DNA of 64,000 nucleotides from Blastococcus capsensis (GTDB lineage: Bacteria > Actinomycetota > Actinomycetes > Mycobacteriales > Geodermatophilaceae). Location: positions 62,001-126,000 of the forward strand of contig NZ_JASNNW010000015.1 in the NCBI RefSeq assembly GCF_030165005.1, read 5' to 3'. Shown here piece after piece: positions 1 through 64,000 of this stretch (the first letter of the stretch is position 1; every line of letters begins with the position of its first letter). The position numbers and the translations under genes are program-made. A model generated the notes under the pieces. The model was not told where the DNA came from, searched no databases, and saw only the letters and a program-made list of their open reading frames with translations.

Positions 1-385
1 CGAAGGCACCGGTCATCCACGCGACCACCGCACGCCGCTGTTCCGCCGTCAGCTGCTCCTCGATCGCGCCCACCTCGTCGTGCACGATCGGCATCCGGCC
101 GGTCCGGATCGTGAGATCCACGTACGCCACCGGCAGGCCGCGCAGGTCCGGCCCGGCGGCGGCCCCGGTCCCGGGGACGCCGCTGCCGTTGTTGGCGTGG
201 CACAGCCCGCAGTACCGCTGGTACAGCGATCCACCTGCGGTGACGTCCACGATCGCCGGCTCGGGCGCCGGGGCGGCGTCGGCCGGTTGCACCAGGAGGG
301 TCAGCCCCACGCATCCCGCAACGAGCGCGAGCAGGGGGAGCAGCGTTCCGCCCCGCCGCTGTCCCCGTCGGTCGGACGGGGTCAC
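1..385 (-). CDS. QcrC-like c-type cytochrome (3' end outside window)
   Basis: Probable membrane-anchored cytochrome c that passes electrons towards the terminal oxidase. The GTG start at 385 overlaps the stop of the upstream cytochrome gene (GTGA). An Arg-rich N-terminus is followed by one hydrophobic segment (about residues 14-32) and a CxxCH haem site (YCGLCH). Then comes a GPDLRGLP segment and the RTGRMP motif, which resembles the first haem domain of actinobacterial QcrC, the dihaem subunit of the bcc complex. Only 128 codons are visible because the gene runs off the left edge, so a second haem domain cannot be checked. It sits at the downstream end of the cta operon, which suggests bcc genes may follow outside the window (inference). 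A simple monohaem cytochrome is the alternative. Confidence 0.7.
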   Translation of the reverse strand, partial: MTPSDRRGQRRGGTLLPLLALVAGCVGLTLLVQPADAAPAPEPAIVDVTAGGSLYQRYCGLCHANNGSGVPGTGAAAGPDLRGLPVAYVDLTIRTGRMPIVHDEVGAIEEQLTAEQRRAVVAWMTGAF

Positions 386-780
386 GGGTGCTCCAGCGTG
401 TAGAGGTAGGCGACGATGTCGTCGACGTCCTCGACGGTCACGCCGACGTCGGGCATGAGGGTGTCGGGGTTGATCTCCTGCGGGGCCAGGATCCACAGGG
501 CGAGATTGTCCGGGGTGTTCGGAAGGCTTCCGGCGATGGTGCGGCGGTCGGCGATGCCGCCCAGCGGGGGACCGACGCTGCCCTGCGGTCCGGGCACCCC
601 CGGGACCTGGTGGCAGGCGAGGCAGCCGTACTCGCGCAGCAGTTCCTGCCCCGCCTGGGGGGCGCCGGGGGGCTCCCCGGTGTCCTCGGTGAGACTGCTG
701 CAGCCGCTCAGGACGACGATCCCGGCCAGCAGGCCTGCCGCCGTCGGCGCGCCGGCGCGCCATCGCCCGGTCACCAGCAC
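382..780 (-). CDS. Cytochrome c lipoprotein
   Basis: Small secreted haem protein of 132 aa. It has a lipoprotein signal with lipobox-like residues LSGC near position 27, then a single haem-binding motif CLACH. A methionine in the DTLMP segment is the likely distal ligand of the haem iron. The spacing and the IVAYLYTL C-terminal helix are typical of cytochrome c class I domains attached to caa3-type oxidases. The GTG start at 780 has a purine-rich GAGGGGAGC upstream; GTG at 774 is an alternative. It lies between the small membrane protein gene and the QcrC-like gene on the same strand. It could be an extra electron donor to the oxidase; direct evidence for that partner is only its position. 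Confidence 0.75.
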   Translation of the reverse strand: MLVTGRWRAGAPTAAGLLAGIVVLSGCSSLTEDTGEPPGAPQAGQELLREYGCLACHQVPGVPGPQGSVGPPLGGIADRRTIAGSLPNTPDNLALWILAPQEINPDTLMPDVGVTVEDVDDIVAYLYTLEHP

Positions 781-787
781 GCTCCCC

Positions 788-1273
788 TCACCAGCACGGT
801 CCGATCGCCAGCACGGGCACGATCCCCAGCCCGACCATGCCCAGCGACAGCAGGTTCATGTACAGGCCGCCGGTGACGAGGAAGCGGTTGCGCGCAGTGT
901 CCGGCACGGCGTCCCAGGCGCGGGCCGGGTACTCACGCGCCTGCTCGCGCTGCACCCGACGGCGTTCGCTCGTCGGCCACAGCGGCGGCCGTGGTGCGAC
1001 GGGGGCCTCCACCTCGCCGGTCCTGGGGTCGGGCAGGTGCCGCAGCGTCCACCACGCCGCGTAGCAGGCAGCGGCGACGGCGGCCGTGAGGACCACCGTC
1101 AGGATCACGAGGAACACCGGCAGCCCGAGGCCCTCGGTCGGGCAGCTCAGCTCGATCGTCCAGTAGCCGACCAGCAGGTGCAGCAGCCAGGCAGCCGTGC
1201 CACCCGCCACCGCGAACCAGAAGACGATCGGCCGGACGCCCGGCCGCTTCGTCTCCGGGGTCGCCGCCGTCAC
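788..1273 (-). CDS. Four-helix membrane protein of the oxidase operon
   Basis: A 161-aa integral membrane protein of unknown function. Hydrophobic stretches lie near residues 16-35 (FWFAVAGGTAAWLLHLLVG), 48-72 and close to the C-terminus (GLYMNLLSLGMVGLGIVPVLAIG). A charged region rich in Arg, Glu and Pro lies between them. The GTG start at 1273 overlaps the ctaE stop by four bases (GTGA), so it is almost certainly co-translated with cytochrome oxidase subunit III. The position suggests a small accessory subunit or assembly protein of the oxidase (inference). I do not recognise a named family, and no metal- or haem-binding motif is visible. Confidence 0.7.
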   Translation of the reverse strand: MTAATPETKRPGVRPIVFWFAVAGGTAAWLLHLLVGYWTIELSCPTEGLGLPVFLVILTVVLTAAVAAACYAAWWTLRHLPDPRTGEVEAPVAPRPPLWPTSERRRVQREQAREYPARAWDAVPDTARNRFLVTGGLYMNLLSLGMVGLGIVPVLAIGPCW

Positions 1274-1878
1274 CAGAACCTCGGGGTGAGGTAGAGGGTG
1301 AAGGCGATCACCAGCCAGGAACCGACGACGAAGTACCAGTAGTGGGCCACGATGACCGCCATCTGCTGCTCGCGCGGCCGCATCCGGTCCCCGCGCACCT
1401 TCAGGGCGACGACGGCGAACCCGATGAGGACGAGAACGGCGTTGATGTGGTGGAACCCGGCGAGAGCCAGGACCAGCGAGCCGTAGACGTCCCGCTGCGG
1501 ATCGATGTCGTTGGCCGGGTAGTCGGCCAACTGGATGGCCAGGAACGCCGCGCCGAGGACCAGTGCGGCGGCCAGCGCGGCGGGCAGCCGCCCACCGGCG
1601 CGCCCGGAGCGTGCCGCGACGTGGACGACCACGGTCGGCACCGCGCTGAGGACCAGCAGCGCCGAGGCGATCCCGGTGCGCCACAGGACCGGGTCCTCGG
1701 CCGGCGGCGGCGGCCATGCCTGGGCGCCGGACCGAAGGTAGTAGTAGGAGAAGATCAGCGCGGCCAGCATCGAGATCAGCACCCAGAGGGTCAGCTGCAT
1801 CCCCCACCAGCCGGAGTCCCTCGCGATGGCCGGGGCGGGCCGGGGCGCCGGGTCGCCGGCGTACCCGCTGGTCCTCAC
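1270..1878 (-). CDS. ctaE: Cytochrome c oxidase subunit III
   Basis: A 202-aa membrane subunit of the aa3/caa3 oxidase that packs against subunit I. About five hydrophobic helices are visible, starting with GWWGMQLTLWVLISMLAALI. The conserved FHHINAVLVLIGF and AHYWYFVVGSWLVIAF helices near the C-terminus are hallmarks of subunit III. The length matches the short, five-helix actinobacterial form. The GTG start at 1878 overlaps the ctaD stop by four bases (GTGA), indicating translational coupling with subunit I. Confidence 0.9.
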   Translation of the reverse strand: MRTSGYAGDPAPRPAPAIARDSGWWGMQLTLWVLISMLAALIFSYYYLRSGAQAWPPPPAEDPVLWRTGIASALLVLSAVPTVVVHVAARSGRAGGRLPAALAAALVLGAAFLAIQLADYPANDIDPQRDVYGSLVLALAGFHHINAVLVLIGFAVVALKVRGDRMRPREQQMAVIVAHYWYFVVGSWLVIAFTLYLTPRFW

Positions 1879-3779
1879 GATCCGTCCTCCCTGCTCCAGG
1901 TCCACGCGATCCCGACGCACACCGCGCCGAGGAGGCCCGCGAGCGAGAGCGGGTAGACCGAGACGAGCACGCCGCCCAGGGCCAGCACGAGGAACAACGC
2001 CATCAGCAGCGGCCACCAGGACTGCTTCGGCAGGGTGATCACCTCCTCGGGCACCGCGTCGAGCAGGCTGGTGAGCACGACCTGCCGCACCTGGCCCGGT
2101 GGCTCGAGCAGCTCCTGCTGCCACGTCGACGGGTCGTACCGCGGCTGGAACGGCCGGGTGTCCCACAGCGGGGAGCGGCCGGCGACCTCCGGGACGGCCC
2201 GGAAGTTGTAGGCCGGCGGCGGCGAGCTCACCCACCAGTCGAGGGTCTCGCCGCCCCAGGGGTCGTCGCCGGCCCGTTCCCCGTACCGCACGCTGGAGAT
2301 GACGTTGCCGAGCGTCGCCAGGAGCCCGGTTGTGAGCACGATGCTGCCGATCGTGGACAGCGCCTGCGTCGTCTCCCAGCCGGTGCCCTCCGCGTAGGTG
2401 TAGACGCGCCGGGGCATGCCCTGCAGCCCGGTGATGTGCAACGGGAAGAAGGTGAGGTTGAACCCGACGAAGGTGAGCCAGAAGCTCACCTTGCCGGAGC
2501 GTTCGGACAGCATGCGGCCGGTGATCTTGGGCAACCAGAAGTACAGCCCGGCCAGCACCGGGAAGAGCATCCCGCCGATGAGGACGTAGTGGAAGTGCGC
2601 GACGACGAAGTAGCTGTCGTGCGCCTGCTGGTCGAACGGCACGGAGGCGACCATCACGCCGGTGACGCCACCGGCCACGAAGATGACGATGAAGCCCACG
2701 ATGTAGAGCAGCGGCGTCTTCCACACCACGCGTCCCTGCCACAGGGTCGCGATCCACGCCGAGATCTGGATCGCGCTCGGGATGGGGATGAAGAGGCTGG
2801 CCAGGGAGAAGAACGCGAGCCCGAGCTGGGGCAGGCCGGTGGTGAACATGTGGTGCACCCAGACGCCGAAACCGAGGATGCCGATCGCGACGGTCGACAC
2901 GGCGATCAGGCTGTAGCCGACGATCCGGGTGCGGGCGAGGACCGGCACGATCGTGGAGACGATGCCCAGCCCGGGCAGCAGGACGATGTAGACCTCGGGA
3001 TGCCCGAAGAACCAGAACAGGTGCTGCCACAGCAACGCATCGCCACCGGTGGCGGGGTCGTAGAAGTGGGTGCCGACCGTGCGGTCCAGTTCCAGCAGCA
3101 CGCTGGCCACGACCAGCGGCGGGAACGCGAAGATGATCGACACCCCGGTGACCAGGACGTTCCAGGAAAGCAGCGGCATCCGGCTGATCTTCATGCCGGG
3201 CGCCCGGTTGCGGAGGATGAGGACCACCAGCTCGATGGCCCCGCCGATGGTCGCGATCTCCACGAACGTGACGCCGAGCAGCCAGAAGTCGATGGACGAG
3301 CCGGGGGAGTACTCCGCGCCGGTGAGCGGGACGTAGGAGAACCAGCCGCCGTCCGGCACCTCGCCGAAGAGGAAGCTGGCGTAGAGGAAGATCCCGCCGA
3401 AGACGTAGATGTAGTAGCCGAACGCCGTCAGCCGGGGAAACGGCAGGTCGCGGGTGCCCAGCATCAGCGGCAGGAAGTACATCGCGAAGGCCTCGCCGAC
3501 GGGCACGGCGAAGAGGAACATCATCGTCGTGCCGTGCATGGTGAACAGCTCGTTGTAGGTCTGCGCGTCGAGGAACGTGCTCTCCGCGCTGCCCAGCTGC
3601 CAGCGCATGAACAGCGACTGGATGCCGCCGAGGGCGAAGAAGACGAACGCGGTGACGAGGAATCGCTGGGCGACCTGCTTGTGGTTGAGCGCGGTCAGGG
3701 ATCCGGCCAGACCGCGGGGCGTGGCCCAGGCCGCGGCCAGCCGGTCCTCGGTGCCGGGTCGGGCCTGCAGCAGCGTCAT
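1875..3779 (-). CDS. ctaD: Cytochrome c oxidase subunit I
   Basis: The 634-aa catalytic subunit, which reduces O2 to water and pumps protons. Visible hallmarks are the haem/CuB histidines in FWFFGHPEVYIVLLPG (about residue 250; the Tyr is the cross-linked tyrosine), the WVHHMF segment and AHFHYVLIGG (about residues 390-400). Twelve core helices are followed by an extension with two further hydrophobic segments after a linker, as in caa3-type subunit I proteins. The ATG start at 3779 overlaps the ctaC stop (ATGA). It is the second gene of a compact operon. Confidence 0.96.
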   Translation of the reverse strand: MTLLQARPGTEDRLAAAWATPRGLAGSLTALNHKQVAQRFLVTAFVFFALGGIQSLFMRWQLGSAESTFLDAQTYNELFTMHGTTMMFLFAVPVGEAFAMYFLPLMLGTRDLPFPRLTAFGYYIYVFGGIFLYASFLFGEVPDGGWFSYVPLTGAEYSPGSSIDFWLLGVTFVEIATIGGAIELVVLILRNRAPGMKISRMPLLSWNVLVTGVSIIFAFPPLVVASVLLELDRTVGTHFYDPATGGDALLWQHLFWFFGHPEVYIVLLPGLGIVSTIVPVLARTRIVGYSLIAVSTVAIGILGFGVWVHHMFTTGLPQLGLAFFSLASLFIPIPSAIQISAWIATLWQGRVVWKTPLLYIVGFIVIFVAGGVTGVMVASVPFDQQAHDSYFVVAHFHYVLIGGMLFPVLAGLYFWLPKITGRMLSERSGKVSFWLTFVGFNLTFFPLHITGLQGMPRRVYTYAEGTGWETTQALSTIGSIVLTTGLLATLGNVISSVRYGERAGDDPWGGETLDWWVSSPPPAYNFRAVPEVAGRSPLWDTRPFQPRYDPSTWQQELLEPPGQVRQVVLTSLLDAVPEEVITLPKQSWWPLLMALFLVLALGGVLVSVYPLSLAGLLGAVCVGIAWTWSREDGS

Positions 3780-4735
3780 TCCAGGCTCTCCAGGTAGGCG
3801 AGGAGCGCCTGCAGCTCGTCGCCGCCGAGGTTGTTCGGCGGCATGCGCACGCCCGGCTTGAGACCTTGCGGATCGAGGATCCAGCCGGCCAGGTTGCCGC
3901 GGTTGTTCTCCAGCATCCCGGCGGCGATCGTCTCGCGCGAGGCCAGGTGGGTGAGGTCGGGGGCCGGGGCCACCCCTCCCTCGCTGACGTCCTCGACGCG
4001 GTGGCAGTCGCCGCAGGAGGCGGCCAGGAACACGTCCCGGCCGGCTCTCTCCAGGTCGGTGTCCGGCGTTCCGGAGGCCAGCCGCAAGGCGAGCAGGTGC
4101 TCCTGGAACTCCTCCTCCGGCAGGGCCACCAGCACGAACTGCATCCGCGCGTGCTGGATGCCGCAGAACTCGGCGCACTCGCCGAGGTAGGTGCCGGGTT
4201 CGTCGACCTGGAAGGTCATCGTGTTCTCCCGGCCCGGCACCAGGTCGACCTTGCCGGAGACGGGCGGCACCCAGAGGCTGTGGATCACGTCAGCGGAGGT
4301 CAGCTGGAGCTGGACCGGGCGGCCGACGGGCACGTGCACCTCGTTGGCGGTGACCACGCCGCTGTCGGGATAGCGGACCTCCCACCAGAACTGGTAGCCG
4401 ACGACCTCGATGTCCAGGGCCTCCGGTGGTGCGGGCCGGGAGATGCCGATGCCCACCACGAGGCTGTAGGCGAACACCGCGGGCAGGACGATCATCGGGA
4501 TGACCACGCCCCACACCGCGATGAAGGCCTTGGCGCCCCGGGTGTTGCGCCGGGGTGCCCGGTGCGCACGATGCCGCAGCGCGAGGACGAGGAACACGAC
4601 CGTGGCCAGCCACAGCAGGCCCCCGAGGACGATCATGAACCAGGTGAGACCCGCGATGGACGCGGCGTCGGGGCCCACGGGATCGAGCACCGAGCCCGGC
4701 GCCGGCGCCGCCACCGGCAGGGCTTCGGTGGACAA
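3776..4735 (-). CDS. ctaC: Cytochrome c oxidase subunit II fused to cytochrome c
   Basis: A 319-aa subunit II that receives electrons and carries the CuA centre. Two transmembrane helices (about residues 28-55 and 75-100) precede the cupredoxin domain with GYQFWWEVRYP and the CuA ligand loop GECAEFCGIQHARM (about residues 183-197). A C-terminal cytochrome c domain with CGDCH at about residue 238 and a methionine-containing GVRMPPNN segment makes this a caa3-type subunit. I chose the TTG at 4735: AGGGGG lies nine bases upstream and the first helix follows directly. Longer in-frame extensions upstream read as Arg/Pro-rich non-coding sequence. First gene of the operon. Confidence 0.9.
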   Translation of the reverse strand: MSTEALPVAAPAPGSVLDPVGPDAASIAGLTWFMIVLGGLLWLATVVFLVLALRHRAHRAPRRNTRGAKAFIAVWGVVIPMIVLPAVFAYSLVVGIGISRPAPPEALDIEVVGYQFWWEVRYPDSGVVTANEVHVPVGRPVQLQLTSADVIHSLWVPPVSGKVDLVPGRENTMTFQVDEPGTYLGECAEFCGIQHARMQFVLVALPEEEFQEHLLALRLASGTPDTDLERAGRDVFLAASCGDCHRVEDVSEGGVAPAPDLTHLASRETIAAGMLENNRGNLAGWILDPQGLKPGVRMPPNNLGGDELQALLAYLESLE

Positions 4736-4942
4736 GATCGCAGACCCCCTGTCGTGCCGGTGCGCAGGGCGGCCGGGTGCGCCGTCCCCGTACCGTTGCG
4801 ACCCTAGCGGCTCCGCACCGCAGCACAACCGCAGGTGACGGACCCGGAACACCTGGGCGGGTCGACCGGCTGCGGTGGGTGGCCGGCACGAGATCCTGGA
4901 GACGGACGGGGTGCTCGACGAGGCCATGACCAGAGGACGCCG

Positions 4943-5860
4943 GTGACCGAGGACAGGACGACGGGCAGCGTCCTCGCCCACGTGGGCGGGGCGGCGGCGG
5001 ACTGGCCGGTGCTGCCGCTGGCGTTCCTCGGGTCGGTCGCCGTCGGCTATCCGTGCCTGCTCGCCTGGGCGGCGCCGCGCCGCCGGTCGCCGTGGACCAC
5101 CGCCGGGCCGGGAGTGGCATGGGTCCTCGGCATCGTCGCGCTCGCTGCGGCGCTGGCCTCACCGATCGATCGGCTCGGCGAGGACTACCTCCTGGCCCAC
5201 ATGGTCCAGCACCTGCTCCTTACCCTCGTGGTCGCACCGCTGCTCGTGCTCGCCGACCCGCTGCCCCGGATCATCGCGGCCCTGCCCGAGCCGGCCCGGT
5301 CGCTCGTCGCCCGGCCGTGGGCGCGGCTCGTGCGGGGGGCCCGCCACCCCGCGGTCGTCCTGGTCGTCGCGGTCCTCTACCTGGCCGTCGTCCTGGCCTG
5401 GCACCTGCCGGCCGCGTACGAGGCCGCCGTCCTGTCGACGCCGGTGCACATCGCGGAGCACCTCACCTTCCTGGTGGCCGCCCTGGTCTTCTGGTGGAAC
5501 GTGCTCCGCGTTCCGCGCCGGCGCCTGGGGCAACTGGTGGCGGGTCTGGTCGCCGTGCTGATCCCGGCGTTGGGCGAGGCGGTGCTCGGCGGCGTCATGC
5601 TGTTCTCGACGACGCCCTGGTACGACGTCTACGTCGGAACGGCCGCCGAGCACGGCTTCGACGCGGTGGTCGACCAGCAGGTGGCCGGTGCGGTCATGTG
5701 GATGGCCGGTATGCCGGTCTACCTGCTGGCCGTCGTCGTCCTGCTGTGGCGGGTGGTCCGTGCCGGCGGTGACACGGAGCGGCAGTCGCCCGTCCCGTCC
5801 GTGCCGGGTCCCTCGGAGCGCGTGGTCCCGGGGGCTCGGCGGGCGTCGCTGGACGCGTGA
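4943..5860 (+). CDS. CtaG-family cytochrome c oxidase assembly factor
   Basis: A 305-aa polytopic membrane protein of the caa3 CtaG family, which takes part in oxidase assembly. The ASPIDRLGEDYLLAHMVQHL segment and the EHLTFLVAALVFWWNVL helix carry the histidines conserved in this family. Eight or more hydrophobic helices are visible. The GTG start at 4943 has AGAGGA five bases upstream; upstream in-frame codons look non-coding. It is transcribed divergently from the ctaC operon across about 200 bp, a natural pairing with the oxidase it should serve. The Arg/Pro-rich C-terminal tail is probably cytoplasmic. Confidence 0.88.
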   Translation: MTEDRTTGSVLAHVGGAAADWPVLPLAFLGSVAVGYPCLLAWAAPRRRSPWTTAGPGVAWVLGIVALAAALASPIDRLGEDYLLAHMVQHLLLTLVVAPLLVLADPLPRIIAALPEPARSLVARPWARLVRGARHPAVVLVVAVLYLAVVLAWHLPAAYEAAVLSTPVHIAEHLTFLVAALVFWWNVLRVPRRRLGQLVAGLVAVLIPALGEAVLGGVMLFSTTPWYDVYVGTAAEHGFDAVVDQQVAGAVMWMAGMPVYLLAVVVLLWRVVRAGGDTERQSPVPSVPGPSERVVPGARRASLDA

Positions 5861-5870
5861 CGGCGGCCTC

Positions 5871-6275
5871 TCAGCTCGTCGGGCGTCCGGGAGGCGCCGC
5901 GGCCCGGACGTCGTCGTGCAAGCCGGCCACCGTCTCCTCCGGCACGAGCGGCCAGGCCCTGCGCAGCTCCGCGAGGGCGCCGGCCACCAGGCCGGCGGCA
6001 CCGCCGGCGTACAGACCGGTCGCCAGGGCGGCCGACGCGGGAGGGGAGAGCCGACGGTCCAGCAGGCGCACCAGCAGAGCCGTCGAACTGCCGACTGCCA
6101 TCGCGCCCAGGACCCCGGCGGCACCGAGGAGCGCACCGGCCCGACCGGCCTGCCGGGCCTTGCCGGTCACCTCCTGCTGAGCCCGCTGGAGCTCCTGGCG
6201 GACCAGGGCGCTGAGGTCAGCGCTCAGCGACTGCAGCAGCTCGCTGGTCGAACTGCCCGGCGTGCTCTCGGTCAT
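5871..6275 (-). CDS. Holin-superfamily-like (phage_holin_3_6) membrane protein
   Basis: A 134-aa protein with an amphipathic N-terminal helix ([20 protein letters not shown]) and two hydrophobic segments. A basic RLLDRRL loop lies between them. This arrangement is typical of the actinobacterial putative Actinobacteriophage holin III family, which is chromosomal and of unknown role despite its name. The ATG at 6275 has AGGAGG five bases upstream. It ends 11 bp from the convergent CtaG-like gene. No prophage genes are nearby. Confidence 0.75.
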
Positions 6276-6361
6276 CGGGTCCTCCTCGGCGCTGGGAACT
6301 ACCCGGTCTGGCCTACCCGTGGGTGCCCGCGCCAACCGATGCCGGGGCCCCCCGCCCGGGG

Positions 6362-7840
6362 TCAGGGACGAGCGGGGCGCAGCGGAGGGGGTTCCCCGAC
6401 GCCGAAGACCTCGCGCAACGCCACACGGGCGGCGTTGTCCCCGCACATCCCGTGCACCGCAGGTCCCGGCGGGGTGGCAGCGGATGCCAGGTACGTGCCC
6501 CGGAGGGGCGTCTTGTAGGGATTCCACCGCGGCACCGGGCGGGCGAGCATCTGCCACAGGGAGGCCTCACCGTTGGAGATCTCACCGCCGACGTTGTTCG
6601 GGTTGTACGCCTCCAGCTGCCGCGCGTTCGTGGTGTGCCGGTCGAGGACGGTGTCCCGGAAGCCGGGGGCGAACCGTTCGATCTGCGCCTCGATCCGATC
6701 GGTCATGTCGACGTCGGAACCGTGCGGGACGTGGACGTACGCCCAGAGCACGTGCCGGCCGGACGGCGCCCTGGTCCTGTCCACCACGGTGGGCTGGACG
6801 GCGAGCACGAACGGCCGCTCGGCGTGCCGGCCGGCCGCCGCGGCGGACTCGGCGGCGACCGTCTCCTCGAGCGTTCCGGCCAGGTGCACGGTGGCGGCCC
6901 GGCGGACCGCGGGGTTGGTCCAGGGCACCGGTTCGGACAGTGCCCAGTCCACCTTGAAGACCCCGGGCCCGTGCCGGTAGCGGGACACCCAACGCCGGTA
7001 GCCCTCGTGCACGCGATCGCCGGCCATCCGCACGAAGGCCGAGGGTGTCGTGTCCAGCAGGACGGCGGGCACGCCGTCGAACTCGCGCAGGTCGGTGACC
7101 TCGTGATCGGTGGCCACCTCGCCACCCTGCTCCTCGAGGGCGGTCACCATCGCATCGGCCATCCGCTGCGACCCGCCCTGCACCAGCGGCCAGCCCGCGT
7201 GGTGCGCCAGCATGCCCAGCAGCAACCCCAGCCCTCCGGTCAGGGCGCGCGTGAGGGGCAGCATCCCGTGGGCTGCCGCACCGGCGAGCAGAGCTCCCGG
7301 CTCATCGGTCCGGAACCAGCGACGCATCAGCCACCGGACGTTGGGCAACCCGTTGACCGCGAACATCCCGAGCGCCGGGATGCCGTGCGTCGGAGGCCGG
7401 CGGAACGCGCTGCCCAGGATGAAGTCGACCACCTCGTCGCCGTGCTCGACCAGCGGGCCGAGGAGCCGCCGGTAGGCCGGCCCGTCGGGCCCGAAAGCCT
7501 CCGCGGTCTCCTCCAGCGATGGTCGGGCCAGCGCTGCGCGCCCGCCGTCGAGCGGATGGGCGTAGGGGATGTCCGGGTGGAGCAGGCGCACCCCCCGGCT
7601 GGGGAGGTCGAACTCACGGAAGAACGGGGCCGCGGCGGCCATCGGGTGCACCGACGCGCAGATGTCGTGGGCGAAGCCAGGTCGGGTCAGCTCCGCCGTC
7701 CGGATCCCCCCGCCGGCCCGTGCGTTCCGCTCGACGACCTGGACCCGCAGCCCGGCGGCCGCCAGGCGCAGGGCTGCGGCCAGCCCGTTGGGCCCAGCTC
7801 CGACGACGACGGCATCCGGCTTCCCGTTCATCCGGCCCAT
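6362..7840 (-). CDS. Phytoene-desaturase-like NAD(P)/FAD oxidoreductase
   Basis: A 492-aa flavoprotein of the amine oxidase/phytoene dehydrogenase fold. The N-terminal dinucleotide-binding motif [17 protein letters not shown] is followed by [10 protein letters not shown], the second part of the FAD site. The C-terminal segment with [20 protein letters not shown] closes the FAD fold as in carotenoid desaturases and their relatives. The substrate cannot be told: no crtB, crtE or other carotenoid gene is adjacent. ATGs at 7840 and 7831 are both possible and neither has a strong ribosome binding site. It is divergent from the formate dehydrogenase operon. Confidence 0.8.
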
Positions 7841-8015
7841 GTTCGGCGAGCCGGGCCCGGCCGGCCACCGGGCCGGCCGGGGACATGCGGGCAGGCCGGG
7901 CCGGAACTAGGGTCGGGAACGTCGGGCCGGCGGCGGGCTGCTCTGGCCGGTACCGGGCCGGCACCGCCGGCGACCCGTCCGCCGTCCACGGGGAGAACTG
8001 CCACGGGAGGACTTC

Positions 8016-11000
8016 ATGAAGACCTGGCTGGATGCGTGGCCGGTGTTCCGGCAGCTGACCGGCTCCGATCCCTCGGGTCGCGGTGAGTCGGTACGCAGCA
8101 AACGGACCGACACCCTCACGCCGCGGACCGCGACCGCCGACCGGGTCGTCCAGAGCGTCTGCCCCTACTGCGCCGTCGGCTGCTCGCAGCGCGTGTTCGT
8201 CAAGGACGAGCAGGTCGTCCAGATCGAGGGCGACCCGGACTCGCCGATCAGCCGCGGCCGGCTGTGCCCGAAGGGTGCGGCCAGCAAGAGCCTGGTCACC
8301 AGCGCCACCCGCCAGACGACGGTCAGGTACCGCCGTCCGCACGGGACGGAGTGGGAGGACCTCGATCTGGACACGGCGATGGACATGATCGCCGACCGGG
8401 TGCTGAAGACCCGCCGCGAGACCTGGCAGGACGAGCAGGACAGCAAGCCGGTCAACCGGACGATGGGGATAGCGAGCCTCGGAGGGGCGACCCTCGACAA
8501 CGAGGAGAACTACCTCATGAAGAAGCTCTACACGGCGATGGGCGCCGTCCAGGTCGAGAACCAGGCCCGCATATAGCACTCCTCGACGGTCCCCGGTCTG
8601 GGGACCTCGTTCGGTCGTGGCGGCGCCACGACGTTCCAGCAGGACCTGGCCAACTCGGACTGCATCGTCATCGAGGGCTCGAACATGGCCGAGGCCCACC
8701 CGGTGGGCTTCCAGTGGGTGATGGAGGCCAAGGCGCGCGGTGCCACGGTCATCCACGTCGACCCGCGGTTCACCCGGACCAGCGCGCTGGCCGACCTGCA
8801 CGTGCCGCTGCGCGCAGGTTCGGACATCGCTTTCCTCGGTGGCCTGATCAACTACGTCCTGCAGCACGAGCTGGAGTTCCGCGAGTACGTCGCCGCCTAC
8901 ACCAACGCGGCCGCGATCCTGCGGGAGGACTTCCAGGACACCGAGGACCTCGACGGGCTGTTCTCCGGCTACGACCCGGAGCAGGGGAAGTACGACGAGA
9001 CCACCTGGCAGTACGAGGGGGTCGAGGTCACCGCCGCGGCCGGCCAGCGCCAGTCGCCCAAGCCGGGGGCTTCCGGCGCCTCGGTCGGTGCCGAGTCCGG
9101 CCAGGACTCGGATGCGGAGGAACACGAGCAGGGCGCCTCGGAGCAGTCCGGCAGTGGCGGCATCCCCGTCGGCGGGAAGCCCCGGCGCGACGAGACGCTG
9201 CAGCACCCGCGTTGCGTCTTCCAGGTGCTCAAGCGGCACTACGCCCGTTACACCCCGGAGATGGTGCACGAGGTGTGCGGCATCGAGCCACAGCTGTTCC
9301 TGAAAGTGGCCGAGGCGCTCACCAGCAACTCCGGCCGCGAGCGCACCAGCGCCTTCGTCTACTCGGTGGGCTGGACCCACCACACCGTGGGGGTCCAGTA
9401 CATCCGCGCCGCCAGCGTCCTGCAGGCGCTGCTGGGGAACATGGGCCGGCCCGGCGGCGGCATCCTGGCGCTCCGCGGGCACGCCAGCATCCAGGGGTCG
9501 ACCGACATCCCGACGCTGTACAACATCCTTCCCGGCTACATCCCGATGCCGCACGCCCGCGAGGACGCCAGTTTCGACGACTTCATCGCCGAGGCGGCCG
9601 GCTCCGTCGGCTACTGGGGCAACATGAAGAAGTACGCGGTCAGCCTGCTGAAGGCCTGGTGGGGCGACGCCGCGCAGCCGGAGAACGACTTCTGCTTCGG
9701 CTACCTGCCGCGGCTGACCGGCGACCACAGCTCGTACCAGACGGTCGCCCAGCAGATCCAGGGCACCGTGCCCGGCTACTTCCTGGTCGGGGAGAACCCG
9801 GCGGTCGGGCACGCCAACGCCAAGATGGCGCGGCTCGGGCTGGCCAACCTCGAGTGGCTCGTCGTCCGCGACCTGCAGCTGATCGAGTCGGCCACCTTCT
9901 GGGAGAGCGGCCCGGAGATCGAGACCGGTGAGCTGACGACCGAGGGGATCGGCACCGAGGTCTTCTTCCTCCCGGCCGCCGCGCACGTGGAGAAGGACGG
10001 TTCGTTCACCAACACCCAGCGGCTCCTGCAGTGGCACTCCCAGGCGGTGGAGCCCCCCGGGGACTGCCGCAGCGACCTGTGGTTCTACTTCCACCTCGGT
10101 CGGCTGATCCGGGAGAAGCTCGCCGGGTCGACCGACCCGCGGGACCGGCCGATCCTGGACCTCACCTGGGACTACCCGACCCACGGCCCCCTGGCCGAGC
10201 CCAGCGCGCACGGGGTGCTCCGCGAGATCAGCGGCACCGGACCGGACGGCACGGCGGTGGACGGCTACACCGCATTGAAGGACGACGGCTCGACCAGCTG
10301 CGGCTGCTGGATCTACTCCGGGGTGTTCGCCGACGAGGTGAACCAGGCCAACCGCAAGAAGCCACACCTCGAGCAGGACCTGGTGGCGGCGGAGTGGGGC
10401 TGGGCGTGGCCCATGAACCGGCGGATCCTGTACAACCGGGCCTCCGCCGATCCGGACGGCAAGCCGTGGAGCGAGCGCAAGAAGTACGTCTACTGGGACG
10501 AGGACGCCGGCAGGTGGAGCGGCCCCGACGTCCCGGACTTCCAGGCCACCAAGCGGCCGGACCACGTGCCGCCGGAGGGCGCCGAGGCCGAGGACGCCCT
10601 CGGTGGCACCGACCCGTTCATCATGCAGGGCGACGGCAAGGCCTGGCTGTTCGTGCCGGCGGGGCTGGCCGACGGACCGATGCCGACCCACTACGAGCCG
10701 GCCGAGTCGCCGGTGCCCAACCCGCTGTACTCCCGGCAGGCGAACCCGTCGCGCAAGGAGCTCCGGGGCGCCTGGAACCGGGCCAACCCCGCGATGAGCG
10801 ACGCGTTCCCGTTCGTCGTCACCACCTACCGGCTGACCGAGCACCACACCGCCGGCGGGATGAGCCGGACCCTGGAGTACCTGGCCGAGCTGCAGCCGGA
10901 GTTCTTCTGCGAGGTGAGCCCCCAGCTGGCCGCGGAGCGGGGGCTGGAGCACCTGGGCTGGGCGACGCTGGTCAGCACGCGCAGCGCCATCGAGGCGCGG

Positions 11001-11309
11001 GTCCTGGTCACCGAGCGGATGCGGCCGCTGCGGGTCGCCGGGCGGGAGGTGCACCAGATCGGCCTCCCGTACCACTGGGGCAAGAACGGCATCACGACCG
11101 GCGACTCGGCCAACGACCTGCTCGGCGTGGTGATGGACCCCAACGTGCACATCCAGGAGTCCAAGGTCGCCACCTGCGACATCCGGCCCGGCCGGCGGCC
11201 GCGGGGACCGGAACTGGTCGAGTTCGTGGAGGGCTACCGCCGGCGGGCGGGGGTCGCGAGCGGCCGGCTGGGCCCCAACGGACGAGCCCCGATCGAGGAG
11301 CGGTCATGA
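8016..11309 (+). CDS. fdhA: Formate dehydrogenase alpha subunit, selenocysteine encoded by in-frame TAG
   Basis: Molybdenum/bis-MGD catalytic subunit that oxidises formate to CO2; 1,097 residues if the internal TAG is read. CPYCAVGC plus C84 (cysteines 49, 52, 56, 84) bind a 4Fe-4S cluster. The codon at 8574-8576 (residue 187) is TAG. The flanking residues QARI-x-HSSTVPGLG match the active site of formate dehydrogenases, where x is Sec or Cys and binds Mo. The same frame continues without a break for 910 codons (MAEAHPVGFQWVMEAKARG and onward), so this is one gene, not two. A Ser/Gly/Glu-rich low-complexity insert lies at about residues 338-395. No Tat signal is visible, so the active site is probably cytoplasmic. 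The ATG has GGGAGG five bases upstream and the stop overlaps fdhB (ATGA). The alternatives are a nonsense mutation or a UAG decoded as another residue; the hairpin that follows argues against both. Confidence 0.92.
8574..8609 (+). promoter_or_regulatory. Selenocysteine codon (TAG) and SECIS-like hairpin
   Basis: Eleven bases after the TAG, a perfect 7-bp stem (8588-8594 with 8600-8606) closes a five-base loop, GGTCT. Three more base pairs (8584-8586 with 8607-8609) extend it below a bulged C at 8587. From memory of the E. coli fdhF SECIS, the loop GGUCU and its position (bases 19-23 after the Sec codon) are the same. The E. coli element has a bulged U in the upper stem that SelB contacts; here the upper stem is fully paired. 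The hairpin lies inside the coding sequence and is read as PGLG codons. Confidence 0.85.
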
Positions 11310-12343
11310 CGACGATCAGTTCGGCCAGCGCGGCGTTCACCGGCGAGGATCCGGGAAACCGGCTGTTCGGCCCGGTTCCCGACGTCACCGGCGACCGCGG
11401 CTACGCCGACGACCACCCCGCCCGCGTCGGTTTCTTCACCGACACCTCGGTGTGCATCGGCTGCAAGGCATGCGAGGTGGCGTGCAAGGAGTGGAACCTC
11501 CTGCCCATGGACGACGCTGAGGGCACGGTCGACGCCCTGGGCCTGACCGGGGCGTCCTACGACAACACCGGGATGCTCGGCGCGAACAGCTGGCGGCACG
11601 TCGCCTTCGTCGAGCAGAGCCGTGCGGTGGACCTGCCGATGCCCACGGTCGGACTCCCGGGCGCTGCCGGCGGGCAGCGGCCGCTCGAGGACCCGCCGGT
11701 CGTGCATCCGCAGGTGCCCGCGTCGGCGACGACGGCGGAGCAGTCGGCGCCGTTGCAGACGTCCTCGGGGGACCGGGAGATCCGCTGGCTGATGTCCTCC
11801 GACGTCTGCAAGCACTGCACCCATGCGGCCTGCCTGGACGTCTGCCCGACCGGGTCGCTGTTCCGCACCGAGTTCGGCACCGTGGTGGTGCAGGAGGACA
11901 TCTGCAACGGCTGCGGCTACTGCGTGCCCGCCTGCCCGTACGGGGTGATCGACCAGCGCCAGGACGACGGCCGGGTGTTCAAGTGCACGCTCTGCTACGA
12001 CCGGCTGACCGACGGCCTGCAGCCGGCCTGCGCGTCGGCCTGCCCGACCGAGTCGATCCAGTTCGGCGATCTCGATGCGCTGCAGGCGCGCGCCGACGAG
12101 CGGCTGGCGGCGCTGCAGGCCAAGGGCGTGGAGGGGGCGCGGCTCTACGGGCGGGACGAGACCGACGGCGTCGGGGGAGCGGGGGCGTTCTTCCTGCTGC
12201 TGGACGAACCGGAGGTCTACGGCCTGCCACCGGACCCGGTGGTCACCACCCGCGACCTGCCGGCGATGTGGAAGTCCGTCGGCGCGGGTGCGGCGATGGT
12301 GCTCGGGCTGGTCGCCTCGGCCTTCGTGGGACGGCGTCGATGA
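11306..12343 (+). CDS. fdhB: Formate dehydrogenase beta subunit (four 4Fe-4S clusters)
   Basis: A 345-aa electron-transfer subunit that carries electrons from the alpha subunit to the membrane subunit. Four cysteine groups are visible: CIGCKACEVACKEWN, CKHCTHAACLDVCP, CNGCGYCVPACPYG and CTLCYDRLTD followed by CASACP. That is the pattern of FdnH/FdoH-type ferredoxin subunits. A C-terminal hydrophobic helix (SVGAGAAMVLGLVASAFVG) before RRR would anchor it to the membrane, as in FdnH. A spacer of about 50 residues rich in Pro, Ala and Gln separates the first cluster from the second. Its ATG overlaps the fdhA stop, and its stop overlaps the next gene. Confidence 0.92.
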   Translation: MTTISSASAAFTGEDPGNRLFGPVPDVTGDRGYADDHPARVGFFTDTSVCIGCKACEVACKEWNLLPMDDAEGTVDALGLTGASYDNTGMLGANSWRHVAFVEQSRAVDLPMPTVGLPGAAGGQRPLEDPPVVHPQVPASATTAEQSAPLQTSSGDREIRWLMSSDVCKHCTHAACLDVCPTGSLFRTEFGTVVVQEDICNGCGYCVPACPYGVIDQRQDDGRVFKCTLCYDRLTDGLQPACASACPTESIQFGDLDALQARADERLAALQAKGVEGARLYGRDETDGVGGAGAFFLLLDEPEVYGLPPDPVVTTRDLPAMWKSVGAGAAMVLGLVASAFVGRRR

Positions 12344-13416
12344 CCGCGGGGGAAGCACCCGAGGGCTCCGGAGTCGGGGTGCCGGGTGCCGGCTGGCGGC
12401 GGGCCGACGGTCCGCCGGCGCAGGACCGCGAGCGGCGGCGCCGCGGAGGCGGCCGCCGGGGAGGCCGCGGCGAGATCCCGATGGTCGACGAGGCCGAGTT
12501 CACCTCGTACTACGGCCGGCCGGTCATCAAGCCACCGGTGTGGAAGACGCCGGACGTGCCGCTCTACCTGTTCCTCGGGGGCGCCGCCGGGACGTCCGCC
12601 GTCCTGGGCGCCCTGGCCGAGGGGACGCGCCGCCCGGCGCTGGCCCGCGTCGCGCATCTCACCGCCGGCGGCGGGGCACTCGCCTCGGTGGGGTTCCTCA
12701 TCCACGACCTGGGCAAGCCGAGCCGGTTCCTGAACATGCTGCGGGTGCTCAAGACGACCTCACCGCTGTCGGTGGGGTCGTGGATCCTGGCGCCGTTCAG
12801 CGCGCTGACCACCGCGACGGCCGGCGCTCACCTGCTGGGCTGGTTCCCGTTGCTGCGCCGGTTCACGGGCGTCGGGGCAGCGGTCCTGGGCGGGCCGATG
12901 ACGACGTACACGGCGGCACTGCTGACCAACACCGCCGTCCCGTCGTGGCACGAGGCGCACCGGGAACTGCCGTTCGTCTTCGCCGGCTCCGCCATGGCCG
13001 CGGGCGGGGGCATCACCATGGCCCTCACGCCGCTCGACGAGGCGGGGCCCGCACGCAAGGTCGCGGCCATGGGCGCGGCGATCGAGCTCGCGGCGATGCA
13101 CCGCGTCGAGCACGGACACGGCCTGGTCAGCGAGCCGTACCGGACCGGCCGGGCGGGGAAGCTGCTGAAGGCGGCGCGCGGGTGCACGGCCACCGGGGCG
13201 GGCCTGGCCCTCCTGGCCGGCCGCAGCCGGGCTGCCGCGGTGGGAAGCGGGGCACTGGTGACGACCGGGTCGGTACTCACCCGGTTCGGGATCTTCGACG
13301 CCGGCATGGCCAGCGCGCGGGATCCCAAGTACACCGTCGAACCGCAGCGAGCACGTGCCCGTGAGCGGGACACCGCCGGATCGGGCAAGGCCGCGGTCAC
13401 CGGGGCGGGGCCATGA
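12340..13416 (+). CDS. NrfD-family membrane subunit of formate dehydrogenase
   Basis: A 358-aa polytopic membrane protein of the NrfD/PsrC type, expected to pass electrons to the quinone pool. After an Arg/Gly-rich cytoplasmic N-terminus of about 50 residues, the family signature FTSYYGRPVIKPPVWK leads into helices starting with LYLFLGGAAGTSAVLGALA. The HDLGKPSRFLNMLRVLK loop is typical of NrfD proteins. It replaces the dihaem FdnI-type cytochrome b, so quinone reduction here would not involve haem b. The ATG overlaps the fdhB stop (ATGA). No selA, selB, selC or fdhD follows in the window. Confidence 0.88.
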   Translation: MTAGEAPEGSGVGVPGAGWRRADGPPAQDRERRRRGGGRRGGRGEIPMVDEAEFTSYYGRPVIKPPVWKTPDVPLYLFLGGAAGTSAVLGALAEGTRRPALARVAHLTAGGGALASVGFLIHDLGKPSRFLNMLRVLKTTSPLSVGSWILAPFSALTTATAGAHLLGWFPLLRRFTGVGAAVLGGPMTTYTAALLTNTAVPSWHEAHRELPFVFAGSAMAAGGGITMALTPLDEAGPARKVAAMGAAIELAAMHRVEHGHGLVSEPYRTGRAGKLLKAARGCTATGAGLALLAGRSRAAAVGSGALVTTGSVLTRFGIFDAGMASARDPKYTVEPQRARARERDTAGSGKAAVTGAGP

Positions 13417-13516
13417 CCCGGTGCCCTTCCGGGCGCACAGCCCGCGGTCCATCTGTCGACGAGGCGACGAACCGGGGTACCGGCACGTCGACCTGACCCG
13501 CCCCGGAGGAGGACTC

Positions 13517-13756
13517 ATGGGAAGCCCGGCCGACGGGTCCGGTCACCGGCGCGAGAACCGCCGGCCGGCCGATCCCGAGCAGCGCAGACCACGGTCGCTG
13601 GGGCGTCTCTTCGCGCTCGTCGTCGGCGTCATCCTGGTGGTCCTGGTGATCTGGCTGGTGATCTACTTCGCCGCCAGAGCGAGCGCGGATGCCGGCTATG
13701 GGGCATCGGACCAGGGGATGGTCACGAGCGCCGCGCCGATGACCTGGCGGTTCTGA
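13517..13756 (+). CDS. Small single-pass membrane protein
   Basis: A 79-aa protein: a charged Arg/Pro-rich N-terminus of about 35 residues, one transmembrane helix (LFALVVGVILVVLVIWLVIYF), then a short Ala/Ser-rich external tail. The ATG has GGAGGAGG upstream, a strong ribosome binding site. It lies 100 bp after the formate dehydrogenase operon on the same strand but has its own start signals. No family recognised. Confidence 0.7.
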   Translation: MGSPADGSGHRRENRRPADPEQRRPRSLGRLFALVVGVILVVLVIWLVIYFAARASADAGYGASDQGMVTSAAPMTWRF

Positions 13757-13940
13757 ACGCTCGCGCACGTCGCGACCCTGAGGGGCCGTCACCTACGTCG
13801 GCGCACCATGCGCGGCCGCATCCGTGCCCGTCACGGTGCTCCTGCGCGGCCGGCTGCCCGCAGAGTTCGTCGCTGGCGTGCGACGTCACCGGTTGCCGAT
13901 GACAATCAGGCCGTTGGCCGTCACGATCCAAGGAGTTCCC

Positions 13941-14483
13941 GTGTCCGAAGCCACCCGCGGCGGGATTCGCCATGCCGAGCTGCTGACCATCTACTGCAAC
14001 GACCACCTGGCTGCCTCGGTGGGGGGTATCGAACTGGTCAAGCGGATGATCGGAGCGCACCGCGGCAGCGTCTACGGAGGGCGACTCCAGCAACTGCTCG
14101 ACGAACTGCACGAGGAGCACGACCTCCTCAAGGGCGTCATGGCCGAGCTGGGGCTGTCGATCCGCTGGTACAAGCAGGCGGGCCTCTGGGTGGGGGAGAA
14201 GCTGAGCCGGATCAAGCTCAACGGCCGGCTGATGAGCCGCTCGCCGCTGAGCTCGCTCGTGGAGTTCGAGTTCCTCGCCTCCGCCGTCCGGACCAAGCGC
14301 AGCGGTTTCGAGACGCTGCGCGAGGTGGCGGCGGTCGACGACCGCGTCGACGTGGATGTCATCGACGGGCTGATCGAGCAGGCCAACAGGCAGCACGAGT
14401 GGTTGACCCATGCCCGCCGCGAGGTCGCCGCCGACGTGTTCGGTGGTCGGCCCGAGTCCGCGGACGAGGCTGCCGGGGACTGA
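13941..14483 (+). CDS. Helix-rich protein of unknown function
   Basis: A 180-aa soluble protein predicted to be almost entirely helical, with repeated Glu/His-containing helices (AELLTIYCNDHLAASVGGIE, LLDELHEEHDLLKGVMAELG). The general look is of a ferritin-like four-helix bundle, but I cannot assign iron ligands with confidence. The GTG at 13941 has AAGGAG five bases upstream and is preferred to in-frame starts further upstream. It stands alone between small intergenic regions. Confidence 0.6.
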   Translation: MSEATRGGIRHAELLTIYCNDHLAASVGGIELVKRMIGAHRGSVYGGRLQQLLDELHEEHDLLKGVMAELGLSIRWYKQAGLWVGEKLSRIKLNGRLMSRSPLSSLVEFEFLASAVRTKRSGFETLREVAAVDDRVDVDVIDGLIEQANRQHEWLTHARREVAADVFGGRPESADEAAGD

Positions 14484-14592
14484 CGTCCTCGGCGTCGCCA
14501 CGCCTCTGCCGGCCTGCGCCGGCGTCCCGGCGGCCGCGCACCGGTACCGCCGGGACCAGGCGGCGATGCCTCCGGCGCGGTAGAACCGAACC

Positions 14593-15345
14593 GTGTGCCA
14601 CACCCACGACAGCCGCCCACCCGCACCACCCCGGAGCGGTGAGGTCGCCGAACGCGGCCTGCTCACCCTGACGGCGGCCGACGACTCCGCGTTCTCCGCC
14701 GCGTACGCCGCGCCGGCGTCCCCACCTCGGGTGGGTGTCGTCGTGCTTCCCGACATCCGCGGCCTGCACCCCTACTACGTGGCCCTGGCCGAGCGGTTCG
14801 CCGAGGCCGGGCTGGCCGCGGTGGCCATCGACTGGTTCGGCCGCACGGCCGGGGTCTGCCCGGACGGCGTGCGGCCGGAGGACTTCGACTGGCAGGCGCA
14901 CATCCCGCGGACCACGGCGGAGGGCATCGACGCCGACGTCACCGCGGCGGTCGCGCACCTGCGCGCCCGCGCCGGCGCCGACCTCCCCGTGGTCACCGTC
15001 GGATTCTGCTTCGGGGGCAGCCACTCCTGGCGGCTGGCCGCAGGACAGCTGGACCTCGCCGGGTGCGTGGGGTTCTACGGCCGGCCCTCGCTGGTCGGTG
15101 ACGCTGCCGACCGCGCCGCGCTGCCAACGGTGATGCTGATCGCCGGGGCCGACACCGCGACACCGGTCGACGACCAGCTGGCCTTGGCCGATCGGATGCG
15201 CGCGGCCGGCACCGACGTGGACGCCGTCGTCTACGACGGGGCGCCGCACTCCTTCTTCGACCGTTCCTCCGACGAGTGGGCCGACGCCTGCCGGGACGCG
15301 TGGGAGCACGTGCTGGCGCTGACCGACCGCGTCACCCGCCGGTGA
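14593..15345 (+). CDS. Dienelactone hydrolase family protein
   Basis: A 250-aa alpha/beta hydrolase. The nucleophile elbow has cysteine (VGFCFGGSHS), as in dienelactone hydrolases. The Asp (LIAGADTATP) and His (APHSFFDR) of the triad are in place near the C-terminus. The family hydrolyses cyclic lactones or related esters; the substrate here is unknown. The gene is far from the pca cluster at 53-62 kb and shares no operon, so a role in aromatic catabolism is only possible. The GTG start at 14593 has no clear ribosome binding site. Confidence 0.8.
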   Translation: MCHTHDSRPPAPPRSGEVAERGLLTLTAADDSAFSAAYAAPASPPRVGVVVLPDIRGLHPYYVALAERFAEAGLAAVAIDWFGRTAGVCPDGVRPEDFDWQAHIPRTTAEGIDADVTAAVAHLRARAGADLPVVTVGFCFGGSHSWRLAAGQLDLAGCVGFYGRPSLVGDAADRAALPTVMLIAGADTATPVDDQLALADRMRAAGTDVDAVVYDGAPHSFFDRSSDEWADACRDAWEHVLALTDRVTRR

Positions 15346-15408
15346 GCCCGGCCGCCGCCCCGCGGTCGTCCCCGGCCGGGACGGCGCCGGTCTCCTAGGC
15401 TGGGCGTC

Positions 15409-15807
15409 GTGAGCGGCCAGCCGATCGATCCCGGAGTCGTCGAACTCGCCGGACGGGTCTTCGACCTGGCCCGTGGTGGGCACACCGAGGAGCTCGCCGC
15501 CTACGTGGACGCCGGCGTGCCGGTGAACCTCACCAACGACAAGGGCGACACCCTGCTCATCCTGGCCGCCTACCACGGGCACGCCGACACGGTGGCTGCG
15601 CTGCTGACCCGCGGCGCCGACCACGGCCGGGTGAACGACCGCGGTCAGACGGCGCTGGCCGCTGCGGTGTTCAAGCAGTCGACCGGTACCGTGCAGGCGC
15701 TCGTGGCCGCCGGTGCCGAGCCCGACGCCGGCGTACCGAGCGCCCGGGCGACGGCGCAGTTCTTCGAGCTCCCCGCAATGACGGCGCTCCTGGACGGGCG
15801 CGGCTAA
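15409..15807 (+). CDS. Ankyrin-repeat protein
   Basis: A 132-aa protein made of about three ankyrin repeats. The units include GDTLLILAAYHGHADTVAAL followed by TRGADHGRVNDRGQTALAAA, with the usual G-x-T-x-L-x-x-A and (A/G)AD pattern. No enzymatic domain, signal peptide or membrane segment is seen, so it is probably a small cytoplasmic protein-binding module. The GTG start at 15409 follows a 63-bp gap after the hydrolase gene. Partner unknown. Confidence 0.8.
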   Translation: MSGQPIDPGVVELAGRVFDLARGGHTEELAAYVDAGVPVNLTNDKGDTLLILAAYHGHADTVAALLTRGADHGRVNDRGQTALAAAVFKQSTGTVQALVAAGAEPDAGVPSARATAQFFELPAMTALLDGRG

Positions 15808-15869
15808 CGTCGGACCGGCCGCCGGTGGGCACCGACCACAGGCGGGGCGCCACCGAGGGAGAGGGCGGC

Positions 15870-17147
15870 ATGTCAGCACGGCCTGAGGCGCCGGACGCCG
15901 GCCCGCCGCCGCGGGGTCGGCGTGAGGCCGACCGGCTCGTGGAGAGCCGTCCCGACCTGTCCGCGGCCGCCGCCGTCCCCGCGGAGCCCACCGGCGCGGC
16001 CCCGGCGGTTCCCCGCTGGCTGCTGCTGGTCGGTGGGGTGGCCGCCGCCACGCTGGGCATCGCGGGGTTGCGCGCCATCGCCTGGCTGGTGGCTCCGGTA
16101 TTCCTCGCCCTGGTGATCGTCGTCGCACTCACCCCGGTGCAGCACTGGCTGCGCCGGCTGGGCGTGCCGCGCTGGGTGGCGACGACGGTCCTGCTGCTGC
16201 TGGTCTGGACCGTGCTGCTGGCCTTCGTCGCGCTGCTCGTCGTGTCCGTGGCGCAGTTCGCCGCCCTGCTGCCGGACTACGCCGGTCAGGCGCAGACCCT
16301 GATCAACGACGTCGTCGCCGATCTGAACGACGCCGGCATCTTCTCCGGGCAGCTCTCCGACCTGGTCGCGCAACTCGACTACAGCGCGCTGGTCGGCCTG
16401 GCCACCGGCCTGCTGGCCCGGCTCACCGACGCCGCCAGCACCCTGGTGCTGCTGCTCACCGCCCTGGTCTTCATGGCCATCGAGTCCGGTGGGGTCCGCC
16501 GCCGCATGGCACTGGTGGGTGCCGAGCGCCCGCACCTGCCCGTGGCGGTGACCCTGTTCACCCGCGGCACCCGCAGCTACCTGCTGGTGAGCACGGTCTT
16601 CGGCGCGATCGTGGCGGTCGGCGACGCCATCGCCCTCGCGTTCCTGGACGTCCCGGCCGCGCCGCTGTGGGGACTGCTGGCCTTCATCACCAACTACGTG
16701 CCCAACATCGGCTTCCTGCTGGGAGTGGCGCCGCCGGCCGTGCTGGGCCTGCTGGCCGGTGGCTGGGGCGACTTCGTCGCGGTCCTCGTCGTGTACTCGC
16801 TGCTGAACTTCGTCGTCCAGACCCTGATCCAGCCGCGGTTCGTGGGGGACTCGGTCGGCCTGTCCGTGACCGTCACCTTCGTCGCGCTGCTGTTCTGGGG
16901 CTGGGTGCTCGGCGCGCTCGGTGCCCTGCTCGCCATCCCGCTGACGTTGCTGGTGAAGGCGCTCCTGGTCGACGTCGATCCGCGGGGACACTGGCTGGAC
17001 GCCCTGCTGCGGGAAGAGCCGCGGGCTCCCCGCACCGTGCGGGCCCGCCGGCGGATGGCCGACCGGCACGCGACGCTGGCCTCGATGCGCCGGCTGCACT
17101 CCCGCGGGGTGGCGGAGCCTGCCGACGAGGTGGTGGGGAAGGACTGA
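15870..17147 (+). CDS. AI-2E family transporter (PerM-like)
   Basis: A 425-aa polytopic membrane protein. A Pro/Arg-rich N-terminus of about 45 residues is followed by paired helices (LAPVFLALVIVV-type), a soluble loop (DYAGQAQTLINDVVADLNDA) and the family segment ITNYVPNIGFLLGVAPPAVLG. LIQPRFVGDSVGLSVTVTFV then precedes the final helices. Members export varied small molecules or act as Na+/H+ antiporters, so the name says little about substrate. The ATG at 15870 was preferred to the upstream GTG at 15825 because of the GAGGGAGAGGG sequence before it. The following kinase-like gene starts 26 bp downstream. Confidence 0.85.
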   Translation: MSARPEAPDAGPPPRGRREADRLVESRPDLSAAAAVPAEPTGAAPAVPRWLLLVGGVAAATLGIAGLRAIAWLVAPVFLALVIVVALTPVQHWLRRLGVPRWVATTVLLLLVWTVLLAFVALLVVSVAQFAALLPDYAGQAQTLINDVVADLNDAGIFSGQLSDLVAQLDYSALVGLATGLLARLTDAASTLVLLLTALVFMAIESGGVRRRMALVGAERPHLPVAVTLFTRGTRSYLLVSTVFGAIVAVGDAIALAFLDVPAAPLWGLLAFITNYVPNIGFLLGVAPPAVLGLLAGGWGDFVAVLVVYSLLNFVVQTLIQPRFVGDSVGLSVTVTFVALLFWGWVLGALGALLAIPLTLLVKALLVDVDPRGHWLDALLREEPRAPRTVRARRRMADRHATLASMRRLHSRGVAEPADEVVGKD

Positions 17148-17173
17148 CCGCGCCCGCGCCCGGTCAGGAGCTC

Positions 17174-17623
17174 GTGGTCATGGTGGGCCTGCAGGGCAGC
17201 GGCAAATCCTCGTGGGTCGCCGCCCACCTCGCGGGCACGCACGCGGTCGTCAGCAAGGACCACTGGCCCAACGCGCGGCGCCGCGAGGCCCGTCAGCGGC
17301 GCGTCGTCGCGGAGCTGTTGGCCGGCGGGCGCAGCGTGGTGGTCGACAACACGAATGCTGCAGCGGAGGACCGGGCACCGCTGGTCGCGCTCGCCCGGCA
17401 GGCCGGCGTACCGGCGCGCGCGGTGTGGCTGGACACCCCGCTGGAGCTGTGCCTGGAGCGCAACGCCCGCCGCGAGGGACGGGCACGCGTGCCGCTCGCC
17501 GGGCTGTACGGGACCCGGGGCCGGCTGGTCCCGCCCTCGACCGACGAGGGTTTCGCCCGCGTCGACGTCGTCCGGAGCCGCAGCGGCCCGTCCGCCGGGG
17601 AGAGCCCTTCCCTGACCATGTGA
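17174..17623 (+). CDS. P-loop ATPase/kinase, polynucleotide-kinase-like
   Basis: A 149-aa P-loop protein with a Walker A motif GLQGSGKSS at the extreme N-terminus. SVVVDNTNAA follows (about residues 56-65), with the DNTN signature seen in polynucleotide kinase 3'-phosphatase-type kinases and related AAA_33 proteins. LERNARREGRARVP resembles their lid. It probably phosphorylates a small molecule or nucleic acid 5' end. The start is uncertain: GTG at 17174 keeps the beta strand before the P-loop but is only three bases from AGGAG; ATG at 17180 has better spacing. Confidence 0.65.
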   Translation: MVMVGLQGSGKSSWVAAHLAGTHAVVSKDHWPNARRREARQRRVVAELLAGGRSVVVDNTNAAAEDRAPLVALARQAGVPARAVWLDTPLELCLERNARREGRARVPLAGLYGTRGRLVPPSTDEGFARVDVVRSRSGPSAGESPSLTM

Positions 17624-17725
17624 CGGACCCCCGTACCCGCGGCCGTAACGTGTCGGGGACAGCTCGCCGCGGGCCGGGGCTCCCCGCCCCGGTGACCGTC
17701 GGCATCCGAGACGAAGGGAACTCTC

Positions 17726-18499
17726 ATGAGCGAGGCAGGCACCACGGGGGCACCCCACGTGGCCATCGTGACCGGTGCGGCGCGTGGCATCGGCGCGGCG
17801 ACCGCCCAGCGGCTGGCGCAGGACGGCTTCGCCGTGGCGGTCCTCGACCTGGACGAGGGGCAGGCCAAGGGCACCGTCGAGGCGATCGAGGCCGCCGGCG
17901 GCCGGGCCCTGGCCATCGGGGCCGACGTCAGCGACGCCGAGCAGGTCGAGGCCGCCGTCGAGCGCATCGCCACCGAGCTGGGTGCGCCGACCGTGCTGGT
18001 CAACAACGCCGGCGTCCTGCGCGACAACATGCTGTTCAAGATGAGTGAGTCCGACTGGGACATCGTCATGAACGTGCACCTCAAGGGTGCCTTCCTCATG
18101 ACCCGCGCCGCGCAGAAGCACATGATCGAGGCCAAGTGGGGCCGGATCGTGAACCTGTCGAGCACCTCGGCGCTGGGCAACCGCGGGCAGGCCAACTACT
18201 CGACGGCCAAGGCCGGCCTGCAGGGCTTCACCAAGACCCTCGCCATCGAGCTGGGCAAGTTCGGCGTCACCGCCAACGCCATCGCCCCGGGGTTCATCCA
18301 GACCGAGATGACCAAGGCGACCGCCGACCGCATGGGTGTGCCGTTCGACGACTTCATCAAGGGCGCCGCGTCGATGATCCCGGTGGCCCGCGTCGGCCAG
18401 CCCGAGGACATCGCGCACCTGGTGTCGTTCTTCGTCAGCGAGGGCGCCGGTTTCGTCTCCGGGCAGGTCGTCTACGCCGCCGGTGGCCCCAAGGCCTAG
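17726..18499 (+). CDS. FabG-like short-chain dehydrogenase/reductase
   Basis: A 257-aa NAD(P)-dependent SDR. The cofactor motif TGAARGIG (residues 16-23), NNAG (about 92-95), the catalytic Ser in VNLSSTSALG and the YSTAK (Tyr-x-x-x-Lys) pair are all present. APGFIQTEMT is typical of 3-oxoacyl-ACP/acetoacetyl-CoA reductases. The enzyme likely reduces a 3-oxoacyl thioester. The gene ends with TAG, which matters for the TAG reading in fdhA. Two hairpins follow before the crotonase gene, so the two are probably separate transcripts. Confidence 0.9.
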   Translation: MSEAGTTGAPHVAIVTGAARGIGAATAQRLAQDGFAVAVLDLDEGQAKGTVEAIEAAGGRALAIGADVSDAEQVEAAVERIATELGAPTVLVNNAGVLRDNMLFKMSESDWDIVMNVHLKGAFLMTRAAQKHMIEAKWGRIVNLSSTSALGNRGQANYSTAKAGLQGFTKTLAIELGKFGVTANAIAPGFIQTEMTKATADRMGVPFDDFIKGAASMIPVARVGQPEDIAHLVSFFVSEGAGFVSGQVVYAAGGPKA

Positions 18500-18501
18500 A
18501 A

Positions 18502-18556
18502 GGACCCCGTGCCCCCCACCGCTCGCGAGCTCGCGGCGGGGCCCTGCACGGGGGCC
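18502..18556 (+). terminator. Long GC hairpin after the SDR gene (repeat family copy 1)
   Basis: It starts three bases after the stop codon. Arms CCCCGTGC and GCACGGGG pair at the base. A palindromic CGCGAGCTCGCG forms the top. A related sequence is found at 40514-40569 after another gene, with the shared core GGGGCCCTGCA. It probably terminates transcription or protects the mRNA end. Confidence 0.6.
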
Positions 18557-18578
18557 GTTCCATCCCGTCGCGTGGGCC

Positions 18579-18614
18579 GGGCGGCCGGACCGGCCGCCCG
18601 GCTCCGCTTTTTTT
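18579..18614 (+). terminator. Rho-independent terminator-like hairpin with T7 tract
   Basis: An 8-bp perfect stem GGGCGGCC/GGCCGCCC with a five-base loop (18579-18599) is followed after eight bases by seven T residues (18608-18614). This is the only T-tract hairpin noticed in the window. It lies just before the crotonase ribosome binding site at 18620, so it could end SDR transcription or act as an attenuator of the crotonase gene. Confidence 0.6.
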
Positions 18615-18630
18615 CCCTCGAGGAGGCGTC

Positions 18631-19398
18631 ATGGACGAGCGCAAGGTCCTGGTGGAGCGCCGCGGCGCCGTCCAGGTGATCACCATCAACCGGCCGTCGG
18701 CGCGCAACGCCCTCGACGCCGAGGTCGCCACGGCGGTCGCGGCCGCCGTCGACGAGCTGGACGCCGACGAGGAGCTGCGGACCGGCGTGCTCACCGGCTC
18801 CGGAGGCACCTTCTCGGCCGGGATGGACCTGAAGGCGTTCCTGCGCGGGGAGAGCCCGTCGCTGCCCGGCCGGGGGCTGTGCGGGATCACCCGCACGCCG
18901 CCGCGCAAGCCGCTGATCGCCGCCGTCGAGGGCTGGGCGCTGGCCGGCGGCTTCGAGCTGGTCCTCGCCTGCGACCTGGTCGTCGCCGGCCGGGCGGCGC
19001 GGTTCGGCGTCCCGGAGGTCAAGCGGTCGCTGGTGGCCGCCGGCGGCGCCGCGCTGCTGCTGCCGCAGCGCGTCCCGCGCGCCGTGGCGCTGGAGCTGCT
19101 GCTGACGGGCGAGCCGATCGACGCGGAGCGGGCGGCCGCCGTCGGGCTGGTCAACCGCCTGGTGGACGACCGTGGCGCCGTCGACGCCGCCGTGGAGCTC
19201 GCCGGGACGATCGCCGCCAACGGTCCGCTCGCGGTGGCGGCGACCAAGCGGATCGTCCAGGAGGCGCCCGGCTGGTCACCCGAGCAGGCCTGGGCCCGGC
19301 ACGACGAGGTCGTCGGGCCGGTGTTCACCTCCGAGGACGCCCGCGAGGGCTCGACCGCGTTCGCCGAGCGGCGGGCGCCGGTCTGGCGCGGCCGCTGA
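18631..19398 (+). CDS. Enoyl-CoA hydratase/isomerase (crotonase) family protein
   Basis: A 255-aa crotonase-fold protein acting on acyl-CoA thioesters. The oxyanion-hole motif SGGTFSAGMDLKAF (about residues 52-65) and the second signature ALAGGFELVLACDLVVAG (about 105-122) are clear. The position of the first catalytic Glu of hydratases carries GFELVLACD, and the second acidic residue follows in FGVPEVKRSL, so activity is likely. The reaction (hydratase, isomerase or other) cannot be fixed from sequence alone. The ATG has AGGAGG four bases upstream. Confidence 0.85.
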   Translation: MDERKVLVERRGAVQVITINRPSARNALDAEVATAVAAAVDELDADEELRTGVLTGSGGTFSAGMDLKAFLRGESPSLPGRGLCGITRTPPRKPLIAAVEGWALAGGFELVLACDLVVAGRAARFGVPEVKRSLVAAGGAALLLPQRVPRAVALELLLTGEPIDAERAAAVGLVNRLVDDRGAVDAAVELAGTIAANGPLAVAATKRIVQEAPGWSPEQAWARHDEVVGPVFTSEDAREGSTAFAERRAPVWRGR

Positions 19399-19413
19399 CC
19401 CGCCCGGAACGGC

Positions 19414-20070
19414 ATGGCCGGCGCCCGACCCGGCGTTGCACCGGGCGTGGTCCGCACAGCTCTCCGCCTCGCCCTCCTCGGTGACTCCCTCGCGTTCGGC
19501 ACCGGCGCCGCCCGACCGTCCGATGCCCTCGGCCCACGGCTGACCCGTGTGCTCGCCGACGACGGGTTCGACGTCGACCTGCACGTCCTCGCCGTTCCCG
19601 GTGCCGTCTCGGGCGACCTGGCCGCGCAGGTCCGCCGGGTGCTGCCGCTGGCCGCCGACCTCGCCGTCGTGGTCGTCGGCGCCAACGACCTCGCCCGCTT
19701 CGTGCCGGCGCAGCAGGCCGCCGCTGCACTGTCCGCCGCGGTGACCGCGCTGCGTGCCGCCGGCACCGATGTCGTCGTCGTCCCGGCACCGGACATGTCG
19801 ATGGTGCCGTTCGTCCCCCCGGCGCTGCGCCCCCTCGTCCGCGGTGCCTGCGGGGTCCTGCAGCAGCGGCAGGCCGAGGTCGCCCTGGCCGGCGGCGCGA
19901 CGGTCGCCGCGGTGGCGGCCGAGGTGGCCCGTGCGTTCGTCACCGATCCGGCGCTGTTCTCCGGCGACCGGTTCCACCCGTCGTCGGCCGGCTACGGGCG
20001 CATCGCCGAGGTCCTGGCCCCCTACGTCCTGACCGCGGCCCGCGCCCGGCGGGACGACGCCGCGGCCTGA
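19414..20070 (+). CDS. SGNH/GDSL-type esterase
   Basis: A 218-aa SGNH hydrolase. Block I LALLGDSLAFGTGA holds the nucleophilic Ser, block II is VPGAVSGDL, block III is VVVGANDLARF and block V DRFHPSSAGYGRI holds the Asp/His pair. No signal peptide is seen, so it is probably cytoplasmic. The family hydrolyses lipid or carbohydrate esters. The ATG at 19414 is 15 bp after the crotonase stop; a GTG at 19450, just before the first strand, is an alternative. The gene converges with the FAD/Fe-S dehydrogenase. Confidence 0.82.
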   Translation: MAGARPGVAPGVVRTALRLALLGDSLAFGTGAARPSDALGPRLTRVLADDGFDVDLHVLAVPGAVSGDLAAQVRRVLPLAADLAVVVVGANDLARFVPAQQAAAALSAAVTALRAAGTDVVVVPAPDMSMVPFVPPALRPLVRGACGVLQQRQAEVALAGGATVAAVAAEVARAFVTDPALFSGDRFHPSSAGYGRIAEVLAPYVLTAARARRDDAAA

Positions 20071-20080
20071 GCCCGTCGGG

Positions 20081-22960
20081 TCAGGGCAGCCGCTCCGCCA
20101 GCAGCTCGGCGAGGTGCCGGCCCCGCCGGCCGGCCAGCTGGTCCAGCTGCGTCCGGCAGGAGAAGCCGTCGGCCAGCACCACCGCGTCGGGCGCCAGATC
20201 ACGGACGGCGGGTAGCAGCTGCTGCTCGGCGACCGCCACCGAGACGTCGTGGTGGCCGCGCTCCACCCCCCAGTTGCCGGCCAGCCCGCAGCAGCCGCCG
20301 AGCCGGGTCACGCGGGCACCGGCCTGCTCGAGGAGCTTCGCATCGGCCTGCCAGCCGAGCACCGAGGCGTGGTGGCAGTGCGGCTGGGCGACGATCTCCA
20401 GCCCGTCCAGCGACGGCGGCGTCCAGCCGGGGGTGGCGGCGAGCAACTCGGCCAGGGTGCGGGTGGCGGCGGCGACCTGCTCGGCCTCCGGCCCGCCCAC
20501 CAGCTCCAGCGCCTCGCTGCGGAGGACGGCGGTGCAGGAGGGCTCGATGCCGACGACCGGGACGCCGGCCGCCGCGAGCGGGGCGAGGGCGCGCACGGTG
20601 CCGCCCAGGATGCGCCGGGCGGAGTCGAGCTGGCCGGTGGTGATCCAGGTGAGCCCGCAGCAGGTGTCCGCGCCGGGCACCTCCACCCGGTAACCCGCGT
20701 CGGTGAGCACGCGCGCGGCGGCGACGGCCACCTCGGGAGCGAAGTGGTCGGTGAACGAGTCGACCCACAGCGCTACTGCCTGCCCGCCCACCCCGCCGTC
20801 GCCGCGCAGCGGCTGCTCGGCCCACTGCTGCCGGAACGTGCGGGGCGCGAACGGCGGAACGTCCCGCCGCTGGTCCATGCCCGCCCCCCACTTGGCCAGC
20901 CGTCCGCCCAGGCGCGAGGTGAGCACGGCGTTGACCACCCGGGGGGCCCGTGCGGCGAGGTCGGCCCAGGACGGCAGCCGGCCCAGCGTGTAGTGCGCGC
21001 GGGGCCGCAGCCGGCGCCGGTAGGACTGGTGCAGCACCTCCGCCTTGTAGGAGGCCATGTCCACGCCGGTGGGGCAGTCGCGGGAGCACCCCTTGCAGGA
21101 CAGGCAGAGGTCCAGCGCCTCGTGCACCTCCGGCGACCGCCAGTCCTTCACGGGGCCGCCCGGGGCGAGCATCTCCTGCAGCACCCGCGCCCGGCCGCGG
21201 GTCGTGTCCTTCTCCTCGCGGGTCGCCGGCCAGGACGGGCACATGACCCCGCCGGAGGACTGCAGGTCGGCCCGGCACTTGCCGACGCCGGTGCAGCGGT
21301 GCACGGCGGCGGAGAAGTCGCCGCCGTCGTGCCGGTAGGCCAGGGCCAGGGTGGGCAGGTCGGTCCTCCGCAGCACCGGGGCGGCGGCCATCCGCACGTC
21401 CTCGTCGAGGGGGGCCGGGCGCACGAGCACCCCCGGGTTGAGCACGTCGGCCGGGTCGAACAGGCCCTTGACCCGCTCGAACAGCGACAGGGCGGCGGGG
21501 GAGTACATGTGCGGCAGCAGCTCGCTGCGGGCCCGGCCGTCGCCGTGCTCCCCGGACAGCGAGCCCCCATAACCGGCGACCAGCCGGGCGGCGTCCTCGA
21601 CGAAGGCCCGGTAGGCGCTCCGTCCCCGGTCGGGGCGGGAGTCCGAGCCGAAGGGGAAGTCGATCCGGCCGTGCACGCAGCCGTCGCCGAAGTGGCCGTA
21701 CGGCACGCACTGCAGACCGTGCTGGTCCAGCAGGGCGTCGAACTCGCGCAGGTAGGCGCCGAGCCGCTCCACCGGGACGGCGGCGTCCTCCCAGCCGGCG
21801 TGCGCGGGGTGCCCGTCGCTGGTGCGGGCGGCGAGCCCGGCGCCGTCCTCGCGGATCCGCCAGATCGCCGCGGCCTCCGCCGGGTCGGTGACGACGAGGG
21901 AGTCCAGCGCGCCGGCGTCGGCCAGCACCCCGCGGGCCTTGTCCACCACCTCGGCCACGGTCTCCCCCGTCAGCTCGACGACCAGCCAGCCTTCCCCGCG
22001 GGGCAGCTCGGGGACGGTGGCCGCCGGCACGTCCCGCAGCCGCTGCACCATGCGGGAGTCGAGTCCCTCGACCGCCGTGGGTTCGTGCGGGAGCAGCCCC
22101 GGGGTGGCGTCGGCCGCGTCGGCCATCGTGGGGTAGCCCAGCACGACCAGGCCGCGCACCGGGGCGTCGGTGACCAGCCGCACCGTCGCGCCCAGCACCA
22201 CCGCGAGCGTGCCCTCGCTGCCGACGAGCGCCCGGGCCACGTCGAAGCCCCGCTCGGGCAGCAGGTGCTCCAGCGAGTAGCCCGACACCTGCCGGCCGAA
22301 GCGGCCGAACTCGGTGCGGATGGTGGCGAGCTCGGCGGCGACCAGGCGGTGCAGGTCGGCGAGGACGCCGTCGCGCGGCCCGGTGCCCGGGCCGACGGTC
22401 AGGCGGGTGCCGCTGCCGGTGACCACGTCCAGGGCCACCACGTTGTCCGACGTCCGGCCGTAGCCCAGCGCCCGGGAGCCGCAGGCGTTGTTGCCGATCA
22501 TCCCGCCGACGGTGCAGCGGTTGTGCGTGCTCGGGTCGGGGCCGAAGCGCAGCCCGTACGGTCGGGCGGCGGTCTGCAGCGCCGCCTGCACCACCCCGGG
22601 ATCCACGGTGGCCGTCCGGGCCTCCCGGTCGATGGCACGCACCCGGTCGAGGTGCCGGCTGGTGTCCAGGACGACGCCGGTGCCGACGGCGTTCCCCGCG
22701 ATCGACGTCCCGGCACCCCGGGCGGTGAGTGGGACCCCGAGGGACCGGCACACCTCGAGCGTCGCCACGACCTCGTCGGGATGCCGGGGCCGGACCACGG
22801 CCCGGGGCAGCACGCGGTACAGCGATGCGTCGGAGGAGTAGAGGGCCCGGGCCAGCCCGGAGTCGTCGACGTCGCCGATGCCGGCGCGGCGGAGCTCGGC
22901 GACGACCGTGCGGCCCGCCTCCTCACGAGTAGTCGGGGAGCCGGTGACCGGAGCGCTCAT
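20081..22960 (-). CDS. FAD- and Fe-S-binding dehydrogenase (D-lactate/glycolate dehydrogenase type)
   Basis: A 959-aa fusion of three modules. Residues about 1-540 form a PCMH-type FAD domain plus linked oxidase C-domain (RGAGTSIAGNAVGTGVVLD, then GMIGNNACGSRALGYG). The middle has ferredoxin-type cysteines (CTGVGKC, CLSCKGCSRDCP). The C-terminus has two CCG-type cysteine-rich motifs (CCGLTW and CCGLAGNWG) as in HdrB/GlpC-like proteins. Such proteins oxidise D-2-hydroxyacids such as D-lactate and pass electrons to the respiratory chain. The substrate is not certain. The start chosen is the ATG at 22960 (MSAPVTG); an in-frame extension upstream lacks support. Confidence 0.88.
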   Translation of the reverse strand: MSAPVTGSPTTREEAGRTVVAELRRAGIGDVDDSGLARALYSSDASLYRVLPRAVVRPRHPDEVVATLEVCRSLGVPLTARGAGTSIAGNAVGTGVVLDTSRHLDRVRAIDREARTATVDPGVVQAALQTAARPYGLRFGPDPSTHNRCTVGGMIGNNACGSRALGYGRTSDNVVALDVVTGSGTRLTVGPGTGPRDGVLADLHRLVAAELATIRTEFGRFGRQVSGYSLEHLLPERGFDVARALVGSEGTLAVVLGATVRLVTDAPVRGLVVLGYPTMADAADATPGLLPHEPTAVEGLDSRMVQRLRDVPAATVPELPRGEGWLVVELTGETVAEVVDKARGVLADAGALDSLVVTDPAEAAAIWRIREDGAGLAARTSDGHPAHAGWEDAAVPVERLGAYLREFDALLDQHGLQCVPYGHFGDGCVHGRIDFPFGSDSRPDRGRSAYRAFVEDAARLVAGYGGSLSGEHGDGRARSELLPHMYSPAALSLFERVKGLFDPADVLNPGVLVRPAPLDEDVRMAAAPVLRRTDLPTLALAYRHDGGDFSAAVHRCTGVGKCRADLQSSGGVMCPSWPATREEKDTTRGRARVLQEMLAPGGPVKDWRSPEVHEALDLCLSCKGCSRDCPTGVDMASYKAEVLHQSYRRRLRPRAHYTLGRLPSWADLAARAPRVVNAVLTSRLGGRLAKWGAGMDQRRDVPPFAPRTFRQQWAEQPLRGDGGVGGQAVALWVDSFTDHFAPEVAVAAARVLTDAGYRVEVPGADTCCGLTWITTGQLDSARRILGGTVRALAPLAAAGVPVVGIEPSCTAVLRSEALELVGGPEAEQVAAATRTLAELLAATPGWTPPSLDGLEIVAQPHCHHASVLGWQADAKLLEQAGARVTRLGGCCGLAGNWGVERGHHDVSVAVAEQQLLPAVRDLAPDAVVLADGFSCRTQLDQLAGRRGRHLAELLAERLP

Positions 22961-23077
22961 GGCGAGGAGTCTGGTCCCTGGGCAGGAGGCCGGTCGCACC
23001 CGGGTGGCGGGTGCCCGGAGACGGCGGTGGCCGGGCGCCGGAGTGCCCGGCCGCCGCCGGTGGTGGGTGCGGGTCGC

Positions 23078-23479
23078 TCAGGCCGTGGGGGGCTCGTCCT
23101 CGCCCGACTCCTCGGCCTCGTCGGCCTCGTCCTTCGTCCTGTGCACCGCGCCGTCGGCGTGCTCGGGCGGGCCGTAGACGGTGTAGAGGATCAGCGGGTT
23201 CTCACCGGTGTTGACGAAGTTGTGCTTCGTCCCGGCCGGGACGACGACGAGGTCGCCCTGCGCGACGTTCTTCTCCGAGCCCGAGATGATCGCCTTGCCG
23301 GTCCCGCTGACGAAGGTGAGGATCTGGTCGATGTCCTCGTGGGTCTCCTCGCCGATCTCCCCGCCCTTCGGGATCGTCATGATCACCAGCTGGGTGTTCG
23401 TGCCGGTCCAGAGGACCCGGCGGAAGTCGGGGCTCTTCTCTGCTTCGGTCGCGATCGTGTAGTGGATGACGGACGCCAT
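23078..23479 (-). CDS. Cupin-domain protein
   Basis: A 133-aa single-domain cupin. Metal-site motif 1 is seen as GGEIGEETHEDIDQILTFVSG and motif 2 as PAGTKHNFVNTGENP, with His and Glu ligands in place. It is similar to small stress-related or mannose-6-phosphate-isomerase-like cupins of unknown substrate. An acidic tail (DEADEAEESGEDE) ends the protein. The ATG at 23479 has AGAGGAG eight bases upstream. It lies downstream of, and on the same strand as, no obvious partner. Confidence 0.8.
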   Translation of the reverse strand: MASVIHYTIATEAEKSPDFRRVLWTGTNTQLVIMTIPKGGEIGEETHEDIDQILTFVSGTGKAIISGSEKNVAQGDLVVVPAGTKHNFVNTGENPLILYTVYGPPEHADGAVHRTKDEADEAEESGEDEPPTA

Positions 23480-23686
23480 GGACGGCGCTCCTCTCGTCTC
23501 GCGGGCGGCGGCTGCGGTCCGGTCCACCTCGGGGCGGACCGGGCCGGTGACGGCCTGCTCCTGCCCGGTCGGCACCGGGAGTAGTCGTCGGCCACCCGGC
23601 GGTGCGGAGCACGCGTCGGACGCGGTGGTGAGTGAACTCACCACGCCCGCCGGGAAGGGCTGGACACCCTCCGGTGTCATCCCCAG

Positions 23687-25018
23687 GTGACCTCCGTCCC
23701 CGCGACCCGGCCGTCGGTCCGTGCCTGTGCGATGTGGGGAATCGGACTGCTCGCCTACGCGGTGGCGGTGTTCCACCGCTCCTCGCTCGGCGTGGCGACG
23801 GTCGAGGCGCAGGAGCGCTTCTCCGCCGGTGCCTCGGCGGTGTCGCTCTTCCTGGTGCTGCAGCTGGCCGTCTACGCCGGGCTGCAGGTGCCGGTGGGTG
23901 TGCTGCTGGACGCGTGGGGCTCGCGCCGGATGATCCTGACCGGTGCGGTGACGATGGCCGTCGGTCAGCTGCTGCTCGGCCTCGCCACCGACGTCCCCAC
24001 GGCCGTCGCTGCGCGGGTGCTGGTGGGCGCCGGCGACGCGATGACCTTCATCAGCGTGCTCCGCATCGTCTCGCTCTGGTTCCCCGGGACGGCGGCCCCG
24101 CTGGTCACCCAGCTGACCGGCATCCTCGGGCAGGTCGGCTCGATCGTCGCCGCGTACCCGCTGGTGACGCTGCTGCACGCGACGTCGTGGACGGCGACGT
24201 TCGTGGGTGCCGCGGCGACCGGCGTGCTGGTGGCGCTCCTGGTGCTGCTCGCGCTGCGCGATGCCCCGGACGGCACGCCGCGGCCGGCCGCGACCGGGCT
24301 GGCCCAGCTGCGCCGCGGCCTCGGAGAGACGTGGCGGGAGCCGGGCACCCGCATCGGCCTGTACACGCACCTGGTCACGCAGTTCTCGGGCACGGTGTTC
24401 GCGCTGCTCTGGGGTTACCCGTTCCTCGTCGTCGGGCAGGGGTTGGCCCCCGGCACGGCGGCCGGGTTGCTCACCCTGCTGGTCCTCGTGGGCATGGGTG
24501 TCGGGCCGGTCTTCGGGCGGCTGTGCGGCCGCTGGCCGCTGCGCCGTTCGGCCCTGGTCTTCGGCATCCTGGCGGCGACCGCGACGGTGTGGACCGTGGT
24601 CCTCCTCTGGCCCGGACGCGCGCCCCTGCCGTTGCTCGTGCTGCTCGTGGCGGTGCTCGGCACCAACGGGCCCGGCTCGATGATCGGCTTCGACTTCGCC
24701 CGCACGGAGAACCCGGCGGAGCGGCACGGCAGCGCCAGCGGCGTGGTGAACGTGGGCGGGTTCGTGGCCTCGTTGCTCACCATCCTGGCCGTGGGGGCGG
24801 TCCTCGACGTCCTCACCCCGGGCGCCTCGGCGGACTACGACCTGGACGCCTTCCGGGCGGCGTTCGCCACCCAGTACCTGTTCTGGGCCATCGGCCTGGT
24901 GGGTGTCCTCCGCCATCGACGGGAGCTCCGTGCGCGGCTGGCCCGGGACGGCGTCGTGCTGACGCCGTTGCACGCCGCCGTGCGGGCAAGGCTGCGCAGC
25001 ACCTCCGCCTACCGCTGA
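23687..25018 (+). CDS. MFS transporter
   Basis: A 443-aa major facilitator with twelve predicted helices. The loop 2-3 signature is GVLLDAWGSRRMILTGA, matching the usual G-x-L-x-D-x-x-G-R-R pattern. Its homology within the MFS (nitrate/sugar-phosphate/organic-acid branch) cannot be resolved by eye, so the substrate is unknown. The GTG at 23687 starts the protein; there is no strong ribosome binding site. It is divergent from the cupin gene and 124 bp before gntK, so it could be but need not be connected to gluconate use. Confidence 0.82.
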   Translation: MTSVPATRPSVRACAMWGIGLLAYAVAVFHRSSLGVATVEAQERFSAGASAVSLFLVLQLAVYAGLQVPVGVLLDAWGSRRMILTGAVTMAVGQLLLGLATDVPTAVAARVLVGAGDAMTFISVLRIVSLWFPGTAAPLVTQLTGILGQVGSIVAAYPLVTLLHATSWTATFVGAAATGVLVALLVLLALRDAPDGTPRPAATGLAQLRRGLGETWREPGTRIGLYTHLVTQFSGTVFALLWGYPFLVVGQGLAPGTAAGLLTLLVLVGMGVGPVFGRLCGRWPLRRSALVFGILAATATVWTVVLLWPGRAPLPLLVLLVAVLGTNGPGSMIGFDFARTENPAERHGSASGVVNVGGFVASLLTILAVGAVLDVLTPGASADYDLDAFRAAFATQYLFWAIGLVGVLRHRRELRARLARDGVVLTPLHAAVRARLRSTSAYR

Positions 25019-25142
25019 GCGGTCAGGGCCGCACTCCGGTCACGACGGCGGGCGGTGGGCGGCGCGCCCCTCGCGGTTGCCCCCTGGCCCGCCATCCGGG
25101 CAGGATGCGGGAAGCGCACCGACTGGCCGCGGAGGGGGTGCC

Positions 25143-26696
25143 GTGGACGTCGTCGTCGGTCTCGACTCGGGGACGACGGCGACGAAGGCGGTCGCCGCCG
25201 GCGCCGACGCGACGGTCCGCGACGTCGTGAGCGTGGGCTACCCGCTGCTCGTGCCCGCCCCCGGCCGCGCCGAGCTCGATGCCGGCGAGCTCGTGTGCGC
25301 CGCGGTCGAGGCACTGACCGCCGTCGTCGGGCGCGCTCGGGAACGGGGCGACCGCGTCGTCGCCGTCGCCCTCAGCGCGGCCATGCACGGGCTGGTGCCC
25401 ATGGACGACGACGGCCGGCCGCTCGGACCGCTGGTGACCTGGGCCGACGACCGCGCCGCGCAGTGGGCGCAGGCGCTGGTCGCCGACGGCCGGGCGCCGG
25501 ACCTGCACGCCCGCACCGGCACCCCCGTCCACGCGATGTCGCCCCTGGTGAAGCTGTCGTGGGAGCGGGCGGCCGACCCCGACCGGGTCGGCCACGTGCC
25601 GCGCTGGGGCGGGGTCAAGGAGCTGGTGGTGGCGGCCCTCTGCGGAGGCCGGCACGCGGTCGACCGTTCCTGTGCCTCGGCCACCGGGCTCTACGACATC
25701 CGGGCCGGCCACTGGGACGCCGAAGCGCTGCAGATCTCCGGCGTGCGCGCCGACCAGCTGGGCGAGGTGCTGCCCACCACCGCGGTGCTGGGGCTGCGGC
25801 CCGACGTCGCGGCCGCCACCGGCCTGCCGGTGGACCTGCCGGTGGTCATCGGGGCGTCGGACGGCGTGCTCGCCAACCTCGGCATCGGGGCGGTGCGCCC
25901 CGATGTCGCCGCGGTGTCGCTGGGCACCAGCGGTGCCATGCGCGTCGTCGTCCCGGCGCCGACGGTGGACCTCGACCGCAGGCTGTTCTGCTACGCCCTC
26001 ACCGACGAGGCGTGGGTGGTGGGCGGCGCGATCAACAACGGCGGGTCGGTGGTGCGGTGGGCCGCGCAGGCGCTCGCCGCCGGCCTCGACCCGGCGCCCG
26101 AACTGGTGGGGGAGGCCGCGGACGAGCTCGACGCCCGGCTGCTGGCCGAGGCCGAGACGGTGCCGGTGGGCAGCGGCGGGCTGCTGTGCCTGCCCTACCT
26201 GCTGGGCGAGCGGGCACCGTGGTGGCGGTCGGGGCTGCGCGGCGCCTACCTCGGCCTGCGCCGGGAGCACCGCCGTGAGCACCTGGTGCGGGCCGCGGTC
26301 GAGGGTGTCTGCCAGCAGCTGGCGCTGGTGCGCGATGCCTTCGCCGCGACCGGGCTGCCGGTGTGCGAGGTGCGGGCGACCGGCGGCGCGGTGGCCTCGC
26401 CGCTGTGGATCGGCACGCTGGCGGCCGCGCTCGACCTGCCCGTCCGGGTCGCCGAGTCGCCGGAGGGCACGGGGCTCGGGGCCTGCCTGCTGGGCTGGCA
26501 CGCCCTCGGGGCGCTGCCCGACCTGACCGCCGTGACGGCGCTGGTCGCGGTCGACGACCCGGTCCTCCCCGATCCGGCCGCCGTCGCGGTGTACCGGCAG
26601 CTGCGTCCGCTCGCCGAGCGGTCCACCCGTGCGCTGGCCGACGTGCTCACCACGCTGGACGCGCTGGACGACGCGCTCCCCACCACACAGACCTAG
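25143..26696 (+). CDS. gntK: Gluconate kinase (FGGY family)
   Basis: A 517-aa FGGY carbohydrate kinase that would phosphorylate gluconate to 6-phosphogluconate. The N-terminal phosphate-binding motif GLDSGTTATKAV, the ALSAAMHGLVPMD segment of the gluconate/xylulose branch and the second signature (GAINNGGSVVRW and FGGY-like GEVRATGGAVASPLW) are visible. The pairing with the gluconate permease 30 bp downstream makes gluconate the likely substrate. The GTG start at 25143 follows GGAGGGGG. The gene ends with TAG, showing that TAG also terminates translation in this organism. Confidence 0.87.
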   Translation: MDVVVGLDSGTTATKAVAAGADATVRDVVSVGYPLLVPAPGRAELDAGELVCAAVEALTAVVGRARERGDRVVAVALSAAMHGLVPMDDDGRPLGPLVTWADDRAAQWAQALVADGRAPDLHARTGTPVHAMSPLVKLSWERAADPDRVGHVPRWGGVKELVVAALCGGRHAVDRSCASATGLYDIRAGHWDAEALQISGVRADQLGEVLPTTAVLGLRPDVAAATGLPVDLPVVIGASDGVLANLGIGAVRPDVAAVSLGTSGAMRVVVPAPTVDLDRRLFCYALTDEAWVVGGAINNGGSVVRWAAQALAAGLDPAPELVGEAADELDARLLAEAETVPVGSGGLLCLPYLLGERAPWWRSGLRGAYLGLRREHRREHLVRAAVEGVCQQLALVRDAFAATGLPVCEVRATGGAVASPLWIGTLAAALDLPVRVAESPEGTGLGACLLGWHALGALPDLTAVTALVAVDDPVLPDPAAVAVYRQLRPLAERSTRALADVLTTLDALDDALPTTQT

Positions 26697-26726
26697 CCAC
26701 GTCCACCCGCCGCTGGAGGAGGAACC

Positions 26727-28253
26727 ATGCCCGAGGTCGAGCCCGCCCTGGGTGCCGGTCCGCTGTTGCTCATCGCCGCGGCGGGCGTCGCGCTCCTGCT
26801 CTTCCTGATCATGAAGCTGAAGCTGCACGCCTTCCTGGCGCTGGTGCTGGTCAGCCTGCTCGTCGCGCTGGCCGCCCGGGTGCCGCTGGCCGACGTGGTG
26901 GGCACGCTGACCACCGGCTTCGGCAGCACGCTCGCCTCCGTGGCGCTGCTCGTCGGTCTGGGCGCGATGCTCGGCCGGCTGCTGGAGTTCAGCGGTGGGG
27001 CCCAGGTGCTGGCCGACAGCCTGGTGCGCCGCTTCGGCGAGCAGCGGGCGCCGCTGGCCCTCGGCGTGGCCGCACTGCTCTTCGGCTTCCCGATCTTCTT
27101 CGACGCCGGGCTCGTCGTCTTCCTGCCGATCGTGTTCACCGTGGCCCGGCGGCTGGGCGGCTCGCTGCTCACCTACGGGCTGCCGGTGGCCGGGGCGTTC
27201 GCCGTCATGCACGCGTTCGTGCCCCCGCACCCCGGGCCGGTGGCCGCCGCCGAGCTGGTCGGCGCCGACATCGGGCTGGTCCTCGTGTTCGGCCTCCTCA
27301 TCGGCCTGCCGACCTGGTACCTGGGGGGCTACCGGTTCGGCCTGTGGGCTGGGCGCCGGTACGACATCGCCGTCCCCGACATCCTGTCCGCGGGCGGCCG
27401 CACCGGGCCGGACGCCGCCGGCGCACCGGACACCCCCGGCCAGGGCACCGCGCCGGCACCGGCCGCCGTCCCGCCGGCGCCCGGGGGCGCCGTGGCCGGC
27501 ACGGCCCCGGCGGTCGCCGCGCCCTCGGGCGGGGGCGACCGGCCCACGAGCGGGACGGCCGGGCCGCCTGCGTTCGGCACGGTGCTCGCCCTGCTGCTGC
27601 TCCCACTGCTGCTGATCTTCCTCAACACCGGGCTGAGCACGCTGGCCACCGGGGGCGCGGTGGACGAGGAGACGTGGTTCGTCCGGACCGGCCAGCTGCT
27701 GGGGGCGACGCCCATCGCGCTGCTCATCACGGTGCTCGTCGCCTCGTACGTGCTCGGCAAGCACCGCGGCAGCTCCGGCGCCGAGGTGGAGTCGGTGGTC
27801 AACAGCGCCCTCGGCCCCGTCTGCGCGATCATCCTCATCACCGGGGCCGGCGGCATGTTCGGCGGCGTGCTGCGGGCCAGCGGGATCGGCGTGGCGCTGG
27901 CCGACGTGCTCGGTGACATCGGGCTCCCGGTGATCGTGGCCGCCTTCGTCATCGCCGTCCTGCTGCGGGTGGCCCAGGGCTCCGCGACCGTCGCCCTCAC
28001 CACGACCGCCGGCCTGATCGCGCCGGTGATCGCGGCGACCGACGGCGTGTCGACCGCCGACCGCGCGCTGATCGTGATCGCCATCGCCGGCGGCGCGACC
28101 GTCCTGTCGCACGTCAACGACTCCGGGTTCTGGCTGGTCAGCCGGTTCTTCCAGATGGACGAGAAGACGACGCTGAAGACCTGGACGGTGATGGAGACGC
28201 TGCTGGGCACGATCGGCTTCGTGCTGGCGTTCGTGCTCAGCCTGTTCCTCTGA
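26727..28253 (+). CDS. gntP: Gluconate permease (GntP family)
   Basis: A 508-aa polytopic transporter with about twelve helices. LFGFPIFFDAGLVVFLPIVF, FVPPHPGPVAAAELVGADIG and HVNDSGFWLVSRFF are strong family signatures. It imports gluconate or a related sugar acid with protons. A Pro/Ala/Gly-rich hydrophilic insert (about residues 217-283) sits in the central cytoplasmic loop and makes the protein longer than the roughly 440 aa usual for the family. The ATG has GGAGGAGG upstream. It forms an operon with gntK. A large hairpin follows at 28288. Confidence 0.9.
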   Translation: MPEVEPALGAGPLLLIAAAGVALLLFLIMKLKLHAFLALVLVSLLVALAARVPLADVVGTLTTGFGSTLASVALLVGLGAMLGRLLEFSGGAQVLADSLVRRFGEQRAPLALGVAALLFGFPIFFDAGLVVFLPIVFTVARRLGGSLLTYGLPVAGAFAVMHAFVPPHPGPVAAAELVGADIGLVLVFGLLIGLPTWYLGGYRFGLWAGRRYDIAVPDILSAGGRTGPDAAGAPDTPGQGTAPAPAAVPPAPGGAVAGTAPAVAAPSGGGDRPTSGTAGPPAFGTVLALLLLPLLLIFLNTGLSTLATGGAVDEETWFVRTGQLLGATPIALLITVLVASYVLGKHRGSSGAEVESVVNSALGPVCAIILITGAGGMFGGVLRASGIGVALADVLGDIGLPVIVAAFVIAVLLRVAQGSATVALTTTAGLIAPVIAATDGVSTADRALIVIAIAGGATVLSHVNDSGFWLVSRFFQMDEKTTLKTWTVMETLLGTIGFVLAFVLSLFL

Positions 28254-28287
28254 GAGCGGTCGCTTCTCCCACGCGCCAGGCACAGGA

Positions 28288-28329
28288 AGCTATGCCCATG
28301 GGGACGGCGCCGATCCCGTAGGCATAGCT
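28288..28329. repeat. Inverted repeat after gntP
   Basis: Nine-base arms AGCTATGCC and GGCATAGCT match perfectly. The 24-base centre can pair further through GGGG and TCCC around a GGCGCC palindrome. It lies 35 bp after the gntP stop and 59 bp before the glutamate-synthase-like gene. There is no T tract. It may be a terminator or a regulatory site. Confidence 0.55.
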
Positions 28330-28387
28330 CTCCATGCCCGGCGTTCCTCCGGCTGTCGGGGTGGCCGGTCCGTGGCAGGGTGAGGGG

Positions 28388-29962
28388 ATGACGCTCGCCT
28401 CGCGTGCTGCCGCGGCCGGTCTCTCCGTGCTGGCCGGGGTGGCGGTCCGTGACCTCATGCAGCGGGAGCACACCCTGCTGCGCAACTTCCCGCTGGTCGG
28501 CCACGCGCGCTACCTGCTGGAGTCCATCGGGCCCGAGCTGCGCCAGTACCTGGTGGCGGGCAACAACGAGGAGCGGCCGTTCACCCGGGACCAGCGGCGC
28601 TGGGTGTACGCCTCGAGCAAGCGGGAGAACAACTACTTCGGGTTCGGCACCGACAACGACCTGGAGTACACGGCCGGGTACCCGGTGATCAAGCACCGCA
28701 CGTTCGGCCGGGCGGTGCCTGCCTCGCACGTGGAGGCCGGCCAGGACGTCGCGCTGCCCTGCGCCAAGGTGATGGGCGCCGCGCGCGGGCGCGCCCTGGC
28801 GTTCCGGCCCGGCTCGGTCGTCAACATCTCCGCGATGAGCTTCGGCTCGCTGTCTGGGCCCGCGGTGGAGGCGTTGAACCGCGGGGCGGCCCTGGCCGGG
28901 TGCCTGCACAACACCGGCGAGGGTGGGGTCTCCCGGTACCACCGGCACGGCGGGGAGCTGGTCTACCAGATCGGCACCGCGTACTTCGGCTGCCGCGACG
29001 AGCACGGCCGGTTCGACCTGACCCGGCTCAAGGATCTCGTGGCCGGTGCACCGGTCCGCGCGCTGGAGATCAAGCTGAGCCAGGGCGCGAAGCCCGGCCT
29101 CGGCGGGGTGCTGCCGGCGGCCAAGGTCTCCGCCGAGATCGCCGCCGCCCGCGGGGTGCCCGAGGGCGTCGACTGCATCAGCCCGTCGCGGCACGCGGAG
29201 TTCTCCGACGCCGACAGTCTGCTGGACTGGGTGGAGCTGCTGGCGGCGGAGACCGGGCTGCCGGTCGGCATCAAGTCCGCCGTCGGCGACATGGAGTTCT
29301 GGGAGGAGCTCACCGGTCTCATGGCCGACACCGGGCGCGGCGTGGACTTCGTGACCGTCGACGGCGGTGAGGGTGGCACCGGGGCGGCGCCGCTGATCTT
29401 CACCGACTCCGTGTCGCTGCCCTTCCAACTGGGCTTCGCGCGGGTGCACTCGAGGTTCGCACGGGCCGGTCTGGCCGACGACGTGGTGTTCATCGGTGCG
29501 GGCAAGCTGGGCCTGCCCGACAACGCGGTGGTCGCGTTCGCGCTGGGCTGCGACATGGTCAACGTGGGCCGCGAGGCGATGCTGGCCATTGGCTGCATCC
29601 AGGCCCAGAAGTGCCACGCCGACACCTGCCCGACCGGGGTGGCGACGCAGAACGCCTGGTTGGTGCGCGGGCTCGATCCCGCGCTGAAGTCCACCCGCGC
29701 GGCCAACTACATCGGCACCTTGCGCCGGGACCTGCTCAAGGTGGCCGAGGCGTGCGGGGTGGAGCACCCCGGGCTGATCGATACCGACTCGGTGGAGGTG
29801 CTCACCGGCCGGACGGCGTCGCGGCCGTTGCGCGAGATCTACGACTACGAACCCGGCTGGGGACTGCCCTCGCCGGCCGACCGGGCCGCGATCGCCGAGA
29901 TCATGACCGGCGAGGCCCCCGAGGGCGGCACCGCGCCGCCGTCCCCGACCGCCGTCGGCTGA
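28388..29962 (+). CDS. FMN-binding glutamate synthase-like protein
   Basis: A 524-aa protein equivalent to the FMN-binding synthase domain of GltB without the glutaminase domain. One N-terminal hydrophobic segment is followed by a (beta/alpha)8 barrel with ISAMSFGSLSGPAVEALNRG, the FMN site VDGGEGGTGAAP, and CIQAQKCHADTCPTGVATQ. The last carries the three cysteines of the GltB 3Fe-4S cluster. Such single-domain proteins are common, but their reaction is not established, so I do not assign a glutamate synthase activity. The ATG at 28388 follows GAGGGG closely. Confidence 0.85.
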   Translation: MTLASRAAAAGLSVLAGVAVRDLMQREHTLLRNFPLVGHARYLLESIGPELRQYLVAGNNEERPFTRDQRRWVYASSKRENNYFGFGTDNDLEYTAGYPVIKHRTFGRAVPASHVEAGQDVALPCAKVMGAARGRALAFRPGSVVNISAMSFGSLSGPAVEALNRGAALAGCLHNTGEGGVSRYHRHGGELVYQIGTAYFGCRDEHGRFDLTRLKDLVAGAPVRALEIKLSQGAKPGLGGVLPAAKVSAEIAAARGVPEGVDCISPSRHAEFSDADSLLDWVELLAAETGLPVGIKSAVGDMEFWEELTGLMADTGRGVDFVTVDGGEGGTGAAPLIFTDSVSLPFQLGFARVHSRFARAGLADDVVFIGAGKLGLPDNAVVAFALGCDMVNVGREAMLAIGCIQAQKCHADTCPTGVATQNAWLVRGLDPALKSTRAANYIGTLRRDLLKVAEACGVEHPGLIDTDSVEVLTGRTASRPLREIYDYEPGWGLPSPADRAAIAEIMTGEAPEGGTAPPSPTAVG

Positions 29963-29977
29963 CCCGGACCGTCGCGG

Positions 29978-29990
29978 TCCGTATTACGGA
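29978..29990. promoter_or_regulatory. Palindrome TCCGTA-T-TACGGA (candidate operator)
   Basis: A perfect 6-1-6 palindrome in the 126-bp gap before the small lipoprotein gene. AT-rich palindromes are rare in this GC-rich sequence. It is a candidate binding site for a dimeric regulator of the lipoprotein gene; no regulator gene is adjacent. Confidence 0.4.
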
Positions 29991-30088
29991 TCTGTGAACG
30001 TCGGTGTGGGACGGGGCGGTCGCGGACACATGCCCCCTGACACCAATTCCGTTGCTGGCTGCGGCCGGCCGTCCAGGAGGAGAACCAC

Positions 30089-30250
30089 ATGAGCCGCACC
30101 TCTCTGCCCAACCGTCGCTTGCGCTCGGCCGCCGCAGGCATCGCCATCGCCGCCGCATCGTTCACGATGGCCGCCTGCGCCGAGGAGGAGCCCCTCGAGG
30201 ACGGCGGTGTCGTGGAGGAGCAGCCCCTCGAGGAGGAAGAGGCGGACTGA
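30089..30250 (+). CDS. Tiny acidic lipoprotein
   Basis: A 53-aa protein. A basic N-region (RTSLPNRRLR) is followed by a hydrophobic stretch and the lipobox FTMAAC, with Cys at residue 30. The mature part is only 24 residues, 12 or more of them acidic, and contains two similar EEEPLED and EEQPLEEE segments. The ATG has AGGAGGAGAACC upstream, a strong ribosome binding site. A palindrome lies about 100 bp upstream and a strong hairpin lies downstream, so it looks like a complete single-gene unit. No family recognised. Confidence 0.7.
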   Translation: MSRTSLPNRRLRSAAAGIAIAAASFTMAACAEEEPLEDGGVVEEQPLEEEEAD

Positions 30251-30314
30251 CCCTCCCCTTCCATCGACGCCTCGGCGTGGGCACCACCTCGCGAAGCGTC
30301 GAGCATCCGTGCAC

Positions 30315-30344
30315 TGCGGCCGGCTCCCCACGGGGCCGGCCGCA
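30315..30344. terminator. Bidirectional terminator-like hairpin
   Basis: A perfect 10-bp stem (TGCGGCCGGC at 30315-30324 with GCCGGCCGCA at 30335-30344) has a short CCC/GGG stem in its loop. It sits between the convergent lipoprotein and flavin reductase genes and so probably serves both. Confidence 0.7.
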
Positions 30345-30350
30345 GGCATG

Positions 30351-30989
30351 TCAGCCCCGCAAGCCAGGCTCCGAGCCGCGGAGCAGGTCCCCGAAGGAGG
30401 TCACCGGGTCCGCGAACGGGTCCGCCGGCGCCGCGGGCGGGCGGCCGGCGACCAGGTCGGCGAGCTCCCCGGCGGCGCGGTGCACGCGGTCGGTGAGGGC
30501 CGGGCTCGTCGCGTCGCCCCCGGCCCAGTCCTCCGACGCCGCGAACACCGCCGTCGGGACGACCGTGGCCCGCAGGTAGGCGAACAGCGGGCGCATCGCG
30601 TGCTCCAGTGCCAGGGAGTGCCGGGCGGTGCCGGCGGTGGCCCCCAGGAGCACCGGTTTCCCGGCGAGGGAGTCCTTGTCCAGCACGTCGAAGAACGTCT
30701 TGAACAGCCCGCTGTAGGACGCCGAGAAGATCGGGGTCACCGCGATCAGCCCGTCGGCGCCGACGACGGTGTCGATCGAACCCCGCAGGCTCGAGTTGGC
30801 GAAGCCGGTGACCAGGTTGTCGGCCAGGTCGCGGGCGTGCTCGCGCAGCTCCACCACCTCGACGGTGGCGGCCACCCCCCGCTCGCGGAGGGCGTCGGCC
30901 GTCGCCGCCGTCAGGCGGTCGGCCAGCAGCCGGGTCGACGACGGGACGCCCAGCCCCGAGCTGACGACGGCGAGGGTCCGGGTGCTCAT
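30351..30989 (-). CDS. NADPH-dependent FMN reductase, CE1759-type
   Basis: A 212-aa flavodoxin-fold reductase related to SsuE. The FMN phosphate loop is near the N-terminus (SSGLGVPSSTRLLADRL), and GLIAVTPIFSASYSGLFKTFFD is the conserved central motif of the family. It should supply reduced flavin to the luciferase-like monooxygenase encoded 52 bp upstream in the same direction. This two-gene unit matches the known CE1758/CE1759 pairing of actinobacteria. The start is an ATG at 30989 with AGGTGGG nearby. Confidence 0.85.
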   Translation of the reverse strand: MSTRTLAVVSSGLGVPSSTRLLADRLTAATADALRERGVAATVEVVELREHARDLADNLVTGFANSSLRGSIDTVVGADGLIAVTPIFSASYSGLFKTFFDVLDKDSLAGKPVLLGATAGTARHSLALEHAMRPLFAYLRATVVPTAVFAASEDWAGGDATSPALTDRVHRAAGELADLVAGRPPAAPADPFADPVTSFGDLLRGSEPGLRG

Positions 30990-31041
30990 CGACCCACCTC
31001 CGGTGCAGGAGCGGAACGGCTGTGCCGTGCTGCCAGGCGCC

Positions 31042-32187
31042 TCATCGACCCACCGCCTCCGCCGCCCGCCCCGTCACGCTGTCGCCGGGGGCGTGCACCG
31101 TCGCGTCCTCGGTGCCGCCGGCCGCGGCCACCCGCGTGGCGTGGCTGGGCGCGTCGGGCACGTGCGCGGGCTTCAGGGCGGCGAACTCCTTCCGCAGCAC
31201 GGGGACGACCTCCTCGCCGAGGATGTCCAGCTGCTCGAGCACCGTCTTCAGCGGCAGGCCGGCGTGGTCGACGAGGAACAGCTGGCGCTGGTAGTCGCCG
31301 ACGTAGTCGCGGAAGCCCAGCGTCCGCTCGATGACCTGCTGCGGGGAACCCACGGTCAGCGGGGTCTCCCGGCTGAAGTCCTCCAGCGACGGTCCGTGGC
31401 CGTAGACCGGCGCGTTGTCGAAGTACGGCCGGAACTCGTCCACGGCGTCCTGGCTGTTCTTGCGCATGAACACCTGCCCCCCGAGGCCGACGATCGCCTG
31501 GTCGGCGGCACCGTGGCCGTAGTGCTCGTAGCGGCGGCGGTAGAACTCGACCATCCGCTGGGTGTGCTCCGGCGGCCAGAAGATGTGGTTGTGGAAGAAG
31601 CCGTCGCCGTAGTACGCCGCCTGCTCGGCGATCTGCGGGCTGCGGATCGAGCCGTGCCAGACGAACGGCGGGACGCCGTCCAGTGGCCGGGGCGTGGAGG
31701 TGAAGCCCTGCAGCGGCGTGCGGAACCTGCCCTGCCAGTCGACGACGTCCTCGGTCCACAGCCGGCGCAGCAGCGCGTAGTTCTCGACGGCGAGCTCGAT
31801 GCCGTTGCGGATGTCCTGCCCGAACCACGGGTAGACCGGGCCGGTGTTGCCGCGGCCCATCATCAGGTCCACCCGGCCACCGGCCAGGTGCTGGAGCATG
31901 GCGTAGTCCTCGGCGATCTTCACCGGGTCGTTCGTGGTGATCAGCGTCGTGGCCGTCGACAGCTGGAGCTTCTCCGTCTTCGCCGCGATCCAGGCGAGCG
32001 TGGTGGTGGGGGAGGAGGAGAAGAACGGAGGGTTGTGGTGCTCGCCCAGGGCGAACACGTCCAGCCCGACCTCCTCGGCCTTCTGTGCGATGGTCAGGAC
32101 CGCCTCGAGCCGCTCGGCCTCGCTGGGCGTGCGGCCGGTCGTGGGGTCGGTGGTGATGTCGCTGACGGTGAAGACGCCGAACTGCAT
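31042..32187 (-). CDS. LLM-class flavin-dependent monooxygenase, CE1758-type
   Basis: A 381-aa luciferase-like TIM-barrel monooxygenase using reduced FMN. The N-terminus MQFGVFTVSDIT, the ALGEHHNPPFFSSSP loop and GRVDLMMGRGNTGPVYPWFG are typical of the bacterial luciferase superfamily. Together with the flavin reductase next to it, it forms a two-component oxygenase of unknown substrate. The ATG at 32187 has GGAGAGATCGAG upstream. The C-terminal 35 residues are Ala/Thr-rich and look disordered. Confidence 0.87.
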   Translation of the reverse strand: MQFGVFTVSDITTDPTTGRTPSEAERLEAVLTIAQKAEEVGLDVFALGEHHNPPFFSSSPTTTLAWIAAKTEKLQLSTATTLITTNDPVKIAEDYAMLQHLAGGRVDLMMGRGNTGPVYPWFGQDIRNGIELAVENYALLRRLWTEDVVDWQGRFRTPLQGFTSTPRPLDGVPPFVWHGSIRSPQIAEQAAYYGDGFFHNHIFWPPEHTQRMVEFYRRRYEHYGHGAADQAIVGLGGQVFMRKNSQDAVDEFRPYFDNAPVYGHGPSLEDFSRETPLTVGSPQQVIERTLGFRDYVGDYQRQLFLVDHAGLPLKTVLEQLDILGEEVVPVLRKEFAALKPAHVPDAPSHATRVAAAGGTEDATVHAPGDSVTGRAAEAVGR

Positions 32188-32441
32188 CTCGATCTCTCCG
32201 CATCTGGTTGAGAGCGCAATTATCTCTGCCGGGTCAACGCGCTGCACCGGCGACCTATGCCCGAGGTGCCCGATGGGGTGGACGGCGCTCTGTGGCAGCG
32301 CCCCGTAGTCGTTCCGATACGCGCCGCCGTGGCATCGCCGGGCCGCTCCCGACACGGGTCACGGAGCCATCACGGTGCCGCACGCGCCGCGCGGCCCTCT
32401 GGCAGATTCCGCCTCACCTACTTCCCAGGGGGGCCATCCGG

Positions 32442-33332
32442 ATGCTCCGGCATGTCGAGTTCGTCGCCAACCGTGTCCAGGACCAGAGCGTGCCGCCGGA
32501 GGGGTCCGATCCCCGGGCACCGCGGCCGCCGGGCGCCCTCGAGACGCTGCTGGATGAACGGCCGGCATTCCGCGGTTCGCTGCGCGGCTACGACCGGCTC
32601 GAGGTGGACAACTACGTGGCCTGGGCGGAGGGGGAGCTCGCGGCTGCGCAGTGCGAGCGGGAGCACCTCCTCGACCGGGTCGTCGCCTGCGGCACGGAGC
32701 TGGAGATCTCCCGGCGGCTGCTCGCCGAGCAGCCCGCCGGACGAGAGCGGCCCGTGGTCAGCGCGCGGGTGGTCGAGGTGCTGCGCCTCGCCGAGGACCA
32801 GGCGGCGCAGGTGCTCGACGCCGCGGACGCCGAGGCCGCACAGGTGCGCGCGGAGGCTCGGCTCGAGGCCGACGCCCGGCTGCGGAAGGCCCACGAGATC
32901 AAGGAACTGGCGATCGAGGTGGCCGACCAGCTGCGGGTCGACGCCCAGCGGGACCGGGCCGAGGGTGCGGCGGTCCTGGAGAAGGCGGAGGCCGATGCCG
33001 CCGCCCTCCTGGAGAAGGCGCAGGCCGACGCCGCCGAACTGCTGCGTGCCGCCGCCGTGGAGCGCGACCGGATGGCGACCGTCGGGGCAGCGGAACGGGC
33101 GGCGCTGGCCGAGCAGGCGCAGCGGGACCGGGCGGCCGACGACGGCGCCGCGGCGGCCCGGCTGGCCGCGGTGCGCAGCGAGGTGGAGGACCTGTGCCGC
33201 CAGCGGGACCAGGCCCGGGAGTCCCTGCGCTGCCTGACCGACCGGATCGGCGCCGCGCTGCAGGCGGTCGGGGTGCCGCCCGCCGAGGAGCTGGTGCTGA
33301 TGGGTGGCCGGCCCGAACCCGTTTCGGGCTGA
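32442..33332 (+). CDS. DivIVA-like coiled-coil protein
   Basis: A 296-aa protein. After a Pro-rich leader, residues about 42-80 (FRGSLRGYDRLEVDNYVAWA) match the N-terminal DivIVA domain, with the GYDR...VDNY pattern. The rest is one long Ala/Glu/Arg coiled coil containing two near-identical VLEKAEADAAALLEKAQADA segments. DivIVA proteins sit at negatively curved membrane and organise polar growth or septation. This is a paralogue-like, Ala-rich version rather than canonical Wag31. The ATG at 32442 follows AGGGGGG at longer than ideal spacing; its 254-bp upstream region also serves the divergent monooxygenase gene. Confidence 0.7.
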   Translation: MLRHVEFVANRVQDQSVPPEGSDPRAPRPPGALETLLDERPAFRGSLRGYDRLEVDNYVAWAEGELAAAQCEREHLLDRVVACGTELEISRRLLAEQPAGRERPVVSARVVEVLRLAEDQAAQVLDAADAEAAQVRAEARLEADARLRKAHEIKELAIEVADQLRVDAQRDRAEGAAVLEKAEADAAALLEKAQADAAELLRAAAVERDRMATVGAAERAALAEQAQRDRAADDGAAAARLAAVRSEVEDLCRQRDQARESLRCLTDRIGAALQAVGVPPAEELVLMGGRPEPVSG

Positions 33333-33423
33333 CGACCCGCCGCCGGGTACCGGCGGCGGCGGCCCGGTGAGAAGCTGGCCGCAGCGGTGACGGCACCGCG
33401 ACGCGACATCAGGGAGGGCAGCG

Positions 33424-33936
33424 GTGGACCAGGTCCGTGAGGTCGTCCAGGTCGACGGTGGCGTCGTGGTGGGCCACGACGGCTCCAAGTGCGCGCAGGA
33501 GGCGCTCCGCTGGGCGGCGCGGCTGGCCCGCCGGGCCGACGTCGGCCTGCACGTGGTGCGCGCCTGGTCGATGACCACCGCCCCGCAGCCGAGCAGCTGG
33601 CAGCCCGGTTACGTGCCGCCCCTGACCGACTGGGAGCAGGCCGTGCGTGACGAGCTGACCGCGCACGTGGCCGCAGCGGGGCTGGACCCGGCCGTCCGCG
33701 TCACCTGTCACGTGGTCCACCGGGCGCCGGTGCAGGGGCTGTTGGGTGCCGCCGAGGGAGCCAGCCTGCTGGTGGTCGGCGCCCGTGGTCGTGGCGGGTT
33801 CGCCGGTCTGCTGCTCGGTTCGGTCAGCGACCAGCTGGTGCACCATGCCGCCTGTCCCGTGACGGTCGTGCGCACCGGCGCCGGTGGCCGGGACTTCGCG
33901 GCGGCGGAGGCGGGGTCCGCGGTCGTCGGGGAGTGA
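33424..33936 (+). CDS. Universal stress protein (UspA family)
   Basis: A 170-aa single Usp domain. VVVGHDGSKCAQEALRWAA is the first strand and helix, and VVGARGRGGFAGLLLGSVS carries the ATP-binding G-x2-G-x9-G-(S/T) motif, so it is probably of the ATP-binding class. The C-terminus VVHHAACPVTVVR is also typical. The GTG at 33424 follows AGGGAGGGC. It ends just before the remnant at 34014. Confidence 0.88.
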   Translation: MDQVREVVQVDGGVVVGHDGSKCAQEALRWAARLARRADVGLHVVRAWSMTTAPQPSSWQPGYVPPLTDWEQAVRDELTAHVAAAGLDPAVRVTCHVVHRAPVQGLLGAAEGASLLVVGARGRGGFAGLLLGSVSDQLVHHAACPVTVVRTGAGGRDFAAAEAGSAVVGE

Positions 33937-34013
33937 GTGTTCCCGCCCCCCGTGGCGGTGGAACGCACTGCCGCTGACCGGCGGACCGACCGGTTGCGGA
34001 AGGGGGAACTCCC

Positions 34014-34347
34014 GTGCGCGGCTCCGGCGGCACCACGGTGGTCCCGGTGGGCGAGGGTCCCGGGGGCGTCCTCGTGGACGGCGGCGGGCTTGCTCTGCAC
34101 CGGTCCGGCCGACGGGCGGATCGTGCGGCTGGCCGGGGCGGGCGGCCCGGTCGAGACCATCGCGCGGGTGCCCGGCCGACCGCTGGGCCTGGAGCTCCCC
34201 GGGAACGGGGAACTGCTCGTCTGCGCCTCCGCCGCCGGTCAGCCGGGGGTCTGGGCGCCGTACATGGCCGACAGCCAGATCCCCAGCAGGACGTCGACGA
34301 CGTCGGACTCGGCGATCGCCGGGCCGTCCCCGCTGAACGTCGCGTAG
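34014..34347 (+). pseudogene. SMP-30/strictosidine-synthase-like remnant, frameshifted and truncated
   Basis: Two reading frames together give a beta-propeller-like segment. The first frame gives TVVPVGEGPGGVLVDGGG, and after one extra base near 34083-34090 the next gives LLCTGPADGRIVRLAG and PGRPLGLELPGNGELLVCAS. This resembles the N-terminal blades of SMP-30/gluconolactonase or strictosidine-synthase-like proteins. Similarity ends near 34236, exactly where the oppositely oriented TetR gene begins to use the sequence (its stop is at 34239). About 75 residues of an expected 300 remain. The frame stays open to 34347 only by chance. Confidence 0.55.
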
Positions 34348-34892
34348 AGCACTCGTTCGTTCATCGACGTCAGGGCGACCGCGAGGTCTCGCGACGGCAG
34401 CCCGGGCAGGGCCGCTCCGCGGGCGCGCTCGGCGTCGATGGCGGTGGCGCACTGCTGCACCCAGCGCTCGAAGACCTCCGACCACAGCGCGCGCACCTCG
34501 TCGCTGGTCGACCGGGCCCGGGCCCACGCGACGGTGAGTGCCCGGTGTGCCCGGAAGGTCTCGTAGTAGGTCCCGATCGCCCGTGCCCAGCCGTCCCGCG
34601 GGGTGGTCGCCGGAGCGCCGAAGACCTCCCGCATCGCGGTGTCCGCCTCCGCGACGACGCGGTCGAGCAAGGACAGCAGGACGGCGTCCTTGGAGGAGAA
34701 GTAGAAGTAGAAGGTGGGCCGGGAGATGCCGGCCCCGCGGGCCAGGTCATCGACGGAGATGGCGGCCAACGGCCGGTCGGCGAGCAGTCGCTCGGCCGTG
34801 GCGAGGATCGCCAGCTCCCGGTCGTCGCCGGAGAGCCGGGCCGCCCGACGGCCGCGCCCGGCGCTGGGGGCGTCGTCCGGAGCAGCTGACAC
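34239..34892 (-). CDS. TetR-family regulator, EthR-like
   Basis: A 217-aa repressor. Residues about 28-75 form the TetR DNA-binding domain, with the helix-turn-helix SVDDLARGAGISRPTFYFYF followed by SSKDAVLLSLLD. The C-terminal ligand domain is all-helical, with no visible ligand motif. Divergent position next to an EthA-like monooxygenase mirrors the EthR/EthA arrangement of mycobacteria, so it likely represses that gene and perhaps itself. GTG at 34892 is the most plausible start, though no strong ribosome binding site is visible. Its 3' end overlaps the remnant at 34014. Confidence 0.85.
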   Translation of the reverse strand: MSAAPDDAPSAGRGRRAARLSGDDRELAILATAERLLADRPLAAISVDDLARGAGISRPTFYFYFSSKDAVLLSLLDRVVAEADTAMREVFGAPATTPRDGWARAIGTYYETFRAHRALTVAWARARSTSDEVRALWSEVFERWVQQCATAIDAERARGAALPGLPSRDLAVALTSMNERVLYATFSGDGPAIAESDVVDVLLGIWLSAMYGAQTPG

Positions 34893-34934
34893 GGGAGCGA
34901 GGATAGCCCCCGACGTGCGTGTCTCGACAGCGTG

Positions 34935-34962
34935 TTGACTCTTTCGACGGTCCGTCGATACG
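34935..34962 (+). promoter_or_regulatory. Promoter with palindromic operator for the monooxygenase gene
   Basis: TTGACT (34935-34940) and GATACG (34957-34962) are 16 bp apart. A perfect palindrome TCGACGG-T-CCGTCGA (34944-34958) fills the spacer and touches the -10. A dimer bound there would block RNA polymerase, which fits the divergent TetR protein as its ligand-responsive repressor (inference). Confidence 0.55.
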
Positions 34963-35034
34963 GTCGGTGGCCCAGCCTCGACCACGCCCAGACCGGGCTC
35001 CGGCCCGGCCGGACGAGACCCACCCGGAGAGCGC

Positions 35035-36537
35035 ATGAGCAGCGAGCACGTGGATGTCCTGATCGTCGGCGCCGGCCTCTCCGGCGTCGGCGCGGCCTGC
35101 CACCTGGAGACCCGACGGCCGGGCACGAGCTACGCGGTGCTGGAGTCCCGGGCCGCCCTGGGCGGAACCTGGGACCTCTTCCGCTACCCCGGGATCCGCT
35201 CGGACTCGGACATGTTCACCCTCGGTTACTCCTTCCGGCCGTGGGACGAGGCCGAGTCGATCGCCGACGGTCCGGCCATCCGGCGTTACATCGAGGACAC
35301 CGCTCGCGAGTACGGCGTCACCGACAAGATCCGGTACCACCACCGGGTGGTCTCGGCGGAGTGGTCGTCGGCGGACGCGCGCTGGACGGTGACCGCCCGA
35401 CGCACCGACACGGGTGAGACGGTGCAGCTGACCTGCACCTGGCTGTCGGTGTGCTCGGGCTACTACCGGTACGACGAGGGCTTCCGTCCCCGCTTCGAGG
35501 GGGAGGAGCGCTTCCGCGGGCAGCTGGTGCACCCGCAGCACTGGCCCGAGGACCTCGACGTCACCGGCAGGAAGGTCGTCGTCATCGGCAGCGGCGCCAC
35601 CGCCGTCACCCTGGTGCCCAACCTCGCCGAGCGGGCCGAGCACGTCACCATGCTGCAGCGCACGCCCAGCTACATCATGTCGCTGCCCAGCCGCGACCCG
35701 CTGGCGCAGGCGCTGCGCACGAAGCTGCCGGCGAAGGTGGCCTATCCCATCGTCCGGTGGAAGAACGTGCTCACGTCCACGGCCATCTTCCAGCTCAGCC
35801 GCCACCGGCCCGCTCTGGTGCGTTCCCTCATCCGCCGGCTCACCGCCAAGCAGCTGCCGGCCGGATTCGACGTCGACACGCACTTCAACCCGCCGTACGA
35901 CCCCTGGGACCAGCGGCTCTGCCTCGTCCCCGACGGGGACCTGTTCCGCGCGCTGCGCAAGGGGACCGCGTCGATCGCCACCGACCGGATCCGCACGTTC
36001 ACCGAACACGGCATCGAGCTGGATTCCGGTCGGCACCTGGACGCCGACGTCGTCGTGACCGCCACCGGCCTGAACCTGCTGCCGGTGGGCGGCATGACCC
36101 TCGCGGTCGACCGGCAGCCGGTCGACCTGTCGGAGACGGTGTCCTACAAGGGGATGATGATCTCCGGCGTCCCGAACTTCGCCATGGTCGTCGGCTACAC
36201 CAACGCCTCCTGGACGCTGAAGGCCGACCTGGTCAACGGCTACGTCTGCCGGTTGCTCGACCACCTCGACGCCCACGGCTACGCGTCGGCGACACCGGTG
36301 GCTCCGCCGGAGGGTGCCGACGCGCCGTTCCTGGACCTGGCGGCCGGCTACGTGCAGCGCAGCCTGGGCGGCCTGCCGAAGCAGGGGCGCCGGGCACCCT
36401 GGCGCCTGCACCAGAACTACCTCCGCGACGTCGCGGTGATGCGCCGCGGGCCGCTCGAGGACCATGGGATGACCTTCCGGTCCCGCACCACGCCCGGCGT
36501 CCTCTCCGGCGCGGCGGCCGAGCGGGCGGTGGCGTGA
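35035..36537 (+). CDS. Flavin-containing (Baeyer-Villiger-type) monooxygenase, EthA-like
   Basis: A 500-aa two-dinucleotide-fold monooxygenase that would insert oxygen into a ketone or oxidise a sulfur compound using NADPH and FAD. The FAD motif GAGLSGVGAACHL is at residues 12-24, and the NADPH motif VVVIGSGATAVTL is at about 182-194. FRGQLVHPQHWPED lies between them, similar to the FxGxxxHxxxW fingerprint. LGGTWDLFRYPGIRSDSDMF is very close to EthA-type enzymes. The ATG has CGGAGAG three bases upstream. It overlaps the SDR gene downstream. Confidence 0.88.
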   Translation: MSSEHVDVLIVGAGLSGVGAACHLETRRPGTSYAVLESRAALGGTWDLFRYPGIRSDSDMFTLGYSFRPWDEAESIADGPAIRRYIEDTAREYGVTDKIRYHHRVVSAEWSSADARWTVTARRTDTGETVQLTCTWLSVCSGYYRYDEGFRPRFEGEERFRGQLVHPQHWPEDLDVTGRKVVVIGSGATAVTLVPNLAERAEHVTMLQRTPSYIMSLPSRDPLAQALRTKLPAKVAYPIVRWKNVLTSTAIFQLSRHRPALVRSLIRRLTAKQLPAGFDVDTHFNPPYDPWDQRLCLVPDGDLFRALRKGTASIATDRIRTFTEHGIELDSGRHLDADVVVTATGLNLLPVGGMTLAVDRQPVDLSETVSYKGMMISGVPNFAMVVGYTNASWTLKADLVNGYVCRLLDHLDAHGYASATPVAPPEGADAPFLDLAAGYVQRSLGGLPKQGRRAPWRLHQNYLRDVAVMRRGPLEDHGMTFRSRTTPGVLSGAAAERAVA

Positions 36538-37379
36538 TGCAGCCCTACGACTTCGCCGAGGGAACGGCGATCGTCACCGGCGCGGCCAGCGGCATCGGCG
36601 AGGCCCTGGCGGTGCAGCTGGCCGCACGCGGCAGCCACCTGGTCCTGCTCGACCGCGACGCCGAACGGCTCGAGGGCGTGGCCGGCCGGATCCGGAGCGC
36701 CCACCCGGCCCTGCGGGTGAGCACGCACGTGGTCGACCTGGCGGACGACGAGGCAACGGCGGCGACCGGCGAGCGGCTCGCCGCCCAGCACCCGGAGACG
36801 ACGCTGCTGGTGAACAACGCCGGGGTGGCGCTGGGCGGGCGCTTCGACCAGGTGACCCTGGAGGAGTTCGACTGGGTCATGGCGATCAACTTCTCCGCCG
36901 TCGTCCGGCTCACCCACGCCATGCTGCCGGTGCTCAAGGCGAACCGCGGCGCTCACGTGGTCAACGTGTCGAGCGTGTTCGGCATCTTCGCCCCGGCCGG
37001 GCAGGCGGCCTACTCGGCCAGCAAGTTCGCGGTCCGGGGGTTCAGCGAGTCGCTGCGCCACGAGCTGGCCGAGGACGGCGTCGGCGTCACCGTGGTGCAC
37101 CCTGGGGGCATCCGCACCCGGATCGCCGAGAGCGCCCGGACCGGCTCCGGCGTCTCGGTCGAGGAGTACGAGGAAGGGCGCAAGCAGTTCGCCAGGCTGC
37201 TCCGGATGCCCCCGGAGGACGCGGCGGCGCAGATCGTCGCGGCGATCGGGAAGCGGCGCCCGCGACTGCTCATCGGCTGGAGCGCGAAGGTGCCCGACGT
37301 GCTCGTCCGGCTGATGCCCGGCACCTACTGGCGGCTGATCGCCCGGCGGGCGGCGCCGGCGAAGCCGGCCGGGGCCTGA
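36537..37379 (+). CDS. Short-chain dehydrogenase/reductase
   Basis: A 280-aa classical SDR. TGAASGIGEALAVQL holds the cofactor loop, NNAG follows at about residue 96, the catalytic Ser lies in VSSVFGIF and YSASK holds the Tyr/Lys pair. The C-terminal 30 residues (RPRLLIGWSAKVPDVLVRLM) form an amphipathic extension seen in SDRs that partner with flavin monooxygenases. The ATG overlaps the monooxygenase stop by one base (TGATG), so they are co-translated. It could make or use the ketone handled by the monooxygenase (inference). Confidence 0.88.
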   Translation: MQPYDFAEGTAIVTGAASGIGEALAVQLAARGSHLVLLDRDAERLEGVAGRIRSAHPALRVSTHVVDLADDEATAATGERLAAQHPETTLLVNNAGVALGGRFDQVTLEEFDWVMAINFSAVVRLTHAMLPVLKANRGAHVVNVSSVFGIFAPAGQAAYSASKFAVRGFSESLRHELAEDGVGVTVVHPGGIRTRIAESARTGSGVSVEEYEEGRKQFARLLRMPPEDAAAQIVAAIGKRRPRLLIGWSAKVPDVLVRLMPGTYWRLIARRAAPAKPAGA

Positions 37380-37421
37380 GGGCAGCCGAAAAGCGGTTGC
37401 GGCGGGCGGTAGAACCAGGAG

Positions 37422-38435
37422 GTGACCGCCCCCGCGTCCCGCATCGTCGAGCTGGGTCCCGGCGACGACCCGTTCACCTCGTGGTGCCGGGTGTGGGCGG
37501 CCGCGCAGCGAGCCGACCGCCCCGACGACCCCCCTCGTCCCGCGCAGGAGCACGTCGCGCTGGGCCGTGAGCTCGCCGCACCCGGCGGCTCGCGGGACGG
37601 CGTGCACCGGGCGGCTGTGGCCGACGGTGCCGTGGTGGGGGCACTGCGGGTGATCTTCCCGCTGAAGGACAACACCTCCCTCGCCGTCCTGGACGTCGCG
37701 GTGCACCCCGCGCACCGCCGGCGGGGCCTGGGCAGCGACCTGCTGGCGGTGGGCCGCGCGCTCGCCACGGAACGCGGCCGCACCGTGCTCATCGCCGAGG
37801 TCGACGAGGCGGCGCCGGGTGCGCCGGGGCGGACGTTCGCGGAGCGGCACGGCTGGGCGTGCGATCTGACCGAGACCCGCCGCGACCTGGTGCTGCCGGT
37901 GGACGAGGACCGGCTGTCGGCCCTCGAGGCCGAGGCGGCGCGGACGAGCGCCGGGTACAGGATCGTCACCTGGCGCGACCGCACCCCGGACCCGCTGCTG
38001 GAGGACCGTGCTCTGCTGGAACGGCGGATGACGACCGACGCCCCGCACGGCGACCTGCCGGTCGAGGAGGAGGAGTGGGACGGCGAGCGCATCCGCGAGC
38101 ACGAGCGGTCCCACGTCGCCCGCGGGCGGGCGGTGCTCTCCACCGGTGCGGTCACCGGCGACGGGCGGCTGGTCGCGTTCACCGATCTGCAGGTGTCGCT
38201 GGGACAGCCCGAGCGCGCCCACCAGGGCGGCACCCTGGTCCTCCGTGAGCACCGGGGGCGCCGGCTGGGCGCCCGGATCAAGGCGGCCGTACTGCGCGAC
38301 CTGGCCGCGCGGTTCCCCGAGGTCCGCCGGATCAGCACGTACAACTCCGAGAGCAACACGCCCATGGTGGCGGTCAACGAGGCCCTCGGCTTCCGGCTCG
38401 CCGGGCAGCTGTCGTCCTGGTCGCTCCGGCTGTGA
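37422..38435 (+). CDS. Tandem GNAT acetyltransferase
   Basis: A 337-aa protein with two GNAT domains. The first (about residues 10-160) has the acetyl-CoA loop VAVHPAHRRRGLGSDLL. The second (about 175-335) has VLREHRGRRLGARIKAAVL and the C-terminal NSESNTPMVAVNEALGFRL. Both have the R/Q-x-x-G-x-G/A pattern, although the second has a Gly-Ala instead of Gly-Gly. Tandem proteins of this type resemble mycothiol synthase in layout but lack enough similarity for that call. Substrate unknown. GTG start at 37422. Confidence 0.8.
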   Translation: MTAPASRIVELGPGDDPFTSWCRVWAAAQRADRPDDPPRPAQEHVALGRELAAPGGSRDGVHRAAVADGAVVGALRVIFPLKDNTSLAVLDVAVHPAHRRRGLGSDLLAVGRALATERGRTVLIAEVDEAAPGAPGRTFAERHGWACDLTETRRDLVLPVDEDRLSALEAEAARTSAGYRIVTWRDRTPDPLLEDRALLERRMTTDAPHGDLPVEEEEWDGERIREHERSHVARGRAVLSTGAVTGDGRLVAFTDLQVSLGQPERAHQGGTLVLREHRGRRLGARIKAAVLRDLAARFPEVRRISTYNSESNTPMVAVNEALGFRLAGQLSSWSLRL

Positions 38436-38493
38436 CCGCGCCGTCGCCGGGTGCCGGCGGCACCCGGCGGCCCCGGGACCGCAGACTGGTCGG

Positions 38494-39147
38494 GTGCTGA
38501 CCGTTCCGCCGGAGTTCGTCCGCGCCCACACCCGTCCCGTGCGGCCCGCGCTGGTGCCGGAGGTGGAGCTGCTGGTCGCCGCCGACGTCGTCGCCCTCTG
38601 GGAGGCGATGGAGACCGAGCTCGGCCGCACCTCCACCGATCCACCATTCTGGGCCGCGGCGTGGCCGGGTGGCCAGGCGCTCGCGCGGTACGTCCTCGAT
38701 CATCCCGAGCTCGTCGCCGGGCGCAGGGTCCTCGACCTCGGTGCCGGCAGCGGGCTGGTCTCCGTCGCCGCCATCCGGGCCGGTGCAGCCGCGGTGCTGG
38801 CCAGTGACGTCGATCCGTTCGCGCTGACCGCGGTCGCCGTCAACGCCGAGCTGAACGGGACGGCGGGCATCACGCCGGTGGGCGACGTGCTGGGCGACGG
38901 GCCGCCCGACGTGGGCCTGGTCCTGGCCGGCGACGTCTGCTACGACCGCGAGATGACCGACCGGGTGCTGCCGTTCCTGGCTGCCGCCCGCGCGGGAGGG
39001 GCCGTCGTGCTGATCGGCGACCCGGGGCGGATCTACCTGCCGGAGGACCGGCTGATCGCGCTGGCGGTGTACGACGTCCCCGACACCGAGCCCTCGCCCA
39101 CGCAACCCACGAGCGTGCGCCGGACGACGGTGTGGCGGCTGCCCTGA
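38494..39147 (+). CDS. Class I SAM-dependent methyltransferase (METTL/ETFB-lysine type)
   Basis: A 217-aa methyltransferase. The SAM-binding motif VLDLGAGSGLVSVAAIRAGA (motif I) and VLASDVDPFALTAVAVNAE (motif II) are clear, and AGDVCYDREMTDRVLPFL is the DxxY-type motif of the METTL20/Nnt1 family. These enzymes methylate protein lysines or small molecules; the target here is unknown. The start is GTG at 38494. It is followed by a long non-coding stretch with the c-di-AMP riboswitch. Confidence 0.82.
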   Translation: MLTVPPEFVRAHTRPVRPALVPEVELLVAADVVALWEAMETELGRTSTDPPFWAAAWPGGQALARYVLDHPELVAGRRVLDLGAGSGLVSVAAIRAGAAAVLASDVDPFALTAVAVNAELNGTAGITPVGDVLGDGPPDVGLVLAGDVCYDREMTDRVLPFLAAARAGGAVVLIGDPGRIYLPEDRLIALAVYDVPDTEPSPTQPTSVRRTTVWRLP

Positions 39148-39599
39148 GACCCCAGGCCCGCCGAGCTCTTGTCACCGGGGGATTGTCACGGCCCGATAAC
39201 GATGGTTACCGTGGCTCCGCCCGGCCGGTCGTTCCCTCCCCATCCGGGGAGGTCGGCCCGGGCGCCGCCGAGTCGCCCGCAGTCATCGTGCCGCGGGCGA
39301 GCCGGGGACCCACCGCAGCACTGGGGTGAATCGCGCGCCGCGCACGTCGCGGCGCGGGTAGGGCCGCTTCCCGCCGAATCCGTCCCCACCGGTAGGCGGC
39401 CATCGGAAGAAACGGAGCGCCGCCGCATGGCGAGCCCACAGGGCCACCAGGCACGGAACCGCCGCAGGCACGCAGACTCGCGGGCGCCGTCCCCGCGCTG
39501 AGCCCAGGCGTCCCGCCTCACCGCTGCCTCGACCATCCCGCAGCAGCCCGCCGCATCCGGGCCGCCTGCTGTGCCTCGTACCAGGAGCAGTTCCTCCCC
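39148..39599 (+). other. Leader region of the transglycosylase-like gene
   Basis: 452 bp without a normal gene. It holds a possible promoter (TTGTCA at 39183-39188, TTACCG 17 bp later) and the riboswitch. It also holds a possible 25-codon leader reading frame (39426-39501, ATG to TGA) of unclear meaning and about 100 bp before the start codon of the next gene. Confidence 0.5.
39262..39420 (+). promoter_or_regulatory. c-di-AMP riboswitch (ydaO-yuaA type)
   Basis: Conserved blocks of the ydaO class appear in order: an 8-bp stem TCGCCCGC/GCGGGCGA (39273-39280 with 39293-39300), then GCCGGGGACCCA and GGGGTGAATC, then GGGTAGGGC, CCGCCGAATCCGTC and GGTAGGCGG. This class senses c-di-AMP and usually turns off genes for cell-wall hydrolases and osmolyte handling. 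In actinobacteria it commonly precedes rpf-like genes, as here. Exact ends are approximate. Confidence 0.9.
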
Positions 39600-40511
39600 A
39601 TGAACCTTCCCGTCACCTCGATCGCCCGTGCACTGCGTCCGACGGCCGGTCGCCGCCGCGTCCCCGGGCCGGCCCGCCGCGCGGGGCTCCTGCTGGCGGT
39701 CGCTGCCGCGGGCGGCCTCGTCGCCGGCGTCGTCGTCGCCGACGAGCCGGCCGCGCACGCCGAGCCGCGACTGGCGTCGGTGAGCGTCGCCGAGCAGCTC
39801 GGCATCCCGGCCGGGGCGCCCGCCGACGTGGCCGAGGTCGCCGACACCGCGGCCGAGTCGCTGGAGCGGCTCGCCGCCAGCCGCAGCGAGCGCGCCGCCG
39901 AGCAGACCGCCGCGGCGCAGGCCCGGGCCGCGGCCGAGCAGGCCGAGCTCGACCGTCGGGCTGCCGAGGAGGCGGCGCGGATCGCGGCCGAGGAGGCCGC
40001 GCGCCAGGCTGCCGAGGAGGCGGCCCGCCAGGAGGCTGCCCGCCAGGAGGCCGCCCGCCAGGAGGCCGCCCGCCAGGAGGCCGCCCGCCAGGAGGCCGCC
40101 CGCCAGGAGGGCGCCCGCCAGGCGGCCGAGGAGGCTGCCCGTCAGGCGGCCGCGCGGCAGGCCGAGGCTGCGGCTCGTCCGAGCCGGGCCGCGGCCGCAC
40201 CGGCTGCACCTACCGCGCCGTCCGGGTCCTACCAGGGCTACGCCATGCAGCAGCTCGGTGGCTCCGGCAGCGAGTTCGGCTGCCTGGAGAAGCTGTGGGG
40301 CAAGGAGAGCGGCTGGAACCCCGACGCGCAGAACCCGCGCAGCACCGCCTACGGCATCCCGCAGTTCCTCGACTCCACCTGGGCCGGCACGGGCATCGCC
40401 AAGACCTCCGACGGCTACCGGCAGATCGACGCGGGGCTCATCTACATCGAGAACCGTTACGGCTCGCCCTGCGGCGCGTGGGCGCACTCGCAGAACAAGG
40501 GCTGGTACTGA
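39600..40511 (+). CDS. Secreted lytic-transglycosylase-like protein
   Basis: A 303-aa exported muralytic protein. The signal peptide has a twin basic start and hydrophobic core (RAGLLLAVAAAGGLVAGVVVA), with likely cleavage after AHA. A region of about 120 residues rich in Ala, Glu, Gln and Arg (about 80-200) forms a helical rod and includes repeated AARQE units. The C-terminal domain (about 215-303) has a lysozyme-like fold: LWGKESGWNPDAQN holds the likely catalytic Glu, and AYGIPQFLDSTW follows. Control by the upstream c-di-AMP riboswitch ties it to growth or turgor. Two C-terminal cysteines may pair. Confidence 0.85.
   Translation: MNLPVTSIARALRPTAGRRRVPGPARRAGLLLAVAAAGGLVAGVVVADEPAAHAEPRLASVSVAEQLGIPAGAPADVAEVADTAAESLERLAASRSERAAEQTAAAQARAAAEQAELDRRAAEEAARIAAEEAARQAAEEAARQEAARQEAARQEAARQEAARQEAARQEGARQAAEEAARQAAARQAEAAARPSRAAAAPAAPTAPSGSYQGYAMQQLGGSGSEFGCLEKLWGKESGWNPDAQNPRSTAYGIPQFLDSTWAGTGIAKTSDGYRQIDAGLIYIENRYGSPCGAWAHSQNKGWY
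40020..40125 (+). repeat. 15-bp tandem repeat encoding AARQE
   Basis: About seven copies of GCCCGCCAGGAGGCC, differing mostly at one base. They encode Ala-Ala-Arg-Gln-Glu in the rod domain of the transglycosylase-like protein. Copy number could vary between strains without changing the reading frame. The AGGAGG in each copy resembles a ribosome binding site but is not followed by suitable starts. Confidence 0.85.
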
Positions 40512-40513
40512 GA

Positions 40514-40569
40514 GGTCCCCTGTGCCCCCGACGCCTCGCGGACTCGGCGCGGGGCCCTGCAGAGGGGCC
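40514..40569 (+). terminator. Long GC hairpin after the transglycosylase gene (repeat family copy 2)
   Basis: It begins three bases after the stop. Outer arms (TCCCC region with GGGGCC) and inner arms CCCCG/CGGGG pair. It shares the core GGGGCCCTGCA and overall layout with 18502-18556. It lies between convergent genes and probably serves both. Confidence 0.6.
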
Positions 40570-40614
40570 GCCGTCCTCCCGCCCATGCACGCTCGCGACG
40601 GGACCGGCGCGCAG

Positions 40615-41805
40615 TCAGTCGAGCAGCCCGGCCTCGGCCTTCGCGGTGAGGGCCGTGCGGACCGCCTCGTCGACGGTGTCGGCGAAGGCCGGGTCGACCG
40701 CGCTGCGGGCGAGGACGGCGTCGATCATCCCGGGTATCAGCCCGGCGTCGACGCTGAGCACGAGCGTGCCCCCGGCGGCGAGGAAGCGGACGGCGCGCTC
40801 GCCCGGTGGGACGTCCCGCACGGCGGCCGCGTTGGCGAGGTCGTCGGAGACGATCACACCGTCGAAACCGAGCCGGTCGCGCAGCAGGTCGGTGACGACC
40901 GTCCGGGAGAACGCCGCCTGGTTCGCCGGGTCGAGCCGGGTGTAGATCGCCGACGACACCATCACGAAGGGGTCGGCCGCCGTGCGGGCCAGCGCGTCCG
41001 CGAATGCGGTCACCTGCTCGTCTCCGGCCGTGGTCACGGTGTCGACGACGCCGGCGCTGGTGTCGGTGTTGGCGGCCACCCGGCCGAGTCCGGGGAAGTG
41101 CTTGAGCGTCGGTACGACGCCGTGGGCGGCCAGTCCATCGGCGATGGCAGCGGCGTCCACGGCCACCTCCGGGCCGGTATTGCCGTACTGCCGCTCGAAG
41201 TACCCGATCGGCTCGTTGCCCGCCTCGGTGCCGGCCGGCACGACATCGGCGACCGGCGCGAGGTTGAGGTTGAGGCCGGCCGAGGCCATCGACGCCCCCA
41301 GGCCGTCGCCGAGCGCGGCGAGCTGCTCGGCCGGCAGCGCGCCCTGCTCGACCGCCGTGGGCAGGGCGTCGAAGCCGCGACCGCGCAGCGTCTGGACCTT
41401 GCCACCCTCCTGGTCGGCGGCCAGCCACAGCCGCGGACCCGGGGCCTTTTCCTGCCAGTCGGTGGCGGTGGCGGCGAGTTCGGCGGCAGCCGTGGTGGAG
41501 CGCCCGGCGAGGAACACCCCGCCCGCGCCCTGCTGGACCAGATCGTCGGCTGCTCCCAGCTCGTCGAGCGGGACCCCGGCGACGAAGAGCTGCGCCACCC
41601 GGGCCCGGCGGTCCAGCCCGGTCAGCGCTGCGTCGACGGCCGCCTCGGGGCCCTGGGCGGCCGCGGCGCGCTCCGGGGCCACCGTCCGCACAGCGGCGGC
41701 GTCCGCCGTCGCAGACGCGAGACGGGTGGGCGTGCCGGCACAGCCGGCCAGCACACCGCAGAGCGCCAGAGAGGCCAGGGTCGACAGGCCGCCGCGGAGT
41801 CGCAC
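40615..41805 (-). CDS. Glycoside hydrolase family 3 lipoprotein
   Basis: A 396-aa exported protein. The signal and lipobox LAGC (Cys about 22) make it a lipoprotein. The catalytic barrel shows LWLAADQEGGKVQTLRG, NLAPVADV, KHFPGLGRVAANTDTSAG and GVIVSDDLANAAA, the last containing the nucleophile Asp. NagZ-type beta-N-acetylhexosaminidases carry a DSH histidine shortly after KHFPGHG; here the segment reads NTDTSAG with no His, so catalytic detail may differ. The GTG start follows GGGAG. A role in peptidoglycan recycling is suggested by the neighbouring transglycosylase-like gene, but remains inference. Confidence 0.8.
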   Translation of the reverse strand: MRLRGGLSTLASLALCGVLAGCAGTPTRLASATADAAAVRTVAPERAAAAQGPEAAVDAALTGLDRRARVAQLFVAGVPLDELGAADDLVQQGAGGVFLAGRSTTAAAELAATATDWQEKAPGPRLWLAADQEGGKVQTLRGRGFDALPTAVEQGALPAEQLAALGDGLGASMASAGLNLNLAPVADVVPAGTEAGNEPIGYFERQYGNTGPEVAVDAAAIADGLAAHGVVPTLKHFPGLGRVAANTDTSAGVVDTVTTAGDEQVTAFADALARTAADPFVMVSSAIYTRLDPANQAAFSRTVVTDLLRDRLGFDGVIVSDDLANAAAVRDVPPGERAVRFLAAGGTLVLSVDAGLIPGMIDAVLARSAVDPAFADTVDEAVRTALTAKAEAGLLD

Positions 41806-42125
41806 GGGTCTCCCAGAGGGTCGGTACGGGATTCGGTCACGACCATCGACCGGACCGTCCGGGGATCCGCGGTTCGACGCGCCGGAGCGGATCCCGCCCG
41901 CCCCACCCGACCCGTGCGGGTGCTGCCGTTGCACCTGCCGCACCGCCGAGGGGTCGGCCGCGTGGAGCACGTCGTGGGCGACCACCTGCAGCGCTTCGGT
42001 CAGCGAGACGGGGTCGTGGCTCCCTGGAGCGAGACCTCCGCCGGAGCCGTTCCCGTTCGAGGGGGCGCCGGTGCAGCGTCATGCCTAAGGTCGGGGACGA
42101 GCGACCGGACGGCAGAGGGGGAGCG
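41806..42125. other. 320-bp divergent intergenic region with palindrome
   Basis: No gene is seen on either strand. A perfect 13-base palindrome CCGGAC-C-GTCCGG (41850-41862) lies about 45 bp upstream of the GH3 start codon and could be an operator. Promoter boxes are not clear. Confidence 0.4.
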
Positions 42126-42527
42126 ATGACCGAGGCCGACGACAGCCGGCGAGCCGCGTCGCAGAGCGGGCTCGTGGGCCGGTCCATCGACGAGTTCGTC
42201 ACCCAGCTGCGCGGCTTCACCGAGCGCGCGCGTGGTCTGGCGGGCAACGCCACGGCGCGGCTCCCGCTGCCGGCTCTGCCCAGCCCGCCGGGCGCGCTGT
42301 CGGCCGCCCAGGTCAGGGCGATCGCCGAGATGGTGAGCGCCCAGCGCAGCTCCATCGCGGCGATGCGCGCCCAGCTGGATGCCTTCGACCAGCAGCTCGA
42401 GGTCCTCGAGCGGATCCTCGACCCGTTGGTGGAGTGGAGCTCCACCTGGGCCCGTCTCGAGGAGGCCGTGGGCGACTTCGTCCGTCGCGACGGCGAGCGA
42501 CGCCAGAGCGGCGAGCGGGCTCAGTAG
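42126..42527 (+). CDS. Helical protein of unknown function
   Basis: A 133-aa protein, mostly helical: IDEFVTQLRGFTERARGLA and QLDAFDQQLEVLERILDPL are amphipathic. A Pro-rich loop (LPLPALPSPPG) separates two helical parts. There is no signal peptide or membrane segment. The look is that of phasin-like or polymer-granule-associated proteins, but I cannot assign a family. The ATG at 42126 has GAGGGGGAGCG upstream. Its end overlaps the convergent gene below by seven bases. Confidence 0.6.
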   Translation: MTEADDSRRAASQSGLVGRSIDEFVTQLRGFTERARGLAGNATARLPLPALPSPPGALSAAQVRAIAEMVSAQRSSIAAMRAQLDAFDQQLEVLERILDPLVEWSSTWARLEEAVGDFVRRDGERRQSGERAQ

Positions 42528-42958
42528 CCGTCGTCCTCGTCCCCGGGCTGGGGTCGACGGCGCAGCAGGCCGGTCACCGAGCCCATCCTGGTCTGCGCCT
42601 GCCGCAGCCCGGAGATCAGCGGCATCAGGTCGTCGTGGATCCGGCGTAGCGTGTCGGGGACCGTGTCGACGGCCGGGTCGTCGAGCACCCGGCTCACCCG
42701 CTCGATCCCGGGGCGCAGGGCCCGCACCGGCTCCTCGAGCTCCTCGACCAGCGACTCCAGGCGCTCGGCCATCCGCTGCGCCGACGCGATGGTCTCGCGG
42801 GCCGACGTCGTCGCGGCGGTCAGCTCGCGCACCGTGCCGTTGAGGTCGGCGAGGGTGCGGGGGAGCTGGGCGAGCGCTTCGGTCTGCGTCTGCAGCAGGG
42901 AGAGCAGCTCGGCGAACCCGGGGATGCGGGGAATGCCGAGGCCGCGGAAGGGATCCAC
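42521..42958 (-). CDS. Coiled-coil protein of unknown function
   Basis: A 145-aa protein with a long helical coiled coil (GFAELLSLLQTQTEALAQLP, then LADLNGTVRELTAATTSARE and MAERLESLVEELEEPV). The C-terminus is basic then acidic (RRRPQPGDEDDGY). The first residues GLGIPRIPGF are Pro/Gly-rich. It faces the helical protein at 42126 and may work with it, as similar pairs of small helical proteins often do (inference). The start GTG at 42958 is uncertain, with only weak ribosome binding sequence. Confidence 0.55.
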   Translation of the reverse strand: MDPFRGLGIPRIPGFAELLSLLQTQTEALAQLPRTLADLNGTVRELTAATTSARETIASAQRMAERLESLVEELEEPVRALRPGIERVSRVLDDPAVDTVPDTLRRIHDDLMPLISGLRQAQTRMGSVTGLLRRRPQPGDEDDGY

Positions 42959-43278
42959 CCCACGACCGTCGACGACCGGTGCCCGGGACGCAACCCGACC
43001 GGCCGGAGGGGCGACCCAGCGGCCGTGTGCTCGACCGCTGGATCTGGGCCGTCCGGTGCTGCGCGCGGCACCGGTTGCCGTGACGCGTGGGTGCCCACTC
43101 GACGGCTCGCGCATGCCCCGGTGCTGCCACCCGGTCCGACCGGGCTCAGGACTCGGCTCGTTCTCCGGCGTCCTGCACCATCAGGGGCAGGAGGACACGC
43201 TGTCGCAGCCGTTCCCCGCGGCTTCGGCGGCGAACTCCGCTGGCAGGATGCACGTGGCCTGCTCGGTGGTCGCCAGAT
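42959..43278. other. 320-bp region without a recognised gene
   Basis: Both flanking genes point leftward. No reading frame here has a convincing start, ribosome binding site or recognisable protein. It would hold the promoter of the coiled-coil gene and the 3' end of the MEDS-STAS transcript. Confidence 0.4.
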
Positions 43279-44123
43279 TCAGGCAGCGGGGGCGAACGAC
43301 ACCGACGCCCACTCGTCGAGCCCGAGGACCTGCCACGTCCGCCGCATGAGCGCCGGCGCGTCCCAGAGTTCGAGCCGCACTCCCCGCTGGGTCAGGCTGC
43401 GGGCCCACACGGCGATCGCCCGGCACCCGGCCACGTCGGCGAACTGCAACTGCGAGACGTCGAGGGGGCACGTGCCGCCGGTGACCGGTGAGGTCGCCAG
43501 CACCCTGGCCAACTGCTCGGCGCCGAGCGCGTCGACGTCGCCGACGAGCACGACCCGCTGCTGGTCGAAGAAGACCTGGAACGCCGGGGGAGCACCTGGT
43601 GCGCGCACCACCGGGTGCACCGCGGAGGCCTCGGTCAGCGTGTTCGCCGGGAGATCGGCGCGGTAGGCGCACATCGCGGTCATGCCGGGCCCGTGCGCGA
43701 CGAACTCGTCGGTGACGTGCTCCCAGCGGACCGGCTCCGGCTGGACCTCCGGGTCGGCGGCCAGCGCACCGACCTCGGCGAGGACGCGCAGCCCTCGGTA
43801 GCCAGCGCCAGCGCCTGCGCCGTGGCGGCATCGCAGAAGGCGTGCTGCCGCTCGGCACTGGAGGCGCCGGCGGCGGCGTAGGCCTCGGCCACGGTGAGGG
43901 TCTGCAGCGTGCCCTGCTCGATCAGTGCGGCGACGCCGCCGAAGGCGGTGGCGAAGCGGTGCAGCCCCTCGACCACCCGGTCCCCGACGCAGAGCAGCCG
44001 TTCCCCCCGGGCCAGCCCGCCACCGAGGAAGTCCAGCGGTACCTCGTCGAGCTCGCGCTCGTCGAGGTACACCCAGCAGACGTGGTCGTGCGCCCGTTCG
44101 TCCCCCGACGGCCCAGCCGTCAC
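43279..44123 (-). pseudogene. MEDS-STAS sensor protein, single-base frameshift
   Basis: Two frames combine to one protein. Residues about 1-108 (DHVCWVYLDERELDEVPLDF, GGGLARGERLLCVGDRV, AFCDAATAQAL) are in one frame. From YRGLRVLAEVGAL onwards, through VRWEHVTDEF, to a C-terminal STAS domain (LDVSQLQFADVAGCRAIAVW), the reading is in another. The layout matches MEDS-domain proteins with STAS, which act in stress or light signalling via anti-sigma networks. The break lies near 43801, in the repeat GCCAGCGCCAGCGCC. Restoring one G gives an uninterrupted ALALGYRGLR, so it may be a true mutation or a sequencing error. The GTG start overlaps the pntB stop (GTGA). Confidence 0.7.
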
Positions 44124-45535
44124 AGCGCCCTGAGGATGTCCTCCACCCGCTCGCGCGCGTCACCGAAGAGCATCCTGGTGTTGTCCCGGAAGAACAACGG
44201 GTTCTGGACCCCCGCGTAGCCGGTGTTCATCGACCGCTTGAAGACCACGACGCGCTCGGCCTCCCACACGCGCAGCACCGGCATGCCGGCGATGGGGCTG
44301 CCCGGATCGTCGGTGGCGGCCGGGTTCACCGTGTCGTTGGCGCCGATCACCAGGACGACGGAGGTCGCGGCGAGGTCGTCGTTGATCTCGTCCATCTCCA
44401 GGACGACGTCGTAGGGCACCTTGGCCTCGGCCAGGAGCACGTTCATGTGACCGGGCAGCCGTCCGGCGACCGGGTGGATGCCGAACCGCACCTCGACGCC
44501 GCGTTCGGTGAGCTTGCGGGTGAGGTCGGCGACCGGACCCTGGGCCTGTGCGACGGCCATGCCGTAGCCCGGGGTGATCACCACGGACTTCGCGTCCCGC
44601 AGCAGCTCGGCGGTGTCGGCGGCGCTGATCTCGGTGTGTTCGCCGTGGTCGACGTCGGCGGAGCCCACGCTGCCCTCGTTGCCGAAACCACCGGCGATGA
44701 CCGACAGGAACGACCGGTTCATCGCCCTGCACATGATGTAGGAGAGGTAGGCACCCGAGGAGCCGACCAGGGCGCCGGTGATGATCAGCAGGTCGTTGCC
44801 CAGCAGGAAGCCCGAGGCAGCGGCCGCCCAGCCCGAGTAGCTGTTGAGCATCGAGACGACGACCGGCATGTCGCCTCCACCGATCGAGGCCACCAGGTGC
44901 CAGCCCAGGGCCAGCGCCAGCACGGTGACCACCGACAGCACGACCAGGTTCGGCTCGACGACGAACACCACGGTGAACGCCACGAACAGCGCCAGCGCAC
45001 CCAGGTTCAGCCAGTTGCGGCCCGGCAGCATCAGCGGGTTGCTCTTGATCCGCGCCGACAGCTTGAGGAAGGCGACGATCGAGCCGGTGAAGGTGACCGC
45101 GCCGATGAACACGCCGACCACCACCTCGCCCGAGTGGATCCCGGCCTCGGCCCCGTCGAGCACCGGGCCGCCGTCCTGCCCCGCGGCGCCCTCGACCGAC
45201 AGATAGCCGTTCCAGCCCACGAGGACCGCGGCCAGACCGACGAAGCTGTGCAGCAGCGCGATGAGCTCGGGCATGCCGGTCATCTCGACCTTGCGCGCCC
45301 GCCACAGCCCGATCGCGGCACCGATGGCCACGGCGACCACGAGCAGGACGAGCCCGGTCGCCGAGGTGTCCCGGGTGGCCAGGCCGACGGTCGCGGCCAG
45401 CGCGATGACCATGCCGGCGATGCCGTAGGCGTTGCCCGCCTTCGCCGTCTCGTGCCTGGACAGGCCGGCCAGGCTGAGGATGAACAGCAGGCCGGCGACG
45501 ATGTAGGCCGCCGACGCGGCGGTGGTGGCGGTCAT
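44120..45535 (-). CDS. pntB: NAD(P) transhydrogenase subunit beta
   Basis: A 471-aa membrane subunit of the proton-translocating transhydrogenase that makes NADPH from NADH using the proton gradient. About eight to nine N-terminal helices are followed by the NADP-binding domain (dIII) with [15 protein letters not shown] and [29 protein letters not shown] is the C-terminal signature. The ATG overlaps the pntA stop (ATGA). Confidence 0.95.
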
Positions 45536-47094
45536 CGGGTCGCGCCTCTCCCGCTCGGCCCGCGGGAGAACATGCCCAGCATGCGGCGGGTGACGGCGAA
45601 GCCGCCGAAGACGTTGATGCTGGCGACGAGGGTGGCGATGAACGCCAGTGCCCGGACGACGCCGTCGTCGCTGCCGAGCTGCAGCAGCGCGCCGACGACG
45701 ATGATCCCGGAGATCGCGTTGGTGACGCTCATCAGCGGCGTGTGCAGGGCGTGGTGCACGTGCCCGATCACGTAGAACCCGACGACGACGGCCAGCGCGA
45801 ACACGGTGAAGTGCTGGACCAGCTCGTCGGGGGAGAACGCGGCGAGCAGGAACAGCAGCGCCGCGCCGAGGCCGACGAGGGCGAACCGCCGTCCCGGTCC
45901 GGGAGGCTCGGGTGGGGGAGCGGGCTCCGCCTTCGGGGCGACGGGCGCCGGCGCCGCCGGGGCGGCCGAGACCTGCACCGGCGGCGGGGGCCAGGTCTTC
46001 TCGCCCGCGCGGACGACGGTGATGGTCCGCTGCACGACGTCGTCGAGGTCGAGGACGAGCTGCCCGTCCTGGCCGGGGGTCAGCAGCTTCAGCAGGTTGA
46101 CCAGGTTCGTGCCGTACAGCTGCGAGGCCTGCGCCGGCAGCCGGGCGGGCAGGTCGGTGTACCCGATGATCGACACCCCGTTGGGCGTGACCACCACCTC
46201 GTCGGGCACCGAGCCCGCGACGTTGCCGCCCTGTGCGGCGGCCATGTCGACGATCACCGAACCCGAGCGCATCGAGGCGACCATCTCCTCGGTGACCAGC
46301 CGCGGCGCCGGCCGGCCGGGGATGAGCGCGGTGGTGATGACGATGTCGACGTCCGTCGCCTGCTCCGCGTACATCTGCGCGGCCCGCCGGTTGAAGTCCT
46401 CGCCCATCTCGCGGGCGTAGCCGTCGGTGCTCACCTGTGCCTCCGCGCTGGGGACGGCGACGTACTCGCCGCCCAGCGAGCGAACCTGTTCGGCCACCTC
46501 GGGCCGGACGTCGGTGGCCCGCACGATCGCGCCCAGGCTGGAGGCCGCCCCGATCGCGGCGAGGCCCGCGACACCCGCTCCGGCCACCAGCACCTTCGCC
46601 GGGGACACCTTGCCGGCGGCCGTCACCTGACCGGTGAAGAACCGGCCGAAGACGTTCGCCGCCTCGATCACCGCCCGGTACCCGGCGATGTTGGCCATCG
46701 ACGAGAGCACGTCCATCGACTGGGCCCGGGAGATCCGGGGAACGGCGTCCATCGCCAGCGCCGTGATCGGCCGCGTGGCGAGCGCGTCGACGAGCTCCGG
46801 GTCCAGTGCCGGCGACAGCAGGCTGATCAGGATCGCGCCGTCGGCCAGCCGGTCGATCTCCTCGATCGCCGGGGCGTTGACCCGCAGCACCACCTCGGCA
46901 CCCCAGGCGTCGGCGGCCGTGCCGATGCGTGCGCCGGAAGCGGCGTAGGCCTCGTCGGGGAAGCTGCTGGCCGCACCCGCCCCGCTCTCCACCACCACGT
47001 CGTAGCCCAGCGCCACCAGCTGGGTCACCGTCGCCGGTGTCGCAGACACCCGCGTCTCGCGGGGCCGCGTCTCGCGCGGGACTCCGAGCTGCAT
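45532..47094 (-). CDS. pntA: NAD(P) transhydrogenase subunit alpha
   Basis: A 520-aa subunit with the NAD-binding domain (dI) and membrane part in one chain. [16 protein letters not shown] is the N-terminal signature, [18 protein letters not shown] the NAD loop and [12 protein letters not shown] follows. A Pro/Ala-rich linker (about 390-420) leads to three or four helices ([19 protein letters not shown] and following), so it resembles the E. coli-type full-length subunit rather than the split form found in many bacteria. The ATG is at 47094. First gene of the pntAB operon. Confidence 0.94.
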
Positions 47095-47385
47095 CGTGGC
47101 GCTCCGTTCCTCGGAGGCAGACCTCGTCGCCTGCCCGCCTGCGGTGGGGTCGTTCGCGGTGCTGGTGGATCGGGAGGAATCTTGCCTGGTGACGGATCGC
47201 CGCGCGTTCGGCTCCGCGGATGCGAGCGAGCCCATGGGCCGTCGGGTGGCGGGATACGGGCGCGCCGCCGTACTCCCCCGAACGGGGGGCCTCGCACGCA
47301 CCCGGGTGAAGGCGGCAGGGGGCATCGACCGAAGTAGTCCGCGGCGGGCCCGAGCGTCGGCGCCTGTGTGGACGAGGGGAGGACC

Positions 47386-49461
47386 GTGTCCGTCATCATC
47401 AGCGAGCCCGACGACGACCGTGTCCCACCGGCGGTCGTGGCATCGGTCTTCTACAGCGCCAGCGTCAGCGACAGCCTCGCCCTGGTGGTCGCCGAGATGG
47501 TGGCCGGGCGCGCCGGCGTGACCTGGGCCAACACCGGAGCGGTCGAGCTGCTGGGCTACGGGGTGGACGACATGCGCGCCCTGCCGGTCGACCACCTCTT
47601 CCCGAGCCTCGGCGGCGGGGAGCTCAAGCTCCTGCTGCGCCGCGAGCGCTCGGCCCGGATGACGCTCCCCGTGCGGACCGCCAGCGGGGCCATGGTGCAG
47701 TCCGTGGTCACCACCACGCCCTCACCCGGTGGCCGGATGTGGACCATCCGCATCGTCTCCACGACCAACGAGCAGGAGCGGGCGCTGCGGGCCACCGCCG
47801 ACGCCCACGAGCGCCGCTTCTCGACGCTCACCGAGCGGTCCCCGGTACCGACGCTGCTGTCCGAGCAGGGCATGCGGCTGGCGCACGTCAACGACGCGTT
47901 CTGCAGCCTCGTGGGGCGTCGCGCCGAGCAGCTGCTGGGCACCGGGTGGATCGACACCGTGCACGACGAGGACCTCGAGGCGGTCATCGAGCAGGTGTCG
48001 GCTGCTCTGGACGGCGAGGAGGCGGAGATCCAGGCCCGCCTGGTGCGGGAGGACGGCGGGATCCGGACCACGGTGATCCGCTTCGCCCACGTGTTCACGC
48101 CGGGGGTGGGCGCCGGCTTCGTCGGCACGATCGAGGACATCACCGACCGCCTGGCCTTCGAGGCCAAGCTCGCCCACCAGGCCAACCACGACCCGCTCAC
48201 CGGGCTGCCGAACCGCACGCTGCTGGCGCAGTACGTCGCGGACCGCTTCACCCCGGGGACCGGGGGACTGGCCTGCCTCTTCCTCGATCTGGACAACTTC
48301 AAGGTCGTCAACGACTCGCTGGGGCACACGGCCGGCGACGAGCTGCTCACCGAGGTCGCCGCCCGGCTCGGCTCGGTGGTCCGCCCCGGCGACCTGGTGG
48401 CCCGGTTCGGCGGCGACGAGTTCGTGGTGGTCTGCGAGAACGTCGACCAGGCTGCGGCCGTGGCCCTCGCCGAACGGATCTCGGTGGAGCTGGCCCGCCC
48501 CGTGCGGCTCGGCGGCGTGGACGTCCGCCCCTACGCCAGCGTCGGGGTCACCGTGCAGACCGAGGAGCACTCCTTCGCCGAGGAGCTCATCCGCGACTGC
48601 GACATCGCGATGTACCAGGCCAAGGCCGGCGGGAAGGGCCGCATCACCGTCCTCGACCAGCGGGCGCGGGAGCAGGCGCGCGACAAGCTGCGCCTCGTCG
48701 CCGAGCTGCGCGACGCGATCGAGCGCCGGGACATCACGCTGCTCTACCAGCCGATCTTCAGCACCGCGGACGGCCGGCCCGTGGCGGTCGAGTCGCTGGC
48801 GCGCTGGACGCACCCCGAGCGGGGGCCGCTCAGTCCCGCCGTCTTCGTGCCGCTGGCCGAGGAGAGCGGCCTCATCGCCGGCCTGGGGCTGCTGGTCCTG
48901 GACGAGACGTGCCGGCAGCTGGCCGAGTGGGATCGGCTCATGGGGGCCGCCGCACCGCCGCGCGCCAACGTGAACGTCTCCGCGCTGCAGCTGGACGGCA
49001 ACCTGCCCTCGCAGGTCGCCGCCGCGCTGGAGCGGCACGGACTGCACCCGTCCCGGATCAGCATCGAGATCACCGAGTCGGCCCTGATGAAGGATCCCGA
49101 CGCGGCCCGCGAGCTCCTGCACCAGCTGCGCGACCAGGGCGTCGAGCTGGCCATCGACGACTTCGGCACCGGCTACTCGTCGCTGGCCTACCTGCGGCAC
49201 CTACCGGTGAACTGCCTGAAGGTGGACCGGTCCTTCGTCGCGGAGCTCGCCCACGGCCACACCGAGATCGCCTCCGCGGTCATCGCGCTGGCCCGCAACC
49301 TGAACCTCAGCACGGTCGCCGAGGGGGTGGAGACCGCCGAACAGGCCGCGGAGCTGGCCCGCCTGGGCGCGACGTACCTGCAGGGCTTCAGCCTCAGCCA
49401 ACCCATGACCGGTCCCCGCACTGCCGTCTGGTTCGCATCGCAGGGAGAGTCGACCCCATGA
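47386..49461 (+). CDS. PAS-PAS-GGDEF-EAL cyclic di-GMP protein
   Basis: A 691-aa cytoplasmic protein that may both make and break c-di-GMP. Two PAS-like domains (about residues 25-115 and 125-250) precede GGDEF (about 265-425), with the intact signature RFGGDEF and [13 protein letters not shown] (about 440-685) shows ESLAR (a variant of EALAR), [25 protein letters not shown] and KVDRSF, so all catalytic acidic residues remain. The GTG at 47386 follows GGGGAGG at very short spacing; the GTG at 47368 is an alternative. Its stop overlaps the HDOD gene (ATGA). Confidence 0.93.
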
Positions 49462-50294
49462 CCGTCACCCCGTTCCCGGCCCGAGCCGAGGCCGCACCCC
49501 AGTTCGACCTGGAGAAGGTGCTCAGCAGCATCGACACCATGGCCGCCCAGCGTCCCGTGGCGGCGCAGATCGTCTCCGTGGCGAACTCCGACGACACCAG
49601 CGCGAAGGTGCTCTCCCGCATCCTCGCCTCCGACGTCGCCCTGGCCAGCCGGGTCATGAAGCTGGCGAACTCCGCCTACTTCGGCATGCGGGGGCGGGTG
49701 ACCTCGCTGCAGTTCGCCGTCACGGTCGTCGGGTTCACCACCGTGCGGACCATGGCCACGGTGGCGCTGACCGAGCTGGACGACGAGTCCCGCCTGCCGG
49801 AGAACTTCTGGGACGTGACGACCAGCCTGGCCCTGGCCTGCTCCTCGCTGGCGCCGCGCTTCGGCGAACGGCCGCAGGACGCGCTGTGCATCGGCCTGCT
49901 CGCCCAGATGGGGACGGCGCTGCTGCACCACAACGACGCCGAGGGCTACGCCGAGCTGATGGCCGAGCACCACGACTTCACGACCCGGCGGACCGCGGAG
50001 CTGCGTCGGTACGGCATCAACAGCCTCCGGCTGACCGCCGTCGCCCTCGAGCAGTGGGGCTTCCCGCACAGCATGACCAGCCGGCTCAACCAGGTCGACG
50101 ACTTCACGTCGATGGAGGGAGCCCTGCTCCGTGGGGCCTTCGAGGTCGCGGCCCGGCTGACCACCGAGGACTACGACACCGTGCCGATCGTCCGGCTCAC
50201 CTGTGGTCAGCTGCGCGAGGACGACCTGGTGCCGGTGCTGGACGCGGTGCGGGCCGACGCCGACGAGCTCCGGCGCGCGATGCTGGGGGACTGA
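49458..50294 (+). CDS. HDOD-domain signalling protein
   Basis: A 278-aa protein. The HDOD domain spans about residues 20-210. It has ILASDVALASRVMKLANSAYFG and SLQFAVTVVGFTTVRTMATVAL, and a degenerate HD region (GLLAQMGTALLHH) lacking the full metal-binding set. HDOD proteins act as regulators in c-di-GMP and stress networks and lack phosphodiesterase activity. Its ATG overlaps the stop of the PAS-GGDEF-EAL gene, pointing to a joint role, for example as a partner of the GGDEF-EAL protein (inference). Confidence 0.88.
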   Translation: MTVTPFPARAEAAPQFDLEKVLSSIDTMAAQRPVAAQIVSVANSDDTSAKVLSRILASDVALASRVMKLANSAYFGMRGRVTSLQFAVTVVGFTTVRTMATVALTELDDESRLPENFWDVTTSLALACSSLAPRFGERPQDALCIGLLAQMGTALLHHNDAEGYAELMAEHHDFTTRRTAELRRYGINSLRLTAVALEQWGFPHSMTSRLNQVDDFTSMEGALLRGAFEVAARLTTEDYDTVPIVRLTCGQLREDDLVPVLDAVRADADELRRAMLGD

Positions 50295-50309
50295 ACGCCC
50301 CGCCCGGAT

Positions 50310-50364
50310 CGCTGTGCGCAGACGAGCAGGATCGCGGTGACGAACTGCTCATCTGCGCACAGCG
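50310..50364. repeat. Large inverted repeat between convergent genes
   Basis: Two 20-base arms (50310-50329 and 50345-50364) match at 19 positions and enclose a 15-base loop. It lies between the HDOD stop and the stop of an acyl-CoA dehydrogenase gene, so it probably ends transcription from both sides. No T tract. Confidence 0.65.
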
Positions 50365-50375
50365 TCTGCGCGGCG

Positions 50376-51533
50376 TCAGGCGTACGGGGCGCCCAGCGGG
50401 TCGACCGTCTCCCGCTCGCCGACGTGCTCGGCCAGCCGGGCGACGGCGAAGCCGCCGTCACCGAGCAGGTGGTCGATCGCGGTCAGCCGGCTGGTGTAGT
50501 GGCCGACGGAGTACTCCGCGGTCACCCCGATCCCGCCGTGCAGCTGGATCGCCTCCTTGCCGACGTGCCGTCCGGCGCGGCTGCTCTGCAGCCGGGTCCG
50601 GTCGGCGGCGGAGACGACGTCGCCGCCGGCCTCCTGCACCATCGACGCCCACAGCGCGGTGCTGCGGGCCAGTTCCAGGGACACGTACATGTCCGCAGCG
50701 CGGAACGTGAGCGCCTGGAAGCGGTTGAGGGTGACCCCGAACTGCTTGCGCGTCTTGAGGTAGTCGGCGGTGATCCGCAGCGCGGTGTCCATCGCCCCGA
50801 TCGCCTCGTGGCTGTAGGCGATCCGCGCCTCGGACAGGGCCCGCTCGATGGCCGCCGTCCGGTCCGGGTGGGCGGGCGAGCCATCGCCCAGCCGGGTGGC
50901 CGGGGTGCCGTCGAAGCGGACGTTCGCCGCACGGCTGCCGTCGTGCGTGCGGTAGCCGGTGCGGGTCAGGCCCGGAGCGTCGCCCTGGACGAGGAACAAC
51001 CCCGTTCCGCCGTCGACCACCGCGGAGACGACGAGGAGGTCGGCCCGGGCACCGTTCGGCACCGGCTCCTTGACGCCGGAGAGCGTCCAGCCCTCGCCGG
51101 CCTGTGCGGCGGTGACCGCCGACGCCGACGTGCTCCACCGCGTGCCGATCTCCGCGTGCGCGAAGGCGGGCACGCATGCGCCCTCGGCGATGGCGGCGAG
51201 CAGCTCGCTCTTCTGCTCGTCGGTGCCGACGGCGGCGATCAGGCCACCGGCGAGCACCACTGCCTCGATGAACGGCTCGGGGGCGATGACCCGGCCGATC
51301 TCCTCGGCGACGATCGCCACCTCGATCGGCCCGGCACCCATGCCGCCGTGCTCCTCGGCGAAGGGAAGCCCCAGCAGGCCCATCTCGGCCAGCCGGGACC
51401 AGGTCTTCTCGTCGAAGCCCGGGTCGTTGCCGACCACCTTGCGGCGCGTCTCGCTGTCGCCGTAGGCGCGCTCCAGGAGACCGCGCACGGCCTCCCGGAG
51501 GTCGTTCTGCTCGCTGTCGAAGGTGAAGTCCAC
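50376..51533 (-). CDS. Acyl-CoA dehydrogenase (FadE-like)
   Basis: A 385-aa member of the acyl-CoA dehydrogenase fold using FAD. The N-terminal helix (DSEQNDLREAVRGLLE), LPFAEEHGGMG and the C-terminal IQLHGGIGVTAEYSVG signature are present. The flavin-contacting SEP/TGS motif that appears in most family members is replaced by EIGTRWSTSAS, so its active site may be incomplete. Two adjacent genes of this type often form mixed complexes in steroid or branched-acyl degradation (established for some mycobacterial FadE pairs), which may apply here. The GTG start is six bases from the other gene's stop. Confidence 0.82.
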   Translation of the reverse strand: MDFTFDSEQNDLREAVRGLLERAYGDSETRRKVVGNDPGFDEKTWSRLAEMGLLGLPFAEEHGGMGAGPIEVAIVAEEIGRVIAPEPFIEAVVLAGGLIAAVGTDEQKSELLAAIAEGACVPAFAHAEIGTRWSTSASAVTAAQAGEGWTLSGVKEPVPNGARADLLVVSAVVDGGTGLFLVQGDAPGLTRTGYRTHDGSRAANVRFDGTPATRLGDGSPAHPDRTAAIERALSEARIAYSHEAIGAMDTALRITADYLKTRKQFGVTLNRFQALTFRAADMYVSLELARSTALWASMVQEAGGDVVSAADRTRLQSSRAGRHVGKEAIQLHGGIGVTAEYSVGHYTSRLTAIDHLLGDGGFAVARLAEHVGERETVDPLGAPYA

Positions 51534-51539
51534 GTCAGA

Positions 51540-52715
<1,176 letters not shown>

Positions 52716-52926
52716 CGGTCCTCTTTCCTGACGGCGGCAGCGCCGTCTCGACGTAGTGCCCCGACGATCCCACACGAGCTACCGGTGGGTAGATCCGGCT
52801 CACCGACCGGCTGCCGGGGTGCACGCACGCGCCCGGGCAGCCGACGTAGCCCGAGGCCCGGATGGACGTACGCGACTGTCGGTCCAGGGACGGCCCGGAA
52901 GTCGATGCGCCGCGACGGCGTGCGGA

Positions 52927-53202
52927 TCACTCCGGAGGCGCTGGCCGGTCCGGCCGCGCACCGGCGGCGGCCTGCGGCCAGGCGATCATCCGGCTGACCG
53001 TCTCCACCCAGGCCGCCCGGACGTCGGCCGGACGGTCGCCGACGAGGCTGCTCACCCGGGCGTCGATGCTGCGGCCGTCGCAGACGACGGCCTCGAATCC
53101 CAGCCGGCACAGCAGATGCCGGATCTCGTCGAGCGGCAGCCCGGCCTCCAGCAGGGGCTGGACCAACCAGTAGGTCTCCTGCTCAGGGGCGAAGGGCTCC
53201 AC
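52927..53202 (-). CDS. Small protein of unknown function
   Basis: A 91-aa protein starting EPFAPEQETYWLVQPLLEAG with an ATG at 53202. It has a helical core (LDEIRHLLCRLGFEAVVCDG), a Cys pair and a Pro-rich C-terminus. No family recognised and no membrane segment. It lies between the acyl-CoA dehydrogenase genes and pobA, on the same strand, with gaps on both sides. Confidence 0.5.
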   Translation of the reverse strand: MEPFAPEQETYWLVQPLLEAGLPLDEIRHLLCRLGFEAVVCDGRSIDARVSSLVGDRPADVRAAWVETVSRMIAWPQAAAGARPDRPAPPE

Positions 53203-53261
53203 GGAAGACCTTCGTCCGCTGCCGGCGATGCGGATGCACCCTCACCGGGCGGCCCCCGCGG

Positions 53262-54431
53262 TCACTCGACCGGCAGCCCCGTGTAGTTCTCGGCGAGCTC
53301 GCGGGCCGCGGCCTCCGACGAGCAGACCCGCTGCAGCTGCGAGAGCTGCAGCTGTGCGTCGAAGTCGTCGCCGGAGCGGTGCAGCATCGAGGTCATCCAC
53401 CAGGAGAAGTGCGTGCACCGCCACACCCGCCGCAGCGCGGTGTCGGAGTAGGCATCGACGAGGTCGGTCCGCTTCTCCCGCAGGAGGCGGGTCAGGGCAG
53501 TGGCCAGCAGGGTCACGTCGGCCACGGCCAGGTTCAGCCCCTTGGCGCCGGTCGGCGGCACGATGTGCGCGGCGTCCCCGGCCAGGAAGAGCCGGCCGCG
53601 GCGCATCGGCGCGCTGACGAACGAGCGCATCGGCAGGATCGACTTCTCGGTGACCGGGCCCGTGGAGACGTCCCACCCGTCCAGGCGGAGCCGGCGGGAG
53701 AGGTTCTCCCAGATCCGGTCGTCGGACCAGCTGTCGATCGAGTCCGACGGGTCCACCTGCAGGTACAGCCGGGAGACCGACGGCGAGCGCATCGAGTAGA
53801 GCGCGAAGCCCTCGGGGTGCCAGGCGTAGACGAGCTCGTCGGTGGCCGGTGCCGCGTCGGCGAGGATGCCCAGCCACGCGTAGGGGTAGGTGCGCTCCCA
53901 CCGTCGGCCGTCCGTTCCCGCCGTCACGACGGGCCGGGAGACGCCGTGGAAGCCATCGGTCCCGGCGATGACGTCGCACTCGAGCGCCTGCGGGGTGCCG
54001 TCCGCGGCGGTGAAACGGATGCGCGGTGAATCGCCGTCGACGTCCTCGGGTCTCACGTCGGAGACGTCGAACAGCAGCGGCGGGCCACCGTCGAGCTGCG
54101 CGGCGACGAGGTCCTTGACCACCTCGGTCTGGCCGTACACCCACACCGTGCGGCCGCACAGCGCCGGGAAGTCGAGGGTGTGCCGGGTGCCGGGGTACTG
54201 CAGGTGGATGCCGCGGTGCTCCAGGCCCTGGCGGCGCAGCCGGTCGCCCAGCCCGGCGTCGGTCAGGGTGTCGACGGTGTGCTGCTCGAGGATCCCGGCG
54301 CGGATGCGGGCCTCGATGTGCTCCCGGGAGCGGTTCTCCAGGACCACCGAGTCGATCCCGCGCAGCGCCAGCAGCCGGGACAGGAGGAGACCGGCGGGGC
54401 CGGCGCCGATGATGCCTACCTGGGTGCGCAC
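53262..54431 (-). CDS. pobA: 4-Hydroxybenzoate 3-monooxygenase
   Basis: A 389-aa FAD enzyme that makes protocatechuate from 4-hydroxybenzoate. The FAD motif GIIGAGPAGLLLSRLL starts at residue 6, and ENRSREHIEARIRAGILEQ is the region diagnostic for PobA. DG-motif CDVIAGTDGFHGVSRP and the GD motif LFLAGDAAHIVPPTGAKG complete the fold. Length equals that of Pseudomonas PobA. It is transcribed together with the IclR regulator upstream and beside pcaHG, whose substrate it makes. GTG start at 54431. Confidence 0.93.
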   Translation of the reverse strand: MRTQVGIIGAGPAGLLLSRLLALRGIDSVVLENRSREHIEARIRAGILEQHTVDTLTDAGLGDRLRRQGLEHRGIHLQYPGTRHTLDFPALCGRTVWVYGQTEVVKDLVAAQLDGGPPLLFDVSDVRPEDVDGDSPRIRFTAADGTPQALECDVIAGTDGFHGVSRPVVTAGTDGRRWERTYPYAWLGILADAAPATDELVYAWHPEGFALYSMRSPSVSRLYLQVDPSDSIDSWSDDRIWENLSRRLRLDGWDVSTGPVTEKSILPMRSFVSAPMRRGRLFLAGDAAHIVPPTGAKGLNLAVADVTLLATALTRLLREKRTDLVDAYSDTALRRVWRCTHFSWWMTSMLHRSGDDFDAQLQLSQLQRVCSSEAAARELAENYTGLPVE

Positions 54432-54480
54432 CCGACGAGCATGAGCGCCGGGGCACCGTCCGCGGAACGGTTCTGCTCGC

Positions 54481-55257
54481 TCAGTGGAACTCCAGCGAGC
54501 GCGCCAGCTCCCGGCCGATGCCCCGTGCCGCCATCTCCAGCGCGGGCACCATGCGGGCCAGGTCGCGGCGCTGCGGCGGCACCACGATGCCCAGAGCGGC
54601 GACCGCCAGGGGTCCGCCGCGCCGCTCGACCTGCACCGGGACGGCGATCGATGCGGCGCCCGCCGACATCTCCTCGCACGTGCGGGCATAGCGGCGCCGG
54701 CGGATCTCGGCCAGCTCCAGGGAGAGCCGTTCCCGGTCGACGACGGTGTGCCGGGTGACCGGCCGCAGGTCGCGGAGGACCTCCTCCACCACGTCGTCGG
54801 GGGCCGCCGCCAGCAGGACCTTGCCCACTCCGGTCGCGTGCAGCGGCAGCCGGCTGCCCACCTGGCTGACGATCGGCACGGACACCCGGCCGGACACCCG
54901 CTCGACGTACAGCGCGTGGTGACCCTCGCGGACGGCCAGGTGCACGGTGTCGCGGACGGTGGTGTGCAGGTCGAGCAGGAAGGGGGCCGCCACCTGCCGC
55001 AGCTCCAGCTGCACGGGTGCGAGCAGGCCCAGGTCCCACAGCTTGCGGCCGATCTCGTAGCGCCCGTCGGGCCGGCGGACGAGCGCGCCCCAGTCGGTCA
55101 GATCGCCGAGGAGCCGGTGCGCCGTGGTGAGCGGGGTGCCCGAGCGCTCGGCGATCTCCGAGAGCGACAGCCGTGGGGCGTCGCCGCCGAAGGCGTCCAG
55201 GATGCCGAGCGCGCGCGAGGTCACCGACCGCCCCGGAACGGCGCTGCGACCGGCCAC
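54481..55257 (-). CDS. IclR-family regulator of the pob/pca genes
   Basis: A 258-aa IclR-type regulator. The N-terminal winged helix (SVTSRALGILDAF, LSLSEIAERSGTPLTTAHRL) is followed by an effector domain with HLAVREGHHALYVERVSG and LPLHATGVGKVLLA. Regulators of this family (PcaR, PobR, PcaU) control protocatechuate and 4-hydroxybenzoate genes in response to pathway intermediates. Its position between pobA and pcaHG, divergent from the latter, makes it the likely local regulator. The GTG start follows GGAGGAGGAG. Confidence 0.9.
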   Translation of the reverse strand: MAGRSAVPGRSVTSRALGILDAFGGDAPRLSLSEIAERSGTPLTTAHRLLGDLTDWGALVRRPDGRYEIGRKLWDLGLLAPVQLELRQVAAPFLLDLHTTVRDTVHLAVREGHHALYVERVSGRVSVPIVSQVGSRLPLHATGVGKVLLAAAPDDVVEEVLRDLRPVTRHTVVDRERLSLELAEIRRRRYARTCEEMSAGAASIAVPVQVERRGGPLAVAALGIVVPPQRRDLARMVPALEMAARGIGRELARSLEFH

Positions 55258-55327
55258 GCGGCTCCTCCTCCCGTCCAGTGGAACTCTGGGCTTGGGCAGC
55301 CTAGTCACCGGGTCGTACCGTCCGGGC

Positions 55328-56074
55328 ATGACCGGGACCACATCGACCGGTGGCCTGCACCTACCGCGGTACCTGCACGAGCCGGACGCGACGCGGACGC
55401 CCGTCGGTTTCCCCGACTACAAGAGCACCGGGCTCCGCGCGCCGCTGCGGACGCCGGTGGACCTGCCGCACCGCCTGACGGAGATCACCGGCCCGGTGCT
55501 GGGCGAGGACCGGGTGACGTCGCAGGACGCCGACCTCACGCTGCGCAACGGCGGTGAGGCCGTGGGACAGCGGATCCTGGTGTACGGGCGGGTGCTCGAC
55601 AGCGACGGCCGCCCGGTGCCCGACGCGCTCGTCGAGGTGTGGCAGGCCAACGCCGCCGGCCGCTACCGGCACGTCGTCGACAACTGGCCGGCGCCGCTGG
55701 ACCCGCACTTCGACGGGCTGGGCCGGGTGGTCACCGACAGCTTGGGCCGCTACGAGTTCATGACGATCAAGCCCGGCGCCTATCCGTGGGGCAACCACCA
55801 CAACGCGTGGCGCCCGGCGCACATCCACTTCAGCCTGTTCGGCCGCGCCTTCTCCCAGCGGCTGGTCACCCAGATGTACTTCCCGGACGATCCGCTGTTC
55901 GGCCAGGACCCGATCTACAACGCCATCCCCGCGGCGGCGCGGCACCGGGCGATCAGCCGGTACTCCCTCGAGCGCACCCAGGACAACTGGGCGCTGGCCT
56001 TCGAGTGGGACGTCGTGCTGCGCGGCACGGACCAGACGCCGTTCGAGACCGACGACGACGGAGATGTGGCGTGA
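55328..56074 (+). CDS. pcaH: Protocatechuate 3,4-dioxygenase beta subunit
   Basis: A 248-aa subunit with the catalytic Fe(III). RILVYGRVLDSDGRPVPDAL leads to VEVWQANAAGRY; the Tyr in GRYRH and the YPWGNHHNAWRPAHIHFS block supply the two Tyr and two His iron ligands. It opens the ring of protocatechuate between C3 and C4. The ATG is 70 bp from the divergent IclR gene start; operator sites should lie between them. The stop overlaps pcaG (GTGA). Confidence 0.95.
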   Translation: MTGTTSTGGLHLPRYLHEPDATRTPVGFPDYKSTGLRAPLRTPVDLPHRLTEITGPVLGEDRVTSQDADLTLRNGGEAVGQRILVYGRVLDSDGRPVPDALVEVWQANAAGRYRHVVDNWPAPLDPHFDGLGRVVTDSLGRYEFMTIKPGAYPWGNHHNAWRPAHIHFSLFGRAFSQRLVTQMYFPDDPLFGQDPIYNAIPAAARHRAISRYSLERTQDNWALAFEWDVVLRGTDQTPFETDDDGDVA

Positions 56075-56715
56075 ACCCGCTGGACGTCCCGCCGGATCCC
56101 GCCGTCCCCTTCCAGCCCCGCTCCGGCCGGCGCGGCAGCGGCTTCCTGACCGGGCCGTTCCGGCTGGGTACCACCCCGAGCGCCACGGTGGGCCCCTACC
56201 TCGCCATCGGGCTGACCTGGCCGGACGGCATCTGGGCCGCGGAGGAGGGCACCGAGGGCGGCATCTGGATCCGCGGTCGGGTGCTCGACGGCAACGGTGT
56301 CATCGTCCTCGACGCGATGGTGGAGACCTGGCAGGCCGACCCCGACGGCGGCTTCCCGTCGCCCGAGGACCCGCGCGGTGCCGCGTCGTACCCCGGCTTC
56401 CGCGGTCACGCCCGGGCCCAGACGCTCAGCGGCGAGTTCGGCATCTACACGCTCAAGCCCGGCCGCGTGCCCGACGGCGAGGGCGGGCTGCAGGCCCCGC
56501 ACATCGACGTCTCGGTCTTCGCCCGCGGCATCCTCGACCGGGTCGTCACGCGGATCTGCTTCGCCGACGAGGTGCAGGCCAACGCCGAGGACGCCGTCCT
56601 GCGCGGGTTGCCCGAGGACCGGCGCAACACGCTGCTGGCCATCCCCGCAGACGACGGTTACCGGCTGGACATCCGCCTGCAGGGCGACGGCGAGACCGTG
56701 TTCTTCGCGGTATGA
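56071..56715 (+). CDS. pcaG: Protocatechuate 3,4-dioxygenase alpha subunit
   Basis: A 214-aa non-catalytic partner of PcaH. TTPSATVGPYLAIGLTWPDG and IWIRGRVLDGNGVIVLDAMV match the subunit fold, while the iron ligand set is incomplete, as expected for PcaG (the ALQAPHIDVSVFARG segment lacks the second His of the pair). The GTG start overlaps the pcaH stop by four bases. Confidence 0.94.
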   Translation: MNPLDVPPDPAVPFQPRSGRRGSGFLTGPFRLGTTPSATVGPYLAIGLTWPDGIWAAEEGTEGGIWIRGRVLDGNGVIVLDAMVETWQADPDGGFPSPEDPRGAASYPGFRGHARAQTLSGEFGIYTLKPGRVPDGEGGLQAPHIDVSVFARGILDRVVTRICFADEVQANAEDAVLRGLPEDRRNTLLAIPADDGYRLDIRLQGDGETVFFAV

Positions 56716-56752
56716 GCCGCTGCGCCGCCTGCCGGTCCGGTAGGAACGAGCC

Positions 56753-58075
56753 GTGACCGGCCTCTTCGACGGGACCTTCGCCCGCGGCGACGCGGCCGCA
56801 GCCGTGTCCGACGCCGGCTGGATCGACGCGCTGCTCGATGTGGAGGCCGCGCTCGCCCGCGCCGCGGCCGGGCTCGGGCTCGTGCCGACCACCGCGGCCG
56901 ACGCGGTGACCCGTGCCTGCGCCGAGCCGGCCGGGCTGGACCTGGCCTCGGTGGTCGCCGCCGCCGCCGACGCCGGCAACCCGGTGCCGCCGCTCGTGCG
57001 GGTGCTCAGGTCGGCGGTGGGGGAGCGGGACGCGGTGGCGGTGCACGTGGGCGCGACCAGCCAGGACGTGCTGGACACGGCGCTGGTCCTCCTGGCACGC
57101 CGGGCGCTGGCCGCGATCGTCCGCGACCTCGCCGGTGCCGCCGAGGTGGCCGCCGGACTCGCCCGCGCGCACCGGGACGACGTCGTCATGGGTCGCACGC
57201 TGATGCAGCAGGCGCTGCCCACCACGTTCGGGCTCAAGGCCGCCGGCTGGCTCAGCGGGCTCGACGGCGCCCGCGCCCGGCTGCGTGCCGTCGACGGGTC
57301 GCTGCCGGTGCAGTACGGCGGCGCGGTCGGCACCCTCAGCGGGCTCGACGGGGCCGGCGTGGCCCTGCGCACGGCGCTCGCCGCGGAGCTGGGGCTGGCA
57401 CCCACGCCGGTCGCCTGGCACACCATGCGGCTGCCGATCGCCGACCTGGCCGGTGCGCTGGGCGCGGCCGCCGGCGTCGTGGCTTCCGTCGCCCTCGACC
57501 TCGTCCTGCTCGCCCAGACCGAAATCGCCGAGGTCGCCGAGATCAGCGAGCACCGCGGCGGGTCGTCGGCCATGCCGCACAAGAACAACCCGGTGGCCGC
57601 CATCTCCGCGCGCGCCTGCGCCCGCCGGGCACCCGGCCTGGTCGCCACCCTGTTCGCGGCGATGGAGCAGGAGCACGAGCGTGCCGCGGGCGCGTGGCAC
57701 AGCGAGTGGCCGACCCTCACCGACCTGCTCGCGACCGTCGGCTCCGCCACCGCCTGGCTGGCCGAGAGCCTGGCGTCGCTGCAGCCCGACGTCGCCCGCA
57801 TGGCCGCGACCGTCGCCGCGGCGGACGCACCCGCGCTGGCCGCGGCGGCCACCGAGGCGCTCGCCGCCCGGCTGGGCCGCGGCGCCGCGCACGAGGCCGT
57901 CGCCGCCGCCGCCCGCACGGCCCGGGAAACCGGCCGACCGTTCGCCGACCTGCTCGCCGAGCGGGGGGACCTCGACCCCGCCGACCTGCGGGCCGGCCCC
58001 GACGTCGGCGAGGCCGGCACCCAGGTCGACGCCGTCCTGGCCGACCACGACGCACGCACCGGAGGCTTCCCATGA
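56753..58075 (+). CDS. pcaB: 3-Carboxy-cis,cis-muconate cycloisomerase
   Basis: A 440-aa member of the fumarase/aspartase superfamily that converts carboxymuconate to carboxymuconolactone. VHVGATSQDVLDTALVL and the superfamily signature GGSSAMPHKNNPVAA (about residues 265-280) are present. Additional marker MQQALPTTFGLKAAGWL is typical for PcaB. The GTG at 56753 follows AGGAACGAG. Its stop overlaps the pcaD start (ATGA). Confidence 0.93.
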   Translation: MTGLFDGTFARGDAAAAVSDAGWIDALLDVEAALARAAAGLGLVPTTAADAVTRACAEPAGLDLASVVAAAADAGNPVPPLVRVLRSAVGERDAVAVHVGATSQDVLDTALVLLARRALAAIVRDLAGAAEVAAGLARAHRDDVVMGRTLMQQALPTTFGLKAAGWLSGLDGARARLRAVDGSLPVQYGGAVGTLSGLDGAGVALRTALAAELGLAPTPVAWHTMRLPIADLAGALGAAAGVVASVALDLVLLAQTEIAEVAEISEHRGGSSAMPHKNNPVAAISARACARRAPGLVATLFAAMEQEHERAAGAWHSEWPTLTDLLATVGSATAWLAESLASLQPDVARMAATVAAADAPALAAAATEALAARLGRGAAHEAVAAAARTARETGRPFADLLAERGDLDPADLRAGPDVGEAGTQVDAVLADHDARTGGFP

Positions 58076-58851
58076 CCGCTGTCGACGTCTCCTACACCGA
58101 GAGCGGGCCGGCCGACGCGCCGGTCGTCGTCCTCTCCAACTCGCTGGGCGCCACCCGGGCCATGTGGCACTTCCAGGCGCCCGCGCTGGCGGAGCGGTTC
58201 CGCGTGGTCACCTACGACGGGCGAGGGCACGGGGAGTCGCCCGCGCCTGGGGGGCCGTACACGATCGACGACCTGGTGGACGACGTCGTCGCGCTGCTGG
58301 ACCGGCTCGGCGCCGAGCGCGCGCACGTCGCCGGGGTCTCCCTCGGCGGGATGGTCGGTCTGCGGATGGCCGCCCGCGAGCCCTCCCGGGTCCACCGGCT
58401 GGCGGTGCTGTTCAGCTCGGCCAAGGTGGACCCGCAGGGCTTCCTCGACCGGGCCGTGCTGGCCCGCGAGGGGGGCACCGCGCAGTTCGCCCCGGCGGTC
58501 GTGTCGCGGTGGCTGACCCCCGGGCACGCTGCGGAGCACCCGGAGCTGGTGGCCCGGCTGGAAGGGATGGTCGCCGGGGCCGACGACGAGGGCTACGCCG
58601 CGTGCTGCGAGGTGGTCGCCGGCATCGACCTGCGCGAGGACCTGGGCCGGATCTCCGCGCCGACGCTCGTCGTGTCCGGCGCCGAGGACCCCGCCCTCCC
58701 GCCGCCGCACCAGGAGCTCATCGTCGCGGGCATCCCCGGCGCCGAGCTGCGCACCGTGAGCCCGGGCGCGCACCTGGCGAACCTGGAGCGCACGCTCGAG
58801 GTCACCGGCGCGCTGCTGGGTCACTTCGACGCCGACGGCAGCACCCGGTGA
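58072..58851 (+). CDS. pcaD: 3-Oxoadipate enol-lactonase
   Basis: A 259-aa alpha/beta hydrolase that opens the enol-lactone. LSNSLGATRAMWHFQAP provides the oxyanion region, and VAGVSLGGMVGLRMA holds the nucleophilic Ser (about 90). SGAEDPALPPPHQELI holds the Asp, and SPGAHLANLE the His. It is a separate gene rather than the PcaL fusion with PcaC often seen in actinobacteria; the pcaC gene overlaps its end (GTGA). Confidence 0.93.
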   Translation: MTAVDVSYTESGPADAPVVVLSNSLGATRAMWHFQAPALAERFRVVTYDGRGHGESPAPGGPYTIDDLVDDVVALLDRLGAERAHVAGVSLGGMVGLRMAAREPSRVHRLAVLFSSAKVDPQGFLDRAVLAREGGTAQFAPAVVSRWLTPGHAAEHPELVARLEGMVAGADDEGYAACCEVVAGIDLREDLGRISAPTLVVSGAEDPALPPPHQELIVAGIPGAELRTVSPGAHLANLERTLEVTGALLGHFDADGSTR

Positions 58852-59243
58852 GCGAGCTGCCCGACACCGACCAGGCCCGCCGCGAGGCAGGGATGCGCAC
58901 CCGCCGCGAGGTGCTCGGCGACGCGCACGTCGACCGCGCGGTCGCCGGCACCACCCCGTTCACCGCCGGCTTCCAGGACTTCATCACCCGGATCGCCTGG
59001 GGTGACGTGTGGCAGCGACCAGGGCTGTCCCGCCGCGACCGCAGCCTGCTGACCCTCGGCATCACCATCGCGCTGCGGCACTGGGACGAGTTCGCCCTGC
59101 ACGTGCGGGCCGCGGTGAACAACGGGCTGAGCGACGAGGAGATCGGCGAGGCGATCCAGCACGCCGCGGTCTACGCCGGTGTGCCCGCGGCCAACCACGC
59201 GTTCAAGGTGGCCGGCCCGATCCTCGCGGAACTCCGCGGCTGA
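58848..59243 (+). CDS. pcaC: 4-Carboxymuconolactone decarboxylase
   Basis: A 131-aa helical enzyme of the AhpD-like superfamily that decarboxylates the lactone made by PcaB. FQDFITRIAWGDVWQRPGL and the RDRSLLTLGITIALRHWDEF block are characteristic, and QHAAVYAGVPAANHAF completes the active site. The GTG start overlaps the pcaD stop by four bases. It is the last gene of the pcaHGBDC operon; a repeat element follows nine bases later. Confidence 0.93.
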   Translation: MSELPDTDQARREAGMRTRREVLGDAHVDRAVAGTTPFTAGFQDFITRIAWGDVWQRPGLSRRDRSLLTLGITIALRHWDEFALHVRAAVNNGLSDEEIGEAIQHAAVYAGVPAANHAFKVAGPILAELRG

Positions 59244-59250
59244 GCCCGTC

Positions 59251-59302
59251 GAGTGTCGGCCTGCTGTCTCTTCCCGGTGGAGGAGACGACAGCAGGCCGA
59301 CA
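59251..59302. repeat. 52-bp palindromic repeat, copy A
   Basis: Arms of 14 bases (TGTCGGCCTGCTGT at 59254-59267 with ACAGCAGGCCGACA at 59289-59302) match perfectly and hold a 21-base loop with TTCCCGGTGG. It starts seven bases after the pcaC stop. It is 48/52 identical and in the same orientation to copy B at 60246-60297; the two flank the nuclease-like gene. Confidence 0.85.
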
Positions 59303-59363
59303 GTCGGCGCAGCCCTGTGGACGACGAGCCGGGGATCTCGCCCGGATTCGGCAGGCTGCGGGG

Positions 59364-60242
59364 ATGCCTGTGGCCCCGCGCCGCCCCGCCGCGCTCCGCG
59401 GACGGGTGTTCCGCGGTTCCGCCGTGCTCGCCGCCGGGACGCTCTCGCCGGGTGAGCTCCGCGGTCCCGCCTGGCGCCGGCTCTTCCGGGACGTCTACGC
59501 CTGTGCTGACCTCCCCCTCACGCACGAGCTGCGGGTGCGGGCCGCGGCGCGCCTCCTCGTTCCGGGGGCGGTCGTCAGCGGAGCGAGCGCGGCCGTGTTG
59601 TGGGGGCTGCCCGTCGCTGAGCGGGACGACGCCGTCGAGCTCACCGTCCCACCCGGCTCGACGGTCTGCCGGGTGCCTGGCATCCGCGTCCGCCGGCGCC
59701 ATCTCGACCCCGCGCACGTCACGGTCCGGAACGGCACCGCGGTGATGACGGCCGATGCAACCGTCGTCGACCTGGCCCGCGCCGGGACGCTCGAGGACGC
59801 GGTGGTACTGATCGACCGCGCCGTGGACCTCGGCACGACGAGCTTGGCGTGGGTCCGCGACGTCGCCGAGACCACGACGGGGCGCGGCTGCCGGCAGGCC
59901 CGTACGGCGGCTCGGCTCGCCGACGGGCTGGCCGGGTCACCGCAGGAGACCCGGCTCCGACTCCTGCTGCACCGGTCGGAGCTGCCGCGGCCGGTCGCTC
60001 AGTACGAAGTCCGGGACGAGGCCGGTTTCGTGGCGCGGGTCGACTTCGCCTGGCCCGAGGCGAAGGTGGCCGTCGAGTACGAGGGGTTGTGGCACGGCGA
60101 GGCGCCGCAGCAGGTGATCGCTGATCGGCGTCGGCTCAACCGACTGACAGAGGCTGGTTGGACGGTGATGTTCGTGACCGCGGCCGACCTGCGCCGGCCT
60201 GCGGAGATCGTCGGCCGCATCGCGACGGCGCTGCGCCGATGA
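59364..60242 (+). CDS. AbiEi-like/DUF559 nuclease-like protein
   Basis: A 292-aa protein with two parts. The N-terminus (about residues 1-150: SGASAAVLWGLPV, VPGIRVRRRHLDP, ATVVDLARAG) resembles the AbiEi type IV antitoxin-like proteins common in actinobacteria. The C-terminus (about 200-292) has ARVDFAWPEAKVAVEYEG, with a D...E-x-K-like pattern of the VSR/DUF559 endonuclease fold. I do not know a proven function for this fusion. No partner toxin is visible. It sits in the pca cluster between repeats A and B and breaks up pcaC and pcaJI. The ATG at 59364 has only weak ribosome binding sequence. Confidence 0.75.
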   Translation: MPVAPRRPAALRGRVFRGSAVLAAGTLSPGELRGPAWRRLFRDVYACADLPLTHELRVRAAARLLVPGAVVSGASAAVLWGLPVAERDDAVELTVPPGSTVCRVPGIRVRRRHLDPAHVTVRNGTAVMTADATVVDLARAGTLEDAVVLIDRAVDLGTTSLAWVRDVAETTTGRGCRQARTAARLADGLAGSPQETRLRLLLHRSELPRPVAQYEVRDEAGFVARVDFAWPEAKVAVEYEGLWHGEAPQQVIADRRRLNRLTEAGWTVMFVTAADLRRPAEIVGRIATALRR

Positions 60243-60245
60243 ACT

Positions 60246-60297
60246 GAGTGTCGGCCTGCTGTGCTTTCCCGGTGGGGGAGACGACAGCAGGCCGACA
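60246..60297. repeat. 52-bp palindromic repeat, copy B
   Basis: Arms of 14 bases (60249-60262 with 60284-60297) match perfectly, with the same loop sequence as copy A apart from three changes near the left arm and one in the loop. It lies just after the stop of the nuclease-like gene and seven bases from the pcaJ stop. Confidence 0.85.
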
Positions 60298-60304
60298 CCC
60301 GAGC

Positions 60305-60973
60305 TCAGACGGTGGCGGGGAGCGGCATCTCCCGGACGTCGTCGGCGACCGTGAGCTGGGCACCGGTCGCGGCCACCACCTCGTCGGCGGTCACGCCGGG
60401 CGCGGTCTCCCGGAGCACCAGGCCGCCGGGGGTGACGTCGATGACGGCGAGATCGGTGATCACGCGGTCGACACAGGCCTTGCCGGTGAGCGGCAGGGTG
60501 CACTCCTCGACGATCTTCGGGGAGCCGTCGCGGGCGACGTGCTCCATCATGATGATCACCCGCCGGGCGCCGTGGACGAGATCCATCGCGCCGCCCATGC
60601 CGTTGACCATCTTGCCGGGGATCAGCCAGTTGGCGAGGTCGCCGCGGGGGTTGACCTGCATGGCGCCGAGGACGGCGACGTCGAGGTGCTTGCCCCGGAT
60701 CATCCCGAAGGACAGCCCCGAGTCGAAGAAGCTCGCCCCGGGCAGGACGGTGACCGTCTCCTTGCCGGCGTTGATCAGGTCGGGGTCCTCCTCGCCCTCG
60801 AACGGGTAGGGCCCCACGCCCAGGACCCCGTTCTCCGAGTGCAGGACGACGTGGATCCCCTCGGGGACGTAGTTCGGCACCAGCGTCGGCATCCCGATAC
60901 CGAGGTTGACGTACTGGCCGTCCTCCAGCTCGAGGGCCACCCGGGCGGCGAGCTGCTCGCGGTTCAGGGCCAT
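60305..60973 (-). CDS. pcaJ: 3-Oxoadipate CoA-transferase subunit B
   Basis: A 222-aa beta subunit of the CoA-transferase that activates 3-oxoadipate with succinyl-CoA. [19 protein letters not shown] and [16 protein letters not shown] are signatures; SENG contains the catalytic Glu. ATG at 60973, overlapping the pcaI stop by one base (TGATG). It converges with the pcaHGBDC operon. Homologous acetoacetate CoA-transferase subunits are alternatives, but the pca context favours PcaJ. Confidence 0.88.
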
Positions 60974-61791
60974 CAGGCTGCTCCCTCGGTCGCTTCCTCG
61001 CCGGCGGCGGCCGGGGCGGCGAAGTCGTCGGTGCCGGCCGCCGGGCGGGGCCGGGTGGTCCGGTTCTCGATCTGCTTGCCCTCGCTACCCACGACGACGA
61101 CGCGGTCGACGAAGACCCCCGGGAGGTGCACGTCCTCGGGCCGGATCTCGCCGGGCTCGACGAGCTCCTCGACCTCGGCGATGGTGATCCGGCCGGCCAT
61201 CCCGGCCAGCGGGTTGAAGTTCCGCGCCGACTCGTGGAACACCAGGTTGCCGTGGCGGTCGCCCACCGCGGCGCGCACGAGGCCGAAGTCGGCGGTGAGC
61301 GCCGTCTCCAGCACGTACTGCTGACCGTCGAAGACCCGCACCTCCTTGGGCTCGCTGGTCTTCACCACGTTGCCGTCGGCGTCGTAGCGCACCGGGATGC
61401 CGCCCTCGGCGACCATCGTCCCCACGCCGGTGGGCGTGTAGAAGGCCGGGATGCCGGTCCCTCCGGCGCGCAGCCGCTCGGCCAGCGTCCCCTGCGGGGT
61501 CAGCTCGACCTCCAGCGCCCCGGAGAGGTACAGGCGGGCCAGTTCCTTGTTGCCGCCGACGAAGGAGCTGATGGTCCGGGTGATCCGTCCGGCGTACAGC
61601 AGCACGCCCAGCGCCTGGTCGTCGACACCGCAGTTGTTGGAGATCGTCGTCAGCCCGTCGGCGCCCTGCGACAGGAGCGCGTCGATGAGCGCGAACGGCA
61701 CCCCGCACAGCCCGAATCCGCCGACGGCGAGCACGGAACCCGAGGTGATGTCGGTGACCGCCTCGGTGGGCGAACCCACGAGCTTGTCCAC
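60973..61791 (-). CDS. pcaI: 3-Oxoadipate CoA-transferase subunit A
   Basis: A 272-aa alpha subunit. [38 protein letters not shown] and [19 protein letters not shown] are the CoA-transferase family 1 alpha signatures. A 25-residue Ala/Glu-rich tail follows. The GTG start at 61791 follows GAGGG. With pcaJ it completes the beta-ketoadipate route to 3-oxoadipyl-CoA; the thiolase (pcaF) is not in the window. Confidence 0.88.
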
Positions 61792-62002
61792 GTCAGCCCT
61801 CCCGTTCGACGGGGGTGGGAGGCGCGGCCTGCCGCGCGTGGTCCGTGTGCGTCCGATCCACCAACTGCTCCCATCGGTCGGGCTGCGGGGCCCCAGTATC
61901 CATCCCGACCGGGCCGTGCCCGACGTGCGCGCACCACTGGGTGGAATGGTCGCCGCACCCATCCGGTGGGAACCCGGCCGCGGCGAGCGCCGTTGCGCGG
62001 GC

Positions 62003-62124
62003 ATGGAACCGACCTGCCGAAGTGCCACGGCACCATGCGGAACCACGAGCGCAACGGCGTGCACGTCGACCAGTGCTCCGACTGCCGGGGGATCTTGCTC
62101 GACCTGGGCGAGCTCTTCGGCTGA
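62003..62124 (+). pseudogene. Zinc-ribbon (TFIIB-type) small protein, single-base frameshift
   Basis: Reading from the ATG at 62003 gives MEPTC; one base later the next frame gives PKCHGTMRNHERNGVHVD followed by QCSDCRGILLDLGELFG and the stop. Adding one C at 62017 restores CPKC...CSDC, the four-cysteine pattern of the zf-TFIIB family of about 40-aa proteins. An in-frame GTG at 61966 gives a longer reading but loses the first cysteine. Mutation or sequencing error cannot be told apart. Confidence 0.6.
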
Positions 62125-62139
62125 GCGGCCCGCTGCGCC

Positions 62140-63129
62140 TCAGCGCAGGATCGTGGTGAGGCGGACGCTCACCGTGCTCCCGCCGGGGTGGTGGTCCCCG
62201 CCGGCGATGTCGACGTGGTCGCACAGCTGGCGCGCCAGCCACAGGCCCATCCCGCCGCGGGACAGGTCGCTGCCGTGGGCCGGCCCGTAGCCGGCGAACG
62301 GGTCGTCCCAGCCGGGGCCGCCGTCGCTGATCGTGCAGACGATCCGGTCTGCGCCGGTCCACAGCCGGAGGCTCACCGGCGGCAGCCCGTGCCGTACCGC
62401 GTTGGAGGCCATCTCGTCGACGGCCAGCAGGAAGTCGTCGACGGGTTCAGCGCCGGCCGGCACCCCGGCCAGCTCCGCGGCGACGGCGTGCCGCAGCCCG
62501 ACGAAGTCGCTGACGTCGGCCGCCGCGAGCCGCGGGGGCGTGCGCTCGAGCGGCTCGTCGGGGATCGGCAGCGTCCGGAGGTAGGTCGCGGGCTCGGTGT
62601 AGGAGGGACTGGGGACGCGGCCGTCCGCCGTCACCAGCCCGCCGTGGGTACGGCCGGCGGACTCGAGGACCGAGTCGGGGAGCTGCTGCGTGTCGAAGGC
62701 GCACAGCCCCCAGAGGTCCCAGCCGGAGAGCGCGCGGTTGACGACCGACTCGTAGCGCTCCCACTCCAGCCAGTCGCGCTCGGTGCGGCCGTAGTCCGCT
62801 TCACCCACGACCCCCACCCGCCGGGCGCCCGCGGCCGTGCACTGCTCGGCCAGCCGGCGGAAGGTCGTGATGGCCTCGGGCGTGCGCGGGCGGTAGACCG
62901 CGTGGCGCTCCACCACCTGCAGCCGCGGATCGTCGTCCAGGGCCTCGCTCAGGGCCGCGGCCGTGTCGGGCCGGGTGGCGACCACGGCGGCATCGCCCTC
63001 GGCCAGCCCCGCCCGGAGGAAGGGCGCCGCCAGGGCGACCAGCTGCTCGGTCGAGTCGTACAGCAGGGCGTCGTGGGGGAATCCTCCGGGGGCGGGGTGG
63101 CCCGCCCCGCCCGTCGCCGTCCAGTCCAC
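62140..63129 (-). CDS. RsbA-type anti-sigma regulatory protein (MEDS + HATPase)
   Basis: A 329-aa protein. A MEDS domain (HDALLYDSTEQLVALAAPFL, then RRVGVVGEADYGRT and LWGLCAFDTQQLPD) covers about residues 15-195. The C-terminal histidine-kinase-like ATPase (about 220-329) has DEMASNAVRHGLPPVSLRLW (N box) and ISDGGPGWDDP (G1 box). These proteins phosphorylate or bind anti-anti-sigma factors in stress networks. A second MEDS protein, frameshifted, is at 43279. The GTG at 63129 follows GGGAG. Confidence 0.85.
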   Translation of the reverse strand: MDWTATGGAGHPAPGGFPHDALLYDSTEQLVALAAPFLRAGLAEGDAAVVATRPDTAAALSEALDDDPRLQVVERHAVYRPRTPEAITTFRRLAEQCTAAGARRVGVVGEADYGRTERDWLEWERYESVVNRALSGWDLWGLCAFDTQQLPDSVLESAGRTHGGLVTADGRVPSPSYTEPATYLRTLPIPDEPLERTPPRLAAADVSDFVGLRHAVAAELAGVPAGAEPVDDFLLAVDEMASNAVRHGLPPVSLRLWTGADRIVCTISDGGPGWDDPFAGYGPAHGSDLSRGGMGLWLARQLCDHVDIAGGDHHPGGSTVSVRLTTILR

Positions 63130-63267
63130 CCGTGCTCCCGCTGTCCCCGCTGTCCCCGCCCGGCTGCGCCGGTCTCCTGGTCCACGGTAGGGCAGTGCGG
63201 GGGACCGCTCGGCCCGGAGGGCCGGACGCCGGTCGTCGGCGGCGCGGACGCCGACCGGCGCGGCACA

Positions 63268-64000
63268 GTGGAGGACGTGTTCGACGTCGACTGGATGGAA
63301 CTGCTCACCCGCGAGGTGCTCCGCGAGCGCGGGGCCGCACTGATCGCCGAGAGCTGTGCCTGGGCCGTGGGCCTCTCCGACCGGCCGTACTACCGCCGGC
63401 ACTCCGGCCGGCTCGCGCCCAGTGGCCTGACCGTCGGGGAGCGGGCGGCGAACGGGCAGCCGCTGGGTGATGAGGAGGACGGCCGGGTGGACCTCGGGGA
63501 CGCCCGGCCCGGCAGTTTCCGGGACGCGCTGGGCATGGCCGGCCCGGACGGCCGGCTGGAGGCCGAGCGGTTCGACGACGAGGTGCTGGTGCCGTTCGTG
63601 GCAGAGACCTGCCGGCTCGCCGGGGACCGGGCCCGGACCGCCCGGCGGGCGGACTGGGCGGAGCTCGCCGACGACCTGGGCGAGGACCCCGCGGACGTGG
63701 CCGACGTGGTCCGGGCCGGCGGCTGGGAGGCGCCGCTGCGCATCGACGCCGAGCACCTGGTGCTGGCCGCGCTGGGGGACGTGCCGCTGATCGAGGTGGA
63801 GGCCGAGGGGCTGCCGCTGTCGCTGGTGCGGGCGGCCGAGGCGGCGGCCCGCGCGGCCGTGCCCCCGCCCGCTCGGGGGCCGGACGACAGCCTGGCGGGC
63901 GCGCTGTTCCTCGCCCGGGCGGCCCTGGAGGACTCCGGGTGCACCGTGCCGGTGCCGTCCGAAGAGGCCGACCTGCTGCTGGCCGCACTCGGGGAGGCCG
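63268..64000 (+). CDS. Protein of unknown function (3' end outside window)
   Basis: An open frame of 244 codons to the window edge. It begins VEDVFDVDWMELLTREVLRE at a GTG, with an alternative GTG at 63277 closer to a GGAGG. The sequence is acidic and Ala/Leu-rich, with helical parts (AELADDLGEDPADVADVVRA, LVRAAEAAARAA). No motif, signal peptide or membrane segment is seen. It is divergent from the RsbA-type gene across 138 bp. Confidence 0.6.
   Translation, partial: MEDVFDVDWMELLTREVLRERGAALIAESCAWAVGLSDRPYYRRHSGRLAPSGLTVGERAANGQPLGDEEDGRVDLGDARPGSFRDALGMAGPDGRLEAERFDDEVLVPFVAETCRLAGDRARTARRADWAELADDLGEDPADVADVVRAGGWEAPLRIDAEHLVLAALGDVPLIEVEAEGLPLSLVRAAEAAARAAVPPPARGPDDSLAGALFLARAALEDSGCTVPVPSEEADLLLAALGEA

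Follow-up and report, generated by a model that had tools for sequence, protein, structure and literature searches.

The window, as the whole 64-kb stretch of DNA analysed here will be called, contains a nuclease-like gene placed between pcaC, whose stop codon ends at 59243, and the convergent pcaJ, whose stop codon lies at 60305 (Table 1). The identities of pcaC, pcaJ and pcaI were confirmed with NCBIfam models. Two direct repeats of 52 nt each (59251-59302 and 60246-60297) are identical at 48 of the 52 positions (92%); both form strong hairpins and an intact ORF lies between them, as an earlier note on this DNA had described. The left palindrome starts 6 nt past the pcaC stop codon, and the right one lies 5 nt past the stop codon of the nuclease gene and 6 nt from that of pcaJ. 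The ATG at 59364 is the likely start of the gene; an in-frame GTG at 59253 sits inside the left palindrome. Three hairpins in the window score 13 or more, all of them at least 15, and two of the three are the flanking palindromes. Twenty first-order Markov shuffles of the window gave a mean of 0.65 hairpins at score 13 and 0.05 at score 15. The third strong hairpin (50310-50364) has 20-bp arms, and no homolog of the nuclease gene was seen adjoining it; it could be a solo palindrome, that is one without a gene, of another class.

Table 1. Positions of the palindromes, the gene and the parts of its product in the window.
Feature	Position	Strand	Description
Left palindrome	59250..59306	.	Hairpin, 19-bp arms with 1 mismatch, 19-nt spacer
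CTGTGGAC motif	59315..59322	+	Between left palindrome and ATG; TGTGGA core starts 48 nt 5' of ATG
292-aa nuclease gene	59364..60242	+	AbiEi-type domain and Vsr/EDxHD-fold nuclease; ORF intact
AbiEi-antitoxin-like part	59385..59924	+	Residues 8-187; 6y8q Z 11.9, rmsd 5.6 over 171
Vsr-like nuclease domain	59925..60239	+	Residues 188-292; structure match and invariant residues
Right palindrome	60248..60298	.	Hairpin, 15-bp perfect arms, 21-nt spacer

The AlphaFold model of the protein (10 sequences, pLDDT 91.5), the fold comparisons and the profiles account for the whole chain with an AbiEi-type part and a Vsr-like nuclease, and no HUH (Y1) tyrosine transposase was found in it. Residues 8-187 match the structure of the AbiEi antitoxin 6y8q, and the C-terminal residues, about 188-292, align in VIA-align with 3hrl (Z 11.9, rmsd 2.1 over 88) and with the EDxHD homing endonuclease I-Bth0305I (3r3p; Z 11.6, rmsd 2.8 over 93), and they also match Vsr (1cw0; Z 9.8, rmsd 3.2 over 100). 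The resemblance to Vsr and to these EDxHD structures extends to the acidic positions of the active site. A Foldseek search of the PDB gave Rv2827c (1zel) as the sole match at E <0.001; 3r3p was at E 0.011. The DUF559 model of Pfam scores 19.6 bits, just below its cut-off of 20.6, and the AbiEi profile of PADLOC matches 30 of 32 homologs. The DUF559 score, the AbiEi profiles and the Vsr-like fold show that the initial guess of an AbiEi-like/DUF559 protein with a VSR-like nuclease was right. The catalytic residues S192, E195, Q213, D227 and E238 are invariant among 32 aligned homologs and 99-100% conserved among 112 proteins, and the protein looks like an active nuclease. The closest named relatives are from Blastococcus, Modestobacter and Trujillonella, those from Mycolicibacterium being more distant. 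The nuclease is 71-72% identical to the copies at the same site in two congeneric genomes (G017 and G018), whereas pcaJ is 91-93% identical; the nuclease thus diverges faster.

The architecture of homologous loci was surveyed at 128 places, of which 119 are from 23 congeneric genomes, the source genome (G000; 4.39 Mb in 51 contigs) included, and nine are named loci; they are a subset of the matches listed, and one is probably a duplicate, as L050 and L022 look like one strain. A hairpin is found close upstream of the gene at 86 loci, close downstream at 89 and on both sides at 69, the control rate being 29 of 317 outer windows of 490 nt. In a comparison that assumes no hairpin, the upstream region aligns with the downstream region of the same locus above the 99th percentile of cross-locus pairs at 73 of 126 loci; at the other 53 the two sides have no significant match. 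Outside the genus the two sides match at 18 of 28 loci, or at 16 of 25 when L219, L220 and L227, which have incomplete match coordinates, are left out, and the distant loci L223 and L226 have perfect arms of 22-25 bp at both ends. In the largest group of loci at one site, a matching palindrome pair is present in only 4 of 18. The 151 hairpins have a median total length of 56 bp, with arms of 20 and a spacer of 9. Among 66 pairs of flanking copies, 29 align better in direct orientation, 10 better when inverted and 27 within 3 points either way; the pair in the window is direct.

The source genome encodes nine further homologs (E 1e-3), most of which have their own hairpin pair of a different sequence. 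Homologs at E 1e-15 were found in 26 of 80 sampled actinomycetotal genomes and in 23 of 66 genera. The multicopy DUF222-HNH genes of the source genome served as a comparator: none of 12 loci, some of them cut by contig ends, has a hairpin pair, and the idea that such a pair is a feature of any multicopy nuclease-like gene was rejected. No description of an AbiEi/DUF559 nuclease paired with palindromes was found in the literature searched, bioRxiv and most subscription journals lying outside its scope.

With tblastn, the window protein matches eight plasmid records, all below 60% identity and all predicted to be non-mobilizable, and four weak phage records; for these reasons the gene is not regarded as phage or plasmid cargo. 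Several of the eight plasmid records look like pieces of chromosome. Six of them were inspected, and two have a palindrome pair, one has a downstream hairpin alone and three have none. One of the pairs, with CTGTGGATAAC upstream, is in the record of Arthrobacter sp. ERGS1:01. In Tsukamurella tyrosinosolvens (NZ_LR134464.1) a DUF559 gene with a perfect-arm palindrome pair is located between purC and purB. This gene adjoins purC, as the Blastococcus relatives do, and one site may have been used recurrently.

The hexamer TGTGGA or its complement occurs within 250 nt upstream of the start codon at 122 of the 128 loci, and the heptamer TGTGGAC or its complement at 105. The hexamer is present downstream at 2 of 128 loci and in the two outer flanks at 6 of 122 and 12 of 119. 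An unbiased count of 7-mers recovers the same TGTGGAC motif, which we take to resemble the actinobacterial DnaA box. Its distance to the start codon is nearly fixed within subfamilies, and at loci where a pair was found the median gap between it and the left palindrome's inner edge is 8 nt. In the window by itself the 8-mer CTGTGGAC is found three times against 3.2 expected, no more than by chance, and the case for the motif therefore rests on the family. The 12 DUF222-HNH loci contain seven occurrences of TGTGGA/TCCACA, none of them in the 250 nt preceding the estimated starts.

A gene and its two palindromes form a unit, in a large family in which every gene has a palindrome of its own. For comparison, loci with common flanks were placed into 19 site groups of at least two loci, some of them joined by one flank only. 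Fifteen groups have enough pairs, and in 14 of these the two flanking copies of a gene resemble each other more than the palindromes of orthologs do, a comparison biased toward similarity within the locus, since same-locus pairs were picked as the best hairpin match; in one group the orthologs' palindromes are as similar as the two copies of one locus. Palindrome similarity follows protein identity rather than genomic site. Among 59 loci, from one genome per species, the similarity is 6-9, with 8.8 as the highest value, when the proteins are less than 60% identical, and the within-locus mean is 30. At 60-70% protein identity the values are 15.3 for the same site and 16.7 for different sites, and at 70-80% they are 28.6 and 23.4. 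A Mantel test of palindrome similarity against protein identity gave 0 of 1000. The part of the protein that tracks the palindrome could not be separated by partial correlation (0.13 for the N-terminal and 0.11 for the C-terminal part). None of the 1617 different-site pairs reaches 80% protein identity, so no recent transposition is seen in data of one genome per species.

The unit is present, degraded or absent at corresponding sites of related genomes. The pcaC-pcaJ site is occupied in the source genome and in G017 and G018, contains a degenerate remnant of the gene in G012, and is a short junction with neither gene nor such palindromes in four congeners (G001, G010, G020 and G021). Empty sites, which the earlier note had proposed to look for, do exist. 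Among the 17 other congeneric genomes with a pcaJ at least 90% identical, the gene lies between pcaC and pcaJ in two; pcaC is 26-252 bp from pcaJ in five, one of which has the gene remnant; it is about 1-6 kb away with other sequence between in six; and it was not found in the 7.8-8.8 kb taken around pcaJ in four. The assumption that the two genes are normally close neighbours is thus correct only in part. A double palindrome (L173:710-762), in which CTTTCGGTACCGAA occurs two times, lies beside pcaJ in G013; the stretch yielded no nuclease homolog. Tandem palindromes of similar appearance are present at the L107 and L113 loci.

The purC-purS site, with gene names confirmed by models, is occupied in 11 of the 23 congeneric genomes. 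G008 retains a broken gene together with its motif and left palindrome. The site is empty in G020 (59 bp), and there is no homolog in G002 (242 bp) or G022 (1361 bp); in the other eight genomes purC was not found in the stretch examined. In G017 a hairpin similar to palindromes of another class precedes purS (L202:1386-1444), and the stretch examined showed no homologous gene. Homologs occupy the same genomic sites in many congeners, and this, together with the lack of closely similar proteins at different sites, speaks against the description of the unit as a mobile cassette.

Palindromes are also found away from the genes. A joint search of the source genome with the palindromes of eight of its paralogs gave at least 73 matches, with 40 of 151 candidates scored and both strands and the gene flanks counted. 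The palindrome of the paralog at purC-purS (L008 class) occupies 18 solo places in the source genome besides the flanks of its gene. All 18, as fetched, form a hairpin, as do all 37 solos of this class fetched in total (score at least 9). In this search five other paralog classes have one to three solos each in the source genome and two classes have none; one of ten solos fetched from other classes has no hairpin. None of the 37 L008-class solos has a TGTGGA core within 130 nt, and the motif therefore belongs to the gene and not to the repeat. The window's own palindrome is hardly dispersed, with one diverged solo in the source genome (C9:8231, 76% identity) and single relatives in three of 22 congeners (G017, G018 and G009). 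The strong evidence for dispersal comes from the L008 paralog, not from the window's gene.

Dispersed copies are commoner where the cognate gene is present, as tested for the L008 class. Matches to its palindrome were counted in the 23 genomes on both strands and with the gene flanks included, at most 40 candidates being scored per genome, and genes were classed by the purC-purS site and by the homologs fetched. Four genomes with the gene at purC-purS have 43, 35, 16 and 14 matches and the genome with the remnant has 19, a mean of 25 over the five. The mean is 6.2 in five genomes with a gene of a near class and 3.2 in the other 13, several of which carry a gene of another class at purC-purS; matches (2-9) occur also in genomes without an L008-class gene. 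The Mann-Whitney p for the excess is 0.0004 to 0.0017, with related genomes treated as independent. The pcaJ of G022 is nearer to that of the source genome than the pcaJ of G004 is (95% vs 92%); G022 has two matches and G004 has 35.

Many solos lie at orthologous places in two or more species, and are therefore old and often inherited. Fourteen solos of the source genome were looked for in G008, G022 and G004. In G008 the L298, L301 and L252 sites lack the palindrome or have it cut, and it is not recognisable at the L305 site in G022 and at the L290 site in G008 and G022; the remaining sites either have it or could be located by one flank only. One L015-class copy is common to the source genome, G022 and G004 and missing in G008, and another is cut in G008. 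No clean insertion with a target duplication was found at the solo sites compared, where the flanks are too diverged for duplications to be seen, and no shared flanking tetranucleotide of the GTAG type was noticed by eye among the solos inspected. At the L245 site a class-i palindrome is present in the source genome and G004, a class-iii one in G008 and a class-ii one in G022. The right flank is the same (88-93% identity) and the left flank was not found in G008 and G022. Palindromes at a kept site thus change class, either by overwriting or by drift together with the protein; as the left flank is missing in G008 and G022, the change at L245 possibly came about through rearrangement.

Several observations on individual solos may be recorded here. 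The flanks of a solo in G008 (L307, 231385) appear to be split between two solos of the source genome, L247 (C15:18454) and L251 (C39:43066), as if the genome had rearranged at the palindrome. One intergenic site of G022 (L373) has two hairpins about 280 bp apart (465-538 and 818-877), an L015-class palindrome and another that resembles the L012/L038 class. Two identical 63-nt L008-class hairpins lie 1.6 kb apart in G006 (C1:144080 and 145681; L266 and L281), with no nuclease homolog detected between them. A short GC-rich motif in the left flank of the solo L287 recurs widely in G004, G008 and G022, and in G022 it also forms a tandem array (C5:7891-8299) with 87-88-bp spacing; it represents another repeat family.

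On balance, the gene and its palindromes appear to be a unit of the REP/RAYT kind whose enzyme is unrelated. As the fold, the geometry and the co-variation suggest, the AbiEi-type domain would dimerise on the two inverted half-sites of the cognate palindrome. The Vsr-fold nuclease may then nick or cut the DNA at or beside the bound palindromes, and repair would place copies at further intergenic sites or in the place of older palindromes; movement of the whole unit would be rare. Binding at the left palindrome, beside the DnaA-box-like motif, would probably also control the expression of the gene. According to the account in PMC7319586, AbiEi operators consist of two 23-bp inverted repeats separated by 3 bp, or by 13 bp in Rv2827c, and thus measure 49-59 bp in total. 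The median palindrome of the family measures 56 bp, and binding by the AbiEi part is the simplest interpretation, one that would explain the co-variation. Three further features then point to a REP/RAYT-like cycle: the nuclease is conserved, a second palindrome lies 3' of the gene, and solos are in excess where the gene is present. Judged from the sequences, the protein probably binds its own palindrome and promotes its spread. The idea of the earlier note that a VSR-like nuclease might spread palindromes as RAYTs do agrees with the architecture, with a separate palindrome for each gene and with the L008 solos tied to their gene, but not with the slight dispersal of the palindrome in the window.

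In the RAYT/REP system, as outlined in PMC2817692, the rayt gene evolves fast and has flanking copies of the repeat with which it co-evolves, and the copy number is tied to the presence of the gene. So far as PMC2817692 and PMC8266576 describe RAYT/TnpA-REP, the present family resembles it in four respects: 1) the gene is flanked by two cognate palindromes, although not at every homolog; 2) palindrome and protein co-evolve and the gene diverges fast; 3) dispersed palindromes are commoner where the cognate gene is present, here in the L008 class; 4) the gene behaves more as a resident gene than as an active transposon. It differs in its enzyme, an AbiEi domain with a Vsr-fold nuclease in place of an HUH tyrosine transposase. 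Having no relation to RAYT, this enzyme falls outside that family, but it may work in a similar way. Compared with the REPs described there, the palindromes are longer (about 56 bp against 20-50 nt), have no common tetranucleotide that was noticed and are fewer (about 20 copies against 37-427 in Stenotrophomonas). Unlike in the REPtron as it is described, the flanking copies are often direct and not always inverted, and there is a DnaA-box-like motif at the left end. The present system is found in Actinomycetota, whereas the string 'actinobacter' is absent from the main texts of PMC2817692, PMC8266576 and PMC3733652. The CGTC-tagged REPs of PMC3733652 are likewise dispersed palindromes without a known RAYT, but in that account they have 8-9-bp stems, come from other phyla and have no reported transposase gene associated with them.

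The likeness to AbiEi antitoxins and Rv2827c, as presented in PMC7319586, lies in the fold of residues 8-187 and in the operator size, which fits the palindromes. In an AbiE type IV toxin-antitoxin system the partner is an AbiEii nucleotidyltransferase toxin, but no gene for it adjoins the window gene, whose neighbours are pcaC and pcaJ; the protein is instead fused to a nuclease, a palindrome is present also at the 3' end, and the palindromes of a paralog class are dispersed over the genome. From I-Bth0305I the window gene differs in being AbiEi-fused and palindrome-bounded and, so far as can be seen in the window, in lying outside any intron or intein.

The main rival to the REP/RAYT-like reading is a purely regulatory role, which is considered rather unlikely. 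The AbiEi domain would then be a repressor, the flanking palindromes its operators (perhaps with looping) and the solos other sites of a small regulon; site and protein would drift together because the sites are mostly local, without any mobility. AbiEi and Rv2827c do autoregulate through inverted repeats of similar size (in the systems treated in PMC7319586), the left palindrome lies near the start codon, and the L245 site, which keeps a palindrome while its class differs among species, fits co-evolving binding sites. A regulatory role alone does not account for a further copy 3' of the gene, for the conservation of the nuclease active site or for the joint absence of the gene and both palindromes at empty sites. 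That the hairpins are general bidirectional terminators, paired by accident, is scarcely credible: those in the window are strong and lie 3' of genes (pcaC on one side, the nuclease gene and pcaJ on the other), but the hairpin sequences are gene-specific and matched at both ends, for which reason the explanation was rejected, their similarity follows the protein, and hairpins are infrequent in the outer windows.

A conventional, slow transposon with the palindromes as its ends is improbable. The purC-purS sequence outside the unit, 80-136 bp in the seven of 11 occupied sites measured, is close to the length of the empty gap in G020, but the other gene-free junction, that in G002, is longer. 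The absence of different-site pairs of high identity among one genome per species argues against it, as do the syntenic sites common to many congeners, the lack of a transposase fold in the protein and of a clean target duplication at the solo sites compared, and the fact that the dispersed copies are palindromes without the gene. Very improbable, too, is a homing endonuclease gene that spreads into an empty allele and has palindromes as accessory or protective sites. The nuclease domain resembles I-Bth0305I, and the pca site has occupied, degenerate and empty states, as in a homing cycle; such a cycle predicts neither solo palindromes elsewhere nor the co-variation of palindrome and protein across sites.

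If the REP/RAYT-like reading is followed further, the family could represent a second, independently evolved REP-generating class, in which a long palindrome is recognised in double-stranded form by its own AbiEi-Vsr nuclease, which spreads it over the genome and replaces older classes at sites that already exist. This proposal is a tentative one. Such a class would occur widely among Actinomycetota, and a single genus would have many specificities. Small nuclease genes between two long palindromes that vary along with them are carried by many soil actinobacteria, and in at least one case relatives of the palindromes are found dispersed genome-wide. A nuclease family annotated only as DUF559 or AbiEi-like thereby provides a large testable set of pairs of protein and DNA palindrome, and a supply of sequence-specific DNA-binding nucleases, the target of each being evident from its flanks. 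The findings suggest that REP-like repeats have more than one origin and that the enzymes involved are unrelated.
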